DNA of 28,585 nucleotides from a virus: the IMG/VR virus record IMGVR_UViG_3300046004_000768, positions 1-28,585 of that record. One strand, given 5' to 3'. Position numbers and translations under genes: made by a program. The notes beneath the pieces are model-generated. The model was not told the origin of the DNA and did no database searches. It worked only from the letters and a program-made list of their open reading frames with translations. Shown one piece after another: positions 1 to 28,585 of this stretch (position 1 is its first letter; each line of letters starts with the position of its first letter).

Positions 1-283
1 CGTCTGCAATAGTTACAATAGCACCTGTACCATCCAACGTTACAACTTTCACCGTACCATCTTCAAGTGTCAATTGATGTTCTCCTTCAGGTGCAGGAAC
101 TTTAACACCATCCAACTCAATTGTTAAAAGTGCTTTTTCCTTTAATTCACCATCGTAAAACACAACTGTACCCTCAGCGGTAGTAGCTTCAGAAAACGTA
201 ACTTCTACTACTTCAGGAGTCGCTGGAGCATCGTTAAATTTCTCCTTAATTGATTCCCAAAGTGTTTTGTTTTGTTTACTCAT
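1..283 (-). CDS. Possible nested scaffold start inside the protease gene
   Basis: An in-frame ATG at 283 (codon 182 of the protease) lies exactly where the protease-like sequence ends, after FEKKQIKVKTK, and opens MSKQNKTLWESIKEKF. It is preceded by an A-rich stretch (AAAACAAAG), the usual kind of start context in Bacteroidota. Many phages make the scaffold as a separate in-frame product of the 3' part of the protease gene, as with lambda C/Nu3. The downstream residues are acidic and rich in Val, Thr and Glu. The start is an inference. The C-terminus lies outside the window. Confidence 0.35.
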   Translation of the reverse strand, partial: MSKQNKTLWESIKEKFNDAPATPEVVEVTFSEATTAEGTVVFYDGELKEKALLTIELDGVKVPAPEGEHQLTLEDGTVKVVTLDGTGAIVTIAD

Positions 284-826
284 CTTTGTTTTAACTTTAA
301 TTTGTTTTTTTTCGAACCATCCTTCAACAGAGAAGCCTACGAACTTGCCACTTTTCACATCATCCCACAACACGTTATCTTCAACATAATACGAAGCAAT
401 CCAACTGCCATCTTGCAGATTCATTTGTGTAAATGCTTCAGGAACGTTCGGTAGTTTCGGGTCGCTATTTGAAACGATATAAGAATCAATTAATGTAGCG
501 CCTTTAATTACGTCTTTAGAATTGTGTTGTTTGTTTACGTTTTGAATAAATCCGTTTTTAAAGAATTTTCTACGTATAAGGTCAATCGTTGGTGCATCAA
601 ATACTACATAGTGTTCGCCCATATCAGGAGAATTTCTGTATATTGGAGTGCCTGCCGAAATCATTACACCTGTAACAATTCTTTTTTCTTCGTTAAATTC
701 GTAACGTACTTGGTTTTTGCCGAAAGCTATAAAGGCTTTCATGTGAGCGGGGGCATCGACGAAAGAATTAAAATCAATTCCTGTTTCGTCGTTTTCGTTA
801 ACTACTATTTTGAAAAATGGTAACAT
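1..826 (-). CDS. XkdF-type prohead protease, 3' end missing at window edge
   Basis: The reading frame begins at ATG 826 and stays open to the window edge (275 codons seen). The first 170 residues look like the XkdF family of phage head-maturation serine proteases: a conserved His (H101, in KQHNSK), then a Ser in TLIDSYIV (S115), then the GSWIASYYVED stretch and the closing FVGFSVEGWFE (162-172). In the family this enzyme trims scaffold and capsid proteins inside the prohead. After residue 181 the sequence changes to an acidic, Pro/Glu/Val/Thr-rich region that looks like scaffold rather than protease. The gene lies 26 bp downstream of the tape measure gene in the same orientation. Assignment to the XkdF type is recognition by motif, not by search. 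The catalytic roles of H101 and S115 are inferred from the family. Confidence 0.8.
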   Translation of the reverse strand, partial: MLPFFKIVVNENDETGIDFNSFVDAPAHMKAFIAFGKNQVRYEFNEEKRIVTGVMISAGTPIYRNSPDMGEHYVVFDAPTIDLIRRKFFKNGFIQNVNKQHNSKDVIKGATLIDSYIVSNSDPKLPNVPEAFTQMNLQDGSWIASYYVEDNVLWDDVKSGKFVGFSVEGWFEKKQIKVKTKMSKQNKTLWESIKEKFNDAPATPEVVEVTFSEATTAEGTVVFYDGELKEKALLTIELDGVKVPAPEGEHQLTLEDGTVKVVTLDGTGAIVTIAD

Positions 827-852
827 ATCTATTTTAATATAACATTTGTAAA

Positions 853-2934
853 TTATCCGACCGTAGCAATACTTAATGTGTTAGCTGTTTGGTTTTGTTT
901 TGCTGTAATTTCTGAGTCCACAACATATACTTTTCCTGCATTTGATTTAGGTTGTTCATTACCTATTCCACTAGTCAAAGTTGTTTGAGCGTTTGCAAGT
1001 TGTGGATTTGGCATATTAGGTGCTGTTGTTGGTGGGCTTACTGAACCACCGCCCGCACTACCTACACCACCACCGCCACCGCCGTACTGAGTACTAGCAA
1101 TTTTAGCAATGTTAGCCGCTGAAGTAATCGCCGCCGCACCTGCATATACGGCCGCTGTTGCAGGCCCGAGTAATGGAATAGGGTTTTGCATACCGTTTCT
1201 AAATGCCGCTATCGTTGTTTGAATACCATCAATAGTTGCAGTAGCTAAACTTAAAGCCTTTGCAACTTTGAACTGTCGTCTTGCTCTTTGGTCTTTGCTC
1301 TTTTCATCTTGCGCACCGAAACGATTAGCAACCGCGAATACACCTTCAGCTAAATCATTTAAAGACTTAGCCCCCATTTGTGCAATCTGAACTTTGGCAT
1401 CGTTTAACTTTCTATGGTCTTCTAGTATTTGTGCATTTGTTTCTTGTTCAGCTTTGATTCTGTTACTAAGTATTAAAGCGTCTGAGGCTTCTTTGTCCCA
1501 TTGTAATTGTTGTGCTTGTTCATCCTTTAATGCTTGTGCTTCTTTTGCAATTAATTCTTGTTCAGCTTTCCACGCTTCTTCATCTAACAACATTTGACGT
1601 TCGGCATCTTGCTTAGATTTATAAGCATCTAATTCCTGTTGGTTTTTATCCTTTTGAATTTCGACTGCCTTATCCGCTTCTGCTTTTGCCTCATCGTTAC
1701 GTTCTTTAGCAAGGTCTTTCTTTTCTTGGTTTAGTTTTGCTTCTGCTACTTCAATTGCATTTAGTGAATCTTCTGAAGCTGAAACCATGTCTTGAAACGA
1801 TTGTTCAAAGATTTCGTTTCCTTCCATTCGTCCTTTCATATATTGTGCAAATGCTAGGTTTGCTTCTGCTTCTTGCTTTTGAAGTTTAATTTTTTCTTCA
1901 CGCAATGCAATAGTACTTTTGCCTTCAGCTTCTAGTAACGCAATTTTTCTATCAATGCCTTTAATATTTTCTTCACGTGCCTTTGCTTCCTCATCTAATT
2001 GTCGAATATGCTTTTCATGGTTTTCGGCTTGAACTGCACTCGCTTTTCTACTTGCTTCTGTTGTACCTGTAAATAGATCGTACAATTTTTGCAACGATTT
2101 AATAGTAATCGTAATAGGAAAAAACGCAACTTCTAAAGCTGTCTTAATTACCTTACTTGCTTCAGGGTACTTATTAGCAAATGACTTGTAAGCGTCTTGA
2201 AACTTAGCACTAACTTCAGCGGTCTTAGTTTTTAGTTTATCGAAGTTCGCTACTACTGCACCTAAAGCAACAATAAACAATCCAATACCTGTTGACGCTA
2301 ATGCAATCTTAAACAACTTCATTGCACCTGTTGATGTTCCCACCACGGTAGCATAAGCACCTGTTGCCGTTGTAAGTAGCCAAGTTTGTAAAGTCTTAGC
2401 CTTTTGCATTAAGAATGATTCTTTCTCTAATGCCCCTCGTATTTCTTCAAGTGATGCCAAAACAGCTTGAACGGCTTGAAGTTTAACAAGTGATTTAGTA
2501 AGGTTTTCGTTTTCTTGACCTAGTAATGCTTGCACTCCTGTTAAAGCACCGTAACCCGCTGTAATTGTAGAACCTAATTGAAGTGCCGCTTTCATTCTAG
2601 CACCATCAGTTCCTAAGTTATTAATCTCGGTCTTTAAGTCGCCTAACTTATCCTTTAAATCCCCCGCACGTTGTAACGCTTCTTTACCTATTGGACTTTC
2701 TCTACCTGCTTGTAATGCGATTGTTTGGTATTGCTTAATAGCCTGCGTACTTTCACGCATTGACATAGTACCACTTTCAACACGTTTATTTAAGTCATCA
2801 AAGGTTTTGTTTAAGTCATTACTAGTATTCTTAGTAGTGCCATCAATGTTCTTTAATTCCTTATCAATTGCTTGTAAATCGTTTGCAGTTGTACCTGTGT
2901 CGACCGAGGTTTTAAAAATTATTTCTTCTGCCAT
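853..2934 (-). CDS. Tail tape measure protein
   Basis: This 693-residue protein is built like a tape measure protein, which sets tail length and is ejected with the DNA. The first 120 residues are charged and helical (ANDLQAIDKELKNIDGTT). A hydrophobic helix follows at about 207-230 (LFKIALASTGIGLFIVALGA), and a long Glu/Lys/Ala/Gln-rich coiled coil runs from about 315 to 510. Next comes an Ala-rich hydrophobic region (about 570-620) and a Gly-rich hinge (YGGGGGGVGSAGGG). By the usual rule of about 0.15 nm per residue, the tail would be near 100 nm; this is an estimate only. No minus-strand promoter is visible just upstream, so it is probably expressed by read-through across the antisense lipoprotein gene at 2989-3300. 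It is the largest late protein after the 753-residue tail protein. Confidence 0.85.
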   Translation of the reverse strand: MAEEIIFKTSVDTGTTANDLQAIDKELKNIDGTTKNTSNDLNKTFDDLNKRVESGTMSMRESTQAIKQYQTIALQAGRESPIGKEALQRAGDLKDKLGDLKTEINNLGTDGARMKAALQLGSTITAGYGALTGVQALLGQENENLTKSLVKLQAVQAVLASLEEIRGALEKESFLMQKAKTLQTWLLTTATGAYATVVGTSTGAMKLFKIALASTGIGLFIVALGAVVANFDKLKTKTAEVSAKFQDAYKSFANKYPEASKVIKTALEVAFFPITITIKSLQKLYDLFTGTTEASRKASAVQAENHEKHIRQLDEEAKAREENIKGIDRKIALLEAEGKSTIALREEKIKLQKQEAEANLAFAQYMKGRMEGNEIFEQSFQDMVSASEDSLNAIEVAEAKLNQEKKDLAKERNDEAKAEADKAVEIQKDKNQQELDAYKSKQDAERQMLLDEEAWKAEQELIAKEAQALKDEQAQQLQWDKEASDALILSNRIKAEQETNAQILEDHRKLNDAKVQIAQMGAKSLNDLAEGVFAVANRFGAQDEKSKDQRARRQFKVAKALSLATATIDGIQTTIAAFRNGMQNPIPLLGPATAAVYAGAAAITSAANIAKIASTQYGGGGGGVGSAGGGSVSPPTTAPNMPNPQLANAQTTLTSGIGNEQPKSNAGKVYVVDSEITAKQNQTANTLSIATVG

Positions 2935-2937
2935 GTG

Positions 2938-2965
2938 TTTTGTATTGAATTATTTAATACGTTTG
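2938..2965 (+). promoter_or_regulatory. Bacteroidota-type promoter for the lipoprotein gene
   Basis: TACGTTTG at 2958-2965 matches the Bacteroidota -7 consensus TAnnTTTG exactly. TTTTG at 2938-2942 can serve as the -33 element, although the 15-nt spacing is shorter than the usual 17-23. The start codon lies 24 nt after the -7 element, behind an A/T-rich leader. It is the only clear plus-strand promoter in the window and lies between the two divergent starts (2934 and 2989). Confidence 0.6.
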
Positions 2966-2988
2966 TATTATAAACAAATAAATTAATT

Positions 2989-3300
2989 ATGAAAAAGGTA
3001 TTATTATTATCAGTTATTGCTTTAGCATCTTGTGGAAAATTCAAATTCGAAAACAAGATACAAGGAACATGGAAAATGTCAGAAGCACGTTTACAAGGTG
3101 AATCATCTTGGGTTGATTTTCCAACATCACAAGAATCAGTTATTATTACAGAATCACATATTTCAAATCCTTGGAATACTACATACTCAGTAAGTGGCAA
3201 AACAATTATCATGAATAACCAAACAATCAAAGTTGAAGTTAAAAAACATGATATGTTGTGGGTGTTTGATAACACTGATTCGTTGCGTTTTACTCGTTAA
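2989..3300 (+). CDS. Small phage lipoprotein, candidate superinfection-exclusion moron
   Basis: This is the only plus-strand gene in the window, 103 residues. It has a classical lipoprotein signal: MKK, a hydrophobic core (VLLLSVIA) and a lipobox LASC with the acylated Cys at position 15. The mature part is small and probably beta-rich, with a GTWKMSEAR stretch of lipocalin-like look. It has its own promoter (2938-2965). It converges on the tail gene at 3297-3809, sharing the palindrome TTAA as both stop codons, and its start diverges from the tape measure gene. Late read-through would be antisense to it, which suggests expression early in infection or in a lysogen. Known phage lipoproteins such as T5 Llp or TP-J34 Ltp block superinfection, and Ltp acts on the tape measure protein. 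That role is inferred here from position and signal only. Confidence 0.75.
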   Translation: MKKVLLLSVIALASCGKFKFENKIQGTWKMSEARLQGESSWVDFPTSQESVIITESHISNPWNTTYSVSGKTIIMNNQTIKVEVKKHDMLWVFDNTDSLRFTR

Positions 3301-3809
3301 TATTTATTCACTGTAATTGAACATCCATCTACTAATAAACCATTTGAAGCACCAACTCCGATTACAGATGTTTGAACAAATAAAGTATCAACATCAAATA
3401 TTGCAACTGCACAAACATTATCGTAAGAAGCAGATACAAAACCGTTATGTATTTCAATTGGCGCTACTAAGTTTCCTGCAAATCCTGAAATTGTATAAGT
3501 ACCTGCAGAAACATAAGCAGGTACTGCTGTTAGGCCCAAAGAATTTTCAACCACAGTTAAAACGGGGGCACTTGTTCCCGTTTGTGTTATCAATGCCTTC
3601 CATGTTTTTTGTGCTTTACGACCATCAGACATTTGAATTATACTTCCATTCCTCGTATAAGTCAACCCTGTATCAGTGTCCATGTAAAATTCACCATCAT
3701 AAATATCGGTAGCTATCCAATCTCCGTTTCTATGGTCAGTACTTGCAGGAATTGTAGGAACTCCTGAACCCATTTTTATTTGTCTTCTTTCAAATTTATC
3801 TTGGCACAT
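3297..3809 (-). CDS. Probable virion protein, tail-associated
   Basis: 170 residues, no recognised family. The first part has NGDWIATDIYDGEFYMDTDTG, a pattern often seen at the N-termini of small phage structural or fibre proteins that describe a displayed surface. The rest is rich in Gly, Thr, Val and Ser without charged coiled coils, and looks like beta-sandwich. It starts 5 bp after the stop of the 753-residue tail protein and is clearly in the same late operon. Its stop codon overlaps that of the opposing lipoprotein gene. A further in-frame Met (M13, MGSGVPTIPAST) is an alternative start and gives a more typical structural-protein N-terminus. A tail tip, fibre or decoration protein is plausible but unproven. 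Confidence 0.55.
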   Translation of the reverse strand: MCQDKFERRQIKMGSGVPTIPASTDHRNGDWIATDIYDGEFYMDTDTGLTYTRNGSIIQMSDGRKAQKTWKALITQTGTSAPVLTVVENSLGLTAVPAYVSAGTYTISGFAGNLVAPIEIHNGFVSASYDNVCAVAIFDVDTLFVQTSVIGVGASNGLLVDGCSITVNKY

Positions 3810-3813
3810 ATTT

Positions 3814-6075
3814 TTATCCTTTACTTAAATTACTATAAATTAAAACGGCATCTTTTCCACCGCTTGAAACTCCTGTATCTATTCCAACACCTACTGGACT
3901 GCTAGCCATTCCAACGCTAACAGGTGCAATTCTTGGTATTGTTAAATTTTGTCTATTCTTTTTCTTTGCCTTTAATACTTTAATAAGTTCGATTTGTGTA
4001 CTATCTTCTGATTCAGGTGCAAATTCATTTACTTCATTCAATCGAAATAACGCACCATTCACCATTAAGAATTTACTAAAGTCTAAATTCCTTACATCTA
4101 GTGCTTTCCAATACACATACAACTTTACAATTTGTCCTGCTCTGTTTGTCATTTCATTAACAAAATCAAAGTAGTATGTACTGTAACAATTCTTTGTAGT
4201 GATTGCAGAAGCTATATAATACAATTCGTTTGTAAGCTGAAACGATAAATCAAATGTAGGTGTATTCCAATTATTGAAATGGTGAATACAAGGATAAGTA
4301 GTTAGTACTTCTTGACCTGTTCCAACCGTATCTTTAAAAGTCCATGAACCCGTTTTGCTTCCATTACGGAAACAAATAACAGGGTCGCCTTGATTCATTT
4401 TAACCGTATTGTTTTCAATCTTAATAAAGCGAGGTGCTAAAATCCCTGTTGATACTTCATAAGGTATAATTGTAGCCCACGTTAAATCGACTTTGTAATC
4501 TCCTTTGGCATAGTAACTACCTTGCACTTGGTTTAAGTTGTTGTATTCAACTTGCCATTTGTTAAAGTATTGTTCAAAATCGTAGTGAGTTTGTTTCTTA
4601 AATTGAAATAGAATATTCTTTTTAAACTCATTTGCACTTGGTCGAATCTGAATTTCTTTATCGTTATCAACAATATCTGTAATATCTGTAAACACACTTG
4701 TTTGTTGGTAGTAATCACTTAACGGCTCAATCTTACATACGCCACTTTCTGAAGGGTCTGATATATATAAATTGAATTGACGAATACAGTTTAACATAAA
4801 GTCGCTACACTTCATAGAAGGTAAGAAACGACTTAACAAAATTGTATCACCATCCGTTGCGTTGGTATCAATGCTTACAAAGTCAATTGTTATCGGTGCT
4901 GATTCTGTTAGTGTTAAAGTCGCACTTGTATCGGTGTTATCTAAAAGCGTTAATTGTCCTGTATCAAAAGTGAAATCTATTACATCGCCTGATTGACATT
5001 CCAATTCAAAAGTAGAATCTAAAATGATTGTGCCTGTCATTGAAGTATAAACTAAATTTCCATCAGTTGCAACAGTAGCGACTACACCATTTTTATTGAT
5101 GTTTAGTTTTAGTCCTTTGTAGTTATTAATTGTGCCACTAGGTGTAGTGATTGTATAATCTAATTCTAAACCGATTGTCATTTGATAACGTCCTGAACGT
5201 TGTACTGTAATTGTACCATCATCGTGTTGATTATAGTTGTCAGTCGCTTCAGTGAACGTAGATGTTGCAGAACTGAAAGCATCAGGAATAGGCAACCAAA
5301 ATAAAAGCCTAATTCCGTTACCAAGCATTTCAGTAGCACTGTATAAAACGGTTGCATCAAACGTACCATTGTTTAATTCAATGCGTCTATTTTCAACATC
5401 AGCTGGTGAAATGGTTTTAATTTCTCCACCACCATAACCAAACAGTATATTTTTGAACTGTGAACTATCTAAAAAATCAGAATCCCACGTCAATCCAACT
5501 AATTCAAAGCACTTTAATAAGGCTTCACGTAGATAAATGTACGGTACTAAGTCAGTAGTATTCCAAATTGTAGCACCTAAACGCGGTCTTCTATCAATTA
5601 ATGGGTAATAATATCCACTTCCAGCCGTTGCAGTCCATGAATTTTTTATGTTTGTACGACTTAAAGTATGATTGTAAGCACTCCAATCTAATTCACTTAC
5701 CATAATATTCTGTAACAATAGGAAAATATCTACTGATTCTGAGAATATTTGACATTTATAGCTTGGTATTCCATCGTTTATCACTACGGAATTTAGTTTA
5801 ATAAGTCCTTTTAATACAACAACACCACGTTTTTTTAGTACAATATCAGCTTTTGCAGTAGCGTCAAAGTTTACAACACTATCATTTGATGTTAATCTGA
5901 ATGAACCTGCAAAGAAAGCATTGTTATTCATTGTTGCAGGTAGCGTAATTTCTTTTGAATAAGACTTCTTACGCTTGCTTGGCTCTTTAACATCCGCTAT
6001 TGCATAACTTACAGGTATAGGAATAGTGTTAGAAATGTCTAAACTATAACCATTTGAGATTAATTCATCTGTCAT
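3814..6075 (-). CDS. Large tail or baseplate structural protein
   Basis: 753 residues. The N-terminus (NTIPIPVSYAIADVKEPSKR, then KKSYSKEITLPAT) is of a kind found in tail-tip proteins of Bacteroidota phages and prophages, where the residues describe a deformable surface of a beta-rich distal tail protein. The middle is Thr/Ser/Asp-rich and beta-like (about 260-400). The C-terminal part has aromatic-rich stretches typical of hub proteins, and the end (about 690-753) is Gly/Ser/Val rich. The start overlaps the stop of the upstream tail gene by 4 bp (ATGA), indicating translational coupling. It probably forms part of the tail tip or baseplate hub. I cannot name an exact homologue. Confidence 0.6.
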   Translation of the reverse strand: MTDELISNGYSLDISNTIPIPVSYAIADVKEPSKRKKSYSKEITLPATMNNNAFFAGSFRLTSNDSVVNFDATAKADIVLKKRGVVVLKGLIKLNSVVINDGIPSYKCQIFSESVDIFLLLQNIMVSELDWSAYNHTLSRTNIKNSWTATAGSGYYYPLIDRRPRLGATIWNTTDLVPYIYLREALLKCFELVGLTWDSDFLDSSQFKNILFGYGGGEIKTISPADVENRRIELNNGTFDATVLYSATEMLGNGIRLLFWLPIPDAFSSATSTFTEATDNYNQHDDGTITVQRSGRYQMTIGLELDYTITTPSGTINNYKGLKLNINKNGVVATVATDGNLVYTSMTGTIILDSTFELECQSGDVIDFTFDTGQLTLLDNTDTSATLTLTESAPITIDFVSIDTNATDGDTILLSRFLPSMKCSDFMLNCIRQFNLYISDPSESGVCKIEPLSDYYQQTSVFTDITDIVDNDKEIQIRPSANEFKKNILFQFKKQTHYDFEQYFNKWQVEYNNLNQVQGSYYAKGDYKVDLTWATIIPYEVSTGILAPRFIKIENNTVKMNQGDPVICFRNGSKTGSWTFKDTVGTGQEVLTTYPCIHHFNNWNTPTFDLSFQLTNELYYIASAITTKNCYSTYYFDFVNEMTNRAGQIVKLYVYWKALDVRNLDFSKFLMVNGALFRLNEVNEFAPESEDSTQIELIKVLKAKKKNRQNLTIPRIAPVSVGMASSPVGVGIDTGVSSGGKDAVLIYSNLSKG

Positions 6076-7190
6076 AGTGAAATACCGTTATGTGCGTTCG
6101 TATATTCAAATGCTACCGACTCAGAAATTAATTCTTCGAATCTATCTTGCTGAAAACTGAATTGATTAGTAGTTATTTTAATTGAATCAACACTTCCATC
6201 AATAGCAATTAAGTAATGCCTTGGTGATTTATATAATTCACATAGCCATCTTTGCATTGATTGTGTAATGTAGCTTGTATAAATAACTCCCTTATCTTTT
6301 TGTTTTGTACCTACCCTTAAAGTACCTGAAGAATTTAGATCGTACTCAAAAGAAGTACCATTCCATTGCCCAAACTGTTTACTGTATGTTTGCTCTTTTA
6401 CTTCACCACTTTGTTCTAAATTATGTTCAAATATAAATGAATCATAAGCACCAAACTCATTTAACCATTGAAGCGTATTAGGTGAATAACAATAATCTAG
6501 TAAGAAATGAATAGTCAACATCTCACTACCTTCTACTTGAACGGTGTAATAAGAAGCGTTTGATAAGTCAATTCCTGCATTTACTAAATTCTCAGCACTT
6601 AAATTTAATTGGCTAATCAAAAACGATTGTGTTTCAGAATAGAAATCTAATAAAGTACCTGCAGAATCGTAAACGTTTATAATTAATTCACTTGCAACTC
6701 CATCTGTAATGATATTTAAGTAAGGAGTATCATGTTCCATCTGATAAATACGTTCATTTCTCGGTACGTTTGTAAGATACTTTAAACCTACATAGTCAGT
6801 ACTTACATAGTTCTTCCATGCTTTGTCGCTTAAACACGCTTTAAATACGTTAATCGGTGTACTTGATGCGTTTGCTTGGTCTATTGGTGTTGTACCGTAG
6901 TTTTCAATTACCTTGATATACACTTCATTTGAATAATTGCCTTCACTATACAAAGTAGTAGAGCGTGTTGGAACTTGTATAAAGTCTTTAACTACACTTG
7001 AAGCGTCATAATGTGAACGTGTTGAACGCTCTAAAAATACCGTATCTTCTGCTACTTGAACACCATCTACAAACGTTTGTACTTTGTATGTAAAGTTAGC
7101 ATTTGCCGTTTGATTAGAACTAAATACAAATGTAAGTGGATTGTCAGAAGGCGACCAATCTTGAGGTGATGATATAAATGTTACTGCCAT
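6072..7190 (-). CDS. Tail tip / distal-tail-like protein
   Basis: 372 residues, beta-rich, no signal or membrane segment. The N-terminus (FISSPQDWSPSDNPLTFVF) describes an edge-strand domain. The central stretch LNEFGAYDSFIFE (about 240-252) is a pattern I associate with distal tail or baseplate proteins of Bacteroidota phages. A conserved-looking C-terminal block follows, with LCELYKSPRHYLIAIDG. It overlaps its neighbours by 10 bp upstream and 4 bp downstream, so the three genes from 7777 to 3814 are translated as a unit. The likely role is ring or adaptor between the tail tube and the larger tip protein. The assignment rests on pattern and context. Confidence 0.55.
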   Translation of the reverse strand: MAVTFISSPQDWSPSDNPLTFVFSSNQTANANFTYKVQTFVDGVQVAEDTVFLERSTRSHYDASSVVKDFIQVPTRSTTLYSEGNYSNEVYIKVIENYGTTPIDQANASSTPINVFKACLSDKAWKNYVSTDYVGLKYLTNVPRNERIYQMEHDTPYLNIITDGVASELIINVYDSAGTLLDFYSETQSFLISQLNLSAENLVNAGIDLSNASYYTVQVEGSEMLTIHFLLDYCYSPNTLQWLNEFGAYDSFIFEHNLEQSGEVKEQTYSKQFGQWNGTSFEYDLNSSGTLRVGTKQKDKGVIYTSYITQSMQRWLCELYKSPRHYLIAIDGSVDSIKITTNQFSFQQDRFEELISESVAFEYTNAHNGISL

Positions 7191-7777
7191 GGGTCAACTA
7201 TTACTACTGTCATTGCTTTTTTAAATAATTTCTCTATTGGTTTACGAAGATAGTTAACTAACTTATCATTCACAACATCGGTATAAAACGGTCTTGGTTT
7301 CTGTCCGTTCTTTGCCACCATGTACATCAATCCATCATCTAGTTTATCGTAACTACTAAACATCGGTTTTCCTGAATCGTTAGTAAATGAATTTAAGTTA
7401 ATACCTACATTCATTCTCCACGCACCTATTGACTCTTTAAACTCTTCACGTGTTGCTCCTGTCTTACCCCAATTTGGCGCACCATGATTAACGGCAAAAC
7501 CATTTACACCATAGTTCACATACTTCCAATATAAAGGGGCATATATTCCTATCGTAACAACATCGCCACTAACCTCTACTTTAGTCGGTCTAATTGACTG
7601 CCTTAAGTTATTACTCGCTCTGATATTATAGCTATCCATTGAATCGGTTAGCTGTTTAGTAACATCATTTGCAAGCGTAGTTAGTAACTGTCCAAGCGGT
7701 GAATTGGGTTGCCCTTCTACAACCGCTTTAGACGTTCCTAGATTAAGTGCGTTTAATATGTCAACTTCACTTGCCAT
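7181..7777 (-). CDS. HK97 gp10-like tail completion / head-tail joining protein
   Basis: About 198 residues. The central LYWKYVNYGVNG and the late KPRPFYTDVVNDKL are the hallmark stretches of the HK97 gp10 / tail-completion family, which caps the tail tube and joins it to the head. The longest frame opens with GTG at 7780, immediately followed by ATG at 7777; I take the ATG. The leader contains no Shine-Dalgarno sequence. It lies 25 bp after the stop of the frameshifted chaperone product and overlaps the next tail gene by 10 bp. Confidence 0.65.
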   Translation of the reverse strand: MASEVDILNALNLGTSKAVVEGQPNSPLGQLLTTLANDVTKQLTDSMDSYNIRASNNLRQSIRPTKVEVSGDVVTIGIYAPLYWKYVNYGVNGFAVNHGAPNWGKTGATREEFKESIGAWRMNVGINLNSFTNDSGKPMFSSYDKLDDGLMYMVAKNGQKPRPFYTDVVNDKLVNYLRKPIEKLFKKAMTVVIVDPWQ

Positions 7778-7802
7778 CACTATAATATAACAAAATCAAA
7801 CC

Positions 7803-8524
7803 TTAACGACCACGTTTGTTAGCAATCTCTTTTTTACGTTTATGAACTAAGTATTTACACTTATGGTTGAAAGCATAGATATTCATCTTAGTAACCTCAT
7901 GCCATGTCATATTAAACTCCTTGCTTACATCGTCTATTACTTCTTCCCATTGAAAGGGTTTAACTTTCTCGCTTGTACTAGTAGAATCTCCTTTTCCGTG
8001 TATCGCTTCGTTGATGTTACGAAGCGTTGCAAAAAAAAATTAGACGCTTCTAGGAATGTTGATAGTGGTAAATGATTTTCAAATTCTTTGTATCTATCTT
8101 TAATAGGGTTTACTAGATTATCATAAGCATCTACTTCACCATAGACTGCACCTTTTGGATAGTACATCAAACAAGCCATTCTTACAGGGTCGCTTTCAAT
8201 ATCTCCATTTGACCAATCAATATGCCATCCAACACCAATCTTTTCAGGGTTTACAAGTTCGTATGTTTTACCGTTCAAAGTAATTTCTTTTGGTGGGTGT
8301 TTTACTACTGGCATTGAAGCGTATAATGTAGCAATGTGATTCGATAAGTTAGTAATATCTTTCACGTCAATACTCATTAACTTAGCTTTCTTGATTCCTG
8401 TGAAGTCAGCTATAAACTCAACCATCAAATTCAAGTCCATTTTATCCATGTACTTATCGGTTTGAATAGGCTTCAAATGCTTAATGCGTAAATCTTTATA
8501 CGTCTTTGGTAGTTTAATATCCAT
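7803..8524 (-). CDS. Tail assembly chaperone, -1 frameshift product (GT-like)
   Basis: Joining frame 8524-8033 to the -1 frame 8033-7803 gives a protein of about 240 residues. The -1 extension (76 residues) reads as real protein: ATLRNINEAIHGKG, then FQWEEVIDDVSKEF, TWHEVTKMN and a basic C-terminus KRKKEIANKRGR. It has no ATG start that would include all of this, so it can only be made by frameshifting or by slippage. Tailed phages commonly make a short (G) and long (GT) chaperone from one start, with the T part binding the tape measure protein. The signal is described at 8004-8039. The alternative is an indel or sequencing error in the homopolymer. Confidence 0.75.
7937..8524 (-). CDS. Tail assembly chaperone, unshifted product (G-like)
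   Basis: 195 residues in the unshifted frame. It opens IKLPKTYKDLRIKHLKPIQ, in the style of tail assembly chaperones, followed by a helical region (about 30-70), a TLNGKTYELVNPEKIGVGW beta element with an acidic HIDWSNGDIES, and a helical block with MACLMYYPKG and LPLSTFLEASNFFL. After the U9 run (codon 162-165) the frame continues for only about 31 residues to the stop at 7937. Its start overlaps the end of the glycosyltransferase gene by 11 bp. Chaperone function is inferred from the frameshift architecture and the late tail context; the sequence alone is only suggestive. Confidence 0.65.
   Translation of the reverse strand: MDIKLPKTYKDLRIKHLKPIQTDKYMDKMDLNLMVEFIADFTGIKKAKLMSIDVKDITNLSNHIATLYASMPVVKHPPKEITLNGKTYELVNPEKIGVGWHIDWSNGDIESDPVRMACLMYYPKGAVYGEVDAYDNLVNPIKDRYKEFENHLPLSTFLEASNFFLQRFVTSTKRYTEKEILLVQARKLNPFNGKK
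8004..8039 (-). promoter_or_regulatory. -1 ribosomal frameshift signal: U9 slippery run plus hairpin
   Basis: On the minus strand the codons read AAT TTT TTT TTG. The heptamer T TTT TTT (8039-8033) fits the X XXY YYZ rule exactly. Six nucleotides later (8032-8027) a perfect 8-bp stem begins: CGCTTCGT (8026-8019), loop of 7, ACGAAGCG (8011-8004). Slippery site, spacer of 6 and a GC-rich stem-loop are the standard parts of a -1 frameshift element. Transcriptional slippage on the U9 run could give the same product. Confidence 0.8.
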
Positions 8525-9134
8525 ATCTATCCTGTATTGCTTTTATTTTAATTGCTCGTTCTTTTTGATTTGCTTGTTTACCTAAACTTTTTTGCTCTGA
8601 ATGTCTACGGTATAAATATAATGTTGAAGGACAATAACCTAACTTAGCACCTTTCGAAAGTAAGTTCATATTTAGATCGTACTCTTCAGCACACGTTAAC
8701 GATTCATCAAACAAAACATTGAAACGTTCAAACACATCACGTCTATACATAAGCGAACCACCATGAATTATATTTTGATGCTTCATTTGTTTTAAGTCAG
8801 GAAACGGAACACGTGGTACATGAATATTACGTACACCATTCTCAAAGAAGTTAATTGCTTTGCCGTGAATAAAATCGAAACCTTGCATCGCTTCAACTGA
8901 ATCGGCTAAACTGTTTGGTGTTAGCATATCATCATCACATAAGTACTTTACATATTCACCTGTTGCTATTTTAATACCTTCATTCAGATTATAAGAAACA
9001 GATTTATCTGACTTACTTAAAATTATTTCAATATCACCGCCAAAGTTTTGATTCTTTATTGATTCGATTGCTTCGTTTAAATATCCACGGTCTTTTGAGT
9101 ATGGAATTATTACGCTTACTTTGGTTCGTAACAT
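8514..9134 (-). CDS. Family 2 (GT-A) glycosyltransferase
   Basis: 206 residues. The N-terminus KVSVIIPYSKDRGYLNEAIE is the nucleotide-sugar-binding start of GT2 enzymes. The metal-binding DxD-type motif is LCDDDM (DDD at 67-69). HGGSLMYRRDVF (about 123-134) and EEYDLNMNLLSKG match the acceptor side, with the ED-like catalytic region. It probably transfers a sugar from a nucleotide donor, in the cytoplasm, to a virion protein or a host surface glycan. It overlaps the methyltransferase by 19 bp and the chaperone by 11 bp, so it is part of a compact cassette sitting inside the late genes. The substrate cannot be told from sequence. Confidence 0.85.
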   Translation of the reverse strand: MLRTKVSVIIPYSKDRGYLNEAIESIKNQNFGGDIEIILSKSDKSVSYNLNEGIKIATGEYVKYLCDDDMLTPNSLADSVEAMQGFDFIHGKAINFFENGVRNIHVPRVPFPDLKQMKHQNIIHGGSLMYRRDVFERFNVLFDESLTCAEEYDLNMNLLSKGAKLGYCPSTLYLYRRHSEQKSLGKQANQKERAIKIKAIQDRYGY

Positions 9135-9655
9135 AACAAAAATACTTTAGGTGTCAATTCTTCTTTGTGTGTACAATTCCAATCACTAAACGCCTTATCA
9201 AAGTGTTCGTGTTCTAATTTGAAAGTGTGGTATTCGTCTACCTCAATTCCTATACCTGTTAGAATGATAATGTTTTTTCGTGCAATTCGTTTCATATTCT
9301 CACACGCTTTATCGAAATCACGGCAATTATCTAGGACTGCAAATGCGCAAACGGTGTCATATACGCCAAAATCAAAATTAGTATAGTCTTCAATTGACAT
9401 TTTCCAAGCATCTTCATGAATAGGAAAAGCGTCAATTCCTACATAGCTAACCCCCTCATCCAAACAAGATTTAAGAAACATACTACCGCACCCAACATCA
9501 AGTACTGAATCGCCTACACCACACTTCTTTAAATGCGTTCTATAATCTCGAATAACATTATCTAAGGCTCTATTGTCATCTGAATGACCTACCGACTTTC
9601 TACGCTTGTTTAAATTCTTTGTAGCGTTTATCCATGTTTGTTTGTTTACTTTCAT
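9116..9655 (-). CDS. SAM-dependent methyltransferase (class I)
   Basis: 179 residues. Motif I, VLDVGCGS (51-58), is the S-adenosylmethionine-binding loop. The acidic motif II follows as VGIDAF (about 72-77), and AVLDNCRDFDKACENMKRI resembles the Methyltransf_11/25 region that follows motif III/IV. Between two glycosyltransferases, it is likely to methylate a sugar or a glycan-bearing substrate rather than DNA, since no target-recognition domain or NPPY/PCQ motif is present. The start overlaps the stop of the small gene at 9652-9786 by 4 bp (ATGA). The functional call is firm at the fold level, while the substrate is unknown. Confidence 0.85.
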   Translation of the reverse strand: MKVNKQTWINATKNLNKRRKSVGHSDDNRALDNVIRDYRTHLKKCGVGDSVLDVGCGSMFLKSCLDEGVSYVGIDAFPIHEDAWKMSIEDYTNFDFGVYDTVCAFAVLDNCRDFDKACENMKRIARKNIIILTGIGIEVDEYHTFKLEHEHFDKAFSDWNCTHKEELTPKVFLLCYEPK

Positions 9656-9786
9656 ATAATACCATTTTTAAATCTAACCATACAACCATCTTTATAAATA
9701 GTTGATTTAATAATATATTGTTTGATTCTGTATATTTTAAACCACCGTTTTTTAGCTTTCTTCTTTTTCTTTCTTGGTATTCTCAT
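9652..9786 (-). CDS. Small highly basic protein
   Basis: 44 residues, MRIPRKKKKKAKKRWFKIY then IKQYIIKSTIYKDGCMVRF. Both ends are fused to neighbours by ATGA overlaps: its start overlaps the stop of the glycosyltransferase at 9783, and its stop overlaps the start of the methyltransferase at 9655. That double coupling in a 135-bp frame is good evidence for a real gene. The first 20 residues are more than half Lys/Arg, suggesting nucleic-acid or membrane-surface binding. No family recognised. Confidence 0.65.
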   Translation of the reverse strand: MRIPRKKKKKAKKRWFKIYRIKQYIIKSTIYKDGCMVRFKNGII

Positions 9787-10658
9787 TTCGTCAATTCTAA
9801 AATTTTATAACCTGTGCTTTCGATATTATGATTAATATAAAAACCTGCTGGAGTTAATAACATATTTCTATCTACGTGTTTTAAGTCATCTAATATACGA
9901 TAAAAACTTTCTTCATCATTCGCTAAACTGAAATAACATGAACCATAAACATCGTCATATACTTTTGGGTTTAGATTTTGAGTAACTACATGACAACCCA
10001 AACCACTTGCTTCAAATGCTGTAACGCCAAAACACCCATAAGGCTTACCTTGTTGCATAGGTGCAAACAGTTCAACGTACACATGACATTCACTCATTCG
10101 TTTAAGTTGTTGGTCATGACTTACTTTAGTTCGGTCAATTCGTATTTCAAAGTCATTCTTAAACTGATTCAAAACGTATTCAATACCATCAGTTCCCTTT
10201 ACAAATGGATTGCTAGGGTAATGACCTATGATTAGCTTGCCATCTTGTCGTTTAGGTTGACTTATCAATGTGGTATGTGGTGCAATGTAACTCATATTGC
10301 CTAACTGCATGAACTCGGTTTGGTCAGTCAGTTGTTTATAGTCTTTGAATAACTCGTTATACATTTCATGGTTTTGCCTGTATCGTGTTCCTGAATGATA
10401 GATTACAATTCGTTTCGGCTTACCTTCTAAGACGTGTTTTAAAAGTCTTTCATCGCTATGAAATATCTGAACGCAATCATAACCGCCTACAATATGTTTT
10501 ATGTCTTGCGGTCTAATTGGTAGTGATTGTGTTGCATAATTAAATGCGTGTCGATTAATAGAATAGTCTTTACAATGTACGCCGATTGAACGTAAAGCAT
10601 TTGCATTTTCGTGACTCATGTTTGAGTAGTCGTCAACAGATAAGTTTAAATATCGCAT
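9783..10658 (-). CDS. GT-B glycosyltransferase (family 4-like)
   Basis: 291 residues. The C-terminal half carries the GT4 donor-binding signature: FGVTAFEASGLGCHVVT (210-226), with the E-x7-E-like Glu and Ala-Gly positions that hold the nucleotide sugar. Before it, KLIIGHYPSNPFVKGTDGIE (141-160) resembles the beginning of the GT-B second Rossmann domain. The N-terminal domain is shorter than in typical bacterial GT4 enzymes (about 350-400 residues). It heads the glycosylation cassette and has its own consensus promoter 11 nt upstream (10669-10700). It is probably cytoplasmic. The acceptor is unknown. Confidence 0.75.
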   Translation of the reverse strand: MRYLNLSVDDYSNMSHENANALRSIGVHCKDYSINRHAFNYATQSLPIRPQDIKHIVGGYDCVQIFHSDERLLKHVLEGKPKRIVIYHSGTRYRQNHEMYNELFKDYKQLTDQTEFMQLGNMSYIAPHTTLISQPKRQDGKLIIGHYPSNPFVKGTDGIEYVLNQFKNDFEIRIDRTKVSHDQQLKRMSECHVYVELFAPMQQGKPYGCFGVTAFEASGLGCHVVTQNLNPKVYDDVYGSCYFSLANDEESFYRILDDLKHVDRNMLLTPAGFYINHNIESTGYKILELTK

Positions 10659-10710
10659 ACCAAATAAACAAAGATATTAATAAAAGTAATATGTAAACAA
10701 GTAACCTCAT
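10633..10710 (-). CDS. Possible 25-residue membrane peptide
   Basis: MRLLVYILLLLISLFIWYA followed by IFKLIC and TGA. The ATG overlaps the terminase stop as ATGA, as with other coupled genes here, and the peptide is one perfect membrane helix. It overlaps the glycosyltransferase start by 26 bp. The same DNA contains a consensus promoter (10669-10700), so the frame may be a by-product. No family can be assigned. Confidence 0.3.
   Translation of the reverse strand: MRLLVYILLLLISLFIWYAIFKLIC
10669..10700 (-). promoter_or_regulatory. Promoter for the glycosylation cassette
   Basis: Minus strand: TTG at 10700-10698, 21-nt spacer, TATCTTTG at 10676-10669, an exact match to TAnnTTTG. The ATG of the glycosyltransferase is at 10658, so the leader would be only about 5 nt. 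It would let the cassette be expressed apart from the late operon. Confidence 0.55.
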
Positions 10711-11906
10711 TCCGCAAAGTATTTACCACGCCTTGCAAGATTTTTACGTGCTTGGTTGTATAGTGCCAAACTCATAACACTATCATCATGTATTCCTTCA
10801 GGTGCAGAGTATTTAACGTGGCGTGTCTTAGCGTCAAACACATAAGTAAACGCTTCTAGTTCGTCAATTAAATATTCGATGTTAGGAAGGCTTAATTCGT
10901 TTTGCTCAAATGATACCGCTAAATCTTCAATCATTATTGGTTTAGTCTTTGAGGTTGTAGTGAATGGTGAAATAAGATTGCCTACTTTCTTTTTAAGCAT
11001 TTCAAAGAACACATCACCTTGATTATTTACCTCAACATAAACATCGGCTCTATACTCATTAATCTTACTTGCAACCTTGTCGATTATATTCGTCCATTCA
11101 TCTTGACGCCAACGATCAACAAATAACACCCCACCATCTTTAGTGCCAATAGTTAATACAGTATAATCATCAGCCCTACCAATATCTAAACCACCGTACA
11201 ATTTACCTACTTGACTTGATTGTCTAATTGATTCACGAACATTTCTAAATAAACCAGTTGCACCATCAATAAATTCGGCTAGGTATTCTTGTCGAAAGAT
11301 ATGGTCAGGAACGGTAAGACGTATTGCGTCAATCTCTCTAGGGTCAATCATTGGATTGTCATATGACGAATATTGAAAGTATCTATATCTATCATCGTCA
11401 TGTCTAAGCAATGAAAGTTTGTACATCATTCGCTTACCTTTTGGAGTAGAAATAAACACAACCTTTTTACCTTTCACAAGTACGGTAGGCTGTAATACTT
11501 CCTCCCAAGTGTTTGCCTTCATGAAATCAAACTCATCGCAAATAAGATAGTCGAATGTATTACCACGAATACCATCAGGACGTTCTGCACTAAAGAACTG
11601 AATAACGCTACCAAATCCCTTAACAATTAACTCAGTATCGTTGTATTGAAACAATCCACTACTTAACGTAGCTTTCTTTAGTTCTAGATAGACTTTCTTT
11701 GATTGCTTATAGATTGGACTTACCCAACCTATATTACAACCCTTATCGTTTATAGCCCAATAAAGCTGTTGGTTATTGCACAGCATCGTTTTACCGAACT
11801 GCCTACCAATATTCAATACATAGTACTTCGCATTATCGTTATTGATTGCGTTATGTATCTCACGTTGCTTTTCATGTGGTCTATATCCTTTAATTGTCGA
11901 ACTCAA
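10707..11906 (-). CDS. terL: Terminase large subunit (TerL)
   Basis: 399 residues, an ATP-driven DNA packaging motor with nuclease activity. ATPase: Walker A GRQFGKT (34-40), Walker B LICDE (121-125) and coupling motif STPKG (153-157). The RNase H-like nuclease follows, with Asp in GLDIGRADDYTVL (about residue 240), Glu in VEVNNQG (about 290) and the Asp pair in HDDSVMSLAL (about 380). The length is short but complete for a TerL. It overlaps the small subunit by 17 bp and is followed by the glycosylation cassette. All key residues are present. The packaging type (cos, pac) cannot be told. Confidence 0.95.
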   Translation of the reverse strand: MSSTIKGYRPHEKQREIHNAINNDNAKYYVLNIGRQFGKTMLCNNQQLYWAINDKGCNIGWVSPIYKQSKKVYLELKKATLSSGLFQYNDTELIVKGFGSVIQFFSAERPDGIRGNTFDYLICDEFDFMKANTWEEVLQPTVLVKGKKVVFISTPKGKRMMYKLSLLRHDDDRYRYFQYSSYDNPMIDPREIDAIRLTVPDHIFRQEYLAEFIDGATGLFRNVRESIRQSSQVGKLYGGLDIGRADDYTVLTIGTKDGGVLFVDRWRQDEWTNIIDKVASKINEYRADVYVEVNNQGDVFFEMLKKKVGNLISPFTTTSKTKPIMIEDLAVSFEQNELSLPNIEYLIDELEAFTYVFDAKTRHVKYSAPEGIHDDSVMSLALYNQARKNLARRGKYFAE

Positions 11907-12303
11907 ATTTATCTACCGTTTTACTTTCGATATGTTGTTTGTCGTGCATCCCTAAAGCGTTCTTAGCATAGAAAATTCCTTTGCCTTCATTGGCTACAAT
12001 ATCCTTCGCAAGTGCTTTAAAATTGTCGTTTATTCTTTTTATAGTGTTACTTTTAAGTTCATCTTCAGACTTCAACCATTCGTAATAAGTCTTCCTTGCT
12101 ATCGTGTCCATCTTCAAAAGTGGAATCCAAATATTTAGAAAATAGTCGATAGTTGGAATGTGTCTATCCATTACCTCAACTACTTTACCACTACCTGAAA
12201 CGACTTCTTTTGTGTGTGCCATACATTCCTGTAAATACAAGTTAGCAAGTTCACCAAGTCGCACTATGAAATCATCACTTTTTTGATTCATGATACTCTT
12301 CAA
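11890..12303 (-). CDS. Terminase small subunit-like protein (TerS)
   Basis: 137 residues immediately upstream of TerL. The pattern fits small terminase subunits of the GP3-package type: a helical N-terminus, the DTIARKTYYEWLKSEDELKS stretch expected for HTH-like DNA binding, and GIFYAKNALGMHDK near the end, resembling the typical fxLKn-G-W/D motif. TerS recognises the packaging site and recruits TerL. The first Met (12303) overlaps the upstream gene by 29 bp, while the second (M5, 12291) overlaps by 17 and is also plausible. Assignment is mainly by position plus this pattern. Confidence 0.7.
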   Translation of the reverse strand: MKSIMNQKSDDFIVRLGELANLYLQECMAHTKEVVSGSGKVVEVMDRHIPTIDYFLNIWIPLLKMDTIARKTYYEWLKSEDELKSNTIKRINDNFKALAKDIVANEGKGIFYAKNALGMHDKQHIESKTVDKFEFDN

Positions 12304-12673
12304 TTAATTCAATCAATTTCTTTTCACCTGCTTTGTGGTGGTATTTAATACCGTAACTATCACAAGTATTTTTTAACTCAGTTAGTTTGTCTTGAGTAAC
12401 AGTAACCACTTCAATATTTGGCTTACTTACTTCTGTTGCTTCGTGTTTTTCTTCATGAAACATTACAAAATTATACAAGATATTTACAGCGTTATTGATA
12501 CAACTTGAACAACCTTTACTAACTCCGATTGCTTTACCTGTTGACTGCTTTGTGATTTCACGGTGCACTAAATCCAAATGCAGAAATTCCTTTTCATCAA
12601 TATCAATTGCTTTACGCATTACTTTTCCACGAATCACATTCAAGGATTCATTTGCTTCTTTACTTATTTTCAT
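12275..12673 (-). CDS. Hypothetical protein with C-terminal HeH/SAP-like motif
   Basis: 132 residues. The C-terminal segment LKNTCDSYGIKYHHKAGEKK followed by LIELIEEY resembles HeH/LEM/SAP-type helix-extension-helix modules that bind DNA. An N-terminal KGCSSC motif (Cys pair, residues 53-58) could bind a metal. It lies directly upstream of TerS, and its start overlaps the end... of the gene at 12670 by 4 bp. A packaging-related DNA-binding role is plausible from position only. Confidence 0.5.
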   Translation of the reverse strand: MKISKEANESLNVIRGKVMRKAIDIDEKEFLHLDLVHREITKQSTGKAIGVSKGCSSCINNAVNILYNFVMFHEEKHEATEVSKPNIEVVTVTQDKLTELKNTCDSYGIKYHHKAGEKKLIELIEEYHESKK

Positions 12674-12861
12674 TTTCTTTCAAATTTAAACATCCTTGTG
12701 TTTGGAATTGATACAGTTGATTCAACTTCTCCTTTGTTTATTTCTAGCCAAAAAATAGTTCTATCTTGTTTTTCATCAACATGAGTAAATTCTCCAATCA
12801 ACATCCACTCTTCAATCCCTAGACCATCATGTTTAGTTAACATCCAAAGTTCTTTTTTCAT
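12670..12861 (-). CDS. Small hypothetical protein
   Basis: 63 residues, Trp/Glu rich, with alternating beta-like segments: ELWMLTKHDGLGIEEWMLIG, TIFWLEINKGE and a terminal TRMFKFERK. No signal or membrane segment. It is coupled by a 4-bp overlap to both the gene before it (12858) and the one after it (12673), so it is very likely translated. Function unknown. Confidence 0.55.
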   Translation of the reverse strand: MKKELWMLTKHDGLGIEEWMLIGEFTHVDEKQDRTIFWLEINKGEVESTVSIPNTRMFKFERK

Positions 12862-13109
12862 TTTCTCAATCTATCAATTAATACTGCAATTAAATACACT
12901 CCAATACTTACAAGTGGCGACCAAGTTATACCAAGCGTTATCCAAAATGAAACACAAGGGTAACAATCAATTAGTTTAACATATTTAGTCATACTCATTT
13001 TAAACGCCTTTCGAATCAGATAAGGCAAATTAAATTCTTGGTGCAAAATGTAAGATACAAACCAACCAATTAAAACAAGCTGGTAGTATTCATGTATTAA
13101 GTATTTCAT
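12858..13109 (-). CDS. Small membrane protein with CxxC-FW motif
   Basis: 83 residues with two hydrophobic segments, about 8-23 (YYQLVLIGWFVSYIL) and 54-78, and a connecting motif DCYPCVSFW (48-56). A Cys-x2-Cys before a membrane helix with FW recalls the DUF1360-like membrane proteins, some of which occur in phages. It overlaps the sigma-like gene by 20 bp and the next by 4. A holin-like or regulatory role is possible; nothing decisive is visible. Confidence 0.55.
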   Translation of the reverse strand: MKYLIHEYYQLVLIGWFVSYILHQEFNLPYLIRKAFKMSMTKYVKLIDCYPCVSFWITLGITWSPLVSIGVYLIAVLIDRLRK

Positions 13110-13536
13110 ATCGTTTACGTATTTCGTTATTAATCTGTTTACAAATCGGTGAAATCGTTTGACACACCGACTTTTTTAATCGTTTAGCTACCTTTGTTTT
13201 ATTACTTACTAAAATAGCTTCTTTGTATATTCCAACTTCATAACCTAGCCCATCAATCTCTAATTCTAAAAATATCTTATGCAACAAATTAGCATCGTAT
13301 TTTATTGATTCATCTTCAATCGTATCTGTTAAATCAAAGTTCAAAGGTGAATAGTCAGGTCGAAAGTTTTTATTGAAACTAGATCGTTTATGATAATATT
13401 GCAACTTCATAGCGTTTACAAAATAACCTGCATTCATTTCTAAATCAATGTCAGGCATCAGTAAAAAAGTATGGTGAACTAAGTCATTGCCTAATTCACC
13501 TGCTATACTTTTTGCTATTAAATAGAATTTATCCAT
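13090..13536 (-). CDS. Sigma-factor-like transcription regulator
   Basis: 148 residues. The N-terminal part (AKSIAGELGNDLVHHTFLLM, 8-27) matches the pattern of sigma-70 region 2, the core-binding helix with the DLVxxxF signature. It is followed by a helix pair up to VNAMKLQYYHKRSSF (41-55), like region 2.3/2.4. The C-terminal KVAKRLKKSVCQTISPICK (115-133) is HTH-like, as in region 4. Small sigma-like proteins of this pattern precede the late genes in other Bacteroidota phages. Located just upstream of the terminase block, it is a good candidate for the switch to late transcription. TATATTTG lies only 5 nt before its ATG. Pattern-based call. Confidence 0.5.
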   Translation of the reverse strand: MDKFYLIAKSIAGELGNDLVHHTFLLMPDIDLEMNAGYFVNAMKLQYYHKRSSFNKNFRPDYSPLNFDLTDTIEDESIKYDANLLHKIFLELEIDGLGYEVGIYKEAILVSNKTKVAKRLKKSVCQTISPICKQINNEIRKRYEILNT

Positions 13537-13541
13537 TGAAG

Positions 13542-13549
13542 CAAATATA
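13542..13549 (-). promoter_or_regulatory. Possible -7 element before the sigma-like gene
   Basis: TATATTTG (13549-13542) matches the -7 consensus exactly, 5 nt before ATG 13536. A transcript starting here would be leaderless. The -33 region at the right distance has TGTG but no TTG, so a normal promoter is unlikely without an activator. Confidence 0.25.
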
Positions 13550-13556
13550 AGAAAAA

Positions 13557-13994
13557 TTAATTAACCACACATTCAAGCACAATTGATTTATCAAACATAG
13601 CTTTATAAATTTCTTCGTGTGAAAATTTAGATAAAACAATATTCATCGAATCATCGTATTGTTCATCCTGAAAATAAGTTTTACCTTCAATTGTTCGACT
13701 TACTTTTATTCTTGGTCTTGGTCGAATTAATGTTGGTGGTTTATCTTTTTCACTTAGTCCAAATATGATTTCATTTTTCCTATCAAAAGCTGTGATACAA
13801 TCTTCACCAATTACTTTTTTACCTTGTTCAATCTTATCTAGTAAAACTCTATCTGATTCATGGATATAAATATGACCAAGATTTACCATTGTCGAAATAG
13901 TATGTCGTTGCGGTTTGTAGTATTGCATTTTACTTGCATCAAAAGCAAACATAATATAACCGTTTTCTATTAGGTATTTCTCAAAGCTATTCAT
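13557..13994 (-). CDS. Hypothetical protein, no family recognised
   Basis: 145 residues, soluble, mixed. The middle contains DKPPTLIRPRPRIKVSRTIE, a proline/arginine-rich linker that could separate two small domains; the final part DDSMNIVLSKFSHEEIY is helical. It lies 20 bp upstream of the sigma-like gene and overlaps the next gene by 4 bp. Function unknown. Confidence 0.55.
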   Translation of the reverse strand: MNSFEKYLIENGYIMFAFDASKMQYYKPQRHTISTMVNLGHIYIHESDRVLLDKIEQGKKVIGEDCITAFDRKNEIIFGLSEKDKPPTLIRPRPRIKVSRTIEGKTYFQDEQYDDSMNIVLSKFSHEEIYKAMFDKSIVLECVVN

Positions 13995-14293
13995 CTATCA
14001 ATATCATTAATCATCTGTTCATAAACTAACCGCTTTTCCCATCCGATAGTTGAATCCTTAGCAAAGTCATTCTTAACAGTATCGGCAACAATCGCACATT
14101 CATATTCAACAACTTGCGGAACTTGTGCTTTTGGTTCTTCGCATTGTTTAAAATAGATAGTCATTACTATCAAACCAACTACAACCAAATAGAATCCAAA
14201 TCTAATTGCCTTTATAAACGTTGTGAAATACCATTGTTTGTCGTTATTATTTCGTGTGTTCATACCCATCAATAAAATTACTAATTCTTTCAA
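13991..14293 (-). CDS. Small single-pass membrane protein
   Basis: The longest frame is 100 residues. Its first 47 bp overlap the HTH gene, and the later in-frame Met 11 (14263, MNTRNNNDKQ) is a likelier start, leaving 90 residues. A membrane helix is visible (FGFYLVVVGLIVMTIYF, about 32-48), followed by a Cys (KQCEEPK) and a Pro/Val/Glu linker. The C-terminal part (CAIVADTVKNDFAKDSTIGW) is soluble. Position between HTH and unknown early genes gives no clue. Confidence 0.5.
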   Translation of the reverse strand: MKELVILLMGMNTRNNNDKQWYFTTFIKAIRFGFYLVVVGLIVMTIYFKQCEEPKAQVPQVVEYECAIVADTVKNDFAKDSTIGWEKRLVYEQMINDIDR

Positions 14294-14450
14294 TCGTTTT
14301 CAATTCCAAATCTTTATTGAAATTATCATCATACACATACTTTCTAACCTTTGAATTTTGCGAGTAATTAACCTCTTTACAAATAGCTGAAATTGTCATA
14401 CCTGTACGTTCTACAAAGTCCTTTACTTTTATTTGAAATGCTTGTTTCAT
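14247..14450 (-). CDS. Small helix-turn-helix DNA-binding protein
   Basis: 67 residues, entirely HTH-like: FVERTGMTISAICKEVNYSQ is the predicted turn, with recognition helix NSKVRKYVYDD, and ELKTIERISNFID is the closing helix typical of Cro/XRE-type proteins. Candidate repressor or activator of early promoters. The start is at ATG 14450, overlapping the end of the preceding gene by 4 bp; the end overlaps the next gene by up to 47 bp depending on start choice. It may act on the paired promoter repeats at 15053 and 15864, though this is only inference. Confidence 0.55.
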   Translation of the reverse strand: MKQAFQIKVKDFVERTGMTISAICKEVNYSQNSKVRKYVYDDNFNKDLELKTIERISNFIDGYEHTK

Positions 14451-14728
14451 AGTTTAATATTTTTAAGTGTATCTTTTGATTCTGCTAGTCTTACATAAAT
14501 AGCTATTTTAACAGCTTGAAAAAATAGCTTTCTTTTTATTTGCCACCAGTACGCAGAATTTAGAATTTCGTTTACTACTATTAAAGCCATTCCACACGCT
14601 CTAATATTACTTTTTGCCATTCCATCAAGTGTATATTGTCGGCTAACTTCAAACGCTCTGTAATCAATATCACGGCATTCTGTTATTAATTCATCCGCTC
14701 GATTGTATGGTGCTATTTTCTTTTTCAT
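14447..14728 (-). CDS. Hypothetical protein
   Basis: 93 residues. The central region (NIRACGMALIVVNEILNSAY) is a hydrophobic helix, followed by WWQIKRKLFFQAVKIAIYV, amphipathic and positively charged. It could be membrane-associated or a helical DNA-binding protein. It is coupled to the HTH gene by a 4-bp overlap. No family recognised. Confidence 0.5.
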   Translation of the reverse strand: MKKKIAPYNRADELITECRDIDYRAFEVSRQYTLDGMAKSNIRACGMALIVVNEILNSAYWWQIKRKLFFQAVKIAIYVRLAESKDTLKNIKL

Positions 14729-14729
14729 C

Positions 14730-15059
14730 CTATTTCTCTTTTAAAATTTCAATTCGTTTATCATATAAATCAACCTCACTTTGATATGTTGCGTATTCTA
14801 GTAACCATTCATTATGTTGCGCACGTTTCATTTTAAAATGCGCTTGATTTCGTAAGTTGGTTAAATTGTCGAATGTTTGCTGTGTTTCGACTGCTTTATT
14901 AAGTTCTTTGAGAGTTTCTAAAAAAGCGTTGTAGTTTTCCTGTGCTTCATGAATCGGCGTCATTGAATTATCCGCTTCAGAAACTAGCGTGTTGTAATTG
15001 CAACTTTCAATATAACCTAATGCCGTTCTAGTCAGTTCTTCTATTTCTTGTTTTTTCAT
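14730..15059 (-). CDS. Hypothetical coiled-coil protein
   Basis: 109 residues, almost all helical, with Glu/Lys/Gln/Asn heptads (EELTRTALGYIE, ETLKELNKAVETQQTFDNL, EVDLYDKRIEILKEK). It starts directly after promoter/leader copy A (15053-15110) and shares its upstream sequence with the gene at 15631. Function unknown. Confidence 0.5.
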   Translation of the reverse strand: MKKQEIEELTRTALGYIESCNYNTLVSEADNSMTPIHEAQENYNAFLETLKELNKAVETQQTFDNLTNLRNQAHFKMKRAQHNEWLLEYATYQSEVDLYDKRIEILKEK

Positions 15060-15110
15060 AATCTTTTTGTTTTGTTCTGCTAATATAATAAGAATTTATT
15101 AATTGGCAAT
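15053..15110 (-). promoter_or_regulatory. 58-bp promoter/leader module, copy A
   Basis: Identical over 58 bp to copy B at 15864-15921, including the start codon of the following gene. On the minus strand: TTG at 15109-15107, spacer 19, TATATTAG at 15087-15080 (one mismatch to TAnnTTTG), then the A-rich leader CAGAACAAAACAAAAAG up to the ATG at 15059. Confidence 0.65.
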
Positions 15111-15127
15111 GGGTTTGTTTGAAATTA

Positions 15128-15484
15128 TCAATTTTTATGATTTAAATGTCCTCCTGTATGTAATAATTTCATAAACTCAATAATATCACCTTTAACAAGA
15201 ATTAAAAAAGAATCTTTCCCATTATTAGATTTAATTGGCGTTTTAATTTTAATATAAAAATAAGTATACAAGTAATCTTTTATTACTTTTTCAATCTCTT
15301 CATGTTCTTCTTCTTTATAATTTTCAATATCAAAATCAGATAATGGGATAATTTCTTCTATTTCAGACGTTTTAATCATTCTTGTCTTCATTAATGTTTT
15401 ATTGAATATATCTAAGTTAGCCTCCGTGTAATGTTGACCAAATTTAGATGCTTTTTCTATTGTTATTATTTTAAATATTTCCAT
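15128..15484 (-). CDS. Hypothetical protein
   Basis: 118 residues, Ile/Lys/Glu rich with an acidic helix (DFDIENYKEEEHEEIEKVIK). It ends in HTGGHLNHKN, which has two His but no metal-binding pattern. The start ATG 15484 is preceded by AGGAGTT, one of the few clear Shine-Dalgarno-like sequences here. It may belong to the operon of the gene at 15490. Function unknown. Confidence 0.5.
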   Translation of the reverse strand: MEIFKIITIEKASKFGQHYTEANLDIFNKTLMKTRMIKTSEIEEIIPLSDFDIENYKEEEHEEIEKVIKDYLYTYFYIKIKTPIKSNNGKDSFLILVKGDIIEFMKLLHTGGHLNHKN

Positions 15485-15489
15485 AACTC

Positions 15490-15627
15490 CTATTGGTAGG
15501 TTTGATTACCACATTTTTTACATTTAGCAAATGACATTAAAACTTGTGAATCTTTTATTTCAATTGTTCTTTCAATTTTACCATCGCAAATTTCAACCCA
15601 AGCACATTGTATTAAATCTCTTTTCAT
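15490..15627 (-). CDS. Small Cys-containing protein
   Basis: 45 residues. Four cysteines: one in IQCAW, one in EICDG, then CKKC near the end. A zinc-ribbon-like fold is possible (CKKCG as the second pair), although the first pair is spaced CAWVEIC rather than CxxC. It starts at ATG 15627, 3 bp from the end of the preceding gene, and its stop is 5 bp before the start of the following gene. The packed spacing supports a real gene. Confidence 0.5.
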   Translation of the reverse strand: MKRDLIQCAWVEICDGKIERTIEIKDSQVLMSFAKCKKCGNQTYQ

Positions 15628-15630
15628 AAC

Positions 15631-15870
15631 TTAATATGTTCCGTCGTTTAAATTGCCTTTGTAGATTCCAATACCATCAGAACTATATACTGCAAACATA
15701 TCACCGTCTACAACACATTTACCTAGATATACTATTTTTTCAATTCTTGGATTTGAAGATTTTACTCTTGATTTATGCCATCCATCAGATGTTCCTAAAT
15801 TATGAGTAAACTCAATACCTTTACTTTCTTTCTGTGGTTCTTCACCGATAATAATTGCTTTTCTTTTCAT
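15631..15870 (-). CDS. Hypothetical protein behind promoter copy B
   Basis: 79 residues, basic N-terminus (MKRKAIIIGEEPQKES), then beta-like segments (KIVYLGKCVVDGDMFAVYSS) and Gly-rich end. No signal or membrane segment. Its ATG lies inside promoter/leader copy B. Function unknown. Confidence 0.5.
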   Translation of the reverse strand: MKRKAIIIGEEPQKESKGIEFTHNLGTSDGWHKSRVKSSNPRIEKIVYLGKCVVDGDMFAVYSSDGIGIYKGNLNDGTY

Positions 15871-15921
15871 AATCTTTTTGTTTTGTTCTGCTAATATAAT
15901 AAGAATTTATTAATTGGCAAT
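15864..15921 (-). promoter_or_regulatory. 58-bp promoter/leader module, copy B
   Basis: Identical to copy A. TTG at 15920-15918, spacer 19, TATATTAG at 15898-15891, A-rich leader up to ATG 15870. The -33 part overlaps the last codons (IAN, stop) of the gene at 15910. The next 10 bases are also similar (7 of 10). Confidence 0.65.
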
Positions 15922-16098
15922 ACTTTTGTTTAAATTACTATTAGCTATTGCAATATTTGATAACGCAATAAATAAGTTTGAGTTTGCAATAGCTAATTGA
16001 CTTCCATTCTGTGTGCTTGTTTGGTTTATTTTTTCAGAATTAGAAGATATTTGATTCTGTATTTGTTTTTTTAGTATTTCATTATATTCCTTTTCCAT
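15910..16098 (-). CDS. Low-complexity repetitive small protein
   Basis: 62 residues. The N-terminus is charged and helical (EKEYNEILKKQIQNQISS). The C-terminus repeats IAIANSNL and LAIANSNLFIALSN. The DNA for the repeat contains a perfect 14-bp inverted repeat (15940-15953 with 15984-15997). Real coding is plausible because the frame begins right after the exonuclease gene, but the palindrome may be the selected feature. Function unknown. Confidence 0.4.
   Translation of the reverse strand: MEKEYNEILKKQIQNQISSNSEKINQTSTQNGSQLAIANSNLFIALSNIAIANSNLNKSIAN
15940..15997. repeat. 14-bp perfect inverted repeat
   Basis: ATTAGCTATTGCAA (15940-15953) and TTGCAATAGCTAAT (15984-15997), separated by 30 bp. 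It lies inside the repetitive gene at 15910-16098 and just upstream of promoter copy B. It could be a hairpin in the mRNA or a protein-binding site. Confidence 0.6.
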
Positions 16099-16113
16099 AT
16101 TATTTTTATTTTT

Positions 16114-16773
16114 TTATTTATACTTTTCTTCCAATCTTTTTAACTCAGCATCGACTTGTTTATCCAATAACTCAGCTTCAATCAATGCAATATCTACCCA
16201 CTCTTGAACTGTTTTTATATTCGGTTTAGCTTTCGTACCCAAATCAATTTCAGTTTGTCTAGTCACAACCTTATACCACAATGGACATATATTATTCTCA
16301 GGACGATAAGAACAAAATATATTCTTTTCTAGCTTTTCATTTACTACGAAAGCGTGAAGTACTTGGTGTATATTGTCGCTCGGTATTTCATCTTGTCGTA
16401 TTGTTTGAGTATGTTTCTTAGATGCTGGACATTTAATCTCACATTGAATAGTACCATCTTCGTTGATAGCGTCTGGACTGATTCCGAGAATTTTTATCGT
16501 GTCATGCGTAATAAATCCTACTTCATTAAACTTAACGAATACTTCACGGCTTAGCTCTTCACGTGCTATTGGTTCTTTCTCAATACCTTCTTGCATTGCA
16601 TAAGAAATATAACCATCTTCTTCATCGTCAAAATCTTCAATCATTTGACTTATTAAATCATTCAGCAAAGTATCTGATTTAACAAATAAACCTTTTGCTA
16701 ATGTGCCACCTATTACGCCTTTTTTTAATGCGTGCCATTCGGTAGACCGTTGGAGTACGTTGTGAATTTTCAT
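16114..16773 (-). CDS. YqaJ / lambda-exonuclease-type recombinase
   Basis: 219 residues, the length of this family. Motifs: RSTEWHALKKGVIGGT (9-24) at the N-terminus, EPIAREEL (67-74), GISPDAI (97-103) with the metal-binding Asp, and CEIKCP (111-116) with the E-x-K of the PD-(D/E)xK fold. It degrades one strand at double-stranded DNA ends to leave a 3' overhang for single-strand annealing, used in phage recombination and replication. It overlaps the next small gene by 4 bp and is followed by an acidic-basic repetitive gene. Catalytic residues are present. No separate annealase is recognised; the gene at 16982 is the best candidate partner. Confidence 0.9.
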   Translation of the reverse strand: MKIHNVLQRSTEWHALKKGVIGGTLAKGLFVKSDTLLNDLISQMIEDFDDEEDGYISYAMQEGIEKEPIAREELSREVFVKFNEVGFITHDTIKILGISPDAINEDGTIQCEIKCPASKKHTQTIRQDEIPSDNIHQVLHAFVVNEKLEKNIFCSYRPENNICPLWYKVVTRQTEIDLGTKAKPNIKTVQEWVDIALIEAELLDKQVDAELKRLEEKYK

Positions 16774-16985
16774 AATGCTTGTATTTCTTGTTTAACTTCA
16801 TTCCAATAATCATAGTCTTTACCAGCATACGGTAATGAAACTTTTAGTACTTCATCAACTGCTATTAAAGCACATTGTTTGGCTGTTTGAATATGGTGAT
16901 AAAGTTCCATTTTAAAATCACTTGTTTCATTTGTTGCTTTCATATAATTACTAAGCAATTCTTTTGCTTTTTCTTTCTGACTCAT
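16770..16985 (-). CDS. Small hypothetical protein in the recombination operon
   Basis: 71 residues, helical, no motif recognised (KELLSNYMKATNETSDF, HHIQTAKQCALIAVDEVLK). It is coupled by 4-bp overlaps to both the recombination protein at 16982 and the exonuclease. The position suggests an accessory factor of the recombination system, but there is no motif to support that. Confidence 0.5.
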   Translation of the reverse strand: MSQKEKAKELLSNYMKATNETSDFKMELYHHIQTAKQCALIAVDEVLKVSLPYAGKDYDYWNEVKQEIQAL

Positions 16986-17497
16986 AACCTTTCAATTTGT
17001 TCTTTACTTAATACAAAATTCTCTTCTAATTCTTTGCGAGTATAGTTACCATCTGCAATAGATTGTAATGCTTTGGCGAACTGTGTTTCGTTTAGCGTTT
17101 TCTTTTCAACTACTACTGCTTGTGGTTTAACTTTAATACCACCTACTACTTGGCCCATCATTTTAACAGTTGCATCAAATGTAAGTTCAATCTGCATACC
17201 AACCCAATTTGCAATGTTTCTGCTTTCAATAGGTGTTAGTTGTTTCGTTTGCTTACATAGTGATGCGATAACTTTACGATTACCTGAATTAACTACCATC
17301 GGCTTAATATCTTCGGCAAACTCTAAAAAGTAACCATCTGTTTTATTACCAGATACGTCAACACCTTTTGAATAGTAAGCATCTTTAATCGTTACTACAC
17401 ATTTACCTTTTTCTGCAATGATTGCTTCAACGTCTACACCTGCTATGTGTGTAGCTTTTCTAAATTTCATGCAATCGACATTGTGAATTTTATCCAT
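16982..17497 (-). CDS. Probable recombination partner protein, unknown family
   Basis: 171 residues. Opening VDCMKFRKATHIAGVDVEAI, then a beta-rich core (CVVTIKDAYYSKGVDVSG, GYFLEFAEDIKPMVVNSGNR), then NIANWVGMQIELTFD, then a Lys-rich linker and a helical C-terminus (TRKELEENFVLSKEQIERL). The pattern is common next to phage exonucleases of Bacteroidota and may be an OB-fold DNA-binding or annealing protein. It leads the recombination operon, behind its own consensus promoter. The role is inferred. Confidence 0.55.
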   Translation of the reverse strand: MDKIHNVDCMKFRKATHIAGVDVEAIIAEKGKCVVTIKDAYYSKGVDVSGNKTDGYFLEFAEDIKPMVVNSGNRKVIASLCKQTKQLTPIESRNIANWVGMQIELTFDATVKMMGQVVGGIKVKPQAVVVEKKTLNETQFAKALQSIADGNYTRKELEENFVLSKEQIERL

Positions 17498-17519
17498 AAT
17501 TATTTGTTTTTTGTTTCAA

Positions 17520-17552
17520 CAAAGATAAGTATTTATTTTAATTAAATTGCAA
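17520..17552 (-). promoter_or_regulatory. Promoter for the recombination operon
   Basis: TTG at 17552-17550, spacer 22, TATCTTTG at 17527-17520 (exact TAnnTTTG). The start codon follows after 22 nt of A-rich leader (TTGAAACAAAAAACAAATAA). The upstream arm contains CAATTGCAATT. Confidence 0.6.
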
Positions 17553-17563
17553 TTGAAGTGAAA

Positions 17564-17782
17564 TTATTTTTCTAAATAAATTATACATTCTTCTTTTATA
17601 AGAAATCGTTTACCTCTTGGTTGGTTTTTGAAATAAACAAATAGTGTTTTCTTTTTAAAATCCCAACTATCAAAAAAGCATTTACCTTCTAAGTATACAC
17701 CTTGAATAAGTGAGTTAGTAGGTGAAATAATTAATTCGCTACCTGATTTTAATTCATTTGTAAATTCAGTTCTATTTTTCAT
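17564..17782 (-). CDS. Small hypothetical protein
   Basis: 72 residues, beta-rich and basic (SGSELIISPTNSLIQGVYLE, KKKTLFVYFKNQPRGKRFL). It could be a small beta-barrel or OB-like protein. It overlaps the preceding gene by 11 bp. Function unknown. Confidence 0.5.
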   Translation of the reverse strand: MKNRTEFTNELKSGSELIISPTNSLIQGVYLEGKCFFDSWDFKKKTLFVYFKNQPRGKRFLIKEECIIYLEK

Positions 17783-18020
17783 TTTTTAAATTATTAATGT
17801 ACGATTCAATTACTCCTGCTGTTAACTCTCTAGCCTTACCCATTGACATGTTTTCATTAAACACGTGCCCATATATTGATTCAATAACAAAACATATAGG
17901 AAGATGATGTAAGTATGTTTTGTTTAAAATCGTTCCTGTTTCATCATTTCGTTTTATATAATCATCTACGGACATACCTTTATCTAGATTGTATAAATCA
18001 TTTAATTCATCTATTGTCAT
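17772..18020 (-). CDS. Small hypothetical protein
   Basis: 82 residues. Acidic N-terminal helix (DELNDLYNLDKGMSVDDYIK), then a hydrophobic LPICFVIESIYG and helix ARELTAGVIESYINN. The start ATG 18020 is preceded by TAGGAGAAGAT, a clear Shine-Dalgarno-like sequence unusual for this genome. Function unknown. Confidence 0.5.
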   Translation of the reverse strand: MTIDELNDLYNLDKGMSVDDYIKRNDETGTILNKTYLHHLPICFVIESIYGHVFNENMSMGKARELTAGVIESYINNLKNEK

Positions 18021-18028
18021 ATCTTCTC

Positions 18029-18190
18029 CTATTTCTCCAATTCAACATACTTTGCTTTAATTCCTAGCTTTTGCAAGTCATCACGCAAATAATTAATCAC
18101 TTGATTTCCGAATAATTCTTTTGGAACATATACACATCCATAACTCCATGTTGTGTCTATGTTGTTGCGGTATCTAAATTTTGTTTTCAT
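18029..18190 (-). CDS. Small hypothetical protein
   Basis: 53 residues: FRYRNNIDTTWSYGCVYVPK, then an amphipathic helix VINYLRDDLQKLGIKAKY. Compact, with one Trp and one Cys, and no signal. It fits exactly in the gap between its neighbours: ATG 18190 is 11 bp after the stop of the gene at 18202, and its stop is 8 bp before the next ATG, with the next Shine-Dalgarno-like AGGAG immediately after it. Function unknown. Confidence 0.5.
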   Translation of the reverse strand: MKTKFRYRNNIDTTWSYGCVYVPKELFGNQVINYLRDDLQKLGIKAKYVELEK

Positions 18191-18201
18191 ATACTTTTGT
18201 T

Positions 18202-18576
18202 TTAATCGAATAATCCTAAATCAAAATGTTCGCATCCATCAATGTAATTTGGCATAGGTGATTTATCACTATACGATTCAGGATATTTTTCTAAAAACCC
18301 TTTTGAAATAACTTTTCTTGGGTACATTTCTTTATCCAATTTATTACATTTGAATCCATTGCATTTAACTTCTCTCTCTGAATATCCGAAACATCCATTT
18401 GATTCAATAATGTAAGATGAATCTATTCTTTCTAAATATTTACATCCTTCACAAAAATTTATATTTTCAGGATTTTTGGTGCATTTTTTTTCATGTGCTT
18501 CCATCGCATGCTTTTTTTGTAGGAATTTATTACAAAAATCACATTTGTAAATTGTTACGTTTTCTTTTGTTTTCAT
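18202..18576 (-). CDS. Zinc-finger-like protein
   Basis: 124 residues. YKCDFCNKFLQKKHAMEAHE followed by KKC is a C2HC-type finger (C12, C15, H28, C32). Cys pairs follow: FCEGC (42-45) and further Cys at GCFGY, VKCNGFKC and GCEHF, so at least one more metal site is likely. Phages of Bacteroidota occasionally carry C2H2-like proteins. It probably binds DNA or a protein. It is part of the replication/recombination operon. Function unknown. Confidence 0.6.
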   Translation of the reverse strand: MKTKENVTIYKCDFCNKFLQKKHAMEAHEKKCTKNPENINFCEGCKYLERIDSSYIIESNGCFGYSEREVKCNGFKCNKLDKEMYPRKVISKGFLEKYPESYSDKSPMPNYIDGCEHFDLGLFD

Positions 18577-18601
18577 TGTCTATTAATTTTAATTAGTTGT
18601 T

Positions 18602-18898
18602 TTAAAATGGTTCATTAGATATTTGCTTTCTGAATTGTGATAAGTCTAACTCACCTATTCCATCCTGCATAACTATAAATTTCCAACCTGTTATACGTGC
18701 TATTTTTTCATTCTGAACAATCTGTAATAATTTAACAGTATCTTTTTTTTCCTTACATTCAATTAGTAAAGTTTGTTCACCTTCTTTTGCGATTAATAAA
18801 TCAGCTATTCCGTTGTGATTTGTTTTAGCTAGTTTAATTACAATATATCCTTTATCTTGATATTCTTTAATTATCTTTTGCTGGTATTTTGATGCCAT
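18602..18898 (-). CDS. VRR-NUC-like small nuclease
   Basis: 98 residues. PD-(D/E)xK nuclease signature: HNGIADLLI (D33), then LLIECKE (E47, K49), and the C-terminal LQIVQNEKI plus WKFIVMQDGIGE. This length and pattern fit the small VRR-NUC / Holliday-junction-resolvase-like nucleases found in phages. It overlaps the end of the helicase gene by 32 bp, so helicase and nuclease are translated together and may act as a pair. Substrate is not known. Confidence 0.75.
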   Translation of the reverse strand: MASKYQQKIIKEYQDKGYIVIKLAKTNHNGIADLLIAKEGEQTLLIECKEKKDTVKLLQIVQNEKIARITGWKFIVMQDGIGELDLSQFRKQISNEPF

Positions 18899-20111
18899 AA
18901 TCTCGTTTAAAATGTGTTAGTGTATAGTTCTTTTTGTTTATTACTGACTTATAAATTTTTGATTCAATACCACCATCTGTAAAAATGTAGAATATTTCAT
19001 TTTCTAAACGATCCATTGTAGTTAGTCTATCTCTACTTTGCCAATATGAAGTAGCCGAAAAATCCATATTATAATAAACCAAGTACTTAGCATTTCTTAG
19101 ACTAATTCCTTCACGACCTGAAACAATTTGAAGCGCAATGTTTTTATCTGTATTATCGAACTCTTCAATATCAGTTGTTAGATTATCTTCAAATACTTCT
19201 TTTAACGCTTCTAGTTCTTCTTTAAACTTGTAGAAAATACCAATCTTAACCCCTTTGAATTTTGATTCTATAAACTCAGCTTTTGTTAAATCAATGGTTT
19301 TTGTTTTACCGCTTTCAAATTTAATTGTACCACTATACAGTTGATGAAGTTTTGACATTAATTTTGCGGCTGTATCTGCCATAATAATATCTTCACGACC
19401 TTCTATAACTAAATCTTTTTTAAGTCTATCACATAGGCTGTATGTAATATCTTTCATTTTTACATACACAATATTTTCTTTAACTGAGGTTTTAAACCCA
19501 GCTTGTTGTTGTGTAAATGTAACCATGTAAGGTTTAATTACTTTCTCTATTGCTTCTTGATTCGCTTTGGTATAATCATTCACCATTCCATAACCTAAGT
19601 TTCTTTGAGTTACATTCACGTAATCATTGGCCCATTTATAAAAATTAGTATGCGGAAAAGGTGAATAGTTACTTATCCAAAATTGGTGAAATATCTGACT
19701 GAATGATTCAGGTGTAGGAGTTCCTGACAATAATATCAAAGGCAATCTACCGTATAACCTACTAAACATTTTAGCACCGTTTGAAGGTTTCGGAAAAGCA
19801 CCGAATCTATGACTTTCATCATGCACAACTAAATCAAATTTACCAACTATTTTGTGCATTGATTCGTTATTAGTTACAGTCAATTCAAAATGCTTGTTGT
19901 ATTCAAAGTTTTTATAGTCGTTTTCAATTGATTTAATAGCTTTCTTTTTAGTTAAGAATAAAACATTTTTAGCACCATACAAACGTATTGTTTCAAGTGC
20001 TGTTAACGTCTTACCGCATCTTACTTCCATTGCCAAATAAACAATATTCTTTGAGCGCAAAATACTAACTGCTTCATTTGCTTTCTCTATTTGATAATCA
20101 CGTAGTTCCAT
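18867..20111 (-). CDS. SF2 DNA helicase (SNF2-like)
   Basis: 414 residues. Motif I EVRCGKT (29-35), where the usual Gly/Ala-rich loop is replaced by EVRC; motif II DESH (98-101); motif III SGTPTP (129-134); motif V GREGIS (332-337); motif VI QSRDR (358-362). The N-terminal MELRDYQIEKANEAVSIL is a Q-motif-like start typical of SNF2/Rad54-like phage helicases. It moves along or remodels double-stranded DNA using ATP. Overlaps the coiled-coil gene by 14 bp and the nuclease by 32 bp. Confidence 0.9.
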   Translation of the reverse strand: MELRDYQIEKANEAVSILRSKNIVYLAMEVRCGKTLTALETIRLYGAKNVLFLTKKKAIKSIENDYKNFEYNKHFELTVTNNESMHKIVGKFDLVVHDESHRFGAFPKPSNGAKMFSRLYGRLPLILLSGTPTPESFSQIFHQFWISNYSPFPHTNFYKWANDYVNVTQRNLGYGMVNDYTKANQEAIEKVIKPYMVTFTQQQAGFKTSVKENIVYVKMKDITYSLCDRLKKDLVIEGREDIIMADTAAKLMSKLHQLYSGTIKFESGKTKTIDLTKAEFIESKFKGVKIGIFYKFKEELEALKEVFEDNLTTDIEEFDNTDKNIALQIVSGREGISLRNAKYLVYYNMDFSATSYWQSRDRLTTMDRLENEIFYIFTDGGIESKIYKSVINKKNYTLTHFKRDYGIKIPAKDN

Positions 20112-20391
20112 TGTTCACCCTTTGTTTTAACAATTCGTTTTCACCTCTCAACGCGTGAATAATTCCCTCCATTTCATACATTTTATTGTGACAAAATATT
20201 AAGTTATTCAATGTTCGTTCGGTGCTTTTAATTTTTTCCGTTTGCATATCCGTTTCTTGTAGTTTCTTTAGCGTTGTTTCAGTTCTTTGAATAAGTCTAG
20301 CTAGATACAATTGACATTTACGGTATTCTACATTTTTAATATGGTCGGGGTCTAACCCAATCCGTATCATCATTTCTTTAATTGATTCCAT
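20098..20391 (-). CDS. Hypothetical coiled-coil protein
   Basis: 97 residues, mostly helical with heptads (YLARLIQRTETTLKKLQETD, MYEMEGIIHALRGENELLKQ). It joins the SF3 helicase gene by a TAATG (1-bp overlap) and the SF2 helicase by 14 bp. A link between the two helicases or a loader is possible by position, without direct evidence. Confidence 0.55.
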   Translation of the reverse strand: MESIKEMMIRIGLDPDHIKNVEYRKCQLYLARLIQRTETTLKKLQETDMQTEKIKSTERTLNNLIFCHNKMYEMEGIIHALRGENELLKQRVNNGTT

Positions 20392-21851
20392 TAGAATGGT
20401 AAATTATCTTCGTTTGTAAATCCGTTTTGTTTAATCATGAACTTTTTAACTCCATTTGATGTATTAGAATCGTATTCAAGGCCGTGAAATTTGCAGTATT
20501 TTTTGATATCAATAGTTACTGCATTTTTCGTTTTAGCGTTCCATCGTTTTGGTATCATTGTTAAATAGTTTTCGTAGAAATCATTTGACGTTATCCAATT
20601 GTTTTTAACAACCGCATCAATACATTCGTATAGTTCTTTACTGATTTCTACTTGAAGCTTCTTAAACGGTAAAGAAATGCTATTATAACTCATTAGCCCA
20701 TTGTTTAAATACTTCTTTAAACATTCAATCATATAACAGTCAAACCTTGCCCATTCTTTTGCATCCCAAGAATCGAATAATTTGTGGCCAAAGAAATCAA
20801 TAGGCGTATAATCTGAGTTAAAAAATGTACTTAATTCTACTTCAAATTTTCTTGCATCATGTGAGCCACCCTTACCCTTGATTGTGTAATTCGTTGTGAT
20901 TAATATTTTCGGGCTATCTTCAATAGGTAGTTTAATAGTGTCCTTGCCTTTGTAAGTAATTTCAATACCTTCAGTAATTACAGAAAACAATTGTTCGAAA
21001 TCAAAATTCTTTCTTACATCATCCCATACTAAAACTTGACAATCTGTTTTTACACTTTGATAAGGGAACGGAGCGTCAAATTTAAATGACTTACCGTTTA
21101 ACGATTGAACTTTCTTTAAGTGTTTAAGGCCATTCCAAAATAAACCTTTTCCGCTTCGTCCGTTTGGATCGTCTGAAATCAATTCATCATTTAAAATTAT
21201 AGCCTTATTATCACCGCCAACATTGTAACTATGAAGTAAGTAACCAATAACCGTTTGGAACGTATTGTATCTTGCTACTGCGTTTTTATACTTTTCTGTT
21301 TCTTCACTTGTTGGGTTGGTCGTTAAATCAAAACCGCCTGAAATCTTCCAAATGAATGTACGGTATTCGCTTTCGTGGTGGTCTGCATCAATGTATTCAC
21401 GTTTTATTACTTGGTCTTCCCAAATATGTAAACCGTAATGTTTATAAGGTTTTAGTTCGGCCTTGTTTTTAGATACCTCAACAACTCCGTTTTGATAGAA
21501 TAAAAAGGCCTTATCTTTCGTATCACGCAAAACTGTAATTTCATCACTCTTAATCATTGACAAATATTGTCTTTGAAATATCGAAGCACGTCCAGTCATT
21601 AAATTGTAAACTCTTTTGCCTAGATTGTTATTCAAAATGTAATCTAAAACAAAATCCTTTACGTCTAATTCATCTCGAATCTTTAAGAATATTCCATCCT
21701 TATGAATAATGTTAAATGAACTATTCGGGTTTGGTTTGTTCTTAAAGAAATTGTTCGCTTCTAAAAACTCTTTGAACTCGTAATTGTCAAGTGATACTTT
21801 ACCGTTATCACCTTCAGTCCAAAATGGAAATGTATTGTTATCGTTCATCAA
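20391..21851 (-). CDS. SF3-type replicative helicase (D5-like)
   Basis: 486 residues. SF3 ATPase: Walker A NGRSGKG (230-236), Walker B VLVWDDV (273-279), motif C KILITTNY (315-322), and an Arg-finger-like HDARKFEVEL (331-340). The N-terminal 200 residues lack a recognisable primase Cys/Asp set, so I call only the helicase. It unwinds the origin and fork during phage replication. The upstream AT-rich region 22172-22465 with repeated motifs is the likely origin. Coupled to the leader gene at 21848 by a 4-bp ATGA. Confidence 0.85.
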   Translation of the reverse strand: MMNDNNTFPFWTEGDNGKVSLDNYEFKEFLEANNFFKNKPNPNSSFNIIHKDGIFLKIRDELDVKDFVLDYILNNNLGKRVYNLMTGRASIFQRQYLSMIKSDEITVLRDTKDKAFLFYQNGVVEVSKNKAELKPYKHYGLHIWEDQVIKREYIDADHHESEYRTFIWKISGGFDLTTNPTSEETEKYKNAVARYNTFQTVIGYLLHSYNVGGDNKAIILNDELISDDPNGRSGKGLFWNGLKHLKKVQSLNGKSFKFDAPFPYQSVKTDCQVLVWDDVRKNFDFEQLFSVITEGIEITYKGKDTIKLPIEDSPKILITTNYTIKGKGGSHDARKFEVELSTFFNSDYTPIDFFGHKLFDSWDAKEWARFDCYMIECLKKYLNNGLMSYNSISLPFKKLQVEISKELYECIDAVVKNNWITSNDFYENYLTMIPKRWNAKTKNAVTIDIKKYCKFHGLEYDSNTSNGVKKFMIKQNGFTNEDNLPF

Positions 21852-22030
21852 TGTAGAATTATAAATGTTTTACCATCTGATGGATATATTGCATACATCC
21901 TAATAGGCTTACTTAAATACTTTCTGATTGTCTTGTATGGTATAACTGAGTTAAACCAAATTGAGTCCATTTCACGCCAAATATAAACATTGGGTAAATG
22001 GCCTTTTAATGTCTCTAAAGTTTCATCCAT
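21848..22030 (-). CDS. Small hypothetical protein led by the structured leader
   Basis: 60 residues (TLETLKGHLPNVYIWREMD, IRMYAIYPSDGKTFIIL). It is the first gene after the candidate promoter at 22144-22171 and the complex leader (22033-22138), and is coupled by ATGA to the helicase. The start codon 22030 is 2 bp after the leader's third complementary segment. Function unknown. Confidence 0.6.
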   Translation of the reverse strand: MDETLETLKGHLPNVYIWREMDSIWFNSVIPYKTIRKYLSKPIRMYAIYPSDGKTFIILH

Positions 22031-22032
22031 GC

Positions 22033-22138
22033 CGTGCTAAAAATATAAGGGGGTTTGCCGAGTATTAGCACGACCAAATAGAATCGGCAATTAAACCCCC
22101 TGTATTAAAAAATGTCTTGTTTTAAATCGTGCTAATAC
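22033..22138 (-). promoter_or_regulatory. Leader with interleaved complementary segments (possible switch RNA)
   Basis: On the RNA (minus strand), in order: segment 1 GTATTAGCACGA (22138-22127); segment 2 GGGGGTTT, bulge AATT, GCCGA (22100-22084); segment 3 TCGTGCTAATAC (22073-22062), exact 12-base complement of segment 1; segment 4 TCGGCAAACCCCC (22061-22049), complement of segment 2 (8 bp + 5 bp around the bulge); segment 5 TTAGCACG (22040-22033), 8-base complement of segment 3, 2 nt before the ATG. Pairing 2-4 is followed by TTATATTTTT, resembling a terminator. Segments 1-3 and 2-4 are interleaved, so they form a pseudoknot or exclude each other. Confidence 0.6.
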
Positions 22139-22143
22139 GGTTG

Positions 22144-22171
22144 TAAATATAATAATAATTTCAATATACAA
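22144..22171 (-). promoter_or_regulatory. Candidate promoter for the replication operon
   Basis: TTG at 22171-22169, spacer 17, TATATTTA at 22151-22144 (one mismatch to TAnnTTTG). Predicted transcription start lies around 22138, exactly where the first complementary leader segment begins. It lies 295 bp after the preceding terminator. Confidence 0.5.
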
Positions 22172-22465
22172 TGCAAAAAGGAAAAAGTTTTTACTAAAAT
22201 AAAAAGTTTTACCTGACTTTCTCCTGAACTTTTTCTGAGTGTTTACGGGTTACTTACTCGTTTTAGTAAAAAAGTAAAAAGTTTTTTGAGATTTTTTTAT
22301 TTTTCTACTTTTGGCCTTTTTTATATATAGAATAGGTTGAATATTTTTTCTTTTTTTTCTCCTAATCTTCTGAAACGCTTGGTGTCACTCAGAAAAAGAT
22401 AGTAAAAACACAGGTAAAACACAGTAAAAAGTTGTAAAATAGCCTAAAAAGTTTCTCCTGAATAC
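22172..22465. other. Candidate replication origin, AT-rich with repeats
   Basis: 294 bp without convincing genes between a terminator and a promoter. The motif (T/G)AAAAAGTT(T/G) occurs at 22181, 22200, 22275, 22425 and 22445, with pairs 19 and 20 bp apart. CTTTTTCTGAGTG (22229-22241) and its exact reverse complement CACTCAGAAAAAG (22386-22398) make a 13-bp long-range inverted repeat. TTTCTCCTGAA occurs twice (22218 and 22452). AT-rich tracts lie between. The neighbouring replicative helicase and the DnaA-domain-IV-like gene favour an origin. The call is structural. Confidence 0.45.
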
Positions 22466-22488
22466 AAAAAAAGCACCGTAGTGGTGCT
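22466..22488 (-). terminator. Rho-independent terminator
   Basis: Minus strand AGCACC, loop ACTAC, GGTGCT (22488-22472), then seven Ts (22472-22466). Ends the operon of the gene at 22549. Confidence 0.75.
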
Positions 22489-22548
22489 GTTGATATTGAG
22501 CGTTTAAATAAGCGCATATTGATTTTTGTAGATTGTATTCGGGGTGGT

Positions 22549-23097
22549 TCATTGTTTAAGTGTATTAATATCAATTGCCAAACCTTGTGGAATAAGTCCA
22601 AATACGTCGAAATGAAATTGAATTAAAAAGTAATAGACGTCTACTGACATATAACTTAAAACATCAAATTTATTTGGGTTTATTTTAGATATTTTTAGAA
22701 GATAATTTGAATATTCATCGCCTATTATTTCTTTGTAAGGCACAAACTTTTCACCGTTTACTTCAATCTCTTTTGTCAGGTCTGAAAGTGGGCGAAGGAT
22801 TGGTTTAATATCTCCTAGAAAACAAGTCTTTAAATGACCATGTCTTATTCCTAAATGAAAAGTTATATATTTTTTAAAGAATTTAATTTGCTTAATTTCA
22901 GATATTTTCAATCCTTCAATTTGTTTTGGAATATTATCCCAATATTTTGAATATTCAGAACTAAATAATTCAACATTTTTTGGCTCTAATTTTTTATAAT
23001 CTGAAAGTTCTTTTGTGTTTATAATTCCCTTGTATTGTACCTTTAATTCATAAGGCAAATAAGGAGCAATGTGTTTAAGTTCTAATTTCATAATCAT
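22549..23097 (-). CDS. Hypothetical phage protein, conserved-looking
   Basis: 182 residues from ATG 23097; the second Met (23091, MKLELKHIAPYLPYELKV) is an equally good start. The stretch IKPILRPLSDLTKEIEVNGE followed by KFVPYKEI is of a type I associate with Bacteroidota phage proteins of unknown function. C-terminal hydrophobic LSYMSVDVYYFLIQFHFDVF. It is alone between two terminators (23126 upstream, 22466 downstream), so it has its own transcript. Function unknown. Confidence 0.6.
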   Translation of the reverse strand: MIMKLELKHIAPYLPYELKVQYKGIINTKELSDYKKLEPKNVELFSSEYSKYWDNIPKQIEGLKISEIKQIKFFKKYITFHLGIRHGHLKTCFLGDIKPILRPLSDLTKEIEVNGEKFVPYKEIIGDEYSNYLLKISKINPNKFDVLSYMSVDVYYFLIQFHFDVFGLIPQGLAIDINTLKQ

Positions 23098-23125
23098 ATT
23101 TATTTTTTGTTCGTATAAATCTAAT

Positions 23126-23164
23126 TAAAAAAGGGGAAAAACTAGCATTTAACCCCTATTTTTT
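23126..23164. terminator. Bidirectional terminator
   Basis: AGGGG (23132-23136) and CCCCT (23153-23157) flank a 16-base loop. There are six As on the left and a T-run on the right, so it can end transcription in both directions. It separates the gene at 23211 from that at 22549. Confidence 0.65.
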
Positions 23165-23210
23165 ACCTAACCGTAAACAAAAAATAATTATGATACGGCT
23201 AAGATAGGAA

Positions 23211-23429
23211 TTATTTTGATTGTAACTGCTTTAAAAGTTCGTCTGCATATTTAATAGCACTAATAGTATATTGTTCTGTTACTGTTAAATTAATATCTGT
23301 ATCAATACTGAATGCGCTATTAGCTAACAAACCCTGCATTGCTAATCCTGCAAAGTATTCACGTTTTGTTAAGCCATTAAAACCTTGTTCATGGTCAAAT
23401 ACTGTAATTGGTTGTTCTCCGTTTTTCAT
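23211..23429 (-). CDS. Small conserved phage protein (TKREYFAGLAMQG type)
   Basis: 72 residues. GLTKREYFAGLAMQGLLAN (19-37) is a very common motif in small proteins of many phages, in Bacteroidota as well as Proteobacteria. Their function is unknown. The rest is a helix with YADELLKQL. Coupled to the upstream gene by 4 bp, and followed by the terminator at 23126. Confidence 0.7.
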   Translation of the reverse strand: MKNGEQPITVFDHEQGFNGLTKREYFAGLAMQGLLANSAFSIDTDINLTVTEQYTISAIKYADELLKQLQSK

Positions 23430-23830
23430 TCCATCGTTTTTTTAAGTTCTTCCTGAAGTAATCGCATTTCAAAATAGTTATTGCAAGCCATTACTTTTTC
23501 GATTAATGATTGTTCAAATACAACATTATCACTTTCTTCTATTTCAATATCGAATATCTTTGCTTCGATTCTATTTTTAACAATTAGAAAATCAGGATAT
23601 TGTTTGATATGCTGAACAAAATCTTCATATTTATTAATTCCATTTATTACTGTTGCATGCGTTACTTTAAATAAATCTGCAATTCGTTTATAAGTCCATG
23701 ATAATTCTTTATGCAAATGATAGTACAAAATAGATCGTGGATATAAATAATCGTTTGTTCTGCATCTTTTAGTTAAATCTAGTTCTTCAATTAGATTTTC
23801 AACGCATTCAATGTTTAGTGTTTTCTTCAT
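23426..23830 (-). CDS. DnaA domain-IV-like DNA-binding protein
   Basis: 134 residues. YPRSILYYHLHKELSWTYKR followed by IADLF and THATVINGINKYEDF (57-71) closely resembles DnaA domain IV, including the HATV signature that in DnaA reads the DnaA box. No ATPase domain is present. The protein could bind origin DNA or act as a regulator, e.g. for the repeats at 22172-22465. Overlaps its neighbours by 4 and 23 bp. Based on motif, without a search. Confidence 0.65.
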   Translation of the reverse strand: MKKTLNIECVENLIEELDLTKRCRTNDYLYPRSILYYHLHKELSWTYKRIADLFKVTHATVINGINKYEDFVQHIKQYPDFLIVKNRIEAKIFDIEIEESDNVVFEQSLIEKVMACNNYFEMRLLQEELKKTME

Positions 23831-24092
23831 CTTCGTTAATTCTAATTTCGTTTACTAAATCGTCAATTCGTTTTACAATATCAATGTAATTTTGAGATTG
23901 CTCACTATCTAAATTCTCGGTTGTTTTTTCTACTTCTTTTTCAATGAATGAATAAAAGTTTTCACAACGCATTTTAAATTCTCGCTTGTAAATTAATGTG
24001 TTGCTTAATTGGTCGATTGTATGGATAACACTTTGCATCTGCAACATAAGTGCTAGTGTCAAATCCATTTGGTGTTTCATTTCTTTGGTCAT
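23808..24092 (-). CDS. Hypothetical helical protein
   Basis: 94 residues, mostly helical and acidic (LALMLQMQSVIHTIDQLS, KVEKTTENLDSEQS-like, VKRIDDLVNEIRINEDEENT). It has a hydrophobic Met/Leu stretch early but no clear membrane helix. Overlaps the DnaA-like gene by 23 bp and the upstream gene by 4. Function unknown. Confidence 0.5.
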   Translation of the reverse strand: MTKEMKHQMDLTLALMLQMQSVIHTIDQLSNTLIYKREFKMRCENFYSFIEKEVEKTTENLDSEQSQNYIDIVKRIDDLVNEIRINEDEENTKH

Positions 24093-24337
24093 TTCGATTG
24101 TTTTAAAATTTCTTCTAGTTGTTGCATTGTGATTTGGGTTCTAACATCTTTTAAAGAACAATACCATTCATCTGACAATGTCCATATTCGTAAGTAATTG
24201 TAATGTGTCTCCTTAGATATTTCAAAAGTTCCATCTTTAGTTATACTTTCACCATACTTATCAAGCATCTTTCTTGCTTCTTCTAGTTGCGCTTCATTCT
24301 CAATAAACACGCAAACGTTTTCTTTTGTTAGTTTCAT
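24089..24337 (-). CDS. Hypothetical protein
   Basis: 82 residues. The start (MKLTKENVCVFIENEAQLEE) suggests a small alpha/beta fold, as in proteins that read numbered or keyed input. DEWYCSLKDVRTQITMQQLE closes it. Function unknown. Confidence 0.5.
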   Translation of the reverse strand: MKLTKENVCVFIENEAQLEEARKMLDKYGESITKDGTFEISKETHYNYLRIWTLSDEWYCSLKDVRTQITMQQLEEILKQSK

Positions 24338-24340
24338 ATA

Positions 24341-24589
24341 TTAGTCGTTTAATGGAATATTTACATAATTACGTGTGTAGCATTTTCTATAAACTTTTAC
24401 AGGGTAAAATCCTTGTTTTTCAGCTACGATAAAATCTAATCCTTTATGAAGAAATCTACCAAATTTATCTATAAAAATAAACTCATCTCTTTCATGTATT
24501 TTATCAGGTAAATGATATGGACACTTTTTAATCCAATCTTGCCTTGAGTTTAGTGTAATAATTTCTTCTACTTCTACTTCAATTTTCAT
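24341..24589 (-). CDS. Hypothetical protein
   Basis: 82 residues, beta-rich (EVEEIITLNSRQDWIKKCPY, EFIFIDKFGRFLHKGLDF, YPVKVYRKCYTRNYVN). Two Cys, no motif. It is coupled by 4 bp to the upstream gene. Function unknown. Confidence 0.5.
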   Translation of the reverse strand: MKIEVEVEEIITLNSRQDWIKKCPYHLPDKIHERDEFIFIDKFGRFLHKGLDFIVAEKQGFYPVKVYRKCYTRNYVNIPLND

Positions 24590-24750
24590 CCTATCGCTTT
24601 TATCTGTTTAAAAATATGTTCTTCTTTTTCGTTAAATGTCATTCCTTCACCTTCATTAACTGTTGATTGAATTTTAATTTTAGGAATGTAAACGTTTTCT
24701 TTAGTTTGTGGCTTAGTGTCTTTGTTTAGCCAAGTTTTGATTGCTTTCAT
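24586..24750 (-). CDS. Small hypothetical protein
   Basis: The longest frame starts at 24774, but ATG 24750 (KAIKTWLNKDTKPQTKENV) begins directly after the stop of the upstream gene (24752), so I choose it: 54 residues. Basic N-terminus and a helical, acidic end (MTFNEKEEHIFKQIKAIG). Function unknown. Confidence 0.45.
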   Translation of the reverse strand: MKAIKTWLNKDTKPQTKENVYIPKIKIQSTVNEGEGMTFNEKEEHIFKQIKAIG

Positions 24751-24751
24751 A

Positions 24752-25123
24752 TCAAATCTTTTCAATAGCTTCAATAAGCTGTTTAGTGAATAATTCTTTT
24801 TGTCTAATTGTAGCTTCTAGGCTTTCTTGTACTTTGTCGAAATCTTTAGGCTCGTATGGAAATACAAAGCCTTCTTCGTTAAGTTCGTACATAATGTGTA
24901 ACTTTTTTTCAAGTGCTTCAATTCCATCGGTGCAATCTTCAATCTGTTTTACCAAATAACTACACGAATCAATTAGCGGTTTAACTTCTTTGAATACAAA
25001 CGGCTTTTTAGTTAGTTTAACGCATTCTTCTACTACGAATTTACCTAGAATGCTTTTTGTCATTTGTTCGTTATCATTTGCCATTTCTGCAATTGTTCGA
25101 ACGATTTGTTTTGATGTTGTCAT
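24752..25123 (-). CDS. Hypothetical helical protein
   Basis: 123 residues, helical, with coiled-coil segments (SYLVKQIEDCTDGIEALEKK, VQESLEATIRQKELFTKQL). Acidic. It lies 19 bp after the gene at 25143. Function unknown. Confidence 0.5.
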   Translation of the reverse strand: MTTSKQIVRTIAEMANDNEQMTKSILGKFVVEECVKLTKKPFVFKEVKPLIDSCSYLVKQIEDCTDGIEALEKKLHIMYELNEEGFVFPYEPKDFDKVQESLEATIRQKELFTKQLIEAIEKI

Positions 25124-25142
25124 GATTATTTATTTACGGTTA

Positions 25143-25439
25143 TTAATTTAAAATCTCTAATTCAAATTCTGTTTCAAATGTAATTTTTGAAGAATCACCA
25201 TTTGCATTTTTTAATACGTTGAATTTTATAAGGCAAATATTACTTTTAAAATCAGTAGCATTTTTAACTATAATGCCATTATGTACATAAATAAAAAGTT
25301 CTTTTTGACTCCATGTATAATTGCCATTTCTAAAAATTTTAATCCATCTAAAAACACGATTAACACCTTCTGAAAGTTTACCTAAAGAATACCATTCACC
25401 GCTTATGTTTAATTCTGATAAATCAATTTGAGTTTTCAT
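25143..25439 (-). CDS. First gene of the early operon, hypothetical
   Basis: 98 residues. Beta-rich with Trp and Phe (GEWYSLGKLSEGVNRVFRWI, YTWSQKELFIYVHNGIIV) and a short acidic end. It starts 36 bp after the -7 element, making it the first gene read from the strongest early promoter in the window. Early genes of this position often modify host functions; nothing in the sequence shows which. Confidence 0.55.
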   Translation of the reverse strand: MKTQIDLSELNISGEWYSLGKLSEGVNRVFRWIKIFRNGNYTWSQKELFIYVHNGIIVKNATDFKSNICLIKFNVLKNANGDSSKITFETEFELEILN

Positions 25440-25475
25440 AACTTTTATTTTTTGTTTACTGCCTTATTGGCCTTA

Positions 25476-25505
25476 CAAAGATACGAACGTATTTTGTATA
25501 AACAA
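25476..25505 (-). promoter_or_regulatory. Consensus early promoter
   Basis: TTG at 25505-25503, spacer exactly 19, TATCTTTG at 25483-25476 (exact TAnnTTTG). A leader with AAGGCCAATAAGGC and then an A-rich stretch leads to ATG 25439. Best match to the Bacteroidota consensus in the window. Confidence 0.75.
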
Positions 25506-25539
25506 GTTTCTGAACATTTTTTTTCACAATTATTTGCAC

Positions 25540-25572
25540 AACTAAGTAGAACTACGTAGAAAGAACTAAGTA
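25540..25572. repeat. Three 9-bp repeats upstream of the early promoter
   Basis: AACTAAGTA (25540), AACTACGTA (25550) and AACTAAGTA (25564): start spacings 10 and 14 bp. The middle copy forms a palindrome CTACGTAG. They lie 35-67 bp upstream of the promoter, in non-coding DNA that otherwise holds only the terminator at 25582. Operator or regulator sites are likely. Confidence 0.5.
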
Positions 25573-25581
25573 TTTATACGT

Positions 25582-25613
25582 AAAAAAGCCCTCAACAAGT
25601 CAATGCGAGGGCT
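25582..25613 (-). terminator. Rho-independent terminator after the phosphoesterase
   Basis: Minus strand AGCCCTC (25613-25607), 13-base loop, GAGGGCT (25593-25587), then a T-run of six to seven. It ends the metallophosphoesterase transcript 42 bp past its stop codon. Confidence 0.8.
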
Positions 25614-25654
25614 GAAAATCTGCTGTAACGGTTGATGATTTGTGTGCTAATATA

Positions 25655-26698
25655 CTAAAAAATGTGTGTTAACCTAGCGATTTGTCCAAATTGTTTACAA
25701 TGAATGAATCCTTCTATTGCTTTTTGTGCGTGTTGGTAGCCGTTTCTATGATGCCAGCTATCTGTACCGCTTGGGCTTCTTAATGTTTCAACGCAAACAC
25801 CATGATAATCTTTACTTACTTTGTGGTGTAAGTGCTTAGTATACCAATATCTATGTTTAGTTGTTCCCCAATGTTCTGATTCTTGAGCCATAAGCATCGG
25901 TAAATCTTGTGCCTTTGCTCCATCTCCATGTGTAGTTCCTATTAGATTTAAGCCATAAACAAAATATTTACGGTGCGAAATACTAACATCGAAAGTAATG
26001 TTCTTAGATTGGCTAAAATGCGCCTTAATTACTTGTGCTAAAAAGAATCCGTTTGTATAATCATGATTGCTTGGGTCGTACATTATATGAACGTCTGCAA
26101 TTGTCATTAAGCGTTCGATAACTTCAATGTATAATTTTGTAGCGGTCATAAAGTTTTCGTACCACATTCCATCAGTATCTTGTGGCGTTCCTGAAGTTGT
26201 AGTTCTTCTTGGTGTATCAGTATGTAAAACATCATTACCCGCAACAAATATTACTTGGTCAATATTCCAACCACTAGACTTTTGAATAATTCCTTCAACA
26301 CCTTCTAAAACACGTTTAACTGCAATTTGTTGATTATATTCTTCGCCTGTTTCAAATGCGTTACATAGTTTACCAATATGAATGTCTGCAGGGTCAACAA
26401 TTAGTAAATGTCCTTCTGAATTTTTAGATCGTTTTAATGTTGGATATTTTGGCGAATAGTTTTTAACTTGTTCTAGTAATTCATTTCTAAGTAATTCGTA
26501 TTGCTGTAATTCTTCCGTTTTAAAATTAGGATTTTTAAAGAACAATGAAGCATCTTTAGATTTTAGCCATCCATGTTTTACGTCTTTATCATTTACACCA
26601 ATTTCATCTGAAGCGTTTTTAATTGCTCTATATTGTTTTATTACTTCAGTTTCATCTTCTGTTAATCTGATTCTTGGTGCATATTTTTTTCTTGCCAT
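25655..26698 (-). CDS. Calcineurin-like metallophosphoesterase
   Basis: 347 residues. Metal-binding motifs in the order of the family: DPADIHIG (102-109, D and H), VAGNDVLHTD (152-161), NHD (211-213) and THGDG (256-260); YTKHLHHKV is near the end. The N-terminal 80 residues are basic and helical (MARKKYAPRIRLTEDETEVI) and may bind DNA or partner proteins. Family members are nucleases or phosphodiesterases; nearest relatives in phages are of unclear role. It lies 3' of the terminator after the endolysin and has its own terminator, so it may have its own promoter (none convincing seen). Phage phosphoesterases of this type sometimes process DNA ends. Confidence 0.8.
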   Translation of the reverse strand: MARKKYAPRIRLTEDETEVIKQYRAIKNASDEIGVNDKDVKHGWLKSKDASLFFKNPNFKTEELQQYELLRNELLEQVKNYSPKYPTLKRSKNSEGHLLIVDPADIHIGKLCNAFETGEEYNQQIAVKRVLEGVEGIIQKSSGWNIDQVIFVAGNDVLHTDTPRRTTTSGTPQDTDGMWYENFMTATKLYIEVIERLMTIADVHIMYDPSNHDYTNGFFLAQVIKAHFSQSKNITFDVSISHRKYFVYGLNLIGTTHGDGAKAQDLPMLMAQESEHWGTTKHRYWYTKHLHHKVSKDYHGVCVETLRSPSGTDSWHHRNGYQHAQKAIEGFIHCKQFGQIARLTHIF

Positions 26699-26718
26699 TA
26701 TTTAAAGTTTAGGTAAAT

Positions 26719-26743
26719 AAAAAAAGCCTACGTTATGCAGGCT
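26719..26743 (-). terminator. Terminator overlapping the endolysin stop codon
   Basis: Minus strand AGCCTGC (26743-26737), loop ATAAC, GTAGGCT (26731-26725), with one wobble pair, followed by seven Ts (26725-26719). The loop contains the endolysin stop codon. Confidence 0.75.
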
Positions 26744-27302
26744 TAAAAGTTTTTTCGTAATCGGCAAGTCTATTTAACCAGCCTTTTCTGAATTTAGCGT
26801 TTTTAGTTCCAGCTTCAGATATTGCTAAAAAGAATTGCTTTCTTAATCGTATCAATTCATTGAATAGTTTTAGGTCGTTTATAGCGTTTGCACCTGCTAC
26901 TGTTTTCATTCCTATTTTACCATCAACTGTAACTTGACCGCCACAATTATTAATTGCTTGTTGTAGTGTTATTCCTGCACGTGAAGCACCTGAACCCCAA
27001 GCCATGCCTGTTACTATTACTGCAATGCTAAAACACTCGTAATCGTCTCCTTTTACGCTATCCCAATAAAGTGATTTGAATACTTTAAACCAATCTTCAT
27101 TGTTCATTGCAAAGAATCGTGCATCGTTGTTTTTACCGAATACTGAAACCCAAACTTTATAGGTAATTCCAATATTAGTATGATAACCACTTTTACCTTG
27201 GTACGGTGTAGGACATGGGTAAGAACTTGCCGAATCGTTTGTATCTCTTGAAAGTCCACCTTCCCAACGCTTCGTAAAATTAATGTATGTTTCTAAATTC
27301 AT
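26733..27302 (-). CDS. GH108-type endolysin (N-acetylmuramidase-like)
   Basis: 189 residues. The catalytic Glu is in KRWEGGLS (E14). NIGITYKVW (43-51) is the GIT motif that follows in this family, and GMAWGSGASRAGITLQQAIN plus VDGKIGMKTVAGANA (about 99-137) is the C-terminal peptidoglycan-binding-3-like part. It cleaves the glycan chain of the cell wall at the end of infection. No signal peptide, so it needs a holin. Neighbours: small gene at 27299 (ATGA overlap), spanin and holin candidates, terminator right at its end. Confidence 0.85.
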   Translation of the reverse strand: MNLETYINFTKRWEGGLSRDTNDSASSYPCPTPYQGKSGYHTNIGITYKVWVSVFGKNNDARFFAMNNEDWFKVFKSLYWDSVKGDDYECFSIAVIVTGMAWGSGASRAGITLQQAINNCGGQVTVDGKIGMKTVAGANAINDLKLFNELIRLRKQFFLAISEAGTKNAKFRKGWLNRLADYEKTFKPA

Positions 27303-27493
27303 TTTGTTTCTGTATTATAATGTTCAAATTCTTCTTTTGTCCACACGTCCCATTCAGCACTACACATGTCAAACTTTCTATCTTTCTTACATTCTTTACA
27401 ACTTCTTGAATAAATATATTCCCATGCTTCATCTTCTGATTCAAACCAAATTTCATCAGATTCCCCACTCATTAATATTGGTATAAAATTCAT
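27299..27493 (-). CDS. Small acidic hypothetical protein in the lysis block
   Basis: 64 residues, Glu/Asp/Trp rich (SDEIWFESEDEAWEYIYSRS) with a Cys-x2-Cys (CKECKK) and a further Cys. Coupled by ATGA to the endolysin. Possibly a metal-bound or regulator protein; unknown. Confidence 0.55.
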   Translation of the reverse strand: MNFIPILMSGESDEIWFESEDEAWEYIYSRSCKECKKDRKFDMCSAEWDVWTKEEFEHYNTETK

Positions 27494-27497
27494 ACTA

Positions 27498-27974
27498 TCA
27501 CTTTTTAATCACATAAAATAAACTTGCTATAACTCCACGAAGATAAGCACCAAGAACGAAAGCAACAACTAACAGAATCCAATGATACCATTTGAATGCT
27601 TTACTATCTTGTTTATTGGTTTGCTTAACATACTTAATCTTATATTTCGTTTGCCATTTAATTTGAGCCTTTTCTACTTTTGTTTTGTAACGATATTCAA
27701 TTCTAGTTTGCCATCTAGTCTTAGGTAATTGCAGTTCAGGACATACATATTGCATATCGCGATACACGATACTATCTTTACCATCAATTCCTTTAATAGT
27801 ATCTGTTACAATTATAGTATCACGTTTATATTCAATTTTACCACCATGCTTAATAAACTTGTCATAACCTTTTTGCACTTGCTTAGCATCACTACATGAA
27901 GCAAATGATAGTAGTACTACAATTGATAGTGCTGATACTATTAGGATTGTTAGGAGTTGGTAAATTCGTGTCAT
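27498..27974 (-). CDS. Candidate unimolecular spanin (u-spanin)
   Basis: 158 residues with two membrane anchors. The N-terminal signal has a hydrophobic core (YQLLTILIVSALSIVVLL) and lipobox-like FASC with Cys 27, which would anchor it in the outer membrane. The C-terminus is a membrane helix (about 132-155, WILLVVAFVLGAYLRGVIAS). Between them is a Lys/Thr-rich beta-like linker (RDTIIVTDTIKG, KTRWQTRIEYRYK). This is exactly the architecture of the T1 gp11-type spanin, which fuses the two membranes in the last step of lysis. It lies between holin and endolysin candidates. Inferred from topology and location, as spanin sequences are not conserved. Confidence 0.6.
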   Translation of the reverse strand: MTRIYQLLTILIVSALSIVVLLSFASCSDAKQVQKGYDKFIKHGGKIEYKRDTIIVTDTIKGIDGKDSIVYRDMQYVCPELQLPKTRWQTRIEYRYKTKVEKAQIKWQTKYKIKYVKQTNKQDSKAFKWYHWILLVVAFVLGAYLRGVIASLFYVIKK

Positions 27975-28177
27975 GGTTTATTTGTTAGTTCATTCGTTAA
28001 AATTGCGTTCATCTCTTTTTGAGATTCTAATTCAGCTTCTAATTGAATTATACGAGATACCTTAAATTCTTCTATTCTTTTACGGTAAACTTCAATTTCA
28101 GCATCCTTACATTGTAATATTATTTTAAGTGCGTAAAACTGCTTTTTAAGTCCTTCATAAGTTTCGTGTGGTGTCAT
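27971..28177 (-). CDS. Small coiled-coil protein in the lysis block
   Basis: 68 residues, almost all one coiled coil (LKIILQCKDAEIEVYRKRIE, RIIQLEAELESQKEMNAILT). No signal. Coupled to the spanin candidate by 4 bp. A helper of lysis is possible, with no direct evidence. An exact -7 match TATATTTG (28207-28200) lies 23 bp upstream, but without a -33 element. Confidence 0.5.
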   Translation of the reverse strand: MTPHETYEGLKKQFYALKIILQCKDAEIEVYRKRIEEFKVSRIIQLEAELESQKEMNAILTNELTNKP

Positions 28178-28210
28178 AACTATTTATTTTTCGTTTAGGC
28201 AAATATAAAC

Positions 28211-28432
28211 TTATTTTTCAATTTTCTTACTAAATGAATCTGTTATTTTAGAACCCATAGCAACACCCATTAATGTAGCCCATACATCAAACCTAAGACC
28301 GTTAAATATAAAATCTACGCTACACATCACTAAGGCAACAAATAACGTTACAAACATCGTTAAAGACGTCCTACTAAACTTACCCTCTTTTTTGAGTGTA
28401 TCGTTAATTATTTGAGTTATAATATTTTTCAT
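28211..28432 (-). CDS. Holin-like small membrane protein
   Basis: Start at ATG 28432 gives 73 residues; the upstream ATG (28459) lies inside the terminator stem and is unlikely. A hydrophobic helix (TMFVTLFVALVMCSVDFIF, about 25-43), a short loop, and a second weaker hydrophobic segment (VWATLMGVAMGS, about 49-60), with a basic end. Topology and location beside spanin and endolysin suggest the holin that lets the endolysin out. A consensus -7 element ends 4 nt before the ATG. Confidence 0.55.
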   Translation of the reverse strand: MKNIITQIINDTLKKEGKFSRTSLTMFVTLFVALVMCSVDFIFNGLRFDVWATLMGVAMGSKITDSFSKKIEK

Positions 28433-28436
28433 TAAA

Positions 28437-28466
28437 CAAACATAATTAAAAAACCCCACTTACAAA
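28437..28466 (-). promoter_or_regulatory. Promoter just upstream of the holin-like gene
   Basis: TTTG at 28466-28463, spacer 18, TATGTTTG at 28444-28437 (exact TAnnTTTG). ATG 28432 is only 4 nt after it, so the mRNA would be leaderless. It overlaps the terminator at 28448-28480. Confidence 0.5.
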
Positions 28467-28480
28467 AATAAATGGGGCTT
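28448..28480 (-). terminator. Terminator upstream of the lysis block
   Basis: Minus strand CCCCA (28477-28473), 14-base loop, TGGGG (28458-28454), then six Ts (28453-28448), with A/T flanking pairs around it. It ends the operon from the right and lies within the promoter of the holin-like gene. Confidence 0.65.
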
Positions 28481-28585
28481 AACAACCTAAAACGATTTGA
28501 CTAATGAACGGTTAAATGTAGTAATTTTAAATAATATACTATACATTTTGCCGTTTTTTATGTGGTTTTGTATAGTTTATTTTTC
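28481..28585. other. Non-coding right edge with imperfect inverted repeat
   Basis: 105 bp with no convincing gene; all three minus frames have early stops, so the upstream gene ends close to or beyond the edge. AACGGTTAAATGTAGTA (28507-28523) and the similar but imperfect TACTATACATTTTGCCGTT (28537-28555) form an inverted repeat, with a T-run on the plus side. Confidence 0.4.

Follow-up and report, generated by a model that had tools for sequence, protein, structure and literature searches.

The leader of a replication operon in a virus contig of 28,585 bases (the window, by which we mean this whole stretch of DNA) carries a compact element of five complementary segments, located at 22138-22033 on the minus strand. 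The structure, the conservation and the position of this element are shown here, and the same arrangement was seen in a total of 82 distinct elements, which come from varied phage contigs and from cultivated Flavobacterium phages. With moderate confidence, we read the element as an undescribed self-limiting leader RNA, in which the loop that carries segment 3 damps the expression of the replication genes, probably also in trans, much like a compact form of the P4 CI and P1 C4 RNAs. Both the regulation and the action in trans are what we infer from the data below.

Anatomy of the leader in the window

The five segments lie at the positions given in the original prediction; they belong to the minus strand and to the replication operon's leader, and the three pairings that had been listed are confirmed. 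Segment 1 (GTATTAGCACGA, 22127-22138, minus strand, as for all features of the leader and operon given here; seqA-like) pairs over 12 of 12 bp with segment 3 (TCGTGCTAATAC, 22062-22073; seqB-like) and supplies the 5' strand of the resulting helix P1. Segment 2 (AGGGGGTTT, 22093-22101) and segment 4 (AAACCCCCT, 22048-22056) form, by complementarity and in the predicted fold, the 5' and 3' strands of P2, with 9 of 9 bp paired and a further GCCG/CGGC pairing across a bulge that brings the helix to 13 bp. This inner part is, in the window, a hairpin of its own, P3, which is folded from TGCCGA (22084-22089) and TCGGCA (22056-22061), has segment 3 in its loop, and covaries in relatives. Segment 3 has a second partner in segment 5 (TTAGCACG, 22033-22040; seqC-like), a partial copy of segment 1 that pairs with 22065-22072 over 8 of 8 bp and stops 2 nt short of the ATG (22030). 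RNA folding added a small hairpin to this earlier picture, P0, in which 22138-22132 pair with 22108-22102, segment 1 thus being the 5' strand of P0 as well as of P1. The A/U-rich linker AAGACATTTTTT (22107-22118) is the counterpart of the family's AAAGAAATTATT. The U-rich stretch 3' of segment 4 was likewise confirmed (UUAUAUUUUU, 22048-22039); it follows P2 in the manner of a terminator, and in the window it is interrupted and weaker than in most relatives.

The interleaved order of the segments is real, but the 1-3 and 2-4 pairings are not exclusive and can coexist as a pseudoknot or a kissing-hairpin complex; the only competing pairings in the window are 1-3 and 3-5. The segment set was the best interleaved pair on both strands of the 28.6 kb (score 53, with the next at 44), and when phage DNA was dinucleotide-shuffled, a stricter scan gave a single match in 268 kb. 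Folding z values were -3.0 for the 106-nt leader and -3.5 for the P2/P3 hairpin alone, while a longer stretch that included the flanks folded unremarkably (z = -1.4).

Upstream of the element, a -7-like promoter box of the Bacteroidota type (TATATTTA, 22144-22151) ends 5 nt before segment 1, although the nearest candidate -33 TTG (22169-22171) is poorly spaced. In 36 of 41 SF3-linked elements, a TAnnTTTG/A box precedes segment 1 by 5-18 nt, compared to a background of ~11% per search interval, and this placement fits the transcription start that had been predicted, from sequence, at segment 1. Further upstream of the promoter (22175-22461) lies an A/T-rich stretch that contains short AAAAAGTTTT-type repeats. 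Such a repeat-bearing stretch is also found upstream in relatives, where the repeats differ from phage to phage; they are possibly iterons of an origin.

The operon starts with a gene for a 60-aa protein without a family match (21848-22030), followed by a replication-type gene for a 486-aa protein (20391-21851). When the translation was inspected by eye, Walker and sensor motifs (a Walker A GRSGKG, a Walker B VLVWDDV, and a motif ITTNY) suggested that the latter is a putative SF3 helicase, as the original prediction had named the operon. This assignment was not confirmed by the other approaches: the protein matched nothing in Pfam or among the sequences of the PDB, and its structure model was unreliable in the ATPase region (pLDDT < 50). 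No relatives of the SF3-like gene were found in bacterial genomes.

Recurrence and covariation in related phages

A search with the 486-aa protein yielded 55 contigs, and the set was extended through an alignment of 20 members. In most relatives, the operon opens with this arrangement, in helix sequences that are quite different; four close relatives of the replication gene (L004, L005, L006, and L021; 82-83% identity) have no recognisable element before it. The shared order is a Bacteroidota -7 box, P0 with segment 1, the linker AAAGAAATTATT, P2/P3 with segment 3 in the loop, a U-tract, and the ATG. The linker is the best-conserved primary sequence of the family and its best-conserved single-stranded stretch, P0 equivalents include GAAG/CTTC, GGAT/ATCC, GTTC/GAAC, GCTT/AAGC, and AATG/CATT, a U-tract follows the P2 hairpin in most elements, and the first ATG usually comes 11-26 nt downstream of P2. 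Segment 1 itself takes 66 distinct sequences among the 82 elements.

The helices change in a compensated way. In a MAFFT alignment of 19 sequences, made from sequence only and without any use of structure, 90.4% of the P1, P2, and P3 cells were paired, compared to 74.5% after shuffling, and 17 of 24 pairs showed changes on both sides. The covariation score was 0.450 against 0.183 ± 0.018 for shuffled alignments, a value reached in 0 of 500 shuffles, and partners that were slid along the alignment scored at most 0.144. The original prediction had looked to covariance in related phages, and compensatory changes are present there, strongly so for P1, P2, and P3. In one relative (L003), an A-to-G change within segment 1 preserves the pairing as G-U.

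The element scanner was tuned to complementarity and its counts are accordingly biased; two checks are less so. The first was a covariance model of P2 and P3 only, which gave 28 matches in 494 kb and more in new loci; most matches outside the building set also had P1, which is itself absent from the model. Second, because some of the elements had been searched for by way of P1, we ran a structure-blind pattern scan of viral contigs that required only TATATTTG, a gap, and the linker. Here, 43 of 103 matches had a P1+P2 score of at least 36, where shuffles would give 2.9, and 30 of 103 scored at least 44, where 0.2 were expected. Among the 40 accepted elements, segment 1 had 35 different sequences and the P2 strand 36, with G-U accounting for only 9 of 312 P1 pairs. 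Narrower pattern scans returned close kin only.

The genes behind the element vary. The SF3-like family was present at only 5 of the 40 pattern-scan loci, and the first or nearby genes were of replication type, i.e., VapE/BT4734 primase, Lin1244_N, DUF6291, ResIII helicase, or the SF3-like family. By eye, some first genes are ParB-like (LIPALTAEEFKQLE...IIDGHNRYEIA; L013 1277, L095, L103 819, and L010 1431), which may hint at plasmid-like maintenance. Another frequent first gene, again by eye, encodes a small protein that resembles NUMOD4/HNH homing endonucleases (WKxIxNYEGLYEVS), and it lies between the leader and the replication gene in L018, L023, L026, L027, L038, L106, L130, and L213. In four further cases (L022, L070, L191, and G025 at 15008, minus strand), the first gene encodes a lipoprotein-like product of 55-74 aa (MKK...LSSC/MLSC) that could be a surface or exclusion protein. 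Whole contigs usually carry one element. A few carry two or three, which stand before different operons of one phage with a different pairing sequence each time (L054 at 3001-3098, 4897-4996, and 8437, plus strand; L010 at 1431 and 6728; L093 at 562 and 1833; L103 at 819 and 2583; L020 at 956 and 3824).

Cultivated phages carry the element as well. In the Flavobacterium phage mumin6-4, it precedes gp036 and the genes for a helicase and a VapE-type primase, and the element region is found in 46 isolate records at 84-100% identity. P1 reads GTGGAACG/CGTTCCAC in mumin6-4, GTGAGACG/CGTCTCAC in filifjonk9-1, and GTGAGAAG/CTTCTCAC in morran9-1, and all changes among the three are compensated; segment 5 was not seen in these phages. 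Searches by blastn with the locus of the window and with 13 elements found no close DNA relatives among cultivated phages, and Cellulophaga phages phi46:1 and phi38:2 and Nonlabens phage P12024S gave no convincing element. The Polaribacter phage Leef_1 (L080 16487, plus strand) may have a divergent element ahead of a gene for a 54-aa product, where no clear promoter box was seen.

Segment 5, which the original prediction had placed just before the start codon, is real in the window but not universal. We searched for a partner of segment 3 directly before the first gene in the 82 distinct elements and used loops and leaders from different elements as a mismatched control. A score of at least 17 was reached in 19 of 82 elements (23%) versus 2.2% of the control, and a score of at least 20 in 9 of 82 (11%) versus 0.15%. 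The end of the segment nearly always falls at -1 to +3 nt relative to the ATG, as seen for TTAGCACG in the window and for AGTGCAG (L106), ACGTCAA (L014), CCTACCA (L171), ACGGTCAA (L153), CATCCAC (L142), and TTACAACCA (L083). Since these partners occur far above the mismatched control and are linked to the ATG, segments 1, 3, and 5 change together. About three quarters of the elements, for example those of the GGTAAGCC type, have no clear segment 5.

Mode of action and rival readings

In the mechanism that we propose, transcription would start at or close to segment 1. P0 would present segment 1 and the P2/P3 loop would present segment 3, and the two could pair within one RNA, as P1, in a kissing complex or a pseudoknot. 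The U-tract after P2 would end some transcripts and release a leader RNA of ~100 nt, and a cut in the A/U linker, where RNase E-type processing is possible, would set the P2/P3 hairpin free, giving a small RNA in which segment 3 is accessible. This loop could then bind segment 1 in other transcripts and also, in those leaders that have it, segment 5 across the start codon, such that further expression of the replication genes would fall as the leader RNA builds up. The device may serve the control of timing or dosage in lytic infection, and possibly interference between like phages. Findings that count against such a leader RNA are that most elements have no clear segment 5, that the U-tract of the window is interrupted, that an integrase is missing from most carriers, and that the C4 model of Rfam does not match. 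Against action in trans, a purely cis-acting structure would give P1 and P2 covariation equally well.

Such a cis-acting device is the main rival to the self-limiting leader RNA. It would be a leader switch or attenuator that involves no RNA acting in trans, where P1, forming during transcription, selects between the P2/U-tract terminator and the block by the 3-5 pairing, a choice that a ligand, translation, or the speed of transcription might govern. The covariation of all three helices, the U-tract after P2, the many elements without segment 5, and the occurrence of several phages that have two or three elements with different segments 1 would all suit this reading, which we nevertheless consider unlikely. 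The pairings of P1 and P2 do not exclude each other, and no classical antiterminator can therefore be drawn; besides the linker, there are no invariant bases that resemble a ligand core; and a segment 5 that copies segment 1 is easier to understand as a further target of a single antisense loop.

The helices might instead merely shape a platform for a protein, i.e., an autogenous repressor, an antiterminator, or a put-like RNA for processive antitermination. One architecture with a conserved single-stranded linker before many different first genes is what an operon-level device of this kind would show. A protein site would, however, hardly tolerate helix sequences that are exchanged as freely as observed (66 distinct segments 1 among 82), nor would it lead one to expect that segments 1, 3, and 5 change together, which makes this reading improbable.

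A role as DNA, in a replication origin or a single-stranded DNA structure, was what the original prediction had set against an RNA. The element does adjoin the repeat-bearing A/T-rich stretch beside replication genes, but the promoter box just upstream, the one-sided U-tract on the same strand, the G-U pairs, the orientation with the operon, and the tie of segment 5 to the start codon all disfavour a role in DNA only, and we regard it as very improbable. Chance complementarity in an A/T-rich leader, with which the unremarkable folding of the flanked leader would agree, is contradicted by the covariation, the structure-blind scan, and the shuffled controls, and its probability is negligible.

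Known RNA systems and biological meaning

The original prediction knew of no such RNA at this position, and our searches agree with this. At the Rfam gathering level, neither the window nor ten relatives matched any family, which includes every riboswitch class in Rfam, and permissive thresholds gave nothing credible, with C4 absent in the window, L042, and L023. As a positive control, phage P4 matched the C4 model at 74.9 bits. A literature search for such an RNA in Bacteroidota phages found none, which is not proof of absence. Membership in the C4 antisense RNA family (RF01695) was rejected, as no covariance-model match was obtained, and a self-cleaving ribozyme was set aside since no known fold matched. 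We also rejected a type III toxin-antitoxin RNA, which would have pseudoknot repeats in tandem ahead of a ToxN-like toxin gene, given a single element per operon and a first gene in the window without a family match. In plasmid copy control (ColE1 RNAI/RNAII, pT181, and the IncB type), loop pairing between RNAs governs replication functions, but there the antisense RNA is counter-transcribed, whereas the partners here are on the same transcript. An antisense promoter (TAnnTTTG) was seen in 3 elements and in 2 control regions, i.e., without excess, and a plasmid-type counter-transcribed RNA was rejected on these counts.

The closest likeness is to satellite phage P4 and the leader of its PLE operon, where the CI RNA has seqA as its upstream and seqC as its downstream pairing partner and stops transcription of the replication genes (PMC4825925). 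The P4 order of seqA, CI/seqB, and seqC corresponds to segments 1, 3, and 5, both systems sit in the leader of a replication operon, and in both the antisense loop is encoded in the leader of its own operon and the upstream target lies in a hairpin loop. In the P4 sequence, seqA reads CGGG[CGTGAGAA]CCCG, the loop region of the CI hairpin TATTCTCACC, and seqC GAGCGTGAGAACTC; in the P4 leader, the isrK model matches seqA and the C4 model matches CI. The octamer CGTGAGAA of P4 seqA and seqC (L082 1421-1693, minus strand) also occurs in the P0 loop of L023 4551 and L054 4906, which may be coincidence among 66 distinct sequences. Unlike in P4, where seqA and CI are > 100 nt apart, the element here is far more compact, its target 5 touches the start codon, a U-tract follows the stem, and the C4 model does not match. 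It is also found in Bacteroidota phages, mostly without an integrase and some of them lytic only, and with dozens of pairing sequences. The P1/P7 C4 RNA (RF01695, target motif c4-a1b1) pairs around a ribosome binding site (PMC12197685), and its loop, like segment 3, is complementary to the start region of the regulated gene, a feature that here depends on segment 5, which the window and roughly a quarter of the elements have. C4 regulates an antirepressor gene, in contrast to the replication operon here, and C4 and c4-a1b1 have been reported from Proteobacteria and phages (PMC2864571). IsrK (RF01394) of the Gifsy-1 prophage is a structural homologue of P4 seqA (PMC4825925), whose hairpin corresponds to P0 here; unlike the present element, which has no RF01394 match, IsrK also acts as an mRNA. 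As far as its anatomy tells, the element would thus work like P4 CI and C4, yet it is not a member of RF01695.

The carriers differ from a temperate element such as P4. An integrase was found in 0 of 17 and 1 of 39 carrier contigs, many of which are incomplete, no lysogeny genes were found in the mumin phages by their authors, and the Muminvirus isolates have been described as lytic only (PMC7077304). Because nearly all contigs are without an integrase and the isolates are lytic only, prophage immunity is not the general purpose, and these data argue for a control of timing, dosage, or interference. Tentatively, the element could even constitute a protein-free RNA incompatibility system of largely lytic Bacteroidota phages, in which each phage would carry a self-complementary loop pair with a specificity of its own, and the small RNA of the first phage in a cell would shut the replication operon of latecomers that share its specificity while sparing all others.

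P4/C4-type RNA control is known from Proteobacteria and their phages (PMC2864571 for C4). If our reading is true, Bacteroidota phages would have their own counterpart of this control of replication operons, widespread and so far overlooked, which comes in dozens of pairing specificities (our sample has 66 different sequences of segment 1) and extends to lytic phages, hence beyond prophage immunity. Three of these specificities occur in cultivated phages from two Flavobacterium strains, which makes the model directly testable, and the three segments, by changing together, supply a set of naturally matched RNA loop pairs.
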